Source: a bacterium
GTDB lineage: Bacteria; Myxococcota_A; Bradymonadia; UBA7976; UBA1532
DNA: 64,000 nt
Reading direction: 5' to 3'
Assembly (NCBI GenBank): GCA_030426085.1
Contig: JAUHYW010000054.1
Coordinates: forward strand, 1-64,000
The position numbers were made by a program, and so were the translations under genes. Below the pieces are notes generated by a model. The model saw only the letters and a list, made by a program, of their open reading frames with translations, was not told the DNA's origin and searched no databases. Positions 1 through 64,000 of this stretch are shown in pieces. Every line of letters begins with the position of its first letter. The stretch's first letter is position 1.

Positions 1-75
1 CTCGGAAGTCAAGCCTCTCAGCGCCGATGGTACTGCACGGGTCACTGTGTGGGAGAGTAGGTCGCCGCCGGAGCC
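1..75 (+). rRNA. 5S ribosomal RNA, 3' part (5' end outside window)
   Basis: The first 75 bases align by eye with the 3' two thirds of bacterial 5S rRNA: the conserved AGCGCCGATGGTA block (about positions 21-33) and the GGGAGAGTAGG block (about 51-61) are both present with the usual spacing. About 45 nt of the 5' end lie before the window. The 3' end is placed by analogy with E. coli, 14 nt after AGTAGG. A strong hairpin terminator follows at once, as expected at the end of an rRNA operon, so 16S and 23S genes should lie just upstream of this window. Confidence 0.9.
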
Positions 76-82
76 CATCCCG

Positions 83-122
83 AAGCCCCGAGCAACTCTG
101 TTGCTCGGGGCTTCGTCTTTTC
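83..122 (+). terminator. Rho-independent terminator of the rRNA operon
   Basis: A perfect 13-bp inverted repeat (positions 83-95 and 101-113, core GCCCCGAGCAA) encloses a 5-nt loop and is followed by a short T-rich tract ending about 121. It sits 8 nt after the predicted 3' end of 5S rRNA. Confidence 0.9.
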
Positions 123-161
123 GAATGCCTCTCCGAGGCCCCCGGTCGAAGCCGGCTGCGC

Positions 162-2765
162 TCACCACCAGTCGCTCAGCGTCGCTTCGATGCGTGCGTC
201 GAGGGCCGCGCCCACTCTCCCCAGCCCGGGGGAAGGCGTGGCGAGTGCTTCAGATGGCTCGAGCCCGATCTCTTCGGCGACCCGATCCCCGATCCGGTCC
301 AGCTCGCTGGGGATGAAGCGGGTGAAGGCCCGCCGCAGGTCGGGCAGCAGCGCCTTGAAGGTCGACCAGTCGAGCTCCGCGAGCGCGTCGTTGATCGCGC
401 GCAGCAGGCGCGGGCTGCGCATGAAGACGGCTCGGCTGGCTTGGAAGACGCCGTCGAGATAGCCCCCGGCCATCGACTGCCGGGTCTCGCTGCCTCGCAG
501 GTAGTGGGACAGCGCCTCGGCGATACGCCGCTCGCCGACCGCGCCGAAGCCGTGCAGGACGCCGAACGCCATGCCCCGGAGCGCGGGGGTGGTGTCGGAG
601 TCGGCCGCCATCCGATCGAGCGCGCCGATCAGGAGCGCTCGATCCAGGATGGGCGCCTCCGTGCGCTCTTCGAGATGCGCCCCCGGGCTTGTCGCGCCCG
701 CCCCGGGCTGCGCCTCCCCGGTGTGTGCCCGGACGTGATCGTCGGTGGTCTGTCGCGCGGCTGCGTCGCGCGGGCTTCGCGCGCCCTCTGCTGATCCGGC
801 GGCGTCGAAGGTGACCGCGTGGCGGGCCAGGGTCAGCAGGCGGTCGGCGATCGCCGACAGCGCGTCCGGGCCCACGCGGGCCACGCCGGGCAGGGATCGG
901 ACGGCCTTGCGGAAGGCGGCGGCGATGGTGTCGGCGAGCCGGGTGTGCCCCCGGGTGGCCATGGCGTCGTGATAGCCATGCAGCAGCACGAAGTGGTTCA
1001 GGGCGTCGACGAGGTGGGTGAACCGCTGGTCCTGCTCGATCGCGGCGTCGACGACGTCCAGCACCGGTTCGAAGTGTTCGAGCAGCAGCATGCGGGCGCA
1101 TTGCAGCAAGAGCGCGCTGCTCTCGGCGGCGTCGTCCCGGGCCTCGGCCGCGCGCTCGCTCAGGGTCACCGCCGCCGCCTGGGCGATGGTGGCGCCCCGA
1201 TCGCACAGCTCGACGAGCCGGTCGTCGACCGCCTCGCTCCACTGGATGGCCCAGGTCTCGGTGATGAGGTGCATGTCGGCGCCGGTGATCGGATCGGGTC
1301 CGCGGAAGAAGCGACCCATGCCCCCCCGGGCGGCGTCGAGCACGCCGAACATGGGGATGGACAGCCACGCGCAGCGGTGCAGGAAGGCCGACTTGAGGCG
1401 GTGCTTCGCCTGCTTGTGCAGGTCGAGCCGCGCGGTCTTCTCCGCGCCGCTCAGGTCGAGTCGGTGCCGCCTGGCCTCGACGTGGAAGTCGCCCAGCAGC
1501 GGCAGGACGCCGGCCTCGGGGGTCAGGTGGCCCTGGGCGTGGCCCACCAGTATCGCTCGCGCGGCGCGGGCCACGGCGCCGCCGAGCAGGCGGGCGTCGC
1601 CCTTCACGTAGCCCATGCGGCAGGCGTCGAGCAAGTCGTGGGCGGTGACCTCCCGGTTGCCGCGCAGGGCGGCGAGGCGCCCGGCGGCGTGCCACGCGCC
1701 CACCGCGTCGGCGGTGCTCACCGGGATGTCGGTCTCCCGGGCGGCGCGCATGATGCGGACCAGCGCGGTCATCGCGGCGTGGTCGTAGGGCCGCTCCACG
1801 CCGTCGCGCATGGCTTCCCACACCGTCTGCTCGTACCCCGGCGTGCGCGCCATGTGATACAGCCGGGCCAGGGCCGTGAAGCTGTACGGCGTGAGCACGG
1901 TGGTCAGGCCCTTGTCGAGCCGGAACTTCGCCTTGCCCCCGCGGGTGAACGGCAGCGCGACCGAGTGGAAGGCCCCGGTGACGACGACGACGCGGCCACC
2001 GGGGTGAGCCTTGACCGCCCGGTCGATGTGCCAGCGCATGTGGCGCTCTCGGGTGAGGGTGCCGTCCCGATCGAGCGGCCGGTCGCCCCCGGGGGTGGCG
2101 CCGGGCTCGCTGCCGGCATAGCGGGCGCACCAGGCGAAGGTGAGGACCCGACGGCGGAAGTCGTCGACTGGCAGGTCGGGGCGCTCGAAGTTCGCCCGCC
2201 AGAACTCTTCGAAGTCCCGCCGCCGCTGCTTGCGGGCCAGCGCGTCGAAGTAGGCGCTGGTGGCGAGGTGATGATCGCCGACGACCTCGGTCCCGCTCAG
2301 GCGGCGGGCGTGGCTGAACGGGATGCGGCCGGGCACCGGCAGGTCGATGAAGGCCAGCTCGGCCCCGACCGCGCGCCCGGCGACGAGGGCGGTGTACTCC
2401 GGGCAGAAGTCGGCCATCGGCCACCACGAGCGGAAGCGGGCCGGCACGTTGGCGGAGGGGCTGAGCGTGCCGTTGAGCCCGAAGCGATCCTTGTGGTCGA
2501 CGTAGGCCGAGAAGATCGTCAGCGGCGGGGCCGTGTCGCGGTGCACGAGGTGGTCGATCAGATCGGACGCGTCGTCCGGCCCCTCGACCAGCACCGCCGC
2601 CGGGCGGGTGGCTTCGATGAGCCGCTGCACCTGCCGCGCGCAGGCCGGGCTGTAGTGCTTGACCGGGAACCAGATCACCCGCTCGTCGGCCAGGATGCGC
2701 TCGACGCCGCCCCGCACGTCCTCGGCGGCGGGGGCTGGGGCGCGGCGGCGGCGTGCGGGGGCCAT
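162..2765 (-). CDS. DUF5682 family protein
   Basis: Protein of 867 aa. The N-terminal segment WFPVKHYSPACARQVQRL followed by VLVEGPDD is typical of DUF5682. The later stretch VVVVTGAFHSVALPF resembles the TraB/EreA-like hydrolase fold, and the C-terminal half is helical and Arg/Ala-rich. There is no signal peptide, so it is probably cytoplasmic. DUF5682 proteins are usually encoded beside a MoxR-type AAA ATPase and a VWA-domain protein. Neither is present here: the gene is followed by a convergent rRNA operon end and preceded by larE 58 bp away. The biochemical role of the family is unknown. The ATG at 2765 is followed by a basic, Ala/Pro-rich leader of about 20 residues that may not all be translated. 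Confidence 0.8.
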   Translation of the reverse strand: MAPARRRRAPAPAAEDVRGGVERILADERVIWFPVKHYSPACARQVQRLIEATRPAAVLVEGPDDASDLIDHLVHRDTAPPLTIFSAYVDHKDRFGLNGTLSPSANVPARFRSWWPMADFCPEYTALVAGRAVGAELAFIDLPVPGRIPFSHARRLSGTEVVGDHHLATSAYFDALARKQRRRDFEEFWRANFERPDLPVDDFRRRVLTFAWCARYAGSEPGATPGGDRPLDRDGTLTRERHMRWHIDRAVKAHPGGRVVVVTGAFHSVALPFTRGGKAKFRLDKGLTTVLTPYSFTALARLYHMARTPGYEQTVWEAMRDGVERPYDHAAMTALVRIMRAARETDIPVSTADAVGAWHAAGRLAALRGNREVTAHDLLDACRMGYVKGDARLLGGAVARAARAILVGHAQGHLTPEAGVLPLLGDFHVEARRHRLDLSGAEKTARLDLHKQAKHRLKSAFLHRCAWLSIPMFGVLDAARGGMGRFFRGPDPITGADMHLITETWAIQWSEAVDDRLVELCDRGATIAQAAAVTLSERAAEARDDAAESSALLLQCARMLLLEHFEPVLDVVDAAIEQDQRFTHLVDALNHFVLLHGYHDAMATRGHTRLADTIAAAFRKAVRSLPGVARVGPDALSAIADRLLTLARHAVTFDAAGSAEGARSPRDAAARQTTDDHVRAHTGEAQPGAGATSPGAHLEERTEAPILDRALLIGALDRMAADSDTTPALRGMAFGVLHGFGAVGERRIAEALSHYLRGSETRQSMAGGYLDGVFQASRAVFMRSPRLLRAINDALAELDWSTFKALLPDLRRAFTRFIPSELDRIGDRVAEEIGLEPSEALATPSPGLGRVGAALDARIEATLSDWW

Positions 2766-2823
2766 GGCCGGGCAGTCTACACGAGTCGAAGGGGAGAGGC
2801 GGCCGGGGAACGGGAGCGAGCGG

Positions 2824-3657
2824 TCAGCCGCCGATGGTCACCAGCGCGGCGTTGGCGCTGCCCGAGCGGTAGCCCTCGAGGTCCAGCGCGACGAAGAGGA
2901 AGCCGGCCGCCTTGCCCGCCTCGATGATGGCGGCGCGCAGCCCGGCGTCGGCGAAGACCCGGGGCAGCTCTTCGGGCGCGAGCTCGACCCGCACGACCTG
3001 CTCGTGGAACCGGGCCCGGAACTGGCGCAGGCCGAGGCGCCGCAGGCCGGCCTCGCAGCGGCCGACGCGGGCCAGCTTCTCGGGCGTGATGGCGGTGCCA
3101 TAGGGGAAGCGGCTGGACAGGCAGGCCGACGCCGGCTTGTCCCAGGTCGGCAACTCGTAGCGCTTGGAGAGGCGGCGGATGTCGGCCTTGCCGAGCCCGG
3201 CCTCGATGAGCGGCGCCCGCACCTGCTGCTCGTCGGCGGCGATCATGCCCGGCCGGTGGTCGCCGAGGTCGTCCGGGATGGCCCCGTAGCACAGCACGCC
3301 CAGGCCCCGGGCGGCGGCCTCGACCCCGGCCACCTCGAACAGCTCGGTCTTGCAGTGATAGCACCGGTCGCCGGCGTTGGCCCGGTAGCCGGGGCGCTGC
3401 ATCTCGTGGGTCGGCACCTCGATCATGCGGGCGCCCATGTCGGCCGCCAGCGTCCGGGCCTCCTCCAGCTCCCACTCGGGGTAGCTGTCCGAGACGGCGG
3501 TCAGCGCCACCGCCCGCTCGCCGAGCACCTCGACGGCGACCCGCAGCAGGAACGTGGAGTCGACCCCGCCGGAGTAGGCGACCACCACCCGCTCCATGCC
3601 GCGCAGCAGGTCGCGCAGCGTCTGGAGGCGGTCATCGAGCAGGGGTTCGGCGGACAC
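2824..3657 (-). CDS. larE: ATP-dependent sacrificial sulfur transferase LarE
   Basis: Protein of 277 aa, the usual LarE length. LarE is a PP-loop enzyme that adenylates, then transfers sulfur to, the pyridinium carboxylate precursor of the nickel-pincer nucleotide cofactor of lactate racemase and related enzymes. The PP-loop SGGVDS is at residues 29-34. Cys99 and Cys102 (CYHC) and Cys179 (in SACLSSRFPYG) give the three-cysteine pattern of LarE forms that carry an iron-sulfur cluster, rather than the single-Cys sacrificial type. The GTG start at 3657 has GAGG five bases upstream and begins just before the conserved region; the frame stays open further upstream but that part is not LarE-like. 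No larA, larB or larC is nearby. Confidence 0.88.
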   Translation of the reverse strand: MSAEPLLDDRLQTLRDLLRGMERVVVAYSGGVDSTFLLRVAVEVLGERAVALTAVSDSYPEWELEEARTLAADMGARMIEVPTHEMQRPGYRANAGDRCYHCKTELFEVAGVEAAARGLGVLCYGAIPDDLGDHRPGMIAADEQQVRAPLIEAGLGKADIRRLSKRYELPTWDKPASACLSSRFPYGTAITPEKLARVGRCEAGLRRLGLRQFRARFHEQVVRVELAPEELPRVFADAGLRAAIIEAGKAAGFLFVALDLEGYRSGSANAALVTIGG

Positions 3658-3696
3658 GGGGACCTCGTCGTCACGGGCGGCGCAGGATGAGACAGG

Positions 3697-5766
3697 ATGC
3701 CGGTGGGGATCAAGCCGTTGCGCGCGGGGCGCCGGCCTTCGGCGCTTGACTGGAGGCGCGCAGCCCTCGATCGTGCTCCCGAGCACACGGCAGCGAGCCC
3801 CATCCCGGTGATCGACCCCACACCGCAACCCGAGCCGTCCTCGGCCCCCCGCCGCGCGTGGCGGGCCGTGCGGCGCGCCTGGTTCGAGGCCGACCCTCGG
3901 GCGCTGGGCCTGTTTCGCATCGCCTTCGGCCTGCTGTGCACCTGGGACGTCCTGCGGCGGGTCCCGTGGTTGAGCGTCTTCTACTCGAACGACGGGGTGC
4001 TCTCGAACCACTACGCCCTGTTCCGGCCCCACTCGAGCTACACCTTCAGCCTGCTGCTCGGCTTCGGTCGCCCCGAAGAGGTGGCGGTCTTCTTCGGCTT
4101 CACCCTGATCTGCCTCGCGCTGTTCACCCTCGGCGCCTGGACCCGGGTGACCCACCTGCTCTCGATGCTGTGCATCATCAGCCTGCACAGCCGCAACGTG
4201 CTGCTCGAGAACGGCGGCGACGTCGTGATGAACCTGTGGTGGCTGTGGACGCTCTTCCTGCCGCTTGGCCGGCGGCTGTCGATCGACAGCCTGCGGGCGA
4301 GCATGAAGCGCAAGGAGAGCCCGGGGCAGCTCAACCGGCAGCCGCCGCCCGATCGTGAGCGGGTGCGCTCGCTGGCGGTCTTCGCCGTGCTGTGGCAGCT
4401 CAGCGTCATCTACGCGCTGAACACCGTGCACAAGGGCGGGCACACCTGGCTCGACGGCACCGCCATCGCCTGGACGCTCGAGCAGGATCGCATCGTGACC
4501 GGCCTCGGGCAGTGGGTGCGCGACGCGTGGCCGCTGTGGATCACGCAGGCGATGACGTGGGGCACGCTGGTCATCGAGGGCGCCGCGCCGCTGCTCCTGC
4601 TCAGCCCGATCGGCACGGTGTGGACCCGGCGGGTGGCGTTCGTCACGCTCACCGCGCTGCACGGCGGCATCTTCCTGCTGACCGACGTCGGGCTGTTCTC
4701 GCCGACGATGGTGGTGGCGTACCTCATCCTCTTCTCGGCGGCCGACGTCGAGCTGCTGCGCCGGGCGCTGCGTCGGCTCGCGGGGCCGGCGATCATCGTG
4801 GCCTACGACAGCGACTGCGGCATCTGTCACTGGTGCGCCCGCCTGGGCGCGCGGCTCGACCGCCTGGGGCTGATCACCTGGCTCGGCCGCGACCCCGAGG
4901 GCCCGCTGCCGCCGGGCTACGACCGGGCGCGCTTCGACGCCGAGCGCGAAGACACCATCATGGCCTGGGCGCCCGGCGGCGAGCGGGTCTGGCACCGTCA
5001 CCGGGCGGTCGGGCGCATCGTAGCCGCCCTGCCGCTCGGGCGGCTCCTCGCCTGGGTCTTCGCCGTGCCCGGCCTCTCGTGGCTGCTCGACCGGGCCTAC
5101 CGGGCGTTCTCGACCCGGCGGCATCACTTCGGCGCGTGGTGCGGCCTCGGCGTGTGCGGGATCAGCATCGGGGGCGGCCCGGACGTCGACGACGCCCCCA
5201 GCGACGCCCGCCGGGCCGCGCGCCGGGCGCGGTGGATCCTGGCTCAGCTCGGGGTGCTGTTCTTCCTGCTCGCGACCGGCTCCCAGCTCCTCATCGAGAA
5301 CCGCTTCGTGCGCGACACCCTGGGGGTGAAGCACCGCCAGCCGACGTGGGCCCGCAAGGCGGTGCACTACGGGCGGTTCTTTCAGGGCTGGAGCATGTTC
5401 GCCCCCAACGCCCCGATGGGCGACGGCTGGATGGTCATCGAGGCCGAGCTGGACGACGGCCGGGTCATCGACCCCCAGACCGGCGCGGCCCCGGCCTTCG
5501 AGCCGTGCGACGCCGACCGCATGGTGCCGGGGCAGTTCTGGGGCAGCTACACCAGCCGCCTCGCCGGCCGGCGCAACTCGAAGTATCGCGACGAGTTCGG
5601 CAAGTGGCTGCGCAATCACCGCATCCGGCGGCTGCATCTGCCTCCGGGGGCGAAGGTCCGCCGGTTCACCGCATGGTGGCTGCCCGACCGCTCGCCGCCG
5701 CCCGGATCGGGCGCGGCGCCGACGCTGAAGAAGCGGCAGAAGGTGCTGAGCTGGCCCAGGGGCTGA
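3697..5766 (+). CDS. HTTM-domain membrane protein with embedded DCC1-like thiol oxidoreductase domain
   Basis: About 689 aa from ATG 3697; a GTG at 3808 (residue 38) is an alternative start and better fits the homologous region. Residues about 65-345 form several membrane helices with features of HTTM (horizontally transferred transmembrane, vitamin-K carboxylase-like) proteins, such as SNDGVLSNHYALF and RNVLLENGGDVVMNLWWLW. A DCC1-like (DUF393) domain is inserted at about 365-490, beginning AYDSDCGICHWC with Cys374, Cys377 and Cys380. A further helix lies at about 512-535, followed by a soluble C-terminal domain containing the segment GRFFQGWSMFAPNAP, common in HTTM proteins. The substrate is unknown. 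It starts 39 bp from the divergent larE and ends 22 bp from a convergent gene. Confidence 0.8.
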   Translation: MPVGIKPLRAGRRPSALDWRRAALDRAPEHTAASPIPVIDPTPQPEPSSAPRRAWRAVRRAWFEADPRALGLFRIAFGLLCTWDVLRRVPWLSVFYSNDGVLSNHYALFRPHSSYTFSLLLGFGRPEEVAVFFGFTLICLALFTLGAWTRVTHLLSMLCIISLHSRNVLLENGGDVVMNLWWLWTLFLPLGRRLSIDSLRASMKRKESPGQLNRQPPPDRERVRSLAVFAVLWQLSVIYALNTVHKGGHTWLDGTAIAWTLEQDRIVTGLGQWVRDAWPLWITQAMTWGTLVIEGAAPLLLLSPIGTVWTRRVAFVTLTALHGGIFLLTDVGLFSPTMVVAYLILFSAADVELLRRALRRLAGPAIIVAYDSDCGICHWCARLGARLDRLGLITWLGRDPEGPLPPGYDRARFDAEREDTIMAWAPGGERVWHRHRAVGRIVAALPLGRLLAWVFAVPGLSWLLDRAYRAFSTRRHHFGAWCGLGVCGISIGGGPDVDDAPSDARRAARRARWILAQLGVLFFLLATGSQLLIENRFVRDTLGVKHRQPTWARKAVHYGRFFQGWSMFAPNAPMGDGWMVIEAELDDGRVIDPQTGAAPAFEPCDADRMVPGQFWGSYTSRLAGRRNSKYRDEFGKWLRNHRIRRLHLPPGAKVRRFTAWWLPDRSPPPGSGAAPTLKKRQKVLSWPRG

Positions 5767-5788
5767 CCCGAGAGCCGGGTAGGGGTGC

Positions 5789-7774
5789 TCAGCGCAGGGG
5801 CATGTAGTCCGGGTTGCGCTCGATGGGCGCCGTCAGCAGCGACTGGTAGGGCAGGTTGGCGTGGGGCAGGTCGGCGGCGCAGGCCACCTCCACCGTCGGG
5901 AAGAGCGCGACGCGGCGCTCGAACTCGTCGCGGGTCGGGGCCACGAGGCTGTACGGGATGTCGTAGAAGTGCATCTGGTACAGGTACTTGCGGCAGTGGT
6001 TCGAGACGTCCTGCTGCTCGCCGCCGTGGTCGATGATCTCGATGGGATCGCACGCGTCGGGGTCGTCGCCGGCCAGGGTGAACGCGTACAGCCGGCGGTC
6101 GTAGCTCGGCCAGCCGTTGAGGCTGGGGCAGGTGCAGCCGTTGCGCTGGGCGCACGAGGCGTCGGGCTCGGCCCGGTCGATGCGCCGCTGCACGTAGAAC
6201 TCGCCGGGCAGGCCCTCGAAGAAGACGAAGCAGCCGCCATCGACGAAGTAGCCCTCGCCGTCGGCGAAGCGGGCCCAGCCGTAGACGTTGGCCGGCGCCG
6301 GGCCCTGGCAGTTCCAGTCGGGCACCTGCACCGCCGGCTGGGACTCGGGGCACGGGGCGTCGCGGCCGTCGCAGTCGTCGTCGACCCAGTCGCCGCAGAT
6401 CTCGCTGGCGTCGGGGTGGGCCCACGGGTCGCCCGGGCGGCAGTCGTCCGCCACCCGGGCGAAGCCGGGGGTCGCCTCGTCGGGCTCGACGCACTGGTTC
6501 TCGGCGCCGGCCTCGACGCCGAAGCCGTCGCCGTCCGCGTCGGGGTACAGCCGGGTGTCGACGCACATCGGCGGCGCCTCGAGGGTGACCTCGAGCGAGT
6601 ACGGGCTGCGGGTCTCGCCGTCGGCGCCGCGCACCTCGACCAGATACACCCCGTCGGCTTCGAGGGTGTGCTCGATGAAGACCGCGGCGTTGCCCGGCAT
6701 GCCCTCGGCCACCGGCTCACCCCGCTCGTCGAGCAGCCGCACCTCGAGGATCGGCGCCGGATCACCGAACTGCAGCCGGACCCGCACGATGTTGCCGCTC
6801 GGCATCAGCGAGCCGTAGAGGTCGCGATCCCCGGGGCAGATCGTGACCCGGTCGTAGACCTGCCCGATCATCAGCGGGGTGAAGCCGTCCAGCGCGTCGT
6901 TGGGCTCGAGCCGGTCGGGCTCGCACTCCGGCTCGTCGAAGACGCAGCGATCGGCCTCGCAGCGATCGCCGGGCGCGCAGTCGACGTCGTCCCGGCAGCC
7001 GATGCCATAGGCCAGGCATATGCCATCGTCGCAGATGCCATCCGGGCAGCCGGCGTCGTCCCGGCAGCCCTCGATACACACGGCGTCCTCGCAGATGCGG
7101 CCGTCGCCGCACGCGTCGTCGCCCCGGCAGCCCTCGACGCAGGTGGCGTCCTCGCAGATGCGACCGTCGCCGCACGCGTCGTCGCCCCGGCAGCCCTCGA
7201 TGCAGTCCCCGTCGGCGCAGATGTGACCGACCTCGCAGTCCTCGTCGAGCGCGCAGCCGCACATCGGCGGGACGAGGCCGTCGCAGCCGGCCGGCAGGCC
7301 CTCGGGGGCGCACGGGTCGAGCTGCGCGCAGTCCACGCAGCCGCCGTCGACGCACACGTCGCCCTCGGGGCAGGTCTCGGCGGTCAGGCAGCCCTCGACG
7401 CACGCCCCGTCGGCGCACATCGTGCCCGGGGCGCAGTTGTCGTCGCTCTGGCAGCCCTCGACGCACTCCCCGCTCTCGCAGAAGTAGCCGTCGACGCAGT
7501 CCTCGTCGCCGAAGCAAGCGATGCACGCCCCCTCGACGCAGCGCCGGGGGCCCTCGCAGTCGTCATCGCTCCGGCAGGCGCCGGGGGCCGCGTCGGGCTC
7601 GGGGTCGGGCGCGGCGTCGGGGGCCGCGTCGGGCTCGGTCTGCCCGTCCATGGCCCCCTCGGACGCGTCGGCCGGGGTCTCTTCGGGGTCGCTCGGCTCT
7701 TCGGTGTCGCAGGCGACCAGGGCCCACGCGAGCAGGCCGAGGCGGATACATTTCGATCGACAGAGACTCTTCAT
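5789..7774 (-). CDS. Cys-rich repeat lipoprotein with PPC-like and MopE-like segments
   Basis: Protein of 661 aa. The lipobox ends at Cys22 (WALVAC). An Asp/Ala/Pro-rich spacer follows (about 25-65), then roughly nine Cys-rich repeats of about 20 aa of the CxxDxxC...G.C..G.C type found in myxobacterial surface proteins (about 66-275). Next comes a beta-rich segment starting EPNDALDGFTPL that fits a pre-peptidase C-terminal (PPC) domain (about 290-405), a MopE-like calcium/metal-binding segment (DADGDGFG, ICGDWVDDDCDGRD, about 410-475), and a Cys-containing C-terminal domain I do not recognise. It is probably an outer-membrane or surface lipoprotein; no catalytic site was seen. GGGAGG precedes the ATG and a hairpin abuts that ribosome-binding site. 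Confidence 0.8.
   Translation of the reverse strand: MKSLCRSKCIRLGLLAWALVACDTEEPSDPEETPADASEGAMDGQTEPDAAPDAAPDPEPDAAPGACRSDDDCEGPRRCVEGACIACFGDEDCVDGYFCESGECVEGCQSDDNCAPGTMCADGACVEGCLTAETCPEGDVCVDGGCVDCAQLDPCAPEGLPAGCDGLVPPMCGCALDEDCEVGHICADGDCIEGCRGDDACGDGRICEDATCVEGCRGDDACGDGRICEDAVCIEGCRDDAGCPDGICDDGICLAYGIGCRDDVDCAPGDRCEADRCVFDEPECEPDRLEPNDALDGFTPLMIGQVYDRVTICPGDRDLYGSLMPSGNIVRVRLQFGDPAPILEVRLLDERGEPVAEGMPGNAAVFIEHTLEADGVYLVEVRGADGETRSPYSLEVTLEAPPMCVDTRLYPDADGDGFGVEAGAENQCVEPDEATPGFARVADDCRPGDPWAHPDASEICGDWVDDDCDGRDAPCPESQPAVQVPDWNCQGPAPANVYGWARFADGEGYFVDGGCFVFFEGLPGEFYVQRRIDRAEPDASCAQRNGCTCPSLNGWPSYDRRLYAFTLAGDDPDACDPIEIIDHGGEQQDVSNHCRKYLYQMHFYDIPYSLVAPTRDEFERRVALFPTVEVACAADLPHANLPYQSLLTAPIERNPDYMPLR
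7082..7201. repeat. 63-bp direct repeat inside the Cys-rich lipoprotein gene
   Basis: Positions 7082-7138 and 7145-7201 are nearly identical (I see one mismatch, at 7100 versus 7163), giving two successive 21-residue Cys-rich repeats. The near identity at DNA level points to a recent in-frame duplication. Confidence 0.75.
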
Positions 7775-7784
7775 GGCACCTCCC

Positions 7785-7808
7785 GCCGACAGGTTACCTG
7801 CGGTCGGC
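7785..7808 (-). promoter_or_regulatory. Hairpin directly upstream of the lipoprotein ribosome-binding site
   Basis: On the minus strand GCCGAC pairs with GTCGGC, and an inner AGG/CCT extends the stem around the loop TAA, leaving a small bulge. It lies between the DUF2867 gene and the lipoprotein gene and touches the GGGAGG ribosome-binding site at 7778-7784. It could modulate translation or reduce read-through; no T-tract follows. Confidence 0.3.
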
Positions 7809-7849
7809 GAACCGCGTCGACCCGCCGCTCGAGCGATGCGGCCGCGGTG

Positions 7850-9388
7850 TCAGGAGGCGGTCGAGGCGCTCTCCGGGCGCCCATCGGCCTCGCGCCCGGC
7901 GGCGGTCGGCCCCTCGGCCTCGACCAGCGCCGCCCGGCAGATGCCGCCCAGCATGCCTTCGAACACGACGTGGTGCAGCGGCACGACCGCCCACCAATAG
8001 AGCAACCCCAGCAGGCCCCGGGGCATGAAGCGGGCGGTCTGGATCAAGCGGCTGTGGTCGCCGTGGTCCTCGATCTCGAAGCTCAGAAGCGCCTCGCCGG
8101 GCAGCTTCATCTCGGCCCGCAGATCGAGCCGTCGATCCTGCTCGACGTGGCGCACCCGCCAGAAGTCCAGCGCGTCGCCGTAGCTCACCGTCTCGGGGTG
8201 CCGCCGTCCGCGGCGCAGGCCGGGGCCGCCCACCAGCCGGTCCATGGCGCCCCGGACCTTCCACAGCCAGTCGGCCGCGTACCACCCGTGGCCGCCGCCG
8301 ACCCGGCACACCGCTCTGAACACCGCCGCCGGCGGCGCGGGGATGTCCTTCTCCCGGCGGTCGACGTAGGTCTTGCCGCCGGCCCAGTCGGGGTCGCCGG
8401 GCACCACCCCGGCGTCGGACCAGCTCGTCTCGACCGCGTGGGCCTCGATGCGCCCCAGGGCCAGATCGATGGCCCGCTCGACGGCGATCGGCTCGTGGGG
8501 CATCAGCCGCCGGGCGCTGTCGTCGCGCACGACGACCTCGTTGCGCAGCCCCTCGGCCAGCGGGCGGGCGATGCGGTGGTCGAGCGGGGTCACGAGGTGG
8601 ATCCAGAAGCTCGACAAGCGGGGGGTCAGCACCGGGATCGGCACGATGAGCCGCTTCGGCAGCCCCCGGGACTCGGCCATCATCTGGATCAGGGCGTCGT
8701 AGCGCACGACTGACGGGCCGCCGATGTCCAGCGTGCGGCCGGCGGTCTCGGGCACCCGCAGGCACTCGATCAGGTAGAACAGCACGTCGCGGATGGCGAT
8801 GGGCTGGCACGCCGTGCGCACCCACCACGGGGTGACCATGACCGGCAGCCGCTCGGTCAGGTAGCGCAGGATCTCGAACGAGGCCGAGCCGCTGCCGATG
8901 ATCATCGCCGCCCGCAGCACGGTCACCGGCACCGGGCCGTCGGCCAGCGCGTGCTCGACCTCCCGCCGCGAGGCCAGGTGCTCGCTGAGCCCGTCGCCGG
9001 TCTCGCCCAGGCCGCCGAGGTAGACGATGCGCTCGACGCTGGCGGCGGCGCAGGCCGTGGCGAAGCTGCGCGCCAGGGCCCGATCCCGCTCGGCGTACTC
9101 GGCCCCGGCGGCGATCATCGAGTGCACCAGGTAATACGCCGCCCCGCAGCCGGCCATCGCCTCGGCGAGCGCGTCGGTGTGGGCCACGTCGCCCTCGACG
9201 ATGGAGACCCCCTCGCGGCCGGACCACGCCCGGGCCTCGACCTTGCGCCGATCGCGGGCGAAGCAGCGGACCGTGCAGCCGGCGTCGAGCAGGCGGGGTA
9301 CGAGGCGGCCGCCGACGTAGCCGGTGACCCCGGTGACGAAGATCGGGCGCTCGGTCGGGGCGGGGGTATCGGGGGTCGGTGTGTCCAT
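7850..9388 (-). CDS. SDR/NAD(P)-binding protein with C-terminal DUF2867 domain
   Basis: Protein of 512 aa. The N-terminal part has the atypical-SDR nucleotide-binding motif TGVTGYVGG (about residues 19-27) and the family-typical segments AYYLVHSM and VYLGGLGE (about 85-145). The C-terminal 160 residues (from about 345) match the SRPBCC-like DUF2867 region, for example TWSDAG-like and LLGLLYWWAVVPLHHVVF. Such fusions are annotated as SDR-family oxidoreductases of unknown substrate and are probably cytoplasmic or membrane-associated. It starts 139 bp from the divergent hemH and may be co-transcribed with the lipoprotein gene 75 bp downstream. Confidence 0.85.
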   Translation of the reverse strand: MDTPTPDTPAPTERPIFVTGVTGYVGGRLVPRLLDAGCTVRCFARDRRKVEARAWSGREGVSIVEGDVAHTDALAEAMAGCGAAYYLVHSMIAAGAEYAERDRALARSFATACAAASVERIVYLGGLGETGDGLSEHLASRREVEHALADGPVPVTVLRAAMIIGSGSASFEILRYLTERLPVMVTPWWVRTACQPIAIRDVLFYLIECLRVPETAGRTLDIGGPSVVRYDALIQMMAESRGLPKRLIVPIPVLTPRLSSFWIHLVTPLDHRIARPLAEGLRNEVVVRDDSARRLMPHEPIAVERAIDLALGRIEAHAVETSWSDAGVVPGDPDWAGGKTYVDRREKDIPAPPAAVFRAVCRVGGGHGWYAADWLWKVRGAMDRLVGGPGLRRGRRHPETVSYGDALDFWRVRHVEQDRRLDLRAEMKLPGEALLSFEIEDHGDHSRLIQTARFMPRGLLGLLYWWAVVPLHHVVFEGMLGGICRAALVEAEGPTAAGREADGRPESASTAS

Positions 9389-9527
9389 CGTCAGTCGGAT
9401 ACACCGCGGGGGCCGGGGTCACGCCTTGACGCGGCGCGTCGGGTCGATGATGCTCCGGCCGCGCCCCCGAAACCCCGGCCGCGGTCGGGTATCGACTGGC
9501 GCGAGCGACCCGCGCAGAGGAGCCCCG

Positions 9528-10610
9528 ATGAGCATCCAGAAGACCGGCATCCTGGTGGTCAACCTCGGTACGCCCGACGCCCCCGAGCCGGGGCCGGTGC
9601 GGCGCTACCTGCGACAGTTCCTCAACGATCCGCGGGTCATCGACATCAACCCCGCCGGCCGGTGGGCGCTGCTCAACCTCTTCATCCTGCCCTTCCGCCC
9701 CAAGAAGTCGGCCGAGGCCTACGCCCAGGTCTGGCGGGAGGACGGCTCGCCGCTGCTCGTCTACGGTCACAAGCTCGTCGACGGCCTGCGCGCGCGCATC
9801 CCCGACTGCGAGATCGAGCTGGCGATGCGCTACGGCGAGCCCTCGATCGCCCGGGGGCTCGAGAGCCTGCGCCAGAAGGGCTGCGACCGGCTGGTGGTCT
9901 TCCCGCTGTACCCCCACTACGCGGCCAGCTCGACCGGCTCGACGCTGGAAGAGGTCTATCGCATCGCGGCCCAGCGGTGGAACACGCCCTACCTGACCGT
10001 GGTGCCGCCGTACTACGACGACCCCGGCTTCATCGACAGCTTCGCCGCGGTGGGGCGCCCGGTGCTCGACGACCTCGGCGCCGACCACGTCCTGATGAGC
10101 TTTCACGGGCTGCCCGAGCGGCACATGCGCAAGAGCGACGAGACCGGCCAGCACTGCCTGGAGCGGCCCGACTGCTGCGCGCAGATCACCTTCGCCAACC
10201 GCAACTGCTACCGGGCGCAGTGCTTCGCGACCGCTCGGCTGCTGGCCGACGCGCTGAAGCTGGACGACGACGGGTACACCATCTGCTTTCAGAGCCGGCT
10301 GGGGCGCACGCCGTGGATCCGGCCCTACACCGATCAGGTGATCGAGGACCTCGCCGCCAAGGGCGTGCGCAAAGTGGCGGTCTTCTGCCCGGCGTTCACC
10401 GCCGACTGCCTCGAGACGCTCGAAGAGATCGGCATGCGGGCGGTGGAAGACTTCACCCGCCACGGCGGCCAGGAGCTGGAGCTGGTGCCCTCGCTCAACG
10501 ACCACCCGGTGTGGATGGACGCCGCCGCCCGCCTCATCCGGGAGACCGCCGGCAAGTGGATCGCGCCCGCGGCAGCCGAGGCCGACACCGGGGACGCCGC
10601 GGCCGGCTGA
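9528..10610 (+). CDS. hemH: Ferrochelatase with internal Cys cluster
   Basis: Protein of 360 aa; it inserts ferrous iron into a porphyrin in haem synthesis. The start is ATG 9528, with GAGGAG six bases upstream; the open frame further upstream is not ferrochelatase-like. Conserved elements include LVVNLGTPDAP near the N-terminus, FPLYPHYAASSTGST, and the catalytic SFHGLPERH with His193. A cysteine-rich insertion directly after this motif carries Cys210, Cys216, Cys217, Cys227 and Cys232. This matches the class of ferrochelatase with an internally liganded [2Fe-2S] cluster described for Myxococcus xanthus. No other haem genes are adjacent. Confidence 0.95.
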   Translation: MSIQKTGILVVNLGTPDAPEPGPVRRYLRQFLNDPRVIDINPAGRWALLNLFILPFRPKKSAEAYAQVWREDGSPLLVYGHKLVDGLRARIPDCEIELAMRYGEPSIARGLESLRQKGCDRLVVFPLYPHYAASSTGSTLEEVYRIAAQRWNTPYLTVVPPYYDDPGFIDSFAAVGRPVLDDLGADHVLMSFHGLPERHMRKSDETGQHCLERPDCCAQITFANRNCYRAQCFATARLLADALKLDDDGYTICFQSRLGRTPWIRPYTDQVIEDLAAKGVRKVAVFCPAFTADCLETLEEIGMRAVEDFTRHGGQELELVPSLNDHPVWMDAAARLIRETAGKWIAPAAAEADTGDAAAG

Positions 10611-10684
10611 CCCCATCGGGCGTGCCCCGACCCGCCTCCACCCGCTACCCTGCGATGTGACGTGGGAGCGACGGGGAGGCGTCG

Positions 10685-13600
10685 ATGCGGCGAACATGGG
10701 GGGCGGCGCTGGCCCTGGGGCTGATGCTCGGGTGTGACGGAGGCGGCGCCGAGCCGCCGACGGTCGAGCCGGCCGACGTTGCGCCGGAAGCCGATGACGG
10801 GCGGCCGGACGCCGCGCGCGATGCCATGCGGGATGCCACCGGTGATGCCTTCGCCGACGCCAGCGTCGATGCTGCGCCCGTGGCGCTCGACGCCGCGGCC
10901 GATGCCATGCCGGACGCCGCGCTCGACGCCGCGCCGGATGCCATGCCCGACGCCGCCCCGGATGCCATGCCCGACGCCTGCCTGCCGGACTGCCCGCCGG
11001 GCGCGTGCGGGGCGGATGGCTGCGGTGGCCTGTGCCCGCTGTGCCCGGCCGAGGCGCCGCTGTGCGTCGAAGGGATCTGCGCGCCGCCGCCGCCGGTGCG
11101 CATCAACGAGGTGGTCACCGCCAACGCCGACGGCCTGCGCGACGTGGACGGCGAGACCTCGGACTGGATCGAGCTGCACAACGCCGGCCCCGACCCGGTG
11201 GACCTCGACGGCTGGTTCCTCACCGATGACGCCGCCGACCTCGCCAGGTGGGCCCTGCCGCCCATCACCCTCGGCCCGCGGGGCTTCGTCGTCGTCTTCG
11301 CCAGCGACGCCGACCGCCCCGACCCCGTCGAGCCCCACACGTCGTTCCGGCTGTCGAGCGCCGGCGAGTTCCTGGCGCTGGTGATGCCCGACGGCGTCAC
11401 CGTGGTCGACGCCTACGACCCGGCGACGCCCGCGCTGCCCGACGACACCGCCCACGGGGTGGCCCAGGTCGCCGAGCGGATCGCGCTGATCCCGCCCGGC
11501 GCGCCGCTGCCGTATCGCCCGGCTGTCGAGGGGGATCTGGGCCCGGCGGCGGCCGACTTCGACGACGGCGACTGGCCGGCGGCCCCCGGCGGGCTGGGGG
11601 TCGCCCGGGTGCAGCCGCCCGAGCCGGACGCGATCGAAGAGCTGGCCGGCGGGCGGCCGACGGCGCAGACCTCGACCCTCAACGGCTTCACCGCCGATCG
11701 GGGGGCCAACGGGGACCTCGGCGACTTCACCCACACGGTCTCCGACGACCTCGAGCCGGCGTGGACCGTCGACCTGGGCGGCCCCCGCTGGATCGGGCGG
11801 GTCGTGCTGCACAACCGCCGGGGCTGCTGCGGGTCGCGGCTGCGGGACATCACGGTCGAGGTGCTCGACGGCGACGGGGCGGTGGTCTACGCCTCGCCGC
11901 TGCTCAACCCGGAGAACGCCGACGGGGACGGCCTCGACGGGCCGCCGCGGATCGAGCTGGATCTCATCGAAGACGGGGGCGTCGTGGGCGCCGCGGTGCG
12001 CGTGCGCCGGGCGCCCGACCCCGATCTGTCGGGCACCGCCGGCGCGGGCAACGCCGACGAAGCCGCCGTGCTCTCGCTGGGCGAGGTGGAGGTCTTCGGC
12101 GGCGCCGGGGCGAGCCTGGCCCGCATCGTGACCGACCTGGGGGACGCGCTGGGCGACGCGCCGGGGCTGTGGGTCCGGGCCCGGTTCGAGGTGCCGCCCG
12201 ATACCCCGCTGGATACGCTGGCGCTCGACATCACCTGGGACGCCGGCTTCGTCGCCTGGCTCGATGGGATCCCGGTCGCCGCCCGCGACGCGCCGGCGCC
12301 CGAGGCGCTGGCCGACGGGATGACCCCGTGGCGGGCGACGGTGGAGCCGGCCGGGGCCCGCAGCGCGACCCTGGCGTTGACCCCGCCGGGGCCCGGCGCG
12401 CATGTGCTGGCGGTGCTGGTGCTCGACGCCGACGTCGGCGACCCCGGCCGCGATCTGGTGATCGATCTGGCCCTGGAAGGCCAGCGCATCGTCGATGGCG
12501 CGCGGGCTTTCTTCGACGCCCCGACCCCCGGGCGGCCCAACACCGAACCGGGCTTCGCCGGCTTCGTCTCGCCGGTGCGCTTCTCCCATCCGGGCGGCTT
12601 CTACGACGCGCCGTTCGAAGTCGAGCTGACCGCCGATCCGCCGGATGCCACCATCCACTACACCACCGATGGCACCCCGCCGGGGCCCGACGACCCGGTC
12701 TATGTCGGGCCCATCCCGGTCGATGGCATCACGACGCTGCGGGCCGCCGCATTTCGCGAGGGCTATCGCGACGCGGCGGCGACGGCGGCGACCTGGCTCT
12801 TCCTCGACGAGGTCATCGCTCAGGACGCCGACGCGACCCTGGCCCGGGGCTTCCCCCCGATGTGGGGCGGGACCGCGCCGGACTATGGCATGGACCCCCG
12901 GGTTACGGGCCCCGACGATGACTACGGCGGGCGCTACGCGGACGCCATGCGCGACAGCCTGCTCGCCATCCCGACGGTGGCGTTCACCGCCGACCTGGAA
13001 GGCATCTTCGGCCCGGATGGCATCTACACCCGCTCCGGCGAGCGGGGCGTGGCCTGGGAGCGGGCGGTGTCCATGGAGTACATCGTGCCCGAGGGGGCCC
13101 GGACCCCGCACGGGCCCGAGGCGGGGGATGGCTTCCAGATCGAGTGCGGCCTGCGCATCCAGGGCGGGGCCTTCCGCAGCCACGGGCTGACGAAGAAACA
13201 CTCCTTCCGGGTGCTCTTCAAAGGCATCTACGGCCCCACCAAGCTGCGCTTCCCGTTCTTCGGGCCCGACGCCGACGACACGTTGGATGGCTTCACCCTG
13301 CGGGCCAACAGCAACGACGGCTGGCAGTGGGTGGCGGCCGGCGGGCAGCCGCTCTTCGTGCGGGACTCGCTCGGCCGCGCGCTTCATCGGGCGATGGGTG
13401 GGGTGTCATCGGCCGAGAGCTGGGTGCACGTCTACATCAACGGGGTCTATTGGGGGCTGTACAACCCGGTCGAGCGGCCCGACGCGGCGTTCGGGACCCA
13501 CTCCCTGGGCGGCGAGCGGGACGCGTGGGACGCGGTGAGCAACGGGCAGGCGGCCGACGGCGATACCCAGGCGTGGAGCCGGCTGCTGCAGATGGCGGAC

Positions 13601-14506
13601 GACGGGCTCGGCGAGTTGGTCGATCTGTGGATGCTGGAGGGCAAGGGGCCGGATGGCACGCGGGACCCCGCGCTGCCGGTGTGGCTCGACGTCGACCCCT
13701 ACATCGACTACATGCTGACCAACATCTGGCTGGGCAACAGCGACTGGCCCCACAAGAACTGGTGGGTCGGGCGCCCACGGGACGGCGCGTTCGGGTTCCG
13801 CTTCTTCATGTGGGACGCCGAGTGGTCGGTGGGGCTGCGATCGAACCTGGGCACCAACAAGATCGAGGACCGGCGGGGGGTGGCCATCCCCTGGGTGGCG
13901 CTGCTGGAGAACCCCGAGTTCCGGGCGCGGGTCGCCGATCGGGTGCAGCGCCACTTCTCCCCGGGCGGCGTGTTCTACGTCGACCCCGCGGCGCCCGCGT
14001 GGGATCCCGAGGCGCCCGCCCGCAACGCGCCGGCGGCCCGATTCGTCGAGCTGGCCGGGCGGGTGGCCCTGCCGCTGGTCGCCGAGTCGGCCCGCTGGGG
14101 CGATCAGCACGCCGACCGGCCGTACACCGTCGACGAGCACTGGGCCGTCGAGCGCGACCGGCAGCTCGCCGAGTACTTCCCGGCGCGCTCGGCCCGGGTC
14201 CTCGAGCACCTGCGGCAGGCGGGGCTGGTGGCCGAGACGCCGACGCCCGCGGCCGATCCCGAGCCGGGGCCGGTCCCGGCCGGCGCCGTCCTCGCGCTGA
14301 CCGCCGAGGCGGGTGATGTCTGGTTCACGATCGACGGCCCCGACCCCCGCCTGCCGGGCGGCGCGGCGCACCCCGAGGCCATCGACGGGGGCCCGGCCGT
14401 CGAGGTCGCGCTGCCGCCCGGCCCGGTCACGGTGCGGGCCCGGGCCTTCGGCGAGCGGGGCTGGAGCGCGCTGTTCGAAGGCACCTACGCCCCGCTCGAT
14501 CCGTAG
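10685..14506 (+). CDS. Large lipoprotein with lamin-tail domain and CotH-like kinase domain
   Basis: Protein of 1273 aa. The lipobox ends at Cys17 (LMLGC), followed by an Asp/Ala/Met/Pro repeat linker (about 35-100) and a short Cys-rich motif. Then come a lamin-tail domain (about 138-245, INEVVTAN and DWIELHN), a discoidin-like beta domain (about 330-480), a chitobiase C-terminal-like segment (about 630-705, IHYTTDGTPPGPDDPVY) and a CotH-type kinase region (about 790-1095) with SFRVLF, K1024 in HKNWWVG and D1044/E1046 in MWDAEWS, equivalent to the CotH KNFY and WDxD motifs. A second chitobiase-like segment ends the protein. CotH proteins are atypical kinases acting on secreted proteins; here the target is unknown. 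GGGGAGG precedes the ATG. Confidence 0.85.
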   Translation: MRRTWGAALALGLMLGCDGGGAEPPTVEPADVAPEADDGRPDAARDAMRDATGDAFADASVDAAPVALDAAADAMPDAALDAAPDAMPDAAPDAMPDACLPDCPPGACGADGCGGLCPLCPAEAPLCVEGICAPPPPVRINEVVTANADGLRDVDGETSDWIELHNAGPDPVDLDGWFLTDDAADLARWALPPITLGPRGFVVVFASDADRPDPVEPHTSFRLSSAGEFLALVMPDGVTVVDAYDPATPALPDDTAHGVAQVAERIALIPPGAPLPYRPAVEGDLGPAAADFDDGDWPAAPGGLGVARVQPPEPDAIEELAGGRPTAQTSTLNGFTADRGANGDLGDFTHTVSDDLEPAWTVDLGGPRWIGRVVLHNRRGCCGSRLRDITVEVLDGDGAVVYASPLLNPENADGDGLDGPPRIELDLIEDGGVVGAAVRVRRAPDPDLSGTAGAGNADEAAVLSLGEVEVFGGAGASLARIVTDLGDALGDAPGLWVRARFEVPPDTPLDTLALDITWDAGFVAWLDGIPVAARDAPAPEALADGMTPWRATVEPAGARSATLALTPPGPGAHVLAVLVLDADVGDPGRDLVIDLALEGQRIVDGARAFFDAPTPGRPNTEPGFAGFVSPVRFSHPGGFYDAPFEVELTADPPDATIHYTTDGTPPGPDDPVYVGPIPVDGITTLRAAAFREGYRDAAATAATWLFLDEVIAQDADATLARGFPPMWGGTAPDYGMDPRVTGPDDDYGGRYADAMRDSLLAIPTVAFTADLEGIFGPDGIYTRSGERGVAWERAVSMEYIVPEGARTPHGPEAGDGFQIECGLRIQGGAFRSHGLTKKHSFRVLFKGIYGPTKLRFPFFGPDADDTLDGFTLRANSNDGWQWVAAGGQPLFVRDSLGRALHRAMGGVSSAESWVHVYINGVYWGLYNPVERPDAAFGTHSLGGERDAWDAVSNGQAADGDTQAWSRLLQMADDGLGELVDLWMLEGKGPDGTRDPALPVWLDVDPYIDYMLTNIWLGNSDWPHKNWWVGRPRDGAFGFRFFMWDAEWSVGLRSNLGTNKIEDRRGVAIPWVALLENPEFRARVADRVQRHFSPGGVFYVDPAAPAWDPEAPARNAPAARFVELAGRVALPLVAESARWGDQHADRPYTVDEHWAVERDRQLAEYFPARSARVLEHLRQAGLVAETPTPAADPEPGPVPAGAVLALTAEAGDVWFTIDGPDPRLPGGAAHPEAIDGGPAVEVALPPGPVTVRARAFGERGWSALFEGTYAPLDP

Positions 14507-14606
14507 GGGCCGGGCCGGTTGGCGCGATCGGCGACGGGTGTGGCGCCCCCGGCGGCCCGCGCGGTGCTACTCCTGTCGCCGACGAAGACCACATCGGAGT
14601 CGCATC

Positions 14607-15668
14607 ATGGCCCGCGAACGCTCTCTGCTCGGCTGCGCCCGCCCCGGCGCCGAGCGCACCCCGCTGCCCGCCGATCTGCCCACCATCGACGGCTTCGGCG
14701 AGCTGACCCAGGTGGCGGTCATCACCCCCGACGCCGAGCGGACCGCCCTCACCCTGGGCGCGGCGCTCGGGGCCGGGTCGTTCAAGCTCGTGGACATGGG
14801 CCCCCCGGCGCTCTTCGACACGACGATGGACGACGCGCCCGAGGCGTGGACGATGCGCCTGGGCATCACCTGGATCGGCAACACCCAGCTCGAGATCATC
14901 CAGCCGCTCGACGGGCGCACGGTGATGACCGAGTACCTGGAGGCCCGCGGGGGGCGGGCCGGGGTGCAGCACGTCTTCCTCGATCGGGGGCGGGTGGCGT
15001 ACGACGAGGCGCTGGCCCGCTTCGCCGCCGCCGGCCACCCGCTGGTGCAGCAGGCGAAGATGAACGCCGCCGGGCGCATCGGGCCGGTGCCGATGCCGGC
15101 GATGCCGTCGTTCCTGGCCAGCAAGCTCGGGGCCCGCTTCGGCTACACCCGCAGCCGGGACGCGCTGGGGCTGGACATCGAGCTGGCCCGCTTCCCGCCG
15201 GGCGTCTCGCAGCGGCTGGCCCTGCGGGCGGCCATCCCCGACAAGTGGCTGCCGGACGGGGACAAGGCCCACTTCGAGACGCTGCCCGAGGGGGCGCCGC
15301 TGGCCGACATCGACGGGGTCTACGTGCTGACCGCGGACGTCGAGGCGATGGCGGCGGCCTATGGTGGGCTCACCGGCGCCCCGCCGACGGTGAAGCCGGA
15401 GAGCGCGCTGCCCGGCGAGGTGTCGGCCGCGCCGATGCGCTTCGGCACGACGCTGCTGTGCCCGCTCCAGCCGAAGAGCGGGCCGCTGCGGGCGCTGCTC
15501 GACGCGCAGGGGCCGGGGGTGACGCTGCTGCGGGCCCGGCCGGCCGACGAGGGCTGCGCCGACGGCCTCGAAGCCCGGGGCTGGTCGATCGCGGCCGGCG
15601 ACCGCGGCGACGTGTTCCTCGCCCGCCACGCCGACGTGCCCTTCGCGCTGTGGGTCGCGCCTCGCTGA
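14607..15668 (+). CDS. VOC (glyoxalase/dioxygenase superfamily) protein
   Basis: Protein of 353 aa; the ATG at 14607 has GGAG eight bases upstream. The first half, from GFGELTQVAVITPD (about residue 27) through NTQLEIIQPLDG and VQHVFLDRG, has the beta-alpha-beta-beta-beta pattern of the VOC fold, similar to glyoxalase_4/methylmalonyl-CoA-epimerase-like modules. The second half from about residue 200 looks like a diverged repeat (GVYVLTADVEAMAAAYGGL). His in VQHV and Glu in LEII are candidate metal ligands. The substrate is unknown; the downstream AraC regulator 41 bp away may control it. Confidence 0.75.
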   Translation: MARERSLLGCARPGAERTPLPADLPTIDGFGELTQVAVITPDAERTALTLGAALGAGSFKLVDMGPPALFDTTMDDAPEAWTMRLGITWIGNTQLEIIQPLDGRTVMTEYLEARGGRAGVQHVFLDRGRVAYDEALARFAAAGHPLVQQAKMNAAGRIGPVPMPAMPSFLASKLGARFGYTRSRDALGLDIELARFPPGVSQRLALRAAIPDKWLPDGDKAHFETLPEGAPLADIDGVYVLTADVEAMAAAYGGLTGAPPTVKPESALPGEVSAAPMRFGTTLLCPLQPKSGPLRALLDAQGPGVTLLRARPADEGCADGLEARGWSIAAGDRGDVFLARHADVPFALWVAPR

Positions 15669-15709
15669 GCAGCCGCCCGGGCGCCGGCCGTGGTACGCTG
15701 CCCGGCGTC

Positions 15710-16753
15710 ATGATCCCCTCCGCTCCGCCATCGGACCCGCCCCCTCACCGCGACTGCCGGGTGCCCGCCGGGCTGCCCCGGGTGCTGGTCGAGCTGGGCG
15801 TCTCGCCCAAGATCGTGCTGCTGCGGGCGAAGCTGCCGCCCGAGACGCTGGCCGCGCCCCGGGCGGCGCTGCCGGTCGCCGAGTACTTCGAGCTGTGGCG
15901 GGCCATCGCGGGGGTGGCCCGCGACCCGACCATCGGCGTCCGCCTCGCGGCGCGCTACCCGACCCACCTGCTCGAGCCGGCGCTGCTCGCCTGCCTCGGC
16001 AGCCGCACGCTGGGCGACGCGCTCGACCGGCTCGTGCGCTACAAGGGCACGCTGTGCCCCGAGGTGCTGTCGGTCGAGCCCGTCGGCGAGCGGCTGCGGC
16101 TGAGCCACACCTGGCCCGGGCATCCGGGGCAGCCGCCGGCGGTGCTGGTCGAGGCCGAGCTGGCGTTTCTGGCGTGCCTCACCCGGCGGGCGACCGAGCG
16201 GCCGCTGTCCGACGTCGAGCTGCGCTCGCCCCGGTCGATGGGGGACGCCGCCGCGTTCGCCGAGGCCCTGGGGGCGCCGGTGCGGTTCGGGGCTCACGAG
16301 GGCGCGCTGTGGCTGCCGGCCGCGGCGCTCGACTGGCCGTTCTACACCTACAGCCCGGCGCTGGTCGCGGCGCTCGAGCCGGCGCTGGAGGCCGAGCGGG
16401 CCCGACCGCGGGGGCCGGCCGGGGGCCCGCGGGCCACGGTGCGGCGGGTTCTGTCGCGGCGGCTGGGCACCGGGGACGTCTCGATCGAGGCGGTCGCCGC
16501 CGAGCTGGGCACCAGCCGCCGCACGCTGCAACGCCGGCTGCGGGCCGCCGGTACGCACTTCGGGGCGATGCTGGCCGGGGTGCGCCGGGAGCGGGCGCAG
16601 TTCTATCTGCAGGAGACCGGGCTGTCGATGGCCGAGATCGCGTTCCTGCTCGGCTTCGACCGGCCGTCGTCCTTCTGCCGGGCTTTCGCCCGCTGGACCG
16701 GGCAGACCCCGGGCGAGGTCCGCCGGGCCCACGTCGACGAGGACGCCGGCTGA
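15710..16753 (+). CDS. AraC-family transcriptional regulator
   Basis: Protein of 347 aa. The N-terminal 190 residues resemble the arabinose-binding-like domain of the OruR/ArgR-type AraC subgroup (LGSRTLGDALDRLVRYKGTL). The C-terminal helix-turn-helix pair occupies about 245-340, with IEAVAAELGTSRRTLQRRL as the first HTH and LSMAEIAFLLGFDRPSSFCR as the second, followed by the family signature FARWTGQTPGEVR. It starts 41 bp after the VOC gene and ends 1 bp from the convergent MBL gene. The effector is unknown. Confidence 0.92.
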   Translation: MIPSAPPSDPPPHRDCRVPAGLPRVLVELGVSPKIVLLRAKLPPETLAAPRAALPVAEYFELWRAIAGVARDPTIGVRLAARYPTHLLEPALLACLGSRTLGDALDRLVRYKGTLCPEVLSVEPVGERLRLSHTWPGHPGQPPAVLVEAELAFLACLTRRATERPLSDVELRSPRSMGDAAAFAEALGAPVRFGAHEGALWLPAAALDWPFYTYSPALVAALEPALEAERARPRGPAGGPRATVRRVLSRRLGTGDVSIEAVAAELGTSRRTLQRRLRAAGTHFGAMLAGVRRERAQFYLQETGLSMAEIAFLLGFDRPSSFCRAFARWTGQTPGEVRRAHVDEDAG

Positions 16754-16754
16754 G

Positions 16755-17507
16755 TCAGCCCGAGCCGCCTGTGATGGAATACACCCGGCCCTCGCGCAGC
16801 GCCTCGATGACGCTGGCCTCGGGGTCGAACAGGTCGCTGTATTGCACCAGCCACATCTTGTCCCGCAGGCGGGCGGGCAGGCCGGCGAGCTTCTCGTAGG
16901 GGGTGTGGGCCCCGCCGTAGTTGACCTCGTGCACGATGCGATCGCACGCGTCGAGCCAGTCGACGAGCTCGGGGTCGAAGGCGGTGTCGGCGCTGTAGCC
17001 CACCGATCGGCCGCCGGCGGTGATGCGCAGCGCGGTGGTGAAGATGTGATGCCGGGTGGGGCGGCACTCGACGGTGAACGGGCCGATGGTGACCGGCCCC
17101 TCGGGGGTCAGCGGGCGGTGGTCGAAGTAGTCTTCGAACCCGCGCGGCGGCTGGCGGGTGCCATCGGCGGCGATGACATCGGCCATGGTCGCCGCGTAGT
17201 GCCGATCCCACAGGTCGGATGCCACGGTGGGGTGGGTCGCCAGCACCGTGCGCCGGCGGCAGATGAAGTGATCGAAGAACGCCAGCCCCTCGAGCCCCGA
17301 GACGTGATCGGCGTGCAGGTGGGTCAGCACGACGCCGTCGAGGTCGGGCACGTCGATGGGTGCCGGGCTCTCGATCATCATCTTGCGGATGGGGTGGGGG
17401 CAGTCGATCAGCAGCCATCGGCCCTCGGCTTCGAGCGCCAGCGCGGTGGAGTAGTGCTTGCCGGCGAACGCGTCGCCGACGCCGAGCGGGTAGAGGGTGA
17501 GGCTCAT
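16755..17507 (-). CDS. Metallo-beta-lactamase-fold hydrolase
   Basis: Protein of 250 aa. The metal-binding motif THLHADH is at about residues 61-67; further candidate ligands are His in TRHHIF, Asp in YSADTAFD and a late His in GGAHTPYE, matching RNase Z/phosphodiesterase-like MBL enzymes. There is no signal peptide. Its ATG overlaps the coaD stop codon (ATGA at 17504-17507), with AAGGAG upstream inside coaD, so translation is probably coupled. The substrate is unknown. The 3' end is 1 bp from the convergent AraC gene. Confidence 0.88.
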   Translation of the reverse strand: MSLTLYPLGVGDAFAGKHYSTALALEAEGRWLLIDCPHPIRKMMIESPAPIDVPDLDGVVLTHLHADHVSGLEGLAFFDHFICRRRTVLATHPTVASDLWDRHYAATMADVIAADGTRQPPRGFEDYFDHRPLTPEGPVTIGPFTVECRPTRHHIFTTALRITAGGRSVGYSADTAFDPELVDWLDACDRIVHEVNYGGAHTPYEKLAGLPARLRDKMWLVQYSDLFDPEASVIEALREGRVYSITGGSG

Positions 17508-18034
17508 CGGGTGGCTCCTTCGGATGGCTGGACGGGTGACTCGGCGGCCGGCGCGCGCGGCGCGAAGCGGGCCCGCAGGTGGGCGGCGACGGCCGGGGGG
17601 CACAGGCCGTCGAGGCTCTCGCCGGCCTGTGCCCGGGCCTTGAGGTCGCTGCTGCTCACCCCGACCCACGACGACTCGGCGGGCAGCAGCAGCGTGGGCA
17701 GCTCGGGGGCGAGGGCCTCGTTGAGCCGGGCGAGGCGGGTCTCGGCGTCGGCGTCCTCGGCCCCTCGCACCCCGCGCACGAGGCAGGCGGCGCCGATGGC
17801 CCGGGCGTACTCGACGACGTAGCCCTCGGTGGCGTCGACCGAGACGTGGGGCAGGGGCCCGATGGCGGCCCGCACCAGCTCGAGGCGCTCGGCGAGGGTG
17901 AACAGGCCCCGCTTGTCGGGGTTGACCGCGACGAGCACCCGCAGGTGATCGAAGAGGCGGGCCGCCCGGCGGATGATGGCCAGGTGCCCGGCGGTGATGG
18001 GGTCGAACGAGCCGGCGTAGATGGCGATGGTCAT
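17504..18034 (-). CDS. coaD: Pantetheine-phosphate adenylyltransferase
   Basis: Protein of 176 aa, slightly longer than the usual 160. CoaD transfers AMP from ATP to 4'-phosphopantetheine, giving dephospho-CoA. The nucleotidyltransferase motif YAGSFDPITAGHL is at about residues 5-17, and GVRGAEDADAETRLARLN and SSWVGVSSSDLK correspond to the later conserved segments; the usual ISSS is VSSS. The C-terminus has an Ala/Pro-rich tail of about 15 residues. The start ATG overlaps the stop of the upstream TetR gene (ATGA) and its stop overlaps the MBL gene start, so it is the middle of a tight three-gene operon. It is normally an essential housekeeping enzyme. Confidence 0.94.
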   Translation of the reverse strand: MTIAIYAGSFDPITAGHLAIIRRAARLFDHLRVLVAVNPDKRGLFTLAERLELVRAAIGPLPHVSVDATEGYVVEYARAIGAACLVRGVRGAEDADAETRLARLNEALAPELPTLLLPAESSWVGVSSSDLKARAQAGESLDGLCPPAVAAHLRARFAPRAPAAESPVQPSEGATR

Positions 18035-18663
18035 CGGGGGCCTCCGTCGGCGGGGGGCATGGTGGCGGTGCCGAGCAGCCCCCGGGCCATGCGCTTGAGC
18101 AGGCCGGCGGCCATGCCCGGGGGGATGACCCCGGGGGCCGCCGCGCCGAGGTGGAACGCGCCCTCGATGGCGGCGAGCAGCCCCGCGGCGGCCTCGCCCG
18201 CGGCGGCGGTGGGGCGGCCGTCGGCCTCGAGGATGGCGGCGACCCGCTCGGTCAGCGCGGCGTGCCACCGGTCGATGGCGGCCCGATAGGGCACCCCGAC
18301 CTCGGGCCGGCGGGCGGCCTCGTCGCCCAGGCGGGTCCAGCAGGCGACCGCGGACGGATCGGCGTCGGCGTCGAGGGCGGCGAAGGCGTCGATGAAGGCG
18401 TCGAGCCGGGCCCAGGGGTCGTCCGGCGCGTCGTCGAGCCGGCGGCGATGGCGGGCTTCGAGGCCGGCGACGAGCCGCTCGACGAGGGCGACGAGGATCG
18501 CCTGCTTGTTCGCGAAGTGATAGTGCACCAGCCCCGGGCCCAGGCCGGCGGCGCGGGCGATGGCGGCCACGCTCGCCTGCTCGTAGGTCTTGTCGGCCAT
18601 CACCCGGGCCAGCCCGTCGATGATCTGGGACCGGCGCTCTTCGGTGTTGCTGGGGCGCGCCAT
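18031..18663 (-). CDS. TetR-family transcriptional regulator
   Basis: Protein of 210 aa. The N-terminal HTH shows the family pattern: RRSQIIDGLARVMADKTYEQ, then VAAIARAAGLGPGLVHYHFANKQ (about residues 10-55). The C-terminal ligand-binding part is Ala-rich and helical. GGAGA lies seven bases before the ATG. It is the first gene of the TetR-coaD-MBL unit, and an AT-rich imperfect palindrome 14 bp upstream of its start is a candidate operator, suggesting autoregulation. The ligand is unknown. Confidence 0.93.
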   Translation of the reverse strand: MARPSNTEERRSQIIDGLARVMADKTYEQASVAAIARAAGLGPGLVHYHFANKQAILVALVERLVAGLEARHRRRLDDAPDDPWARLDAFIDAFAALDADADPSAVACWTRLGDEAARRPEVGVPYRAAIDRWHAALTERVAAILEADGRPTAAAGEAAAGLLAAIEGAFHLGAAAPGVIPPGMAAGLLKRMARGLLGTATMPPADGGPR

Positions 18664-18676
18664 CGGGGTCTCCAAT

Positions 18677-18698
18677 ATTGTTTTGTCAACCAACCAAT
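18677..18698. promoter_or_regulatory. Candidate TetR operator (AT-rich imperfect palindrome)
   Basis: A 22-bp imperfect inverted repeat running ATTG...CAAT matches its own reverse complement at 16 of 22 positions. It sits in a strikingly AT-rich island between the divergent TetR and amidohydrolase genes. Position and symmetry suit a TetR-family operator that could act on both genes. Confidence 0.5.
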
Positions 18699-18736
18699 AA
18701 AGGGGTAGCGCAGAGCGCCGCCGCGGGTCAACCCGA

Positions 18737-18765
18737 TTGAGCCGATCGGCCGCAGGCGCTACCGT
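18737..18765 (+). promoter_or_regulatory. Candidate promoter of the amidohydrolase gene
   Basis: TTGAGC (18737-18742) is followed after 17 bp by TACCGT (18760-18765). This resembles a vegetative -35/-10 pair and would give a leader of about 15-20 nt before ATG 18789. Confidence 0.45.
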
Positions 18766-18788
18766 GCTGCCCCCCATCGGAGGCTCGA

Positions 18789-19970
18789 ATGCTGCGGATT
18801 TCGTTTCTGTGCGCCCTGGCGATGCTCTTCGGCTGCAAGTCGGCCGATCGCACCGAGAGTCGGCCGGAGGCCCCGGCCGAGGAGAAGGCGACCCCGCCCG
18901 GCCCGGAGAAGGCGGCCGGGCTGGCGAAGCCGGGCACGCCGCTCGACGGCATCCCGATCGTCAACGTGCACGAGCACATCCAGTCGACCCGGGAGGCGGG
19001 GCGGCTGCTGGCGGCGATGGACGCGACGGGCATCCAGCGCACGGTGCTGATGGGCAGCTCGTGGTTCACCGTCACCCTGAATCAGGCAGACGGCTTCACC
19101 CGGGTCGATTGGAACAACCGGCAGATCCTGCACATCGCCGAGCGCCACCCGACGCGGTTCCTGGCGTGGCCCACGATCGATCCGACCGACCCCGACAAGC
19201 TGAAGGCCCTCGAGGAGTACGTCTCGCTCGGCGCGACCGGGCTGAAGCTGTACGTGGGCCACGGGCTGCACGACCAGCGGCCGGGGGCGACGGGCTACTT
19301 CTTCCACACGGTGGCGATGGACGACCCGGGTATGCTGCCGGTCTATGCGTACTGCCAGCGCACCGGGCTGCCGATCATGTTCCACGTCAACCCGGGGCCG
19401 ACCGCGCCGGGCTTCGCCGACGAGTTCATCAAGGTGCTGCGGCAGTTCCCCGACCTGAAGGTGATCGCGCCGCACTTCATCCTGTCGTCGATCAAGTCGA
19501 GCCGGCTGCGCGAGCTGCTCGACGCCTTCCCCAACCTGCACAGCGACGTGAGCTTCGGGCACGACGACTTCCTGCTCGCCGGCCTCAAGCGCATCAGCCG
19601 CAAGCCGAAGAAGTTCAAGAAGATCTTCGCCGACTACCCGACCCGGTTCATGTTCGGCACCGACGTGGTGGTGACCGCCGCGCCCCAGAAGAGCGCCGAG
19701 TGGATCGCCGAGCGGGTGCGGGCCTACCTCGACATGCTGACGAAGGACAGCTACACGACGCCGATCCTGCCGGGCAAGACGCTGCGCGGGGTGGCCCTGA
19801 GCCGGGAGGCGCTCGAGCGGGTGCTGTACAAGAACTTCGACGCCTTCATGGCGCTGAAGCCGAGCGATACGCAGACCGGGTCCATCGAGTGGAAGAAGCT
19901 GGGCGTGCCGGATACGCCCCGGCAGCCGGGCACGATGCTGCCCCGCGATCTGTGGAAGAAGAAGAAGTAG
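18789..19970 (+). CDS. Amidohydrolase-family lipoprotein
   Basis: Protein of 393 aa. The lipobox ends at Cys16 (LAMLFGC) and is followed by a charged Pro/Glu/Ala linker. From about residue 50 the sequence follows the amidohydrolase_2 TIM-barrel pattern: VNVHEH (metal HxH), GLKLYVGHG (possible carbamylated Lys), PIMFHVNPG and IAPHF (later metal His) and FGTDVV (catalytic Asp). It is probably a membrane-anchored periplasmic hydrolase or decarboxylase of unknown substrate. The ferritin-like gene follows after only 2 bp, so the two are likely co-transcribed. The divergent TetR operon shares its upstream region. Confidence 0.82.
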   Translation: MLRISFLCALAMLFGCKSADRTESRPEAPAEEKATPPGPEKAAGLAKPGTPLDGIPIVNVHEHIQSTREAGRLLAAMDATGIQRTVLMGSSWFTVTLNQADGFTRVDWNNRQILHIAERHPTRFLAWPTIDPTDPDKLKALEEYVSLGATGLKLYVGHGLHDQRPGATGYFFHTVAMDDPGMLPVYAYCQRTGLPIMFHVNPGPTAPGFADEFIKVLRQFPDLKVIAPHFILSSIKSSRLRELLDAFPNLHSDVSFGHDDFLLAGLKRISRKPKKFKKIFADYPTRFMFGTDVVVTAAPQKSAEWIAERVRAYLDMLTKDSYTTPILPGKTLRGVALSREALERVLYKNFDAFMALKPSDTQTGSIEWKKLGVPDTPRQPGTMLPRDLWKKKK

Positions 19971-19972
19971 GC

Positions 19973-20788
19973 ATGGGCCCGCCCCGGACGCTGACCCTCG
20001 ACTTCGACCGCTCGCCCCTGGCCGATGATGGCTTCTTCGGCGGAAAGCTCGCCCGCCCGCCGGCCTTCGACCCCCCGCTTCTGGATCCCGCGGTGCGCGC
20101 GCTGGCGCAGCGGGCGTGGCTCGAGCGGGCCCGCTCGGAGTACGTGGGGGTCATGATCGCCCGCAGGCTGTGGGGGCTGTGCGTCGACGTCAACGCGCCC
20201 CGCGACGTGCAGGAGCTGGCGCTGCGCATGGTGCTCGACGAGCAGCGCCACCTGTCGCTGTGCGTCGCCGCGGCCGAGGCGCTGGGGGCCGAGCCGGCGG
20301 TGGCCTTCGATCTGGCCGACTTGCAGCAGCCGCGCAGCGACGCGCCGGTGGGCGATCAGCTCGTCGAGATGCTGGCCGGGACCTACGCGGTGGGCGAGGC
20401 GGTGGCCCTGGCGCTGGTGGCCCACGCGGTCAAGGCGCTGCCCGGGTCGGGTTTTCGGGACGTGCTGCGCTCGATCGCGGCCGACGAGGTGCTGCACGGG
20501 CGCATCGGCGCGGCGTTGTTGGGGGTCGTGCGGGGCGGGGCGGGCTGGCTGCGCTGGCCGGGGGACGCGGCGGTGGGCGCCATCGCCGGGCGCTGGCGGG
20601 CGGCGATGCGGGGGCGGGACGTGGTCGAGCCGGACGAGGTGGCGGCGTTCGCCGATCCCACGGCGGCGGCGCAGCTCCGGGCGGTGGGGGTCTCCGACCC
20701 GGTGGCGTTTCGGGCGGCGTATCACCGGGCGCTGGATGCGCTGTCGGCGGGACCCGGCCCGTGGGCGCACGGGAAAATCGGCGGCTGA
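19973..20788 (+). CDS. Ferritin-like (diiron) protein
   Basis: Protein of 271 aa. A four-helix ferritin-like pattern is visible: a first helix with SEYVGVMIARRL, then DEQRHLSL (ExxH), AVGEAVALALVAHAV, and ADEVLHGRIGAALL (second ExxH). The two ExxH motifs and extra helix glutamates could bind a dimetal centre. The ATG at 19973 is chosen because the conserved region begins soon after it; it lies 2 bp from the amidohydrolase stop, suggesting one operon. The activity is unknown; it may be an oxidase or hydroxylase rather than an iron store. Confidence 0.75.
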   Translation: MGPPRTLTLDFDRSPLADDGFFGGKLARPPAFDPPLLDPAVRALAQRAWLERARSEYVGVMIARRLWGLCVDVNAPRDVQELALRMVLDEQRHLSLCVAAAEALGAEPAVAFDLADLQQPRSDAPVGDQLVEMLAGTYAVGEAVALALVAHAVKALPGSGFRDVLRSIAADEVLHGRIGAALLGVVRGGAGWLRWPGDAAVGAIAGRWRAAMRGRDVVEPDEVAAFADPTAAAQLRAVGVSDPVAFRAAYHRALDALSAGPGPWAHGKIGG

Positions 20789-20868
20789 TTCGCAAGAGGT
20801 CCCGGATACGGTCTCGCGTCGGGGTCCGGTCGGGCGTACCCTGGGGCGTCTCGATTTCGGGGAGCACC

Positions 20869-22038
20869 ATGGCCAAAGAAGACGCCGCGGCCGGCGCAGT
20901 CGCGCTGGTGGATCGCATCCTGACCCGCGCCGTGCGCGAGGGCGCCAGTGACGTTCACATCGAGCCGCGCAGCACCGAGGTGCGGGTGCGGTTTCGCATC
21001 GACGGGCTGCTCGTCGAGCGGCCGGCGTTCTCCGACGGCTACCGCTACTCGGTCGTCAGCCGGCTCAAGATCATGGCCACCCTCGACATCGCCGAGAAGC
21101 GGCTGCCCCAGGACGGCGCCTTCCGGCTGGTGCTCGACGGGCAGGAGATCGACGTGCGGCTGTCGAGCTTCCCCACCGAGTACGGGGAGAAGGTCGTGCT
21201 GCGGCTGCTCAACAACGACAAGACCCGCATCGGGCTGTCGCGGCTGGGCATGCCCGACGAGGTGGCGACCCGGCTGGAGGCCTTCGCCCGGCGCTCGCAG
21301 GGCATGCTGCTCGTCTGCGGGCCGACGGGCAGCGGCAAGACGTCGACCCTGTACGCGGTGCTGCGCCAGATCGACGCCCGGGCGCGCAACATCATGACCC
21401 TCGAAGACCCGATCGAGTATCGGTTCGAGGACATCATCCAGGGGCAGGCCAACGCCCGCATCGGCTTCGACTTCGCCAAGGGGCTGCGGGCGATGCTGCG
21501 CCAGGATCCGGACGTGATCATGGTCGGCGAGATGCGGGACGCCGAGACGGCCGACATCGCGTTCAAGGCGGCGCTGACCGGGCACCTGGTGCTGTCGTCG
21601 CTGCACACCGGCAGCGCCATCGAGACGTTCGTGCGGCTGTTCGACATGGGGCTCGAGCGCTACGTGGTGGCCTCGGCGCTCAAGGGCATGCTGGGGCAGC
21701 GCCTGGTGCGGCGGCTGTGTCAGCGGTGTCGGCGCGCGCTGCCCGACGGGCCCGAGCTGCGGCGGCAGGTCATGGCCCCGCCGGGGGTCCATGTGCAGGT
21801 CTACGGGCCGGTGGGCTGCATGGGCTGCAATCACACCGGCTACTCGGGGCGGGTGGGCATCTTCGAGCTGATCGAGGCCGATGACGAGCTGACCGACTTC
21901 GTCAAGGACGAGTCGGTGAGTCGGGTCCGGCTGCGGGAGTACCTGGAGAAGCGGGGCTACATGGGGCTGGCCCGCAACGGCTACGCGCTGGTCCGGCAGG
22001 GCATCACGTCGATCGAAGAGGTGCTGCGGGTCACCTGA
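20869..22038 (+). CDS. PilB/GspE-like secretion ATPase lacking the N-terminal domain
   Basis: Protein of 389 aa, short compared with the 550-600 aa of PilB/GspE because it lacks the N-terminal MshEN/GSPII_E domain. It begins directly at the helical/N2 region (SDVHIEPRSTEVRVRFRIDG). Walker A GPTGSGKTS is at about 150-158, the Asp box around EDPIEYRFE, Walker B as DVIMVGEMRD at about 215-224, and the His box as LSSLHTGSA. A tetracysteine metal-binding motif is formed by CQRC (about 284) and CMGC (about 318). It should power a type II secretion, type IV pilus or related machine, but no partner genes are nearby. ATG 20869 has GGGGAG upstream, and a TACCCT -10-like element lies at 20837. Confidence 0.88.
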   Translation: MAKEDAAAGAVALVDRILTRAVREGASDVHIEPRSTEVRVRFRIDGLLVERPAFSDGYRYSVVSRLKIMATLDIAEKRLPQDGAFRLVLDGQEIDVRLSSFPTEYGEKVVLRLLNNDKTRIGLSRLGMPDEVATRLEAFARRSQGMLLVCGPTGSGKTSTLYAVLRQIDARARNIMTLEDPIEYRFEDIIQGQANARIGFDFAKGLRAMLRQDPDVIMVGEMRDAETADIAFKAALTGHLVLSSLHTGSAIETFVRLFDMGLERYVVASALKGMLGQRLVRRLCQRCRRALPDGPELRRQVMAPPGVHVQVYGPVGCMGCNHTGYSGRVGIFELIEADDELTDFVKDESVSRVRLREYLEKRGYMGLARNGYALVRQGITSIEEVLRVT

Positions 22039-22050
22039 GCCCGGGGCGGA

Positions 22051-23466
22051 TCAGCGGCGCTTGCGGCGGCGCGGCTCTTTCATCGTCGGCTGTAGCCGCA
22101 GCTCGAGCCGGCCGATGTTCCGCCGGTCGTAGAGGTCGTCGCCGTCGATGTCCTGGGTGACATGGCCGGCGGCCTCGATCCGGTAGTCGACGTCGATGGG
22201 CACCGGGCAGCGCCGGGCCTCGTCGCAGATCACCGCGCCGTCTTCGACCCGCACGACCCGGGCCGGCACCGGGCCGATGAGCAGCGTCACCCGGGGGCGG
22301 TCGTCCGCCGCGTCGGCGCTGTCGGGGGCGGCGTCCGTGGGGGCGGCGTCGGGGCCCCGGGCGTCGGGCGCGGCGTCGGCGAGCGGGACCGCGCCGGGGG
22401 TGATCGTCGGGGTGGGCACCGACGCCTGCTCGGCGAGCTGGTTCATGAGGATCCGGGCGCCGACGAGGGCCACCGCGATGACGGCGATCGCCACCGCCGC
22501 GGTCGCCAGCGGGCTGCGCCGGGCGGCGTCGGCCTGCGCGGCGCGGGCGGTGGTGACGGTGTGCACCACCGCGCCGGTGTGATCCCGCTCGAGGCTGCGG
22601 CTGCCCTCGGGTCTGGCCGGCGGCGGGCCGGGGGAGGCCCCCACGCCCCAGGTGTCTTCGGTCGACGACTCGACCATCGAGCGCGAGGCGACGACCCAGC
22701 CTTTGCCCTGGTTGCGATCGGGCGGCGGGTCGACGGCCGGCGGGTCGACCCCCCAGGTGTCTTCGGAGGGTGGGGGCGTGCCGCTCGGCGCGGGGGGCGG
22801 CGGCGTGGGCTGGCGCGGGGGCGGCGCGATGGGCGGCGGCGGCTCGGGCAGCTCGAACTCGTCGGCCTGATCGAGCGCGGGGTCGAGCGTCTTGAGGGCT
22901 CGGCAGAACGCCTCGGCGGTGGGCATCGGCGCGGCGAGCAGCGCCCGCAGCTCGCCCGGCGGGTCGGGCACGAGGGCGCCGAGCAGGCGGGCGACGGCCC
23001 GCAGGTCGTCGGTGGGGGCGCCCGGGCGGCCCACGAGCGCGCCGTGGCCGATCCCCAGGATCTGGACCCGGCCGGCGCCCCAGGCGATGTGGCCCGGGTC
23101 GAGCGATGGGTGGCAGAAGCCGGCGTCGTGGGCCGCCGCCAGCCCGCGCAGCACGGCGACGCCGACCCCGAGGGCGACTTTGTACGGCGGGTGGTGGCCC
23201 GCGGCGAGGCGGTCGGCGAGGGTGCCGTCGCTCGGCTCGGGGGTCACCACCCAGCCCCGCCCGTCGACCCGGGCCGCGGCGAGCAGCGGCCACAGGTGGG
23301 CGTGGCGCAGGCGGGTGAGGCGGGCGGCGAGGCTCTCGAACGCGGGGCCGGGCAGGCCGTCGAGGCGCTGAGCGACCGCGCCTTCGGTCGGGCCGTCGAC
23401 CGACCAGCGGTCGGGGCCGAGCGGGGCGAGGGTGCGGTAGGGCCCGATGTCGGTGGCGGCGCGCAT
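22051..23466 (-). CDS. Transmembrane pseudokinase (degenerate Hanks-type kinase)
   Basis: Protein of 471 aa. The N-terminal 200 residues keep the outline of a Hanks kinase (IGPYRTLAPLG; the helix VAVLRGLAAAHDAGF; a DDLRAVARLLGALV segment) but the catalytic residues are gone: the VAIK Lys is replaced (AVAQRL), HRDLKPxN is HPSLDPGHI (about 117-125) and DFG is GIG (about 136). A Pro-rich cytoplasmic linker holds two copies of EDTWGV, one transmembrane helix lies at about 316-340, and a periplasmic tail starts with an Asp/Ala/Pro stretch and ends in a basic KEPRRRKRR. It probably acts as a scaffold or binding protein. It is convergent with the PilB-like gene 12 bp away. Confidence 0.78.
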   Translation of the reverse strand: MRAATDIGPYRTLAPLGPDRWSVDGPTEGAVAQRLDGLPGPAFESLAARLTRLRHAHLWPLLAAARVDGRGWVVTPEPSDGTLADRLAAGHHPPYKVALGVGVAVLRGLAAAHDAGFCHPSLDPGHIAWGAGRVQILGIGHGALVGRPGAPTDDLRAVARLLGALVPDPPGELRALLAAPMPTAEAFCRALKTLDPALDQADEFELPEPPPPIAPPPRQPTPPPPAPSGTPPPSEDTWGVDPPAVDPPPDRNQGKGWVVASRSMVESSTEDTWGVGASPGPPPARPEGSRSLERDHTGAVVHTVTTARAAQADAARRSPLATAAVAIAVIAVALVGARILMNQLAEQASVPTPTITPGAVPLADAAPDARGPDAAPTDAAPDSADAADDRPRVTLLIGPVPARVVRVEDGAVICDEARRCPVPIDVDYRIEAAGHVTQDIDGDDLYDRRNIGRLELRLQPTMKEPRRRKRR

Positions 23467-23528
23467 GGCCGCATGCTGTCACGGGGGCGGCCGGCGCGCA
23501 ATCGGCCGCTGGTCGGCAGCGCATCGGA

Positions 23529-23558
23529 TTGGCCGCGCCCGCGCCGGGGGAGTACGAT
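23529..23558 (+). promoter_or_regulatory. Candidate promoter of the OmpA/FecR/cyclase genes
   Basis: TTGGCC (23529-23534) and TACGAT (23553-23558) are separated by 18 bp, with the GTG start of the OmpA gene about 60 bp downstream. It resembles the -10 TAC-type elements seen before other plus-strand genes here. Confidence 0.4.
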
Positions 23559-23617
23559 GCGCTGCGGGGGCGCCGGAGGGGTCGCCCCGCGCGCTTTCGC
23601 CCGAGCCCACGAGGACC

Positions 23618-26073
<2,456 letters not shown>

Positions 26074-26077
<4 letters not shown>

Positions 26078-27252
26078 ACGCTCGCCTGCCCGCCGCGCTG
26101 CTCGCGCTCGCCGTCTGCCTGCCCGTCGCGGCGTGGGCCGATGATCCCTGCGGCGGCCTGTCGCTCGACGCGGGGCGGGTCGCCTCGGCCCGGGTGCTGC
26201 GGGCGGTGGAGAAGGCGTCCCCGGCCGAGGCGGCGTGCGCGGCCGCGATCGGGCAGGCGCTCGGCGCGCGGGCCGGCGTGCGCTCGGTGACGGTGGCGGT
26301 GCGGCTGTCGGACGCCGAGCGGGCCGCGGGGGCCGGGCTGCGCATCGGCGAGCGCTTCAAGTCGGCGCTGGCCGAGGGCGGGGTGCCCGCGGCGCGCATC
26401 TCGGTGGTGGTGCCCCGGGTGCCCGAGGGGCAGCAGGGCACGGTGGCGATCTCGTTCACCGAGAAGCGGGCCGAGCGGGCGGTGGCGGTCATCGAGTCGA
26501 TGGGCGGCACGGTCACCGCGGGCGGCGATCGCAGCAAGCTGGCGCCGGTGGCCCGGGGGGCGCAGCTCGACCCCGAGACCTGGGTCGCCACCGGCGCGGG
26601 CAGCACGGCGTGGATCGGGCTGGCCGACGGCAGCCGCTTGCGGTTGAGCGAGAACAGCCTGCTCTTCGTCGGGCGGCTGCACCTCGACGACAAGCTGGAG
26701 CGGGTGGTCCGGCTGAAGCTGGTCAGCGGTGATCTGGAGGCTCAGGTGCGCTCCGGGGGCGCGTCGTCGGTGTTCGACATCTCGACCCGCTTCGGCACCG
26801 CCGGCGTGCGCGGCACCCGTTTCCGGCTGTCGGCCGGGGAGGGCGGCACCCGGCTGGAGACGCTGGAGGGGTCGGTGGCCCTGGCCGGGACCGACGCCCA
26901 GCCGGCGCTGGTGATCGCCGGGGGGCAGGGGGCGACGCTGGGTCGGCAGGGCGAGGCGGCCCCGGCGCCGCTGCCCGGGGCGCCGACGGCGACCGCGCCC
27001 CTGGAGGGTCCGCTGAAGGCCGGCGGGGCGTTGGCGTGGCAGGCGGTCGAGGGGGCGAAGGGCTATACGGTCGATCTGTCGCGGGACGCCGAGTTCACCT
27101 ACGACGTGCGCCACCTGGAGAGCGCCCAGCCGACCCTGGCTCTGGATGCTGGGACCGAGGCCGGCAAGTGGTACTGGCGGGTGGCGGCGGTGGGCGCCGA
27201 CGGCTTCGTGGGGCCGACGTCGAAGGTCTACGCGTTCGATTTGAAGCGGTGA
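26074..27252 (+). CDS. FecR-domain periplasmic protein
   Basis: Protein of 392 aa with a cleavable signal peptide (about 1-22). The central FecR domain at about 165-290 shows the typical pattern: VATGAGSTAWIGLADGSRLRL, then EAQVRSG and FDISTRFGTAGVRGTRF. The C-terminal part (about 325-390) resembles a fibronectin-like segment (GYTVDLSRDAEF...YWRVAAVG). Stand-alone FecR proteins are often encoded with CHASE2 cyclases or kinases and may feed envelope signals to them. The start overlaps the OmpA stop by ATGA, and the CHASE2 cyclase follows after 22 bp. Confidence 0.9.
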
Positions 27253-27274
27253 GGGCGTCGGTGAGGAGGTCGCC

Positions 27275-29455
27275 GTGACGCGCCGGCTGGAGATGCTGGG
27301 GCTGGGGCTGGTCCTGGCGGCGGCGGTGTGGGCGCTGGCCGGCCCCGCCGAGCCCGGGCAGCGCTTCGAACGCTTCGACCGCCCGGCCTACGACTTCGCC
27401 GCGCAGGCGGTGCTCGACCCGCCGGCCCCCCACGACGCGATCACGGTGGTGCTCGTCGACGACGAGAGCCTCGCCCGCCTCGAGGAGCGCTGGCCGCTGT
27501 CGCGTGATCGCTGGGCGCAGTTCGTCGCGGCCGCCGGGGGCTACGATCCGGCGGTGACCGTGCTCGACGCGTGGTTCGAGAGCCCGGCGCCTCGGGACGA
27601 CGTCGAGCTGGCTCTGGACGTGGCCGACGTGCTGCGCGACTCGCCGCTGGCGGCCGAGCCGGCGGGGGCCGCGCTGGCCGACGAGCTGGATCGCATGGCC
27701 GCCCGGCGGGACGGCGATCGGCATCTGGCCGAGGTCGCGGCTCGCTTCGGGCCGGTGGTGCTGGGCGTCGCCTGCGTGCCCCGGGCGAGCGATACCCGGC
27801 CCCGACCGGGGCTGGACGGCGCCCCGGCGCTGGCGGTGCCGCCCCCCGATCGGGCGCTGCGCTGCGGGCAGGTGGCGGGCAACATCCGGCCGCTGGCCGA
27901 CGCCGTGCGGCGCCAGGCGAGCGTGAACCTGCTCACCGACGACGACGGGGTCACCCGGCGCTACCCCTTCTTCGCCGCGGTCGACGGCCGGGCCCACCCC
28001 TCGCTGGCGCTGGCCGCGGCGATGGAGGCCTTCCCCGATCGGGCCGACGCGTTGATCGAGCAGGCCGCAGGCGCCGATCGAGGCGCGCCGGTGCTGCATC
28101 ACCCGCCCGCCCGGCGGTTCCGCGCGGTGCGCTTCAGCGACGTGATCGAGGCCGCCCCCGAGCAGGGTCCGCTGGCCGAGGCCTTCGGCGGGCGCATCGT
28201 GCTGGTCGGGGTCAGCGCGCTGGGCACCGAGGACACCGCCGACACCCCCCGCGAGCGGCAGATCCCGGGCGTCTTCGTGCACGCCCAGGCGCTGTCGAGC
28301 CTGCTCGACGGGCGGTTCATGCGCACCGAGGGGCCGGCGGTCGACCGGGCGCGCTACGCCGGGCTGGCCCTGGTGCTGCTCTCGGCGGTGGCGACCTGGC
28401 CGGTGCAGTCGGCGGTGGCCCTGCTGGGCATCGGGCTGCTGCTGGTCGGCGGCTGGTCGGCGGTCTGGATCTGGTGGCTGGGGCAGGGGGTCATCGCGCC
28501 GCTGGTGCCGGTGCTGGGCGCCGTCGGCCTGTGGATCGCGCTGCGCCTGGGCTTCATCTACGCCCGGGCCCAGGCGGCGCGGGCCCGGGAGAACGAGATC
28601 CGGCGGGCCTTCCAGCACTATCTGGCGCCGGCGGTGGTGCAGGCGCTGGTCGACGACCCGGGCAAGCTGCGGCTGGGTGGCGAGCGGCGGGAGCTGACGG
28701 CCTTCTTCTCGGACGTGCGCGGCTTCACCACCATCTCCGAGGAGCTGGACCCGGGCGAGCTGGTGGTGCTGCTCAACGAGTGCCTGGGCACGATGACCGA
28801 GATCATCCTCGATGAGGGCGGCACGGTCGACAAGTACATCGGTGATGCGGTGGTGGCCATGTTCGGGGCCCCGGTCGACCAGCCGGACCACGCCGTCGCC
28901 GCCTGCCGGGCCGCCCTGCGCTGTCAGGCGGCGATGGCCGAGCTGCGCACCCGCTGGCTCGAGCGGGGCCTGCCGCCGATGTCGGTCCGCATCGGGCTGA
29001 ACTCGGGCACCGCGCTGGTGGGCAACATGGGCGCCGAGCAGCGCTTCGACTACACGATGATCGGCGACGCGGTGAACCTCGCCGCCCGGCTGGAGAAGGC
29101 CAACGGCTTCTACGGCACCCACATCCTGTGCGGCGAGCGCACGATGGCTCTGACCGGGGACGCGGTGACCTTCCGCGAGGTGGATCGGGTCCGGGCCAAG
29201 GGCAAGCACCGGGCGGTGCGCATCGGCGAGCTGGTCACCCGCGAGGCGACCGCCGCCGAGCAGGCCGACATCGCGCGCTACCAGTCGGCGCTGCGGGCCT
29301 ATCGCACCCGCCGCTGGGACGACGCCCTGGCCGCCCTCGCGCCGCTGGTCGAGGCCGGCGACGGGCCGGCGGGTCGGCTGGCCGAGCGGGTCGAGGCCTT
29401 CCGCGACACTCCGCCGCCCGACGACTGGGACGGCGTCTTCACCCTGCCCACCTGA
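27275..29455 (+). CDS. CHASE2-domain adenylate cyclase
   Basis: Protein of 726 aa; the GTG start has a strong GGAGGT four bases upstream. After an N-terminal helix, the periplasmic CHASE2 sensor (about 30-350; FDRPAYDFAAQA, VLVDDESLARL) is followed by three membrane helices (about 360-425). The class III cyclase domain begins at about 474 with LTAFFSDVRGFTTI; metal Asp residues lie in FSDV and GDAVVAMFG, the base-recognising Lys is in VDKYIGD (about 520) and the matching Asp in FDYTMIGDAVNLAARLE. The Lys/Asp pair indicates ATP rather than GTP. The C-terminal tail looks TPR-like. It probably makes cAMP in response to an envelope signal relayed by the OmpA and FecR partners. Confidence 0.92.
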   Translation: MTRRLEMLGLGLVLAAAVWALAGPAEPGQRFERFDRPAYDFAAQAVLDPPAPHDAITVVLVDDESLARLEERWPLSRDRWAQFVAAAGGYDPAVTVLDAWFESPAPRDDVELALDVADVLRDSPLAAEPAGAALADELDRMAARRDGDRHLAEVAARFGPVVLGVACVPRASDTRPRPGLDGAPALAVPPPDRALRCGQVAGNIRPLADAVRRQASVNLLTDDDGVTRRYPFFAAVDGRAHPSLALAAAMEAFPDRADALIEQAAGADRGAPVLHHPPARRFRAVRFSDVIEAAPEQGPLAEAFGGRIVLVGVSALGTEDTADTPRERQIPGVFVHAQALSSLLDGRFMRTEGPAVDRARYAGLALVLLSAVATWPVQSAVALLGIGLLLVGGWSAVWIWWLGQGVIAPLVPVLGAVGLWIALRLGFIYARAQAARARENEIRRAFQHYLAPAVVQALVDDPGKLRLGGERRELTAFFSDVRGFTTISEELDPGELVVLLNECLGTMTEIILDEGGTVDKYIGDAVVAMFGAPVDQPDHAVAACRAALRCQAAMAELRTRWLERGLPPMSVRIGLNSGTALVGNMGAEQRFDYTMIGDAVNLAARLEKANGFYGTHILCGERTMALTGDAVTFREVDRVRAKGKHRAVRIGELVTREATAAEQADIARYQSALRAYRTRRWDDALAALAPLVEAGDGPAGRLAERVEAFRDTPPPDDWDGVFTLPT

Positions 29456-29464
29456 GGAGCCCCC

Positions 29465-32400
29465 ATGCGCCACTCGCTCACCCCGGCCCTCGCGCTCCTG
29501 GCCGCCCTGACGTGGGGCGGAACGGCCGCGGCCCAGCAGCGGGTGACGTACCTCGAGAGCCAGGAGCTCGGGGACGGCTTCGCGGCCTCGGTCGCCACCG
29601 GCGACTTCAACGGCGACGGGTATGCCGACATCGCGGTGGGCGCCCCCGAGAGCCGGCAGGCCGACGAGTCGCTGGGTCAGGTGCACGTCTGGCTGGGCGA
29701 CGAGCACGGGTGGGAGATCAACGGCAACGACGGCGCCGCCGACCGGCTCGTAGACGCTGGGGGCGAGGCGGCAACCGGCTTCGGGCGGCTGCTCACCACG
29801 GCCGACGTGAACGGGGACGGGCTCTCGGATCTGCTCATCGGCGACGGGGACGGCCGCATCTGGCTGGTGCCCGGCGTCAGCCCGCCGACGCGGTTCGCCG
29901 ACGGGGGCATGGCGGTCATGGCCACCGGGCTGGCGGGCCTCACCCGGATGGAGGGCGTGGGCGACGTGAGCGGCGACGGGGCGGACGAGGTCGCCGTCGC
30001 GCTGCGGGCGACCGTCGATTGCCCGTGCGACGCCGGCGAAGGCCGGGCCGAGGTGGGCGAGGTCGAGCTGATCGAGGGCAGCCTCGGCTACCAGCTCGGC
30101 ACGCGGGTGCAGCCCCGGTCGCTCGGCGCGCCGCACGCGGCGCTGGCCTGCGACTGCCGTGTCGATCCGGCCGACGCCTGCGTGCGCCAGTGCGGGTTCG
30201 GCGCCGATCTGCTCGGCGGCCGACCGCTCGTCCAGGGGGGCAAGAGCCCCCTCGTCGTCGGCGCGCCGGGCGTGCCCTCGATCGACGAGGCCCGCCCGAC
30301 GACATGGCCGGGCGCGATGTACGTCTACGAAGAGGGCAGCCTGGACGCGCCGACCCTCATCCACGGGCCGCCGGGCGGCGAGTACATCGGCCGCTCGCTG
30401 GCCTGGATCGGCCCGCCCGGCCTGCCGGCCCGCACCTGGCTGCTGACCTCGGCCGACCTCGGAGAGTGGCTGGCCTATTACGCCGGCGACGGCGTCGTCG
30501 AGCCCGCGCCGGACCCGCTGCTGGGCTACGGCGGGCTGCGGGGCACCGCCCGCCCGGTCTTCGCGTCCGTGCCCTACTACGAGGAGGAGATCGACCGGCG
30601 GATGCTGGTGGGCGACGCCGACAGCGGCGCGCCGGTCCGGCTCTTCCACGACCTGCTGGTGCCGCCGCTGCCCCTGGCGGACAACGCCATCCCCGGCGAG
30701 GACTTCGGCTGGGTCACCGGCCCGCCGTACGCGGTCGTGGGCCAGATGAACGCCCCCGACTCGGCGCCGGAACTGCTCGTCACCCAGCGGGGGCAGTTCT
30801 GCGGCCCGGCCTCGGCCCGGATCAAGCTCTACATCGACGGGCTGCCCGAGCCGGAGGACGACGACGGCGACGGCCTGCTCCCGGTGGACGACAACTGCCC
30901 CGAGGACGAGAACATCACCCAGCTCGATCGGGACGGCGACGGCGAGGGCGACGTCTGCGACGCCTGCCCCGAGGAGCCGTGGCCCGGCGACGGGGACAGC
31001 GTGTGCGCCGCCGACTGCGCGACGCTGTATCCGTCGGCGATGGCCGACGCGAGCCCCCTGCGCGCGCTGGAGGACGAGGGGGCGTTCGAGTGGTTCGCCG
31101 AGGATCCGCTCGACGGCGGCGAGACGGCGGCGCCCGAGCTGGCGCTGATCGGCGGGCAGGGGTGGGCCGCCGGGCCCGGGGTCCGGTTCGACGCCCTGGC
31201 CGGGGTTCAGCTCTACTTCGACCCGGTCGTCCACGGCCGGCACCCGACCCATGTGGGGCTCGTGGTCGAGGAGACCTGCGGGCCGGTGCGCCTGTGGGCC
31301 GACCTCGTCCGCCAGGCGCCGGTCGAGCTGGAGTACGACGTCGCCGGGCTCGGGTTCGCGGCGGGCGGGGGGCGGTTCATCGGGTTGAAGCACCCCGACG
31401 GCATCGTCGCCCTGGGGATCTCGGGGCTGTGCATCGGAGAGGTCGTGCTCGGCGACGTCCAGCTCGGCGGCGCGGCGTCGCCCATCCCGTGTCGGCCCGC
31501 GGGGCGGCCGGCGCCCGACAACTGCCCGAAGGTGGACGCCGAGTCGCAGGCCGACAGCGACGGGGACGGCCTGGGCGACGCGTGCGATTGCAGCGAGGGG
31601 CCGCTGCCGGTCGCGTCGGACTGCGTGCCCCAGCGCACGATCCGGGGCTTCACCGGGCGCGAGGCGTGCGCCACGGCCAGCGAGCTCTACTCGGGCCCGG
31701 TCTACGCCGAGCTGCGGGCGCTGCTCGAGCAGCGACACCACACGATCGCCGAGGGCGCCCCCGCGCTGGCGCCCCAGTCGGCGCGGGCGGTGGCGGCCTC
31801 GACCGGCGTCTTCGTGCTCGTGAGCGACGACGACCCCGCCGACGGCCCCCGGGTGGGCGACGAGGAGCTGTGCGCGCTGGGGGTCTACGTCGAGGCGGGC
31901 GGCGCGCTGCTCGACGCCCGCGACTTCGAACGCTCGATCCTGGGCGTGCAGCGCACCGGCGTGATCGGGGAGACCTCGGTCGCCTGCGCCTCGGCCAACG
32001 CCACCCTGTGCGCCGGGATCGCCGACGCGATCCCCTTCACCGGGGGCTCGCAGATCGGCGGCGAGCACGACGGGCAGCCGCTGCTCGTCGGCCCCGCCGA
32101 CGAGGTGGCCGGGGTGGCGCTCGTCGCCGACGAGGGGCGGGCGGTGATCCTGGGCGACGGGGCGCTGCTCCGCGGCAAGGCGATCTGCGGGGCTGACGGC
32201 GTCGTGCACGACCCGGCGCTGCAACAGCTCCTGGGCAACATCGTCGACTTCCTCATCGAGGCCGAGGGCTACGACGCCGACGCCGACGGCGACATCGAGG
32301 ACTGCTTCGGCCCGCCGGACGTGGACGCGGTCGACGCGGTGACCCTGGACACCGGCGGCAGCGGCGATTGGATGATCGAGGTCGACGACGAGGCGACGCC

Positions 32401-32917
32401 GCGGCGGCTGCTGACGCTGACGGTGGTGGCCGACCCGCCGGGGCTGATCGAGGCCGGCGGATCCAACGCGGAGTACGTGCCGGCCAACGCCGACGACGAG
32501 GGCTACTGGCTGCTGCGGCTGCGGGGCGGCCCCGAGCCCGGCGAGGGCACGGTCATCGTGCAGGCGCTCGACCGGGACGGGAACATCGGCACCGACGAGA
32601 TCGAGGTCGTCGTGCGCTGCCCCGAGGGGCAGGACTGCGCCGCGGCCGCGTGCGCGCCGGACGACCCCGATGACGACGGCGACGGGATCTGCAACGCGCT
32701 CGACCTGTGCCCGTTCGTGGCCGATCCGGCCCAGGCCGACGGGGACGGCGACGGCGTGGGGGATGTCTGCGACAACGGGCAGGGCCCCGGCGCGGACGAC
32801 GAGCACCAGGGCATGCAGCTCCAGGGCGGCTGCGGGGTGGCTCCGGGGCGGTCGGCGCCGCAGCCGCCGATGGCCCTGCTGGCGCTGCTGCTCGTCCTCG
32901 CGGCGCGCCGCCGCTGA
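29465..32917 (+). CDS. Secreted FG-GAP/TSP3 protein with MYXO-CTERM sorting signal
   Basis: Protein of 1150 aa with a signal peptide (cleavage near AAA-QQ, about residue 24). FG-GAP integrin-alpha-like repeats occur at about 35-330 (VATGDFNGDGYADIAVGAPE and TADVNGDGLSDLLIG). TSP3-like Asp-rich repeats lie near 460-500, 680-715 and 1055-1105. An undefined middle region has scattered Cys pairs. The C-terminus (GGCGVAPG, hydrophobic stretch LLALLLVLAARRR) fits the MYXO-CTERM sorting domain used by Myxococcota surface proteins. GAGGAG lies shortly before the ATG and the gene starts 9 bp after the cyclase, so it may be part of the same operon. Confidence 0.85.
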   Translation: MRHSLTPALALLAALTWGGTAAAQQRVTYLESQELGDGFAASVATGDFNGDGYADIAVGAPESRQADESLGQVHVWLGDEHGWEINGNDGAADRLVDAGGEAATGFGRLLTTADVNGDGLSDLLIGDGDGRIWLVPGVSPPTRFADGGMAVMATGLAGLTRMEGVGDVSGDGADEVAVALRATVDCPCDAGEGRAEVGEVELIEGSLGYQLGTRVQPRSLGAPHAALACDCRVDPADACVRQCGFGADLLGGRPLVQGGKSPLVVGAPGVPSIDEARPTTWPGAMYVYEEGSLDAPTLIHGPPGGEYIGRSLAWIGPPGLPARTWLLTSADLGEWLAYYAGDGVVEPAPDPLLGYGGLRGTARPVFASVPYYEEEIDRRMLVGDADSGAPVRLFHDLLVPPLPLADNAIPGEDFGWVTGPPYAVVGQMNAPDSAPELLVTQRGQFCGPASARIKLYIDGLPEPEDDDGDGLLPVDDNCPEDENITQLDRDGDGEGDVCDACPEEPWPGDGDSVCAADCATLYPSAMADASPLRALEDEGAFEWFAEDPLDGGETAAPELALIGGQGWAAGPGVRFDALAGVQLYFDPVVHGRHPTHVGLVVEETCGPVRLWADLVRQAPVELEYDVAGLGFAAGGGRFIGLKHPDGIVALGISGLCIGEVVLGDVQLGGAASPIPCRPAGRPAPDNCPKVDAESQADSDGDGLGDACDCSEGPLPVASDCVPQRTIRGFTGREACATASELYSGPVYAELRALLEQRHHTIAEGAPALAPQSARAVAASTGVFVLVSDDDPADGPRVGDEELCALGVYVEAGGALLDARDFERSILGVQRTGVIGETSVACASANATLCAGIADAIPFTGGSQIGGEHDGQPLLVGPADEVAGVALVADEGRAVILGDGALLRGKAICGADGVVHDPALQQLLGNIVDFLIEAEGYDADADGDIEDCFGPPDVDAVDAVTLDTGGSGDWMIEVDDEATPRRLLTLTVVADPPGLIEAGGSNAEYVPANADDEGYWLLRLRGGPEPGEGTVIVQALDRDGNIGTDEIEVVVRCPEGQDCAAAACAPDDPDDDGDGICNALDLCPFVADPAQADGDGDGVGDVCDNGQGPGADDEHQGMQLQGGCGVAPGRSAPQPPMALLALLLVLAARRR

Positions 32918-32918
32918 A

Positions 32919-32946
32919 GGCCCGCCACCCGCCCGGTCGGCGGGCC
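32919..32946. terminator. Possible bidirectional terminator hairpin
   Basis: GGCCCGCC (32919-32926) is a perfect inverted repeat of GGCGGGCC (32939-32946) with a 12-nt loop, lying in the 33-bp gap between two convergent genes. There is no T-tract, so intrinsic termination is uncertain. Confidence 0.4.
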
Positions 32947-32950
32947 GGGC

Positions 32951-36670
<3,720 letters not shown>

Positions 36671-36706
36671 CACCTGCGATCCGGACGCGCCGGACCGAGC
36701 GGGCCA

Positions 36707-38251
36707 TCATACTGACGCGGAGCCGCGCCGTCGACGGCCGGCCCGCAGCAGGCGGTGCACCGCGCGCACCGACGGCGCGATCGGCGGCTGGGGCAGGGGG
36801 GTCGGCAGCCGGTCGGGGTCGACCCCCAGCGTCGGGGCCACCGCCCGGGCCGCGAGCAGCCCGGTCAGGCACGCCCGCTCGAGATAGAGCACCGGCTCGG
36901 GGCAGGCGATCCAGTCCCCGCACAGCGCCAGCTCGGGGGCCAGCGCCACCGGCGGCAGGCGGCTCATCGCGCCCGGGGCGAACGCCACGTGCGTCGCCGG
37001 GTTGCGCAGGACGTGCCCCGCCACCCGGGCCCCCACCTCGGGCCACGCCCACCGGATCTCCCGGCTCACGTCGTCGAGCACCCGCCGGTCGGGGTCGACC
37101 AGCGCCGCCGCCGCCCGGTCGCCGTACAGGTGACACTCCACCGCCCCGCCGCCGGTGCGCGCGGCCCAGTCGGCGTAGGGGGTCATGAAGCGGTGCAGCC
37201 AGAAGTAGTTGTCCGCCGCGCCGGCCCCGAAGATGCCGGTGAACGGCCGCCGGGGGTCGGGCGGCCGGGCGTACCATAGCCGCACCACCACCGACGGCAC
37301 CCCCCGGGGCAGGTGATGGGGCGCGAGCAGCGCGCCCAGCGGCCCCCGGGCCAGCCGCTGCATCGCCGGGGGGTCGACCGCCAGGACCACCGCGTCGGCC
37401 GGGATGCGCCGGGGCCCATCGGGGCCGTGCACCGCCACCGCCGTCACGCGCCTGACGCCCTCGGCGTCCGGGCTCCACTCGAGGCCCGCCGCCCGATGCC
37501 CCACCAGCGCCTCGCCCCCGCGGGCGACCACCCGGCGCCACAGCGGCTCGATCAGGGCCCGCCCGCCGTCCTCGGCCAGCATGTGAAACCCGCACGCCTG
37601 CTTGTCGCTGACCCCGTAGAACCACAGCCCGGTGAAGAACGCCGCCAGGCTCACCTCGTCCGGCTCCGCGAAGAAACCGGAGTGGGTCATCGCCCGCATC
37701 ATCTGTTGCAGGGCGGGGGGGAAGTCCTCGATGAAGCCGCGCACCGTCAGATGGTCGACGCGCTCGACGTCGACCCGGGGGTCGAACGCCATGAGCTGGT
37801 TCATCGGCCGCACGACCCGCGACAGCCGGGGCAGGAACAGCTTCGGCGCTCGCAGCACCTCGCTCGGGGGCAGCATCGACACCGTCGCCAGGGCCGCCGG
37901 CAGCCGGGTGTTGCGCACCGCCGCCCCGATCTCGACGAAGCCCGGCGCGCCGCCCGGGCGCTCGACGACCAGCGCCTGCTCGCCCGGATCGCGCATCGCA
38001 CCCGACAAGCCGACCTGCTGCATCAGCCGGCGCAGGTTGACGTAGCGCCGCCAGATGCCGTGCACCCCGTGCTCCATGCCGAAGCTCGCCCGCACCCCGC
38101 CGTGGCGCACCTCGAACCGCTCGGCGCAGCGGATGCGGCCGCCCGGCACCGCGCCCGCCTCGAGCAGGGTCACCCGGGCGCCGGCCTCCGCCAGCGCCTG
38201 CGCGGCCGTCAGCCCGGCGACGCCCGCCCCGACCACCACCGCGCGCTTCAT
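36707..38251 (-). CDS. FAD-dependent amine oxidase/phytoene-desaturase-like oxidoreductase
   Basis: Protein of 514 aa. An N-terminal dinucleotide-binding motif (VVGAGVAGLTAAQALAEAG, about residues 6-24) is followed by the GG-doublet region VPGGRIR. The late FAD contact is ALCGDWIACPEPVLYLERACLTG (about 447-470, positions approximate). Overall it resembles squalene/phytoene desaturase-like flavoproteins; the substrate is unknown. Its ATG overlaps the stop codon of the upstream cNMP/decarboxylase-like gene (ATGA at 38248-38251), so the two are translationally coupled and probably act in one pathway. The C-terminus is basic (GRRRRGS). Confidence 0.85.
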   Translation of the reverse strand: MKRAVVVGAGVAGLTAAQALAEAGARVTLLEAGAVPGGRIRCAERFEVRHGGVRASFGMEHGVHGIWRRYVNLRRLMQQVGLSGAMRDPGEQALVVERPGGAPGFVEIGAAVRNTRLPAALATVSMLPPSEVLRAPKLFLPRLSRVVRPMNQLMAFDPRVDVERVDHLTVRGFIEDFPPALQQMMRAMTHSGFFAEPDEVSLAAFFTGLWFYGVSDKQACGFHMLAEDGGRALIEPLWRRVVARGGEALVGHRAAGLEWSPDAEGVRRVTAVAVHGPDGPRRIPADAVVLAVDPPAMQRLARGPLGALLAPHHLPRGVPSVVVRLWYARPPDPRRPFTGIFGAGAADNYFWLHRFMTPYADWAARTGGGAVECHLYGDRAAAALVDPDRRVLDDVSREIRWAWPEVGARVAGHVLRNPATHVAFAPGAMSRLPPVALAPELALCGDWIACPEPVLYLERACLTGLLAARAVAPTLGVDPDRLPTPLPQPPIAPSVRAVHRLLRAGRRRRGSASV

Positions 38252-39564
38252 CGGCGCCTCCGGATGCCCCATCGGCCCGACGGCTCCTCGTTGTAGTCCA
38301 CCCAGCGGTTGCCCCGACCGAACTGCAGGCCCATGCGCAGCCGGAAGGCGCCCAGGCACCGCCCGGCGAGAAAGTAGTCCCGATCGAGGAAGCGCACCCG
38401 GGGCCGCTCCAGCTTCGAGAAGTGCCCCAGGTTCGACACCTGGAACGGGATCTCGACCAGCTCGTCGATCGCCTTGCCCTCGCTCATGCCCTCGGCGCTG
38501 TCCGGGATCTGCTTGTGCACGAACACCGGCATCGCCGGCCGGCGGTCCTCGGGCACGTGCCGCTCGACCAGCCCCAGGGCGGTCGTCGCCATGCGCCGGG
38601 CGTACTCCGGCACCCACCGGGGCCAGAACAATCGGATGAGCTTGATCAGGAAGACCTCCGGGTCCAGCGCCTCGACCCCCCGCCAGCTCGCCCGCATCGT
38701 CATGCGCCGGGCGAGCACCATGTCGACGTTGCCCCGCTCGCGGTCGATGGTCGTGCGGGCGAAGCGCTTGGGGAACCCGTACAGCTCGCGGCCGAGGGTG
38801 ATCGCCAGGAAGTTGTCGGGGTACAACTCGGGCACGAACATGCCCGGCCGCATGCGCGGGGCCAGGCACGGCAGGAAGGCCGCCGTCTCGTTGTAGCTGA
38901 ACGCCCGCCCGGCGCCCTCGGCGTGCTTGCTGTACGTCTTGCCGAAGAAGTTGAAGGTCAGCAGATAGCGCCCCTCGGTGCCCGGCATCGGCCGCACGCC
39001 GCGGGGCAGCAGCGCCTCCAGCCGCCGGGGTTCGTCCTGCATGACGAACAGATACATGTCGAACGGATCGGCCACGTAGGGCCCGGGCACCAGCTCGGCC
39101 TTCGGCGAGCGGAAGAAGTCTTCGAAGTGCCGCTGGATCAGATCGCTCTGCTCGTACTGCACCCGGAGCTGGCGCGACAAGAAGCGGATGAGGTTGCGCG
39201 ACGCCCGCGGGCTGCGGTCGAGCAGCGCCTCGAGGAGCTGATGGGGCATCGAGGCCACCCGCACGTCGCTGAACGCCTCCAGGCTCGCGGTGCGCGGCTG
39301 CCCGTCGATGACCGCCACCAGCCCCAGGATCTCGGGCGCCTGCACCAGCGTGACCAGCTTGCCGTCGCGGGTGACCGCCACCTCGCCTTCGAGCAGGAAG
39401 AAGACGTAGGCCGCGTCGATGCTCTGGTCGGTGATGCGGCGGCCGGCCTTGACCTCGTGGATGCGCATGCCCCGGCGCAGCAGCTCCACGGCGGCGGGCT
39501 CGATCCCGTCGAAGACCTCCATCTGCAGCAGCCGCTCGATGACGGCCGCGCGGTCGCCTGCCAT
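38248..39564 (-). CDS. Cyclic-nucleotide-binding domain fused to acetoacetate-decarboxylase-like domain
   Basis: Protein of 438 aa from ATG 39564 (GGAG eight bases upstream); a GTG at 39618 would add 18 residues. Residues about 1-130 follow the cNMP-binding beta-roll (LLQMEVFDGIEPAAVELL, FFLLEGEVAV); in the phosphate-binding cassette the Arg is kept (QPRTAS) but the usual Glu of GELAL is altered (GLVAV). From about residue 180 the protein resembles acetoacetate decarboxylase: the motif ELYGFPKRFA places Lys266 where the Schiff-base Lys of that enzyme sits, but the second Lys of the usual KK pair is Arg. It may be a nucleotide-controlled decarboxylase-fold enzyme. It is the first gene before the FAD oxidoreductase (ATGA overlap). 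Confidence 0.78.
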   Translation of the reverse strand: MAGDRAAVIERLLQMEVFDGIEPAAVELLRRGMRIHEVKAGRRITDQSIDAAYVFFLLEGEVAVTRDGKLVTLVQAPEILGLVAVIDGQPRTASLEAFSDVRVASMPHQLLEALLDRSPRASRNLIRFLSRQLRVQYEQSDLIQRHFEDFFRSPKAELVPGPYVADPFDMYLFVMQDEPRRLEALLPRGVRPMPGTEGRYLLTFNFFGKTYSKHAEGAGRAFSYNETAAFLPCLAPRMRPGMFVPELYPDNFLAITLGRELYGFPKRFARTTIDRERGNVDMVLARRMTMRASWRGVEALDPEVFLIKLIRLFWPRWVPEYARRMATTALGLVERHVPEDRRPAMPVFVHKQIPDSAEGMSEGKAIDELVEIPFQVSNLGHFSKLERPRVRFLDRDYFLAGRCLGAFRLRMGLQFGRGNRWVDYNEEPSGRWGIRRRR

Positions 39565-39699
39565 GCCGGACGCTCCACCCGCCGTCTCGGCGGTGTCGGG
39601 AATCGCAGGCGATAGCACGCCGCTCCTACCCCGCGCAATCCGGCGCTCTCTTGGGGGGTGGCCCGTCCGGACCGCCCCGGGCTGCGGTCGCGGCTGGCA

Positions 39700-39728
39700 T
39701 TCGGCGCGATCGTGGGGCAGGGTATCGA
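39700..39728 (+). promoter_or_regulatory. Candidate promoter of the UDP-sugar pyrophosphorylase gene
   Basis: TTCGGC (39700-39705) and TATCGA (39723-39728) are 17 bp apart; the ATG lies about 43 bp downstream. The same TATCGAC sequence occurs ahead of hemH at 9490. Confidence 0.35.
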
Positions 39729-39770
39729 CCGCCGCCGCGTCGGTCGATCGAATACACGAGGAGCCCGTCG

Positions 39771-41195
39771 ATGCACGGTGAACGCCCCCCCGAAGCGACC
39801 CTCGACGCCTGCATCCGACGCATGCGGCGGGCCGGCATGCCGCCGGCCGTCATCGCCCACTTCGCCCACCAGCACGAGGCGTGGCGCATGGGCGTCACCG
39901 GGCGGGTGCCGCTCGACGAGGTGGGCCACACCGAGGCCGGCGACCTCGTCGACGGTGACCGGCTGCCCCCCCCCGACCGCGAGCATCGGGCCGAGCTGCT
40001 GCGCCGGCTGGTCGTGATCAAGCTCAACGGCGGCCTGGGCACCACGATGCACCTCGACCGGGCCAAGAGCCTGATCGAAGTGCGCGAGGGCCGCTCGTTT
40101 CTGGGGCTGATGGCCGACCAGATCGAGCGCCTGCGCCAGCGGACCGGCGCCCGGCTGCCGCTGCTGCTGATGAACAGCTTCCGCACCCGGGACGACACCC
40201 GGGCCGCGCTGGCCGGCTTCGCCAACCCCGACGACCTGCCGCTCGACTTCATCCAGCACCGGGTGCCCCGGGTCGAGGCCCGCAGCGGCCGGCCCTACGG
40301 CGCGCCGGAGGACACGGCGAGCTGGGCCCCGCCGGGCCACGGCGACGTCTACCTCGCGCTGCACACCAGCGGCCTGCTCGACCGCCTGCTCGACCGGGGC
40401 TACCGCTGGGCCTTCATCAGCAACGGCGACAACCTGGGGGCCACCGTCGAGCCCCGCCTGTGCAGCGACTTCGTCGAGCGGGGCCGGGCGATGGCGATGG
40501 AGGTCACCGACAAGACCCCCATGGACCGCAAGGGCGGCACCCTCGTGCGCCGCGGGGGGCGGCTCTTCCTGCTCGAGCGGTCGATGGTCGATGAGGCCGA
40601 GATGCCCGGGTTCACCGATCTGGAGCGCTTCCCGGTCTTCAACACCAACAGCCTGTGGATCGACCTGATGGCGGTCCGCGTCGCCCTGCACGGGGGCCTG
40701 CTCGAGCTGCCGCTGATCGTCAACCGCAAGCGGGTGCACGGGGAGCCGATCCTACAGTTCGAGACCGCGATGGGCGCCGCGATCGGCTGCTTCCGGGCCA
40801 CCGTCGGCTACCGGGTGCCCCGGACCCGCTTCGCGCCGGTCAAGAGCACCGAAGACCTCATGGTCATGCGATCGGACGCCTACCGCATCGACCACAACGG
40901 CGCGGTGCGGCCCGCGCCCGAGCGCGACCTGCCCGGCCCGCCCACCGTCACCCTCGACCCGATCTACGCCCCGCTCGACGCCTTCGAGGCCCGCGTGCCC
41001 CACCCCGTCGGCCTGCGTCGGTGTCGCTCGCTCGAGGTCCGGGGCGACGTCAGCATCGGGCAGGGGGTGCAGTTCGAAGGCCGGGTCGTGCTGCGGGCCC
41101 GGCAGGCTGCGGTCGCCGACGGGGCCCGGTTCACCGACGGCGCCTGGCGCCACGACGGCAAGCGGTGGGTCGCCGACGTGATCGGCGCGCGCTGA
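39771..41195 (+). CDS. UTP--glucose-1-phosphate uridylyltransferase (eukaryotic-type UDPGP family)
   Basis: Protein of 474 aa; ATG 39771 has GAGGAG eight bases upstream. It makes UDP-glucose (or a related UDP-sugar) from UTP and the sugar 1-phosphate. The UDPGP nucleotide-binding motif KLNGGLGTTMHLDRAKSL is at about 83-100, LLMNSFRTRDDT at about 124-135, FISNGDNLGATVEP at about 208-221, NTNSLWIDL, and KSTEDLMVMRSDAY near 357-370. The C-terminal part looks like a left-handed beta-helix tail. This family is distinct from bacterial GalU. It likely supplies UDP-glucose for polysaccharide or trehalose synthesis. Confidence 0.93.
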   Translation: MHGERPPEATLDACIRRMRRAGMPPAVIAHFAHQHEAWRMGVTGRVPLDEVGHTEAGDLVDGDRLPPPDREHRAELLRRLVVIKLNGGLGTTMHLDRAKSLIEVREGRSFLGLMADQIERLRQRTGARLPLLLMNSFRTRDDTRAALAGFANPDDLPLDFIQHRVPRVEARSGRPYGAPEDTASWAPPGHGDVYLALHTSGLLDRLLDRGYRWAFISNGDNLGATVEPRLCSDFVERGRAMAMEVTDKTPMDRKGGTLVRRGGRLFLLERSMVDEAEMPGFTDLERFPVFNTNSLWIDLMAVRVALHGGLLELPLIVNRKRVHGEPILQFETAMGAAIGCFRATVGYRVPRTRFAPVKSTEDLMVMRSDAYRIDHNGAVRPAPERDLPGPPTVTLDPIYAPLDAFEARVPHPVGLRRCRSLEVRGDVSIGQGVQFEGRVVLRARQAAVADGARFTDGAWRHDGKRWVADVIGAR

Positions 41196-41198
41196 GGC

Positions 41199-42221
41199 TC
41201 ACCCCGCCCGGGCCGCCATGCGGGCGATGCGCTCGGCGGGCAGCCCCTCGGCGTGGATCTCGAGGCCCCGCACGTCGCCGGTGAAGTGGTTCGGATTGCC
41301 CCCGCCCCGCCGCCCGATGTAGAGCGGCGAGTCGTTGCGGGTGCTGGCGGTCGTCGTGTCGTCGGTGACCCCGTCCTGCTCGCCGTCGATGTACAGGTAC
41401 AGCCGCCCGACGCCGTTCTCCGTGCGCCGCACGAACGCGACGTGGTGGAAGCTGCCGTCGTCGACCCGCCTCGACGACGTGATCGCGGGGTTTGCGCTGC
41501 GGTCGTAGCGCGCCACCACCAACTTGCCCCACCGCGCCCCGCCCCGCTGGTTGATGAAGCGGATGACGTAGGGGTAGCCCCCCGGCCCGGACCACTTCTC
41601 GACGATCTCGTTGTCCCCGCTCACCAGCCACCGCTGCGCGCGCGCGGCGCGCACGCTGAGGGCGACGGTGAAATCCTGATCCCGCTCGAAGTCGATCAAC
41701 GGATCGTCGGGGATCGAGACGTCGGCCCCCGTGCCGTCGAAGCTGTACCGCCAGAGCAGGACCGGGCCGCCCGTCGCCCGCCAGCGACACAGCCCGCGAT
41801 ACGCCTTGCCGGTCATCACCTCGGCGCCGATCTTCTTGAAGAAGACGGTGCGGGTCGGCGCGTTGTTGACCCGCAGCGTGACCCCCCCGCCGTCGACCGT
41901 CGGCTCGACCCACAAGCTGGCCGCCGTGCGGAACGCGGGGTCGTCGCTCGCCGCCTGCAACATCAGCGCGTCGGCGTCGGGGTGCAGCAGCCCGACCGGA
42001 TCACCCACGGTGACGAAGTGCCCCGCCGGGCTCACCGCCTCCAGCGAGACGTTGCCCCGATCGGGATCGAGCGGCGGGACCGCGCGGAACCCGGTGTTCG
42101 CGTCACCCGCCGAGCCGAGCGTGAGCCGCCCGGGCGCGCCGAGGTGCCGCAGGACGCCGCTCTCATCGTCGACCGTCGCGCTCTGGAAGGTGTAGGTGTA
42201 GCCGAAGATCAGCGCAGACAT
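41199..42221 (-). CDS. AbfB-like/LamG (concanavalin-like) carbohydrate-binding protein
   Basis: Protein of 340 aa from ATG 42221. Residues about 12-125 resemble the beta-trefoil AbfB domain (arabinofuranosidase-B C-terminal type): GFRAVPPLDPDRGNVSLEAV, AGHFVTVGD and FRTAASLWV. Residues about 150-335 form a LamG-type concanavalin-like sandwich (YSFDGTGADVSIPDDPLIDF, VALSVRA, HHVAFVRRTENGVGRLYLYI, PLYIGRRGGG, FTGDVRGLEIH). No catalytic site was seen, so it looks like a binding protein. No signal peptide is evident, so export by a non-Sec route or a cytosolic role is open. It is 3 bp from the convergent pyrophosphorylase gene. Confidence 0.72.
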   Translation of the reverse strand: MSALIFGYTYTFQSATVDDESGVLRHLGAPGRLTLGSAGDANTGFRAVPPLDPDRGNVSLEAVSPAGHFVTVGDPVGLLHPDADALMLQAASDDPAFRTAASLWVEPTVDGGGVTLRVNNAPTRTVFFKKIGAEVMTGKAYRGLCRWRATGGPVLLWRYSFDGTGADVSIPDDPLIDFERDQDFTVALSVRAARAQRWLVSGDNEIVEKWSGPGGYPYVIRFINQRGGARWGKLVVARYDRSANPAITSSRRVDDGSFHHVAFVRRTENGVGRLYLYIDGEQDGVTDDTTTASTRNDSPLYIGRRGGGNPNHFTGDVRGLEIHAEGLPAERIARMAARAG

Positions 42222-42336
42222 GTGAACCCCCCACCGCGGCGCGGGCGCTCCCCGGACGCCGCCCGATCGAGGATAGGCCGGCCCCGAGACGGCGGTCAAT
42301 CCGGCTGGTGGGCGTCGGGCGCGCGGCGGCGCGACT

Positions 42337-42354
42337 TTGGCGCAGACGGTGTAT
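42337..42354 (+). promoter_or_regulatory. Weak sigma-54-like promoter candidate of the flagellar cluster
   Basis: TTGGCGC with a GG at 42339-42340 is followed, after exactly 10 bases, by GT instead of the consensus GC. A T-tract and the fliL ATG (42407) lie downstream at a fitting distance. The intergenic region 42222-42406 holds nothing else recognised; a TGCTAGTCT element at 42368-42376 is an alternative extended -10. Confidence 0.25.
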
Positions 42355-42406
42355 TTTTTTCGGGATCTGCTAGTCTCGCCCCGAGGCGACCGCGGAGAGG
42401 ACCCCG

Positions 42407-42955
42407 ATGGCCGAAGAAGAGATCGAGCCCGAGGACGACGCCCCCGAAGGCGGACAACCGGAGGAGAAGGGCGGCAGCGGCAAGCTGGTGCTGCTCATCG
42501 GGCTGATCAACACGATCGGCCTGCTGGCCATCGGGGCCTACGTCATCCTCGGCGGCGGCGGGGGCCCCCAGCCCATGTCGCCCATCGATCCCGCCATGGA
42601 AGGCGCCATCGACAACACCCTGCCCGGAGCGCCCGAGCGGCCCACCGGCGGCCCCGGCCCGCTCGTCGAGCTGGGCACGCTGGTGGTCAACCTCAAGGAG
42701 CCCACCGGCGACCGCTACCTCAAGGCCAAGATCAACCTCGAGCTCGACGGCGAGGAGACCCGGGCCGAGGTCGAGGCCCGGATGAGCGCGATCAAGTACC
42801 AGCTCACCATGCTGCTCAGCGGCCAGCGGGTCGCCGACGTGCAGGGGCCCGAGGCGATGGAGTCACTGCGCAAGTCGATGAAGCGTCGGGCCAACGCGGT
42901 GATCTCGAAGGGCAGCGTCACCGAGGTGTGGCCCGAAGAGTGGATCGTGCAATGA
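42407..42955 (+). CDS. fliL: Flagellar basal-body protein FliL
   Basis: Protein of 182 aa. An acidic cytosolic N-terminus (about 1-24), one transmembrane helix (about 26-47, LVLLIGLINTIGLLAIGAYV) and a periplasmic FliL domain (about 85-182; VELGTLVVNLKEPTGDRYLKA, MSAIKYQLTMLLSGQRV, VWPEEWIVQ). FliL associates with the stator and influences motor torque. GAGAGGA lies six bases before the ATG. It is the first gene of a flagellar series, 31 bp before fliM. Confidence 0.93.
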   Translation: MAEEEIEPEDDAPEGGQPEEKGGSGKLVLLIGLINTIGLLAIGAYVILGGGGGPQPMSPIDPAMEGAIDNTLPGAPERPTGGPGPLVELGTLVVNLKEPTGDRYLKAKINLELDGEETRAEVEARMSAIKYQLTMLLSGQRVADVQGPEAMESLRKSMKRRANAVISKGSVTEVWPEEWIVQ

Positions 42956-42986
42956 GCCCCACGGGCCGCGGAGGGGGCGTTCGTCG

Positions 42987-44048
42987 ATGAGCGAGCAGAT
43001 CCTCAGCCAGAACGAGATCGACGCGCTGCTCTCGGCGGTCAACGACGGCGAGATCGAACTCGACGACGAGGAGGGCGGGGCCGAGGAGCCCGACGAGGCC
43101 GCCGCCTCGGCGGTCAAGTACGACCTGCTCAGCCAGGACCGCATCATCCGCGGTCGCATGCCGACCCTCGACATCATCAACGACCGCTTCGCCCGCCAGT
43201 TCCGCATCACGCTGTCCAACAGCCTGCGCAAGATCCTCCAGGTCAGCGTCGAGAGCACCTCGCTGATGAAGTACGGCGAGTTCCTCAACTACCTGCCCAT
43301 CCCGTCGTGCCTCAACATCGTGCGGTTCCACCCGCTGCGCGGCTCGTGCATCGTCGCGGTCGAGACCAAGCTGATCTTCACCTTCCTCAACAACTGGTTC
43401 GGCGGCTCGACCAACGCCCAGGAGCGCATCGAGGGGCGGGACTTCACCAGCATCGAGCTGATGATCGTGCGCAAGGTCGTCTCGCTGCTGATGGAGGACC
43501 TGCACCGGGCGTGGGCCCCGGTGTTCCCCATCCGCGGGGAGTACGTGCGCACCGAGATCAACCCCCAGTTCCTCGCCGTGGTCGCGCCGAGCGACGTGGT
43601 GGTGCTCACCAGCTTCGAGATCGAGATCGACAACCTGCGGGGCACGGTGCAGATCGTGATCCCGTACAGCACCGTCGAGCCCATCCGGGGGCACCTGTCG
43701 AGCGGCATCCAGTCCGAAGGCAGCGGCGACGACAACACCTGGGGCGAGCAGATCAGCGAGCACCTGCACGGGGTCGAGACCCACGCCTCGGTGGTGCTCG
43801 GGCGCTCGACGATCACCATCCGCGACCTGCTCGCGCTCAAGCCGGGGGACGTCATCACCCTCGACCAGCCCCAGAGCGACCCGCTCGAGATGTTCGTCGA
43901 GCGGGCCCACCGGTTCGACGTGATGCCGCTCGAGAAGGCGGGGCACCTCGCCGCCGAGATCGTGGGCGAGGTCGCCCCCAAGCTGCCCCCCGAGCGCACC
44001 GACGCGCTGCCCTCGCTCGAAGACGACGAGGAGGACGACGACCGGTGA
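42987..44048 (+). CDS. fliM: Flagellar motor switch protein FliM
   Basis: Protein of 353 aa, the usual size. The N-terminal CheY-P-binding motif LSQNEIDALLSAV is at about 6-18. The middle domain (about 45-230) includes NNWFGGS and EIDNLRGTVQIVIPYSTVEP; the C-terminal SpoA domain (about 250-330) resembles FliN (LGRSTITIRDLLALKPGDVITL). It forms the switch complex of the C-ring. An acidic C-terminus (EDDEEDDDR) follows. The fliN gene lies 49 bp downstream. Confidence 0.96.
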   Translation: MSEQILSQNEIDALLSAVNDGEIELDDEEGGAEEPDEAAASAVKYDLLSQDRIIRGRMPTLDIINDRFARQFRITLSNSLRKILQVSVESTSLMKYGEFLNYLPIPSCLNIVRFHPLRGSCIVAVETKLIFTFLNNWFGGSTNAQERIEGRDFTSIELMIVRKVVSLLMEDLHRAWAPVFPIRGEYVRTEINPQFLAVVAPSDVVVLTSFEIEIDNLRGTVQIVIPYSTVEPIRGHLSSGIQSEGSGDDNTWGEQISEHLHGVETHASVVLGRSTITIRDLLALKPGDVITLDQPQSDPLEMFVERAHRFDVMPLEKAGHLAAEIVGEVAPKLPPERTDALPSLEDDEEDDDR

Positions 44049-44097
44049 GCACCCTGGCACGCCACCTGCAAAACCGACCCCCCGTGGGAGGCCGCTG

Positions 44098-44373
44098 ATG
44101 GCCGAAGACGAGCGACAGATCGAGTTCCTCTACGACGTCGAACTCGAGCTCTCGGTGATTCTGGGATCGAGCCGGATGTTGATTCGCGACCTGCTCAAGC
44201 TGGCGACGGGATCGGTGGTCGAGTTGAACAAGCTCGCCGGCGAGTCGCTGGACGTCGTGATCAACGACAAGGTCATCGCCCGCGGCGAAGCGGTGGTGGT
44301 CAACGAGAAGTTCGGCATCCGGCTCACCGAGGTGGTCTCGCCGTACGAGCGGGTCCGCCAGCTCCGCGACTGA
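44098..44373 (+). CDS. fliN: Flagellar motor switch protein FliN
   Basis: Protein of 91 aa, the compact FliN form consisting almost only of the SpoA domain: LYDVELELSVILGSSRMLI, the hydrophobic LLKLATGSVVELNKLAGESLD, and VVNEKFGIRLTEVV. It assembles with FliM in the lower C-ring. GGGAGG is seven bases before the ATG. It lacks the N-terminal extension found in enterobacterial FliN. Confidence 0.95.
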   Translation: MAEDERQIEFLYDVELELSVILGSSRMLIRDLLKLATGSVVELNKLAGESLDVVINDKVIARGEAVVVNEKFGIRLTEVVSPYERVRQLRD

Positions 44374-44442
44374 GCGCCGCGCCCGGGCGCCGTCCCGGCC
44401 CGACGCCGCCTCCCCCACACGGACACTCGAACGCGATCCGAA

Positions 44443-44461
44443 GCGCGCCGACCGGGCGCGC
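44443..44461 (+). promoter_or_regulatory. Hairpin before the fliO ribosome-binding site
   Basis: GCGCGCC (44443-44449) and GGCGCGC (44455-44461) form a perfect 7-bp stem with a 5-nt loop in the 100-bp fliN-fliO gap, directly ahead of the GGGGGAG ribosome-binding site. It may affect fliO translation; the same gap also contains the palindrome GCGCCCGGGCGC. Confidence 0.3.
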
Positions 44462-44473
44462 GTGGGGGGAGTC

Positions 44474-45928
44474 ATGCTCCGCAGCCGGTTCACCGACCGA
44501 CCGTTTCACGCCCTGCTCGGCGCCCTGTGCGCCGCGCTGCTCCTGCCCGCGGCCGTCAACGCCCGGTCGCCGGGCGTCAAGACTCTGACCGCGGTCGACT
44601 TCCGCGCGGCCGCCGAGCACGTCGAGTTCACCGTGCGCACCGACCCCCCGCTGGCGCCCGACGCGGTCAGCGCCCGGCGGGACGGCGCCGTGCTGATGAT
44701 CCAGCTCGACGACGTCGCGGCCGAGCGGCGGTGGCTCGAGACCGACGACGCCGCCATCGCGCGCACGCTGCTGCACCCCTCGCGCAAGTACGCGCCCGCC
44801 GCCATCGTGCGGGTGCGCATGAAGCGGAAGGTCGGCGGGGTGATGCTGGAGAACATCCGGGTGCGGGCCGAGGGCGACGCGGTCGTGATCGCCGTGCCCC
44901 GCAGCGCCGCCGTCGCCCGCGCGTGGGCCCGGGCGCCCGCCGCCGAGGCGCCCGCCCCGACGGCCGACGCTCCCATGGCCGACGCCCCGGCCAGCGCGGT
45001 GAAGCTGACCTTCGGCCCCCCGACCCGCGTGGCCCCGCCCGCCGAGCCGACGCTCGAGCCGCCCCCGGCCATCGCCGCCGCGCCCGACGCCCTCGACGAC
45101 GCGCCGGCCCCCGCGGCCGCCGAAGAGCCGTTCGACCCGGCCGACACCCCGCTCGCGCTCGGCGACGACGCCCCGCTCGACACGCCGACCGGCGACGTGG
45201 CCCTCAGCGCCGGGCTGGCCCGGGTCAGCGGGCCGGGCATCGGCGCCTTCCTGATGTCGCTGCTCTTCCTCGGCGCCGTCGGCTTCCTGATGTGGCGCAA
45301 GATGCGGGGCAGCCGGGCCACCCCCACCGGCCGCCCGCTCATCCGCCCGGTCGGCAGCCACATGCTCGGCCCCAAGCAGAGCCTGCTGCTCGTCGACGTC
45401 GCCGGCGAGATGGTGCTGCTCGGCACCACCGACAAGGGGGTGCAGATGCTCACCAAGATCGAAGGCCGCGACGAGCCGGACCCGGCGGTGACCCCCGGAC
45501 CGGCCGTGCCCCGCGAGGCGCTCGGCCCGGTCGCCGGACACTTCGCCGAGCGCCTCGGGGCCGCCGTCTCCCGCTTCCGCACCGCCGCCGCCCGGCTCGG
45601 CACCCGGACCTCGGCCGACGACGGGCCCGCCGCGCCGCCCGCGCCCGCTGCCGACGACCGCGCCGCTCGTGAGCGGGCCGCGGACGACCGGGCCGCCGAG
45701 CGCCGCTTCTTCGCCCGGGAGAAGGACGCCCTGCGCGAAGCCGCCGAAGAGGACGCGCTCGCCGCGCTCGCCGAACGGGTCGAGGACACCCCCGAGATCG
45801 ACCCCCGCCGGCTGGCCCGGACCCGGTTCGCGCCGGTCGAGCCCGCCGAGCCCGAGCGCCCGGCCGCGCCGACGCTCGACCCCCGCGCCGACCTGCTGCG
45901 CAAGATCCGCGAACTCCAGCGGGCCTGA
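44474..45928 (+). CDS. fliO: Extended FliO-like flagellar biosynthesis protein with AMIN-like N-terminal domain
   Basis: Protein of 484 aa, much longer than a typical FliO of 100-150 aa. A signal peptide (about 1-30) is followed by a beta-rich region (about 35-145) that looks like an AMIN domain. A long Ala/Pro/Asp-rich linker (about 155-250) leads to one membrane helix (about 256-276, GAFLMSLLFLGAVGFLMW), then the cytosolic FliO core (LIRPVGSHMLGPKQSLLLVDVAGEMVLLGTTDKGVQML). A charged, probably coiled-coil tail completes it. The position between fliN and fliP is the standard fliO position. FliO assists FliP assembly into the export gate. The ATG at 44474 is preferred over a GTG at 44462. Confidence 0.85.
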   Translation: MLRSRFTDRPFHALLGALCAALLLPAAVNARSPGVKTLTAVDFRAAAEHVEFTVRTDPPLAPDAVSARRDGAVLMIQLDDVAAERRWLETDDAAIARTLLHPSRKYAPAAIVRVRMKRKVGGVMLENIRVRAEGDAVVIAVPRSAAVARAWARAPAAEAPAPTADAPMADAPASAVKLTFGPPTRVAPPAEPTLEPPPAIAAAPDALDDAPAPAAAEEPFDPADTPLALGDDAPLDTPTGDVALSAGLARVSGPGIGAFLMSLLFLGAVGFLMWRKMRGSRATPTGRPLIRPVGSHMLGPKQSLLLVDVAGEMVLLGTTDKGVQMLTKIEGRDEPDPAVTPGPAVPREALGPVAGHFAERLGAAVSRFRTAAARLGTRTSADDGPAAPPAPAADDRAARERAADDRAAERRFFAREKDALREAAEEDALAALAERVEDTPEIDPRRLARTRFAPVEPAEPERPAAPTLDPRADLLRKIRELQRA

Positions 45929-45953
45929 CCCCCGAGCCCACGGGAGCCACCCG

Positions 45954-46742
45954 ATGAACCGCCGAGCCCTCATCGCGGCGCTGTTCGGCGCCGCCACGCT
46001 CCTGATCTGCGCCGGGGCCGCGCTGGCGCAGCCGGTGCCGTTCGCCCCGCCCGCCGGGCCGCCCGACCCGTTCGCGCTGCCCCAGGTCTCGCTGTCGATG
46101 GGCGGCGAAGGCGGCGACTGGGTCGGCGTGCTGCGCATCCTGGCGCTGCTCACGGTGATGACCCTCGCCCCGGGCATCCTGCTGACGATGACCAGCTTCA
46201 CCCGCATCGTCATCGTCTTCTCGTTCCTGCGTCAGGCCCTCGGCACCCAGCAGTCGCCGCCCAACCAGGTGCTCGTCGCGCTCGCGCTCTTCCTCAGCGT
46301 CTTCATCATGTCGCCCGTCTGGAGCAAGGTGCACACCGAGTCCATCCAGCCCTACGTCGCCGGCACCATCAGCCAGGACGTCGCGCTCGACCGGGCGCTC
46401 GCGCCGGTGCGCAGCTTCATGTTCCAGCACACCCGGCAGAAGGACCTCGCGCTGTTCATCAAGACCAGCGGCGACGACCGCCCCCGCACCCGGCGGGACG
46501 TCGGCACCATGCAGCTCATCCCGGCGTTTGTGCTCAGCGAGCTCAAGACCGCCTTCCAGATGGGCTTCATGCTCTACATCCCGTTCCTGGTGCTCGACAT
46601 GGTCGTCGCCTCGATCCTGATGGCGATGGGCATGATGATGCTGCCCCCGATCCTCATCTCGCTGCCGTTCAAAGTGATGCTGTTCGTGCTCGTCGACGGG
46701 TGGAACCTGCTCGTCGGCAGCCTCGTGCAGAGCTTCGCCTGA
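45954..46742 (+). CDS. fliP: Flagellar export gate protein FliP
   Basis: Protein of 262 aa with an N-terminal signal sequence (cleavage near LAQ, about 26). Four membrane segments with the family signatures MTSFTRIVIVFSFLRQALGTQQ (about 80-100), PNQVLVALALFLSVFIM and FVLSELKTAFQMGFMLYIPF, and the C-terminal ALPPILISLPFK-like segment (MLPPILISLPFK). It forms the FliP5FliQ4FliR1 export pore of the flagellar type III system. It starts 25 bp after fliO. Confidence 0.97.
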   Translation: MNRRALIAALFGAATLLICAGAALAQPVPFAPPAGPPDPFALPQVSLSMGGEGGDWVGVLRILALLTVMTLAPGILLTMTSFTRIVIVFSFLRQALGTQQSPPNQVLVALALFLSVFIMSPVWSKVHTESIQPYVAGTISQDVALDRALAPVRSFMFQHTRQKDLALFIKTSGDDRPRTRRDVGTMQLIPAFVLSELKTAFQMGFMLYIPFLVLDMVVASILMAMGMMMLPPILISLPFKVMLFVLVDGWNLLVGSLVQSFA

Positions 46743-46763
46743 CCCCCGGCCCGGAGGCCACCG

Positions 46764-47033
46764 ATGACCAGCGGATTCGTCATCACGTTCTTCACCGAGG
46801 CCATCACGATGGCCGCCATGCTCAGCCTGCCCGCGCTGATGCTCGGCCTCGTCGTCGGCCTGCTGGTCTCGATCTTCCAGGCGGTGACCCAGATCCAGGA
46901 GCAGACCCTGGCGCTCATCCCCAAGATCATCGCCATCGTCGGGGCCCTGCTCATCTTCGGGAGCTGGATGCTCACCCACCTCGTGCACTACACCGAGCGG
47001 GTCTTCGCCCAGCTCCCGGGCGTGGCCGGATAG
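46764..47033 (+). CDS. fliQ: Flagellar export gate protein FliQ
   Basis: Protein of 89 aa with two hydrophobic helices (about 17-40 and 52-75). The conserved core is LVVGLLVSIFQAVTQIQEQTL followed by LIPKIIAI. It belongs to the FliPQR export gate, 21 bp after fliP and 12 bp before fliR. Confidence 0.96.
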   Translation: MTSGFVITFFTEAITMAAMLSLPALMLGLVVGLLVSIFQAVTQIQEQTLALIPKIIAIVGALLIFGSWMLTHLVHYTERVFAQLPGVAG

Positions 47034-47045
47034 CGGGGCCGCCCG

Positions 47046-47846
47046 GTGACCCACCTGCTCGACGCCGAGGCGATCTTCGCCGTGCTCGGCCCCTTCGCGA
47101 TGGGCTTCGCCCTCGTGCTCGGGCGGGTCGTCGGGCTGATGGCCACCACCCCGCTCTTGTCGAGCCCGCTCATCCCCAACCCGGCCAAGGCCGCGCTCGC
47201 CGGGGTGCTCACCCTCTTCGTCGCGTTCGGCGGCGGCCTCGAGCCCCCGGCGGTCGACCTCAACGCCATCGCGCTCGCCGGGGCGCTCGTCGGCGAGCTG
47301 ATCATCGGCGCCGTCATGGGCCTCGCGGTCACCATCGCCTTCGGGGCGCTGCACTTCTGCGGGCAGATGATCGGCATCCAGATGGGGTTCGCGGTGGCCA
47401 ACGTCGTCGACCCCAGCACCTTTCAGCAGGTCGGGGTGCTCGCCCAGGTGCTCAACCTGCTCGGCACCATGCTCTTCCTCGCCTTCGACGGGCACCTGCT
47501 CATCATCCGGGCCTTCATGGAGAGCTTCGCCATCGTGCCGCTCGCCGGCAGCGACCCCCAGGTGGGCGCGATCATCGGCGAGATCATCGCCCAGAGCGCC
47601 CTGCTCTTCGAGATCGGCCTGCGCATCGCGCTGCCCGTCGTGTGTGTCGTGCTGCTCGTCAACGTCGGCCTCGCGACCATCGCCCGCACCGTGCCCCAGG
47701 TGAACATCTTCGTGATCGGGTTCCTGGTGACCATCAGCCTGGGCCTCATCGTGCTCGGCTTCTCGGTGCCCTCCACCGCCACCGTCTTCGAGTCGGTCAT
47801 CGAAGACGCGATCCGCAGCGCGATCCGGGTCACCCGGCTCTTCTGA
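47046..47846 (+). CDS. fliR: Flagellar export gate protein FliR
   Basis: Protein of 266 aa from a GTG start. It is strongly hydrophobic with about six membrane segments. Family features include GRVVGLMATTPLLSS near the N-terminus, AFGALHFCGQMIGIQMGFA (about 100-120), and IARTVPQVNIFVIGFLV near the C-terminus. FliR completes the FliPQR gate and contacts FlhB. The flhB gene follows after 30 bp. Confidence 0.96.
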   Translation: MTHLLDAEAIFAVLGPFAMGFALVLGRVVGLMATTPLLSSPLIPNPAKAALAGVLTLFVAFGGGLEPPAVDLNAIALAGALVGELIIGAVMGLAVTIAFGALHFCGQMIGIQMGFAVANVVDPSTFQQVGVLAQVLNLLGTMLFLAFDGHLLIIRAFMESFAIVPLAGSDPQVGAIIGEIIAQSALLFEIGLRIALPVVCVVLLVNVGLATIARTVPQVNIFVIGFLVTISLGLIVLGFSVPSTATVFESVIEDAIRSAIRVTRLF

Positions 47847-47876
47847 CCCGGCCCGTCGATTGCACCGGCCGGGGCC

Positions 47877-49031
47877 ATGGCCGACGACTCCGCAGAGAGG
47901 ACAGAACCCGCCTCCGAGAAACGGCGGGAAGAGTTCCGCGAGCGGGGCGAGATCGCCCGCTCGCGGGACATCATCTCGGTGATGATCCTGTTCTCGGGGC
48001 TGGCCTACTTCTGGTTCCTCGGGGGCTGGCTCTTCGAAGGCCTCGGGCGGTTCATCGTGCAGTTCTACGAGCTGCGGCCCCAGCTCGAGATGACCCCCGG
48101 CTCGATGCTGCGCATGGGCACCGAGACCGTCATCCAGATGGCGCTCATCATCGGACCGCTGGCGGCGATGGTCGTCGCGGTCAGCATCGGGGGCAGCGTG
48201 GCCCAGGTCGGGTTCCTGTTCACCGCCAAGCCGCTCGAGCCCGATCTCAAGCGCATCAACATCTTCAGCGAGAAGCTGTTCACCACGTTCTTCAACAAAC
48301 AGGCGGTCGGCAACCTGGTCGGCAGCCTGGCCAAGATCGGGGTCGTGGTGGTCGTCATCTGGGTGACCCTCGAAGGCGACGGCGGCCGCATCCGGGCCAT
48401 CTCGACCCTGCCGCTCGTCGAGGGCATCACCTACCTGCTCGAGCGCTGCATGCTGCTCGTCTTCAACGTCTCGCTGGTGCTCATCCTCGTCGCCGCCGCC
48501 GACTACGCGTGGCAGAAGTACGTGATGGAAGAGAAGATGAAGATGACCAAGCAGGAGGTCAAAGACGAGCACAAGGAGGTCGAGGGCAACCCCCACCAGA
48601 AGGGCGCCATGCGGCGGCGGGCGATGGACATCTCCAACCAGCGCATGATGCAGGCGGTGCCCGAGGCCGACGTCATCGTCAACAACCCGACCCACATCTC
48701 GGTCGCCTTGCGCTACACCCGCGGGCGCGACGCCGCGCCGATCGTCATCGCCAAGGGCGCCGACCTGATCGCGCTGCGCATCCGGCGCGTCGCCCAGGCC
48801 CACGACATCCCGATGGTGGAGAACGTGCCCCTGGCACGCAGCTTGTACAAGCACGTCAAGGTGGGGCGCCCGGTGCCCTCGAAGTTCTACCGGGCGGTGG
48901 CCGAGGTCCTGGCCTACGTCTACCGCCTGCGCCAGAAGCGCCAGTTCACCGCCGGCGCCCGCCGTGAGCGCCCGCAGCGGGCCGGCGTCACCACCTCGAT
49001 CGGCCGCGACGGCCGCAGCAGCCGACTCTGA
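47877..49031 (+). CDS. flhB: Flagellar export switch protein FlhB
   Basis: Protein of 384 aa. The N-terminal basic segment EPASEKRREEFRERGEIARS is typical. Four membrane helices follow (about 30-215), then the cytosolic autocleavage domain with N270-P271-T272-H273 (NNPTH), where FlhB is cut between Asn and Pro to switch export specificity. KGAD and the C-terminal segment ENVPLARSLYKHVKVG are also conserved. A basic tail of about 30 residues extends beyond the usual end. Confidence 0.97.
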   Translation: MADDSAERTEPASEKRREEFRERGEIARSRDIISVMILFSGLAYFWFLGGWLFEGLGRFIVQFYELRPQLEMTPGSMLRMGTETVIQMALIIGPLAAMVVAVSIGGSVAQVGFLFTAKPLEPDLKRINIFSEKLFTTFFNKQAVGNLVGSLAKIGVVVVVIWVTLEGDGGRIRAISTLPLVEGITYLLERCMLLVFNVSLVLILVAAADYAWQKYVMEEKMKMTKQEVKDEHKEVEGNPHQKGAMRRRAMDISNQRMMQAVPEADVIVNNPTHISVALRYTRGRDAAPIVIAKGADLIALRIRRVAQAHDIPMVENVPLARSLYKHVKVGRPVPSKFYRAVAEVLAYVYRLRQKRQFTAGARRERPQRAGVTTSIGRDGRSSRL

Positions 49032-49045
49032 GGCGAGAGCGAGCG

Positions 49046-51220
49046 ATGGACAAAGTCAGCGAGTACCGCAGCCTGATCTTCACCGGCGCCGTCGTCGGGT
49101 TGCTGCTGCTGATGGTGCTGCCCATCCCGACGTTCCTGCTCGACATCCTGCTCGCGCTCAACATCGCCTTGGCGATGACCGTGCTGGTGGTGTCGCTCTA
49201 CATGAAGCAGCCGCTGGAGTTCAGCTCGTTCCCGGCCATGCTGCTCGTCGCCACGCTCTTCCGGCTGACGCTCAACATCGCCTCGACCCGGTTGATCTTG
49301 CTGAAAGGCGGGGAGGGGCCCGACGCGGCCGGCGACATCATCGCGACGTTCGGGGACTTCGTGGTCGGCGGCAACTATGTCGTCGGCATCATCGTGTTCA
49401 TCATCCTGGTCATCATCAACTTCGTCGTCATCACCAAGGGCTCGGGGCGCATCGCCGAGGTCGGCGCCCGGTTCACCCTCGACGCGATGCCCGGCAAGCA
49501 GATGGCCATCGACGCCGACCTCAACGCCGGGCTCATCGACGAGGCCACCGCCCGCGCCCGGCGGGAGAAGATCGAGCAGGAGGCCGACTTCTACGGCGCC
49601 ATGGACGGCGCCTCCAAGTTCGTGCGGGGCGACGCCATCGCCGGCATCCTCATCACCGCCATCAACATCCTCGGCGGCTTCATCATCGGCATGACCCAAT
49701 ACGGGCTGCCGGCCAGCGAGTCGGCGGCGACCTACACCATCCTCACCGTCGGCGACGGCCTCGTCAGCCAGATCCCGGCCCTCGTCATCTCGACCGCCGC
49801 CGGCATCATCGTCTCCCGGGCCGCCGGATCGAGCGACCTCGGCTCGCAGCTCGTCGAGCAGCTCTTCTCGGCCAAGCGGGTGCTGTACATCGTCGCCGCG
49901 ATCCTGATGGGCTTCGGCATCCTGCCCGGCATGCCGCTGCTGGTCTTCTGGGGCATCGCCGGGGTCATGATCTTCGCCGCGCGGTCGGCCGAGAAGGCGC
50001 CCGAAGAGGCCGAAGAGAAGACAGCCACCCAGGTCGACCCCCAGACCGGCGAAGAGACCACCGTGCGGCTCGGCGGCGGCGACGACACGCCCGCCGGCGA
50101 CAACCGGGAGACCGAGAAGATCGAGAGCCTGCTGCCCATCGACCTGCTCGAGCTCGAGGTGGGCTACGGCCTCATCCCGCTCGTCGACCGGACCCAGAAC
50201 GGCGAGCTCTTGGACCGCATCCAGTCCATCCGGCGGCAGTTCGCCAGCCAGATGGGCATCATCGTGCCGCCCATCCACATCCGGGACAACCTGCAGCTCG
50301 CGCCCGGCGGCTACTCGATGCTCATCAAGGGCGTCGAGATCGCCGAGGGCCACCTGATGCCCGAGCGGTTCCTGGCGATGAACCCCGGCGAGGTCGTCGA
50401 CACCGTGCCCGGCGTCGAGACCACCGAGCCGGCGTTCGGCCTGCCCGCGATCTGGATCGACGAGGCCCGCAAGGACGAGGCCGAGCAGCTCGGCTACACC
50501 GTCGTCGACTGCGCGACCGTCGTGGCGACCCACCTCAGCGAGGTGCTCAAGGAGAACGCCCACGAGCTGCTCGGCCGCCAGGAGCTGCAAGAGCTGATCG
50601 AGGTCTTCGCCAAGCGGGCCCCGAAGATGGTCGAGGATCTCATCCCCGAGAAGATCAAGGTCGGCGAGATCCTCAAGGTGATGAAGAACCTGCTGCGCGA
50701 GCAGCTCAGCGTGCGCGACATCCGCACCATCCTCGAGGCCATCGCCGACCACGTCTCGCTGACCCGCAACCCCGAGATCCTGACCGAGTTCTGCCGCCAG
50801 CGGCTCGCCCGCTACATCACCAGCCGCATGAAGGCCGAGGACGGGCAGGTGCACGTCCTCACCGTCGACGGCGCGCTCGAAGAGGCCTTCCGGGGGCAGA
50901 TCCAGCAGGTGGACGGCGACTTCCACCTCGGCATCTCGCCCCAGCTCGCCGAGCAGTTCCTCGGCCAGCTCGAGCAGCGGATGAGCGAGATGTCGATGTA
51001 CGGCTACCTGCCGGTCCTGCTCGTCGCGCCGGAGCTGCGCCGGCCGGTGCGCAACCTCGTCGGGCGGTTCATGCCGCAGTTGATGGTGGTCTCGCACAAG
51101 GAGATCGCGCCGGGGGTTCAGGTCGACGCCGCGGGCGTCGTCGGCGCCGGGCTGGCCGGCGGCCAGCAGCAGCGGCGGGGCCGGGTGCCGGGGCGGGGAG
51201 CGCAGCCGTCGATGGCTTGA
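49046..51220 (+). CDS. flhA: Flagellar export apparatus protein FlhA
   Basis: Protein of 724 aa. Eight N-terminal membrane helices include the FHIPEP-family signatures FRLTLNIASTRLIL and ARFTLDAMPGKQMAID (about 70-165), followed by the cytosolic domain (about 365-690) that docks chaperone-substrate complexes; RTILEAIADH is conserved there. It ends in a Gly/Gln/Arg-rich tail (GLAGGQQQRRGR). This is the last plus-strand flagellar gene; flhF, flhG and fliA, often next, are absent and a repeat plus convergent genes follow. Confidence 0.97.
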   Translation: MDKVSEYRSLIFTGAVVGLLLLMVLPIPTFLLDILLALNIALAMTVLVVSLYMKQPLEFSSFPAMLLVATLFRLTLNIASTRLILLKGGEGPDAAGDIIATFGDFVVGGNYVVGIIVFIILVIINFVVITKGSGRIAEVGARFTLDAMPGKQMAIDADLNAGLIDEATARARREKIEQEADFYGAMDGASKFVRGDAIAGILITAINILGGFIIGMTQYGLPASESAATYTILTVGDGLVSQIPALVISTAAGIIVSRAAGSSDLGSQLVEQLFSAKRVLYIVAAILMGFGILPGMPLLVFWGIAGVMIFAARSAEKAPEEAEEKTATQVDPQTGEETTVRLGGGDDTPAGDNRETEKIESLLPIDLLELEVGYGLIPLVDRTQNGELLDRIQSIRRQFASQMGIIVPPIHIRDNLQLAPGGYSMLIKGVEIAEGHLMPERFLAMNPGEVVDTVPGVETTEPAFGLPAIWIDEARKDEAEQLGYTVVDCATVVATHLSEVLKENAHELLGRQELQELIEVFAKRAPKMVEDLIPEKIKVGEILKVMKNLLREQLSVRDIRTILEAIADHVSLTRNPEILTEFCRQRLARYITSRMKAEDGQVHVLTVDGALEEAFRGQIQQVDGDFHLGISPQLAEQFLGQLEQRMSEMSMYGYLPVLLVAPELRRPVRNLVGRFMPQLMVVSHKEIAPGVQVDAAGVVGAGLAGGQQQRRGRVPGRGAQPSMA

Positions 51221-51252
51221 GTGCAGCCTCCATCCTGAACCTCGGCGCTCGG

Positions 51253-51320
51253 CCCGGCACTGTGCTCGGGCCGGCACTGTGCTCGACCCGGCACTGTGCT
51301 CGACCCGGCACTGTGCTCGA
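51253..51320. repeat. Four tandem copies of a 17-bp repeat
   Basis: Units start at 51253, 51270, 51287 and 51304 with consensus CCCGGCACTGTGCTCGA. The last two are identical; the first two differ by single bases. Each holds the inverted repeat GCAC-T-GTGC. The array lies in the 147-bp gap between the convergent flhA and TSP3 genes; nothing else was recognised in that gap. A degraded fifth copy may follow. Confidence 0.9.
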
Positions 51321-51367
51321 CCGTATTTTGTGGGCAAGCTCTCGACACGGTGGCCTGATCCCATCGC

Positions 51368-54148
51368 TCAGCGCGGGTTCGACCGCCGCCGCCGCCGACG
51401 CAGCGCCGCGAGCGCCAGCAGACCCCACCAGCCACCGGCCGGGCCATCGCCCGCGCGGCAGTTCACCCCGTCGACGTCACCCGTCTGGCAGTCTCGATAT
51501 GCCTCGGTGACGCTCTGCTCCTGCGCCCGTCGCGCGCCGCACAGGGACTTGGGCACCCCGCCCCGGTCGACGTCGGCGTCGCTCATGCCATCGGCGTCGC
51601 CCCCGACATCGGCGGCGTCGGCCCCATCGACCATGGCATCCGGGGCACCGTCGACGCCGCTGTCGATGCCACGGTCCGGCTCGGCGTCGGGCCCCACGTC
51701 GGGAAGCGGCTCGCAGGCATCGCCGATGCCATCATCGTTTGCGTCGTCCTGAGTCGGGTTCGGATCGGACGGGCAGTTGTCGCACACGTCCCCGAGGCCG
51801 TCGCCGTCCTCATCCGGCTGGGTGCCCGCCTCACCGGGCGGATTCCACGCCTCGGGGCAGCTGTCGGCCGCGTCGACGACCCCGTCCTCGTCGGTGTCAC
51901 CGCAGGCATCGCCCGCCATGTCGCCGGGGAAGGTGTCGCCCTGATCGGGGTTCGATGTCTCGGGGCAGTTGTCGCACGCGTCGCCCACGCCGTCCTCGTC
52001 CCCGTCGGCCTGAGCGCCCTGCTCATCGGGCGGGTTCGCGTCCTCCGGGCAGGTGTCGGCCGCGTCGACGACGCCGTCGCCATCCGAGTCGTCGCAGGCG
52101 TCGCCCACGCCGTCGCCGTCGCGATCGGCCTGATCGGGGTTCGGCGTGTGGCGGCAGTTGTCCGCGTCGGGCGCCGGGCCGACGTATGCCATGATCAGGC
52201 CCACGGCGCGCTCGCCGGCCCACTCGTCGACGAAGGTGTCGCAGTCGTTGTCCAGGCCATCGGCGACGCCGCCGTCGCCCACCTCGTCGATCCGGCCATC
52301 CCCGTCGGTGTCCTGCCCATCGGGCGCCACCAGCACCTCGCCGGCCTCGTCGACCCGGCGGTCGCCGTCGTTGTCGATCCCGTCCGTCATCGGGTCGCAG
52401 GGGCGCCCGACGCCGCAGTCGGGCACCCCGTCATTGTCGTCGTCGGGATCACACCCGTCGCCGATGCCATCCCGATCCCGGTCGCGCCAGACCGCCGCCG
52501 GCCAGTCGGCGGCCTCACGGTCGCCTTGCTCTTCGATCTGGAACGGGCACAGGTCCTCCCGGGCCAGGATCTCGTTCGCGAAGCCCGCCAGCGGGCCGTG
52601 GTCGGGGCCGGGCCACCGCTCGCCGTCTTCGTCGACCGCGCCGTCGCCGTCCTCGTCGAGCCGGTTGCACGAGAACCCGCAGGTCAGGCGCAGGCAGCCG
52701 AAGGGGCCCTCTGCGCACGCGCCCGGCGGGTGATGGCTCATGCACTCCGGGCCGTAGGGTCGCCCCTCGGCGTCGACGCCGCCCTGCTCGTCGACCCGCC
52801 CGTCCCCGTCGTCGTCCAGGCCGTTGCGGTGAGGCGGGCAGCGGCCGTCGGGCCCGCAGTCGTAGAGCGCGTCGCCGTCCGAGTCGTCGTCGCACCGGCC
52901 GCCGGCCTGCCCGTCGCCGTCCCAGTCGAACTGCCGGGCCGCGGGCGCCGAGTCGCAGTCGGGCGGCACGAAGACCTCGGGCACGGCGGTGATCGGTCCC
53001 CGCCGGCAGAGGGCGGCGTCCTCCGGGCTGAGCGACGCGCAGGCCGAGCAGTCGTCGGGGCACTCGGCGCACATCATCTCGACGTCGTCGAGGCGCGCCC
53101 GGCAGCACGCCGGGCACTCGACCCGGCACGGGTCGTCGTCGGCATACGGCGCGCACGCGTCCCGATCGTCGGGGATCGCGTCCCCGTCCCGGTCGGTGCA
53201 GCTCGGGTTGTTCTCCAGGTACAGACACCACGGGTCGGGTGCGTCCGGGCCCGGCCGCAGCGAGCAGCCGCTGGCGTCGACGGCCTCCACCCGGCAGTCG
53301 GCCGTGCAGCCGTCGCTGCCCCACGGGTTTCCGTCGGCGCACCCGGCGACGCCCGGGCAGCCCGCGCCGGGCTCGGGCACCCCGCAGCCGCAAGGGGCCC
53401 CGTCGACGAAGCGATAGCGCCACTCGCCGGGCACCCCGACGTTGGAGCTGCGGCACAGCACCTCGGCCGCGTCCGCGGGCAGCCGGGGCGGCGGCGCGTC
53501 GTCGGGGTCGACCTGCTGCGGCAGACTGAACCCGATGTCGATGAAGCCGTCCCCGTCGGGCAGGCGCCCGCTGTCGAACCCGATGAGGTGCCCGGGCTCG
53601 ATACCCGCGCAGCGGTGATAGCGGAAGACCACCTCGAAGTCGCCCGGGCCCTCGCCGTCGCCGTCGTCGACGAGCCGCAGTTCGAAGACCGGGCCGGGCG
53701 CGTCGTGCCACAGGATGGCGAGCGTATCGTCGGCGACCCACCAGCCGACGCGGGCGGCGGCGGAGTCCGAGAAGAGCGGCGCGATGACCGGGAACCGGGC
53801 GAAGTCGGGGCGGGGGAAGGGGTTGTCGCTCCAGGCCGTCAGGAAGGGCGGGTCGGCGCCCGGCACGCCGAAGGTGGCGACCCCGGTGGCGGCGATGCCC
53901 AGCGCCCCGGCGTCGGCGTCGGTCGGCAGTCGGCGCCCGAAGAAGTTCAGCCCGTCTGCGCCGAAGACCGCGGTCAGGGTCTCCGCGTCGACGACCAGCG
54001 TCGAGCCGTCGTCGGTCGAGTCGGCGAACTGCTCCGGGTCGAACGCCGGCGGCGCGGGTAGCGGCGCCAGCGGCTCGCAGATCTGGCCGGCGGCGGGGGC
54101 GCCGAGCAGCGCGAGCGCGCTCCCGATGGAGATGGCGAGGCCCCTCAC
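51368..54148 (-). CDS. Secreted TSP3-repeat protein with NIDO-like N-terminus and C-terminal sorting signal
   Basis: Protein of 926 aa from GTG 54148, whose codon overlaps the TGA of the upstream paralogue (GTGA). A signal peptide ends near AAG-Q. The N-terminal region (about 45-175) resembles a nidogen-type (NIDO) domain: FPVIAPLFSDS, VGWWVADDTLAILWHDA and FEVVFRYHRC. A Cys-rich region follows (about 230-420), with Asp-rich TSP3-type calcium-binding units from about 420 to 845. An Asp/Ala/Pro linker (about 850-880) leads to GVNCRAG, a hydrophobic stretch and RRRRRR, a MYXO-CTERM-like sorting signal. It is probably a surface adhesin or calcium-stabilised stalk; no enzyme site was seen. Confidence 0.82.
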   Translation of the reverse strand: MRGLAISIGSALALLGAPAAGQICEPLAPLPAPPAFDPEQFADSTDDGSTLVVDAETLTAVFGADGLNFFGRRLPTDADAGALGIAATGVATFGVPGADPPFLTAWSDNPFPRPDFARFPVIAPLFSDSAAARVGWWVADDTLAILWHDAPGPVFELRLVDDGDGEGPGDFEVVFRYHRCAGIEPGHLIGFDSGRLPDGDGFIDIGFSLPQQVDPDDAPPPRLPADAAEVLCRSSNVGVPGEWRYRFVDGAPCGCGVPEPGAGCPGVAGCADGNPWGSDGCTADCRVEAVDASGCSLRPGPDAPDPWCLYLENNPSCTDRDGDAIPDDRDACAPYADDDPCRVECPACCRARLDDVEMMCAECPDDCSACASLSPEDAALCRRGPITAVPEVFVPPDCDSAPAARQFDWDGDGQAGGRCDDDSDGDALYDCGPDGRCPPHRNGLDDDGDGRVDEQGGVDAEGRPYGPECMSHHPPGACAEGPFGCLRLTCGFSCNRLDEDGDGAVDEDGERWPGPDHGPLAGFANEILAREDLCPFQIEEQGDREAADWPAAVWRDRDRDGIGDGCDPDDDNDGVPDCGVGRPCDPMTDGIDNDGDRRVDEAGEVLVAPDGQDTDGDGRIDEVGDGGVADGLDNDCDTFVDEWAGERAVGLIMAYVGPAPDADNCRHTPNPDQADRDGDGVGDACDDSDGDGVVDAADTCPEDANPPDEQGAQADGDEDGVGDACDNCPETSNPDQGDTFPGDMAGDACGDTDEDGVVDAADSCPEAWNPPGEAGTQPDEDGDGLGDVCDNCPSDPNPTQDDANDDGIGDACEPLPDVGPDAEPDRGIDSGVDGAPDAMVDGADAADVGGDADGMSDADVDRGGVPKSLCGARRAQEQSVTEAYRDCQTGDVDGVNCRAGDGPAGGWWGLLALAALRRRRRRSNPR

Positions 54149-55929
54149 GGCCGCGGCCCGTCCGGGCGGGGCACGGGCGTCCTCTCGGTCGGCGGGTCGT
54201 TCTGCCCCTCGTCGCCGCCGAGTGGGCGACAGACCTGGTCCCAGGCCGCCCGATGGTCCCGCCGGGCGAGGGCCGCCCCGCCGATGCAGCAGCGATCGCT
54301 CAGCCGCCGACCGGGCGCGGCCTGCCCCATTCGGCAGGCTTCGAAGCCGCCCGGCTGCATCCACTGGCAGTCGACGTCGCAGACATCGAGCACGTTGTCG
54401 AGGTGACCGTCGTCGTTGTCGTCGCAGGCGCGGCCCCGGCCGTCGCGGTCCTTGTCCCGCATCAGGTCGTCGGCGATCTCGGGGCAGGTGTCCCGGTCAT
54501 CCGGCCGGCCGTCCCCGTCGGCGTCCATCGCGCAGGCAGCGGCCCGGCCGCCGGCCCAGTAGGGGCAGTGATCGGGCGTCTCGTCGTCGCCGTCGATGTC
54601 GCGGTCGCAGGCGTCGCCCTTGCCGTCGCCGTCCACGTCGGTCTGGGCGCTGTTCGGCTTCAGCGGGCAGTTGTCCACCGCGTCGATCACGGAGTCCCCG
54701 TCGTCGTCCAGATCACAGGCGTCGCCGCGGCCGTCGCCGTCGGTGTCGATCGGCTTGTCTTCGTATACGAGCGGGCAGCCGTCCTCCACGTCGGGCGTGC
54801 CGTCGTTGTCGTCGTCATCGTCGCACGCGTCGCCCCGGGTGTCGCTCCGCACGATGCGTCCGGCGGGGTTGCGCGGGCGCCCCTGGTCGGTGTCGCGCTG
54901 ATCGGGGTTGTGCACCAGCGGGCAGTTGTCGTCGCCGTCGAGCACCCCGTCGCCGTCGTCGTCGTCATCGCAGGCGTCCCCGGTCTTGTCGCCGTCGGCG
55001 TCCGGCTGCCGCAGCAGCGCGCCGTCGGGGCCGCGCGGGCGGGGGTTGAAGACCCCCGGGCAGTTATCCGGGCCCCGGGCGGCGTCGCACCGGCCATCCC
55101 GCGCCGGCTCGTAGCCCCGCTCGCGCACGCCGTCGCCGTCTGCGTCGCAGTCACAGGCGTCCCCTCGAGCATCGCCCAGGACGTCGGGGTTCCGCGTCCG
55201 GAGGCGCCGATCGGTGTTCTCCTGGGTGAGGTTGGGCGTGTTCTGGCAGTTGTCGTCGCCATCCGCGACGAGGTCTTTGTCCGCGTCCTGGGGCGGGGCG
55301 GGCAGGAGGAAGTGGGCGCCGAGCGCGGGCGAGCGGGACGCGTCGCACTTCAGGCCGCCGGTGCTCGACAGCAGCACCGGGTCCGCGGCGCCGCTCACCC
55401 GCACCCCGATGCCGTCCGCCGCCGGAGGGCGGGTCACCCGGGGGCCGCAGCGGTCGTAGGCGATGGTGAGTGCGACCGCGCTCGAGCCACCCCGCTCCGT
55501 CGGCTCGATTCGCAGGGTGACGGCGGTCTCTCCCCGGCCCCCGCCGTCGTCCACCCACTGGACCTCGACCCAAGGGTCGTCGCCGACAGCCCGCGACCGG
55601 CACTCGGCCGTCACCCGGGACCCCGTCGCGAGCGGCGGGCCGAGCAGATCGACGACGGCCAGCGCGTTCAATGGGAGGGCCGCGAGCGACGCGTCGCCGT
55701 CGAAGAGCGCCGTCCCCAGGGTGACCGAGCCGCCGGGGTGCACGTTGATGTATTCGAGCCCCCCTTCGAGGGCGGCGGCGAGCTGGACGCCGAGCGGGCG
55801 CTCCATCTCCTGCCAGGCCGCGCCACACGTGCGCTCGAGCGCCTCGCGGCCCTCGAAGCCCGCCGAGGCCGGTGGCGGCGCGCACAGGGCGCCCATCAGA
55901 AGTGTCATCGTCGCGATTGTCCGGTGCAT
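54145..55929 (-). CDS. Secreted TSP3-repeat protein
   Basis: Protein of 594 aa with a signal peptide (cleavage near ASA-GFE, about residue 23). The first 220 residues are beta-rich without a recognised domain; VTLRIEPTERGGSSAVALTIAYDRC may be a NIDO-like remnant as in the downstream gene. From about 225 to 525 it consists of TSP3-type units (DADGDG...GDACD, NCP). The Cys-containing C-terminus (CRMGQAA, DRCCIGG) has no sorting signal. It is the first gene of a two-gene unit with the longer paralogue (GTGA overlap). A sigma-54-like site lies upstream. Confidence 0.8.
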   Translation of the reverse strand: MHRTIATMTLLMGALCAPPPASAGFEGREALERTCGAAWQEMERPLGVQLAAALEGGLEYINVHPGGSVTLGTALFDGDASLAALPLNALAVVDLLGPPLATGSRVTAECRSRAVGDDPWVEVQWVDDGGGRGETAVTLRIEPTERGGSSAVALTIAYDRCGPRVTRPPAADGIGVRVSGAADPVLLSSTGGLKCDASRSPALGAHFLLPAPPQDADKDLVADGDDNCQNTPNLTQENTDRRLRTRNPDVLGDARGDACDCDADGDGVRERGYEPARDGRCDAARGPDNCPGVFNPRPRGPDGALLRQPDADGDKTGDACDDDDDGDGVLDGDDNCPLVHNPDQRDTDQGRPRNPAGRIVRSDTRGDACDDDDDNDGTPDVEDGCPLVYEDKPIDTDGDGRGDACDLDDDGDSVIDAVDNCPLKPNSAQTDVDGDGKGDACDRDIDGDDETPDHCPYWAGGRAAACAMDADGDGRPDDRDTCPEIADDLMRDKDRDGRGRACDDNDDGHLDNVLDVCDVDCQWMQPGGFEACRMGQAAPGRRLSDRCCIGGAALARRDHRAAWDQVCRPLGGDEGQNDPPTERTPVPRPDGPRP

Positions 55930-55973
55930 CCCGAAGCCCTATGAGTCATGAACCCGGCGACCATAGCCGAACA

Positions 55974-55988
55974 GCTCGACCGGTGCCA
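55974..55988 (-). promoter_or_regulatory. Sigma-54-like promoter candidate of the TSP3 gene pair
   Basis: On the minus strand TGGCAC (55988-55983) matches the -24 element, and exactly 10 bases after its GG a GC occurs (55975-55974). The -12 context is GAGC rather than TTGC. The predicted start site is about 30 bp before ATG 55929. The shared intergenic region 55930-56073 also serves the divergent kinase gene. Confidence 0.3.
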
Positions 55989-56073
55989 GAGTCGAGTCAT
56001 TACATGCCCATGACACGGGGTGGTGTCGGGCGGTCTCTTCTGCCATATTGACCCCGCTTCGAACCGGGACGCC

Positions 56074-57555
56074 ATGCACCAGCCAGCCCCCACCGCCGCC
56101 TGCCCCGCCTGCGCCGCGCCCGGCGCCGTCGCCCAGCCGTGTGATTCGGCGGCCTGCGCCCGCTTCGGCCTGCACCGGGTGCCGCTCGAATACGCGCCGA
56201 CGGGCCGCGGCGCGGCCGACCGCCTCGTGGGGCGCATGTTCGGCGAGTATCTCGTCGTCCGCCGCCTGGGCGCGGGCGGCGTGGGCGCGGTCTACCTCGC
56301 GTTGCAGCAGCCCATCGGCCTGCCGGCGGCGCTCAAGCTGCTGCACGCCGACGGCAGCGCCCTGGCCACCGGCGAGCGATTCCGCCGCGAGGCGGCGGCG
56401 CTGGCCCGCTTGAGGCACCCCAACATCGTGCGGCTGCTCAAGTATGGCATCCAGGGCGACGACGCCTACCTCGTGATGGAGCACGTCGAAGGCGGGCGGA
56501 CCCTGAAAGATGCCTTGCGGGAGGGCATCGCTGTGGACGATGCCAGCCGCATCCTCACCCAGATGTGTCATGGCCTCGAAGCGGCGCACGCCCGGGGCGT
56601 GGTGCATCGGGACATCAAGCCGGCCAATGTCATGCTCGAGCCGGTGCCCGGCGAGAGCCACTTCGTGCGCATCGTCGACTTCGGGCTGGTCAAGTTCGCC
56701 GAAGAGGGTCACAGCACCCGGCTCGCCGCCGGGACCCCGCGCTACATGGCACCCGAGCAGATGCTCAAGACCGGCATCGGGCCGTGGACCGATGGCTACG
56801 CGGTGACGGTCATCGCGTGCGAGATGCTGACCGGGCGGCACCCCTTCCGGGGGGAGACCGCGCAGGCGATCATGCTGCGCAAGCACGACCCGGGGTTCGA
56901 CCCGGTGGCCGATCTGGGGCTGACGGTGGGCCCGATGATGGCCGAGCTGCTGCGCCGGGGGCTGGCGCCGACGCTGAGCCATCGCTACCGGGACATGCCA
57001 TCGCTGAAGGTCGCGCTCGACGCCGCGCTCACCGAGTTCGCGGGCGATACGACCCCCGGCCTCGTTACGACGCTGCCCACGCCGCCCGGCGGGTCGTCGC
57101 GGTCGATCTCGCTGCCGATCGTGGCCACCGGATCGGCCGACGCGGCGCCCCCGATGGCCGGTCGGTGGCGCCCCGCGGCGGCCGGGCTGGCGCTGGCCGG
57201 GGTCGCGCTCGCCGGGTGGATATGGTGGCTGCCGCCCGATCCCGGGGCGGGTCGCGACGCCGTCGTAGAGGCCCCGGATGCCTTCCCGCCAGTCGACGCC
57301 GCGCCAGCCGACGCCGCGGTGGTGGGCGCCGCGCCGAAGCCGCCCGATGCTCGGGTGGTGGACGCCGCGCCGAAGCCGCGGGACGCGGCGAAGCCACCCC
57401 CGCCGAAGCGGAGGGTGAAGCGCCGCCGCCTGGACCCCGACGCGGCGCCGCCCCCGAGAAAAGCGGACGCCGCCGCCGACGCGCCCCGGAGGCTGCTGAA
57501 CATCATCAAAGTGATCGAGACCGGCGCCGACGCGGGCCAGGGAGGTGACCGATGA
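56074..57555 (+). CDS. Transmembrane serine/threonine protein kinase
   Basis: Protein of 493 aa from ATG 56074 (an upstream ATG at 56020 is possible but less likely). An N-terminal Cys motif CPAC with two later Cys (about 8-28) may bind zinc. The kinase domain (about 52-315) is intact: RLGAGGVGAVYLA, Lys in ALKLL, HRDIKPANV, DFG and APEQ. One membrane helix lies at about 367-388. The periplasmic tail is Asp/Ala/Pro-rich (EAPDAFPPVDAAPADAA), then strongly basic (PPPPKRRVKRRR). It overlaps the next gene by ATGA, so the pair is probably translated together, as in myxobacterial kinase-effector operons. Confidence 0.93.
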   Translation: MHQPAPTAACPACAAPGAVAQPCDSAACARFGLHRVPLEYAPTGRGAADRLVGRMFGEYLVVRRLGAGGVGAVYLALQQPIGLPAALKLLHADGSALATGERFRREAAALARLRHPNIVRLLKYGIQGDDAYLVMEHVEGGRTLKDALREGIAVDDASRILTQMCHGLEAAHARGVVHRDIKPANVMLEPVPGESHFVRIVDFGLVKFAEEGHSTRLAAGTPRYMAPEQMLKTGIGPWTDGYAVTVIACEMLTGRHPFRGETAQAIMLRKHDPGFDPVADLGLTVGPMMAELLRRGLAPTLSHRYRDMPSLKVALDAALTEFAGDTTPGLVTTLPTPPGGSSRSISLPIVATGSADAAPPMAGRWRPAAAGLALAGVALAGWIWWLPPDPGAGRDAVVEAPDAFPPVDAAPADAAVVGAAPKPPDARVVDAAPKPRDAAKPPPPKRRVKRRRLDPDAAPPPRKADAAADAPRRLLNIIKVIETGADAGQGGDR

Positions 57556-58727
57556 CGATCCAACCCATGACGGCCCTCGCGCTGTGCGCGGCGACGGGGC
57601 TGCTGCCGAGAGTGGCGGCCGGGCAGCCGACCGACGCCGAGGTGGTCGCCGAGGCCGCAGCGGCCCACGGGCGCTGTCAGGCCGGCGCCGTCGACGAGGG
57701 GCTGGCCCGGCTGACAGCTCTGACCGACGCCCTCGGAGAGCGCGATCGCCGGCTGCGGCCGCAGCTCGGCATGCTCGCCGGGCACTGCTTGCAGCTCGGT
57801 GCGCGGGTCGAGGACGCCCTCGCGGCCTACGACGCCGCCATCGCCCTGGCCGACCCCGACACCCCGGTCGGCGCCGAGGCGCGGGCCGAGGCCCGGCGGC
57901 TGCGCGAGGCCCTGGTGCAGCAGGCCTTCGGTGATCTCGCGGTGCGCTGCGGCGCGGGCGTCGAGCGGGTCCGGCTCGTCGAGCGCGACGCGACCGCCGA
58001 CTGCCCCGCCCGCTGGACCGAGCTGAAGGCCGGGCCCTATCGGGTCGAGCCGCTGGGGGCCGAGGGCCCGCTCGCGCCCGCGTCGACCGTCACGGTCACC
58101 GCGGGTGAAGAGGCCGCGGTGGCGCTCGACGGGCCCCCGGCGCCGGCCCCGCCGGTCGGGACGCCGTGGCGCTTCGGCGGCCGCGTGGGGCTGGGCATCG
58201 CGTCCATCGTCGGCGAGACACAGCACCTCACCGTCGACGGCCCCGGCCTGAGCTGGCGGCTCGCCGCCACCGCCGAGACGCCCCGCTTCGACGGCTGGCT
58301 GTCGGGCCAGATCGAGCTCGGCGTCCGCCACAGCGCGATGCCATTCACCGACACCGGCTATGCCACCGACGGCGACCTCGGCCCCGAAGACATCGAGCTG
58401 AGCTGGTGGCAGCTCCACGTCGACCTGCTGGCCCGCGCTTGTGATCCGGGTCGGACGTGGGCGATCTGCGCCGCCGCGGGCCTGGGGGTCGGCGTGGTGC
58501 TGCACGCCGAAGAGCAGCGGGCGGCCGAGGCCGTCGACCCGGGGCTGGCGGGGGACGCGGCGCACCTCTCGGCCCGGCTCGGCCTCGAGGCCGAGGTCCC
58601 CCTGAGCGGCTGGACGCCGATCGTCGGGCTGCACGGGGCCCTGAGCCCGTGGCCCGGCGCGATCGAGTTCGCCGACACCCGGCTGCCTCAACTGCGGATC
58701 TGGCTCGACGTCGGCGCCGTATTCTGA
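57552..58727 (+). CDS. Exported protein with helical N-terminus and beta-barrel-like C-terminus
   Basis: Protein of 391 aa with a signal peptide (cleavage near AAG-QPT, about residue 24). The region of about 28-120 is helical and TPR-like (AYDAAIALADPDTPVGAEA). The region of about 125-195 has beta strands with one Cys pair, similar to PEGA-like segments. From about 205 alternating hydrophobic strands (WRFGGRVGLGIASIVG, FDGWLSGQIELGVRHS) and a terminal aromatic residue (DVGAVF) suggest an outer-membrane beta-barrel. It is coupled to the kinase gene by ATGA and may sense or act at the outer membrane with it. No close family recognised. Confidence 0.7.
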   Translation: MTIQPMTALALCAATGLLPRVAAGQPTDAEVVAEAAAAHGRCQAGAVDEGLARLTALTDALGERDRRLRPQLGMLAGHCLQLGARVEDALAAYDAAIALADPDTPVGAEARAEARRLREALVQQAFGDLAVRCGAGVERVRLVERDATADCPARWTELKAGPYRVEPLGAEGPLAPASTVTVTAGEEAAVALDGPPAPAPPVGTPWRFGGRVGLGIASIVGETQHLTVDGPGLSWRLAATAETPRFDGWLSGQIELGVRHSAMPFTDTGYATDGDLGPEDIELSWWQLHVDLLARACDPGRTWAICAAAGLGVGVVLHAEEQRAAEAVDPGLAGDAAHLSARLGLEAEVPLSGWTPIVGLHGALSPWPGAIEFADTRLPQLRIWLDVGAVF

Positions 58728-58731
58728 CGGC

Positions 58732-59274
58732 TCACCAGCCGCAGGCGACCTGGGGGCACACGATCAGCTCCTGGCCGATCCGCAGCTCGACGAGGCCGCC
58801 GATGTCATCCTCTGCCATCCGAGCGCCGATCACTTCGACGATGCCATCCGCCGCGTGCCAGTCGTCGATGGTGACGAACGGGATCCCACCCGGTCGACCG
58901 CACGACAGCCCCACGCCCGCCTGATGCACCGGCCGACCGGCGTCGCGCAGCGCCACGAACAGCGCCGAGGCGAAGTCGCCCCCGCCGACGCCATCCACGC
59001 CCCCGTCGGGCGCCGACGCGCCGGTCAGCGGGCGGGCGCCGATGCCTTCGACCTCGATCCAGTGGGTCCAGGTCGGTGCGAACGCGACGTCGTCGCCGCA
59101 GCGCTGCGCGGCCGACACGGTGAACGCCGCCTCGGCGGCCGGCCCGGCGGTGAAGTCGCCCGGCGTGCCCTGCACCGGGCGCGGCTGGCGTTCGTGGCAG
59201 TCGTCTTCGCAGGGCAGCTCGCAGCCGTGGGCGGCGAGGGCGAGCGTCGAGAGGGCGAGGGTAGCGCGCAGCAT
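58732..59274 (-). CDS. Hypothetical lipoprotein
   Basis: Protein of 180 aa. The signal sequence ends in the lipobox ALAAHGC (Cys18), followed by further Cys residues (CELPCEDDC). The rest is beta-rich without a recognised domain; four more Cys (in QRCGDD, LSCGRP, VCPQ and VACGW) may form disulfides. It is 4 bp from the convergent beta-barrel gene. Two exact copies of the genome motif GATGNCATC occur in it (58801 and 58840). Function unknown. Confidence 0.65.
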   Translation of the reverse strand: MLRATLALSTLALAAHGCELPCEDDCHERQPRPVQGTPGDFTAGPAAEAAFTVSAAQRCGDDVAFAPTWTHWIEVEGIGARPLTGASAPDGGVDGVGGGDFASALFVALRDAGRPVHQAGVGLSCGRPGGIPFVTIDDWHAADGIVEVIGARMAEDDIGGLVELRIGQELIVCPQVACGW

Positions 59275-59372
59275 CGGCGACTCCTGGCGGTGGTGAGCGG
59301 GGTGAGGCGCGCGGGCGGGCGGGTGTCACGCCGCTGGGCGGCCGCGGCCTGTTGCCCACCCGTCACCGGGCC

Positions 59373-59386
59373 GTCGCGTGCGCGAC
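59373..59386. promoter_or_regulatory. Palindrome in the divergent lipoprotein/amidohydrolase promoter region
   Basis: GTCGCG and CGCGAC form a perfect 6-bp inverted repeat with a 2-nt centre, inside a longer GC-rich imperfect repeat. It lies in the 170-bp divergent region 59275-59444 and could be an operator; no -35/-10 pair was clear. Confidence 0.3.
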
Positions 59387-59444
59387 AGCCGGCCCGTAGA
59401 CGGTACGGGTTGCGCACCCAGTGATGAGAACATACAAGGACGTC

Positions 59445-60746
59445 ATGCAGGACGACGTGTTCGGGGGACGGACGGCGGCGCTCGCCGCCGAGGCCGTGGC
59501 GCGCTGCCACGCGCTGGGGCGGTTCAGCGAGATCGAGGACGGGGTCTATCGCCCCTTCGGCCGGCAGTCGCTCGAAGACGCCGCGCGGCTGGTCGAGCGC
59601 TGGATGGCCGACGCGGGGCTGGACGTGCGCCGGGACGCCTTCGGCACCGTCGTGGGGCGCCGCCGCGGGGTGGGGCCGGGTCGACGCACGCTCTACGTCG
59701 GCTCACACCTCGACACCGTGCCCGACGGCGGGCTGTACGATGGCGCGCTGGGGGTCGTGCTGCCCATCGTGCTGTGCAAGGCGCTCGCCGGGCGCGCGCT
59801 GCCGTTCGACCTCTGCGTCCTGGGCTTCCTGGCCGAAGAGGGCTGCCGCTTCGGGGCCGGCTGCATGAGCGCGCGGTCGCTCACCGGGCGCCTCGATCGG
59901 GCCCTGCTCGAGCGGACCGCGCCCGACGGCACGACGCTGGCCGAGGCGGTGCGGTTCCACGGCGGGCAGCCCGAGCGGGTCGGGCAGGCCGCCGACTTCG
60001 CCCGCGCGCTGGGCTACGTCGAGGTGCACATCGAGCAGGCGTCGGTGCTCGATCGGCGGCGGCACTCCGTGGGCGTGGTCGAGGGCATCGTGGGCCAGTC
60101 CCGCCTGAGCCTGACCTTCACCGGGCAGGCCGATCACGCCGGTACGACCGAGATGGGCGACCGCCGCGACGCGCTGTGCGCCGCGGCCGACTTCGTGCTC
60201 GCGGTCGAGGAGCTCGCCAAAGCCGACCGCGAGCTCTTCGCCACCGTCGGCCGCCTCGACGTCTCGCCCAACGCCAACAATGTCATCCCGGGGGCGGTCT
60301 CGCTGTCGCTCGACGTGCGCCACCCCCACGACGTCGCCCGCGAGGTGGCGCTGTCGGCGCTCGCCGAAGCGGCCCGGGCGGGGGGCGGGCGGCGGGGGGT
60401 CTCGGTGGGCTGGCGGATCGACGGGCAGCGGGCGGCCGCGACGTGTGACGCCGGCCTGACGCGGCTGCTCGTCGAGGCCGTCCGCGCGGCGGGGGTGCCC
60501 GAGGTCCGGCTGCCGAGCCGGGCGGGCCACGACGCGATGGTGATGGCCCGGGTGATGCCCATGGCGATGTTGTTCGTGCGCAGCCCGGGCGGGTTGAGCC
60601 ATCATCCCGACGAGCGACTCGACGTGGCCGACGTGGCCGTGGCGGTCGACGTGATGGGCCGCTTCTTCGCGCGGCTCGCCCGGCAGGAGGCCGCCCGGGT
60701 GCCCGGCGCGCCGGCCTCGCCCTACGAGGAGACCCGCGCCCCATGA
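59445..60746 (+). CDS. M20-family amidohydrolase (N-carbamoyl-amino-acid hydrolase/allantoate amidohydrolase type)
   Basis: Protein of 433 aa; ATG 59445 is chosen for the AAGGA four bases upstream (ATG 59424 is possible). Zinc-site motifs of the Zn-dependent carbamoylase family are present: GSHLDTVPDGG with H88 and D90, a further Asp in YDGALGV, E131/E132 in AEEGCRFGAG, His195 in YVEVHIEQ and a late His in GLSHHPDE. The dimerisation domain contains TGQADHAGTT and SPNANNVIPG. It would hydrolyse an N-carbamoyl or ureido amide bond. Its stop overlaps the next gene (ATGA), so it is the first gene of an operon with the ATP-grasp-like and aminoacylase genes. Confidence 0.88.
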   Translation: MQDDVFGGRTAALAAEAVARCHALGRFSEIEDGVYRPFGRQSLEDAARLVERWMADAGLDVRRDAFGTVVGRRRGVGPGRRTLYVGSHLDTVPDGGLYDGALGVVLPIVLCKALAGRALPFDLCVLGFLAEEGCRFGAGCMSARSLTGRLDRALLERTAPDGTTLAEAVRFHGGQPERVGQAADFARALGYVEVHIEQASVLDRRRHSVGVVEGIVGQSRLSLTFTGQADHAGTTEMGDRRDALCAAADFVLAVEELAKADRELFATVGRLDVSPNANNVIPGAVSLSLDVRHPHDVAREVALSALAEAARAGGGRRGVSVGWRIDGQRAAATCDAGLTRLLVEAVRAAGVPEVRLPSRAGHDAMVMARVMPMAMLFVRSPGGLSHHPDERLDVADVAVAVDVMGRFFARLARQEAARVPGAPASPYEETRAP

Positions 60747-62428
60747 AGATCGCCGCGACCGCCCGCCCCGCGCACCCCGCCACGGGCCTCGAAGAGTATT
60801 GGACGGTGCGCGCCGCCGACGAGGCTCTGGTCTGGGATGGCTTCTGCACCGGCCCGTCGGTGCTCGAGCCGGCGGCGGTCGAAGGCCTGTGCCGCCGGCT
60901 CCTGGGCATCTCGCCGGCCGAATTGCCCGCGGCGAGCGCGGCCGGCCTCGCGCCGCCGGTGAGCCCGGCGTCGCCCCGGGTGTTCCTGCACTCCGACACC
61001 CCCGAGCTGAGGGGCTTCGAGGGCGACCTCGACGCCGTACGCAGCGGCCGCCGACCGCTGGACTTCACCGCCTACAAAGAGGCCCGCTCGCCCTATCTGG
61101 CCCGGCCGGGCGACCTCGCGGTGGGCCGCATCCGCCCCTGGCGCGACAACTGCGTCGCCGCCGGGGTGCCCATGCTGCCGGTGCCCGATCTGGGGCACTA
61201 CTACCTCTCGCACGCGCTGCTGGTGCTCGCCGAGCGTCACCTGCGGGCGCCGGTGCCCGCCATCACGGCCCTGATCCGGCGCTTCGCGGAGGCGCCGGAC
61301 ACCGTGGCCGCGCTGTACGCGTTCGAGCCCGAGATCCAGATCGTCCTCCTGTGGCTGCGGGCGCAGGCCGGGCTGGACGTGCTGCGCACCGACGCCAACC
61401 CGCCCGACGTCGCGGCCGCCTGGAACCGCAAGGATGTGCTGCACCCGACGGTCGACGTCGCGCTCGACATGCCCCCGCCGGCCGACGCCGACGGCCCGGC
61501 GTGGCTCGCCCGCGAGGCGGCGCGCTCGGGGCTGGGGCAGGCGTTGGGGGCCGCCACGCCGGTCTTCCCCGGCTACACGATCCCCCGAGCGGGCGTCGAG
61601 CGGGGCCGGTTCGTACGGCAGGTGCTGCGCGCGGGCGAGCTGCTGCGCGCCCGACATGGGCTCGATCGGGGCTGCCTCAAGCCCTCCGAGGCCGGCGACG
61701 GGGCCCGGATCACCCTCGACGTCCCGCTGGCCGACGCCGCCCGGCTGACCGCCCTGGCCGAGCAGGCGTGGGGCAACGGCGACGCCTACCTGCTCGAGCC
61801 GCATGTGCGCTACCTCGGGAGCACGCTCGGCGGGGAGCCCATCGCCGCGACGCCCTCGGCCCACATCCGAGCCGGCGCGCTGGCCCCGGGGATGACGCTC
61901 CAGTTCACCCGGGGCACCTCGTGGAAGGGCAACATCTACATCGACGCCGACTCGGCGCCGGGGGTCGGGCTCGACCGGGCGGTCTACCGCGAGGCCCGGG
62001 CGGCCGTCGAGGCGCTGACCGCAGCGTTCGCCGCCGCCGGTCAGGGGCTGGTGACCGCCGGCTATGACGTGGGTATCGGGCGCCTCGGCGGCCCGGTCTG
62101 GGGCGAGCGGGTGCTGCTCGGGGTGCAGGATCTCAACGTGTCGTTCACCGGCGCCGAGTGCCTGCGGGCCTACATGGATCGCCACGCCGACGGCCCGTGC
62201 CCCGCCGCCTCGCGGGTGGTGCGGCCGGCGCCGCACGCCACCGTGCCGGTGCTGGCGAAGGCGCTGAGCGCGCTCGCGCCGACCGCGTGCGAGGCCGACG
62301 TGGTGGCCGCCGTGCCCGACCGGTGGGGCATGATCGCGCTGCGCGGCGCCGACGCGCGGGACGCCGCCGAGCGGGTATTGAACCTGCGCGACGCCCTGCT
62401 CGACCGCGGCCTGCTGCTGCCCCTCTGA
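60743..62428 (+). CDS. Unrecognised protein with ATP-grasp-like C-terminal half
   Basis: Protein of 561 aa, no signal peptide or membrane helix. I do not recognise the family. The N-terminal 270 residues are mixed alpha/beta with several conserved-looking segments (YKEARSPYL, GRIRPWRDN). The C-terminal half has the order of elements of an ATP-grasp ligase: Lys313 in LKPSEAGDG, E352 in LLEPHV, a long beta region with FTRGTSWKGNIYID, and D463-L464-N465 in VQDLNVSFTG where such enzymes usually carry ExN; the following Arg is missing. If so, it would couple a carboxylate to an amine using ATP. The start overlaps the M20 gene stop (ATGA) and the next gene starts 4 bp after its stop. Confidence 0.6.
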   Translation: MKIAATARPAHPATGLEEYWTVRAADEALVWDGFCTGPSVLEPAAVEGLCRRLLGISPAELPAASAAGLAPPVSPASPRVFLHSDTPELRGFEGDLDAVRSGRRPLDFTAYKEARSPYLARPGDLAVGRIRPWRDNCVAAGVPMLPVPDLGHYYLSHALLVLAERHLRAPVPAITALIRRFAEAPDTVAALYAFEPEIQIVLLWLRAQAGLDVLRTDANPPDVAAAWNRKDVLHPTVDVALDMPPPADADGPAWLAREAARSGLGQALGAATPVFPGYTIPRAGVERGRFVRQVLRAGELLRARHGLDRGCLKPSEAGDGARITLDVPLADAARLTALAEQAWGNGDAYLLEPHVRYLGSTLGGEPIAATPSAHIRAGALAPGMTLQFTRGTSWKGNIYIDADSAPGVGLDRAVYREARAAVEALTAAFAAAGQGLVTAGYDVGIGRLGGPVWGERVLLGVQDLNVSFTGAECLRAYMDRHADGPCPAASRVVRPAPHATVPVLAKALSALAPTACEADVVAAVPDRWGMIALRGADARDAAERVLNLRDALLDRGLLLPL

Positions 62429-62432
62429 CCGG

Positions 62433-64000
62433 GTGGCGGCGTTCGACCTGATCCTGCGCGGCGGCGCGCTCTACGACGGCAGCGGCGCCCCGGCGGCCCG
62501 GGGCGACCTCGCGATCCGCGGCGACCGCATCGCGGCGGTCGGCCGGGTCGAAGGCCGGGGGGCGGTCGAGGTCGACGTCGGCGGGCTCGCGGTGGCCCCC
62601 GGCTTCGTCAACATGATGTCGTGGGCCCACGACGCGCTGATGCACGACGGCCGCGGCGAGAGCGATCTGCGGCAGGGCGTCACCCTCGAAGTGATGGGCG
62701 AAGGCTGGTCGATGGGGCCCCTCGACGACCGCCTCGCGGCCTATGTCGAGGCGCGGCAGACGACCCTGCGCCACCCCATCACATGGCGCACGCTGGATGG
62801 CTTCCTGCGGTGCCTGACCGACCGCGGCGTGGCGTGCAACGTGACCTCGTTCGTCGGCGCCGGCCTGCTGCGGGCGCTGGTGGTGGGCTTCGACGACCGC
62901 CCGCCGACCTCCGTCGAGCAGGATCGGATGTGCGCGCTGGCCGCCGACGCCATGCGGGCCGGCGCGGTGGGGGTGTCATCGGCGCTGGCCTACGCCCCCG
63001 ACTGCTATGCCACCGTCGACGAACTCACCGCGCTGGCCCGGGTCGCCGCGGCCCACGGCGGGGCCTATGCCAGCCATGTCAGGGACGAGGGCGCCGGCCT
63101 GCTGCCGGCGCTCGACGAGTTCGTCGGCATCGTCGAGCGCGCCGGCGTCCGGGGCGAAGTCTATCACTTGAAGGCATCCGGGCGGCTCGACTGGCACCGG
63201 CTGGAGGCGGCCATCACGCTGCTCGAAGCGGCCCGCGCCCGGGGGCTGCCCATCACCGCCGACGCCTACCCCTACGCCGCCTCGTCGAGCGGGCTCGACT
63301 GGCTCATGCCCGGCTGGGTGCGCGAGGGGGGCTACGAGGCGTGGTTCGCCCGGCTGGCGGAGCCGAGCGTCCGCCGGCGGGCCATCGCCGAGATGAAGCG
63401 GGACGCGCCGGACAACCCCTGGCGCCAGCTCCGCTCGGCCGACGAGATCGTGCTGACCCGCTTCCGCCGCCCCGAGCTGCGGAGGTACGCCGGGCGGACG
63501 CTGGCCGACGTCGCCGCCGAGCGGGGGGTGGATCCGTTCGCGGCGGCGATCGACCTCGTCGTCGACGATCGCAGCCGCATCGGCGCGATGTTCTTCTCGA
63601 TGTCATCGGAGAACGTGCGCCGGAAGCTGGCGCTGCCCTGGCTCGCCCTGTGCTCCGACGCCGCCGCGCTCGCACCCCGGCCCCCGTTCCTCGACGACCA
63701 CCCCCACCCCCGGGCGTATGGCAGCTTCGCCCGCTTCCTGGGTCACTGGGTGCGGGACGAGGGCGTGACATCGCTGGCCGATGCCATCCGCCGGATCACG
63801 GCGCTGCCCGCCGGCGTGCTCGGCCTCACCGACCGGGGCCGGCTGGCGCCGGGCTGCGCAGCGGACGTGGCGGTCTTCGACCCGGCGGCCATCCGGGACG
63901 TCGCGACCTACGCCGAGCCCCATCGCTTCGCCGAAGGCATGGTGCATGTGCTGGTCAACGGCGTCTTCGCGCTGCGGGGCGGCGCGGTGACCCCGGCCCG
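62433..64000 (+). CDS. N-acyl-D-amino-acid deacylase (D-aminoacylase) family protein, 3' end outside window
   Basis: Open from GTG 62433 to the window end (522 codons without a stop). The N-terminal RGGALYDGSGAPAARGDLAIRGDRIAAVG and PGFVNMMSWAHDALMHDGRGESDLRQGVT follow the amidohydrolase superfamily D-aminoacylase branch. Metal and substrate residues of the group are visible: ASHVRDEG, H245-L-K247 in HLKASG, and a late TDRGRLAPGCAADVAVFDP near the end. The usual first HxH after PGF is replaced by MMSWAHD, as in a known subgroup. It would release an acyl group from an N-acyl (often D-) amino acid. It is 4 bp after the ATP-grasp-like gene, so co-transcribed. Confidence 0.85.
   Translation, partial: MAAFDLILRGGALYDGSGAPAARGDLAIRGDRIAAVGRVEGRGAVEVDVGGLAVAPGFVNMMSWAHDALMHDGRGESDLRQGVTLEVMGEGWSMGPLDDRLAAYVEARQTTLRHPITWRTLDGFLRCLTDRGVACNVTSFVGAGLLRALVVGFDDRPPTSVEQDRMCALAADAMRAGAVGVSSALAYAPDCYATVDELTALARVAAAHGGAYASHVRDEGAGLLPALDEFVGIVERAGVRGEVYHLKASGRLDWHRLEAAITLLEAARARGLPITADAYPYAASSSGLDWLMPGWVREGGYEAWFARLAEPSVRRRAIAEMKRDAPDNPWRQLRSADEIVLTRFRRPELRRYAGRTLADVAAERGVDPFAAAIDLVVDDRSRIGAMFFSMSSENVRRKLALPWLALCSDAAALAPRPPFLDDHPHPRAYGSFARFLGHWVRDEGVTSLADAIRRITALPAGVLGLTDRGRLAPGCAADVAVFDPAAIRDVATYAEPHRFAEGMVHVLVNGVFALRGGAVTPA

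Follow-up and report, generated by a model that had tools for sequence, protein, structure and literature searches.

A predicted three-gene operon encoding an allantoate amidohydrolase-clade M20 enzyme, an orphan protein and a D-aminoacylase-family amidohydrolase that may dismantle a ureido or N-acyl compound

Three translationally coupled genes of a 10.1-Mb, high-GC bacterial genome encode an M20 amidohydrolase, an orphan protein of 561 residues and an amidohydrolase of the D-aminoacylase family. We tentatively propose that their products, probably cytosolic, dismantle a small nitrogen-rich molecule bearing two N-carbamoyl (ureido) or N-acyl groups, a reading to which we assign a probability of roughly 0.35. 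The trio is real; we stop short of describing it as a new pathway. Gene layout, family and clade assignments, retained and lost residues and the lack of relatives of the middle protein are observed here; that the enzymes share a substrate, that they break it down and whatever chemistry the middle protein may have are inferred. By this proposal, the M20 enzyme, as a diverged descendant of allantoate amidohydrolase, would decarbamoylate a ureido acid that is not allantoate. The group taken off by the second amidohydrolase would be acyl or carbamoyl and adjoin a D-configured centre; Glu90, His215 and His245 would hold the single zinc of the enzyme, and Asp409 would serve as the catalytic acid/base. 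Each hydrolase would act on its own N-carbamoyl or N-acyl group of a single molecule, as YgeY and UacY do in reductive urate degradation, and the middle protein may add another step to the processing of that molecule, perhaps an ATP-dependent ligation or activation. If the trio forms one pathway, an allantoate amidohydrolase would have been recruited to a new substrate, in the company of a D-aminoacylase-type enzyme with a rebuilt zinc site and a protein of no known family.

Gene organization

The window analyzed here covers the initial 64 kb of a contig of 71.6 kb, and the trio lies at the end of the window (Table 1). The size and gene content of the genome suggest a myxobacterium-like organism. 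The ATG of the middle gene overlaps the stop codon of the M20 gene as ATGA, and the GTG start of the amidohydrolase gene follows the middle gene after a 4-bp gap. An in-frame GTG at 59421 is a possible earlier start of the M20 gene. The amidohydrolase reading frame is uncut by the contig and ends just beyond the window, to encode 533 residues (L009 3433-5034). When GC content was calculated by codon position, all three genes displayed the pattern of real genes (0.94-0.95 at the third position and 0.53-0.55 at the second). A long reading frame antisense to the middle gene was found to have the mirror pattern (0.94/0.56/0.78), which indicates that the sense frame is the true middle gene; a frame error or an antisense gene as the source of the middle protein was ruled out by this approach. 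Thus, the three-gene unit joined through an ATGA overlap and a 4-bp gap, as proposed in the preliminary description, is borne out by reading-frame coordinates and codon GC, and this tight coupling favors a breakdown of one molecule by the three products. A divergent small gene lies upstream of the trio. Downstream, a weak hairpin resembles a terminator, and an unrelated toxin-like gene (eCIS_core/Ntox3) follows about 80 bp further on; the operon therefore appears to be limited to three genes.

Table 1. Genes, residues and motifs of the trio, with positions in the window.
Feature	Position	Strand	Basis or remark
M20 amidohydrolase gene	59445..60746	+	ATG start, 433 aa; allantoate amidohydrolase clade by NCBIfam scores and tree
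M20 Ala199	60039..60041	+	clade-invariant HIEQG changed to HIEQA
M20 Arg359	60519..60521	+	clade-invariant SGAGHD changed to SRAGHD
Middle gene, orphan 561-aa protein	60743..62428	+	reading frame and codon GC pattern
Middle protein, GCLKPSEAGDGARITLDV (residues 310-327)	61670..61723	+	ATP-grasp-like lysine strand by eye; without statistical support
Middle protein, TAGYDVGIG...VLLGVQDLNVSFTG (residues 438-470)	62054..62152	+	ATP-grasp-like metal-binding strands by eye; without statistical support
Amidohydrolase gene, D-aminoacylase family, "SWA" subfamily	62433..64000, to about 64034 on the contig	+	GTG start; Amidohydro_3, PDB 1m7j
Amidohydrolase M62-S63-W64	62616..62624	+	replaces HxH of D-aminoacylases (alignment)
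Amidohydrolase Glu90 (GEGWSMGP)	62700..62702	+	replaces zinc-binding Cys of GNCG (alignments)
Amidohydrolase His215	63075..63077	+	metal ligand kept (alignments)
Amidohydrolase His245	63165..63167	+	metal ligand kept (alignments)
Amidohydrolase Asp409	63657..63659	+	catalytic Asp kept (alignments)

The M20 enzyme

Assignment of the first enzyme to the M20 family is backed by matches in Pfam, NCBIfam and the PDB. The enzyme scored 281 bits against the hydantoinase/carbamoylase family model TIGR01879, above the cut-off of 204, and its best specific model was that of allantoate amidohydrolase, NF006775, at 449.4 bits, a score that did not reach the cut-off of 479. By maximum-likelihood analysis, the enzyme was placed with support of 100 within a 40-row clade of allantoate amidohydrolases, in which 38 of the 39 other members adjoin allantoin or urate genes. 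With a length of 0.94 the branch is long, and the sister grouping carries a flag for possible long-branch joining; membership in the 40-row clade is independent of that grouping. The surroundings of related M20 genes were also scored in the fetched DNA for four allantoin-pathway markers: allantoinase, HIUase, OHCU decarboxylase and (S)-ureidoglycine aminohydrolase. At least one marker was detected at 59 of the 80 nearest M20 loci in GTDB genomes, compared to 0 of 36 control loci. When the markers were checked, allantoinase and (S)-ureidoglycine aminohydrolase exceeded the NCBI cut-offs, as did an M20 enzyme of the clade (L027) on NF006775. Taken together, the tree and the neighbors narrow what had been termed a carbamoylase-like M20 protein to the allantoate amidohydrolase clade; its description as an M20 hydrolase of amides or ureides stands, while that as a generic carbamoylase does not.

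Every metal and catalytic residue of the family is retained (GSHLDT, DG, EEG, HIEQ, HAGTT, NVIP, DVR, GHD and SHHPDE), and identity to members encoded in allantoin operons is 48%. By contrast to allantoate amidohydrolase (AllC/AAH), the enzyme departs from the clade at 8 of its 72 conserved positions, some of which fall in the substrate-side motifs HIEQG and SGAGHD, and also displays a TTEM variant. Unlike 38 of the 39 other members of the clade, it has no adjoining allantoin genes, and no allantoinase or ureidoglycine gene was found on the contig. Changes at clade-conserved, substrate-side positions with the catalytic motifs intact are consistent with a shifted substrate, and the protein is read, from its residues, as a probable ureido-acid amidohydrolase of altered specificity. 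These changes, and the tie of the clade to allantoin and urate genes, are in favor of the proposed breakdown.

The same data bear on an alternative in which the M20 enzyme is the ordinary allantoate amidohydrolase of the genome, relocated from the other purine genes, with two unrelated passengers as neighbors. Such a relocation is in agreement with the clade placement and with the best equivalog being NF006775, 30 bits under its cut-off; at E ≤ 1e-20 the genome has no other match of this M20 family, and the plasmid relatives of the enzyme, where annotated, are named allantoate amidohydrolase. However, all three genes are translationally coupled, the branch is long and clade-invariant residues are altered, and none of the four markers was detected in the readable 2.0 of 10.1 Mb (19% of the genome). 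We consider this relocation unlikely.

The middle protein

Searches of Pfam, PHROGs, PADLOC, the PDB, plasmids and phages returned zero matches to the middle protein, and NCBIfam gave a chance-level match only (E 0.14). No credible relatives were found in its own class (57 genomes), in a sample of its own phylum (284 genomes), in 30 genomes carrying relatives of the M20 enzyme or among GTDB and viral contigs scanned by pattern. Samples of Actinomycetota (396 genomes), Pseudomonadota (398) and Verrucomicrobiota (175) likewise gave none that was credible, a blank result that, in a foreign phylum, shows little without a positive control. A weak match within the phylum (L011, E 2e-4) was found to be antisense to another gene by its reading frames, and two further weak matches (L012, E 6e-4; L147, E 3e-3) were taken as chance. 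The middle protein is an orphan within the libraries and genome sets searched.

The protein had initially been described as ATP-grasp-like, a designation that no library or profile test upheld. By eye, its motifs follow ATP-grasp order (NRK 228-230, LKP 312-314, LLEP 350-353, YD 441-442 and QDLN 462-465) and it is roughly collinear with PF18604-type proteins found within its own phylum, which are PGM1-like ATP-grasp peptide ligases of similar length. By contrast to this likeness, no significant profile similarity to these ligases was detected. ATP-grasp matches were absent from Pfam, NCBIfam and the PDB even when sub-segments were searched, and the protein did not rise above control proteins against a 27-sequence PGM1-like profile or an ATP-grasp_4 profile; known ATP-grasp proteins did exceed the controls in one of our own-profile tests. 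Similarity to PGM1-like or ATP-grasp_4 proteins was non-significant by HMMER, hhalign and our own profile alignment against controls. AlphaFold2 models of the whole protein and of residues 222-495, generated without relatives, had pLDDT values of 34-36, and a Foldseek search with these low-confidence models found nothing (best E 0.3). The structure prediction that had been suggested as a check was uninformative, and the ligase nature of the protein is a lead, not a result. Separately, when 112 genomes of the phylum were sampled, 26 were found to encode PF18604 (PreAtp-grasp, PGM1-like) proteins of about 475 residues (L149-L160 and related loci); none was found in the genome of the window.

These observations are the ground for a second alternative, likewise unlikely, in which the trio is a biosynthetic unit: the middle protein would be a far-diverged PGM1-like ATP-grasp amide ligase that joins two building blocks, and the hydrolases would prepare or edit them. 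The by-eye motif order and collinearity point in this direction, and the order of secondary structure in the low-confidence models fits the alternation of an ATP-grasp core. Weighing against it are the blank library searches, the profile scores level with controls and the low structure confidence with its blank Foldseek search. Also doubtful is the possibility that the middle protein founds a very distant new family of ATP-dependent ligases (or of other enzymes) and makes or breaks an undescribed ureido- or N-acyl-D-amino-acid metabolite together with a Glu/His/His enzyme of D-aminoacylase type and an allantoate amidohydrolase put to new use.

The D-aminoacylase-family amidohydrolase

The third protein was assigned to its family by Pfam (Amidohydro_3, 7e-16), NCBIfam and PDB matches and is homologous over its full length to the D-aminoacylase of PDB 1m7j (E 6e-66). 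The D-aminoacylases fall into subtype V of the amidohydrolases and bind zinc through Cys/His/His, with an Asp for catalysis (PMC12017989). When aligned with the D-aminoacylase / N-acyl-D-amino-acid deacylase structures 1m7j and 3gip, the protein was found to retain the two His ligands and the catalytic Asp; by contrast, the HxH motif is gone and Glu stands in place of the zinc-binding Cys. The earlier designation as D-aminoacylase-like thus holds at the family level but not for the zinc-site Cys and HxH, which are lost. A Glu/His/His metal site is itself a known amidohydrolase subtype (PMC12017989), and this, with the retained His/His/Asp, favors the proposed breakdown. The family matches also agree with the initial view of two amide or ureide hydrolases flanking a third protein.

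The replacement of Cys by Glu, with His/His/Asp kept, was observed in all five compared members of a separate "SWA" subfamily. The four nearest compared relatives (46-51% identity) share the pattern including Glu90, and one of the four has LSHA instead of SWA. That the pattern is common to the compared relatives argues for a natural subfamily with a predicted Glu/His/His site, of which the amidohydrolase is a member and not a dead copy. The subfamily is spread over Sphingomonadales, Actinomycetota and the phylum of the window. No description of its substrate or activity was found in the literature, and it occurs in several phyla, so assays of the enzyme described here would label more than one locus. 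Across D-aminoacylase-type enzymes, the Cys site was found in three variants (GNCG, GQDG and GEG). At subfamily loci L107, L108, L109, L205 and L206, HxH is mostly xSW and the zinc-binding Cys is replaced by Glu, and an N-terminal signal or lipoprotein-like sequence is present in some members of the Glu-for-Cys subfamily. A single further D-aminoacylase-family gene was found in the genome (L288 12496-14217; contig C114, about 52.5-54.2 kb), and its product is 27% identical to the amidohydrolase.

A third alternative, that D-amino-acid peptides, from the cell wall or elsewhere, are recycled by the operon with the amidohydrolase as leading enzyme, is improbable: relatives of the amidohydrolase do neighbor genes for peptidase C69, a serine hydrolase, DUF1611 or an amino-acid permease and, on one archaeal plasmid, adjoin dipeptide epimerase and NlpC/P60 genes, but the M20 partner is from a ureide clade and the operon has neither peptidase nor permease. 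An M20 gene was found beside none of the amidohydrolase relatives inspected.

Comparison with reductive urate degradation and conservation of the trio

The preliminary description knew of no described pathway with this set of genes. This has to be qualified, as a pair of an M20 ureidohydrolase and a D-aminoacylase-type enzyme is described: in reductive urate degradation, one ureido group each is cut by YgeY (M20) and, in C. difficile, by the D-aminoacylase homologue UacY (PMC12507026). An M20 gene was also found to adjoin a D-aminoacylase-type gene at four loci in other genomes of the phylum, with the middle gene absent. Both the described pair, acting on two ureido groups of one molecule, and the recurrence of the gene pairing favor breakdown as the function of the trio. 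YgfK-, YgeX- and SsnA-like genes were present at two of the four loci (L143 3987-11159; L144 3250-10443), with the YgeX-like gene identified as PALP; the third (L146 22-11086) had SsnA only and the fourth, on a short contig, is partial (L145). The D-aminoacylase-type genes of these urate-type clusters belong to the GQDG subfamily. Inspection by eye revealed no HyuA or YgeW gene in the clusters, whose layout may therefore vary on that of YgeY/UacY.

The trio resembles YgeY and UacY in pairing genes for an M20 and an Amidohydro_3 enzyme, each of which would be expected to break one ureido-type bond. It differs in that no SsnA, YgfK, HyuA or YgeX gene adjoins it (searches of the window and contig for SsnA-, YgfK- or YgeX-like genes gave no match) and in that an extra orphan gene separates the two enzymes. 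The enzymes at the four phylum loci are likewise from other subfamilies than those of the window, and the amidohydrolase is 35% identical to the urate-cluster subfamily, with GEG instead of GQDG. Since the window pair comes from other subfamilies (about 35% identity), it may be considered an analogue of YgeY/UacY at best.

Conservation of the neighborhood was examined at the 80 nearest M20 loci of GTDB genomes. None carried the middle gene, and none had an adjoining full-length amidohydrolase of the SWA kind; the few weak partial amidohydrolase matches were mostly at allantoinase or SsnA-like genes. Because the middle gene is without detectable relatives and the two enzymes have their nearest relatives in unrelated contexts, the three genes are not neighbors in any relative found, an outcome that the preliminary description had named as one that would refute its proposal. 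As far as could be tested, the neighborhood is not conserved. The breakdown reading thus has against it that no relative has the same trio, that no other urate or allantoin genes are alongside and that the amidohydrolase falls outside the urate-cluster subfamily, nearest to stand-alone, partly secreted enzymes; nothing links the middle protein to breakdown.

Genes downstream of the operon

Just past the window, a gene at 64118-67294 of the contig (L009 5118-8294) encodes a 1058-residue protein with eCIS_core and Ntox3 domains. It is followed by a gene for a 180-residue protein, a candidate immunity protein. From 67920 to the end of the contig (L009 8920-12630) extends a gene for a protein of more than 1230 residues with a STAND-like architecture, in which a nitrilase-type N-terminus (by eye) is followed by weak NACHT, pentapeptide-repeat and WD40 regions.
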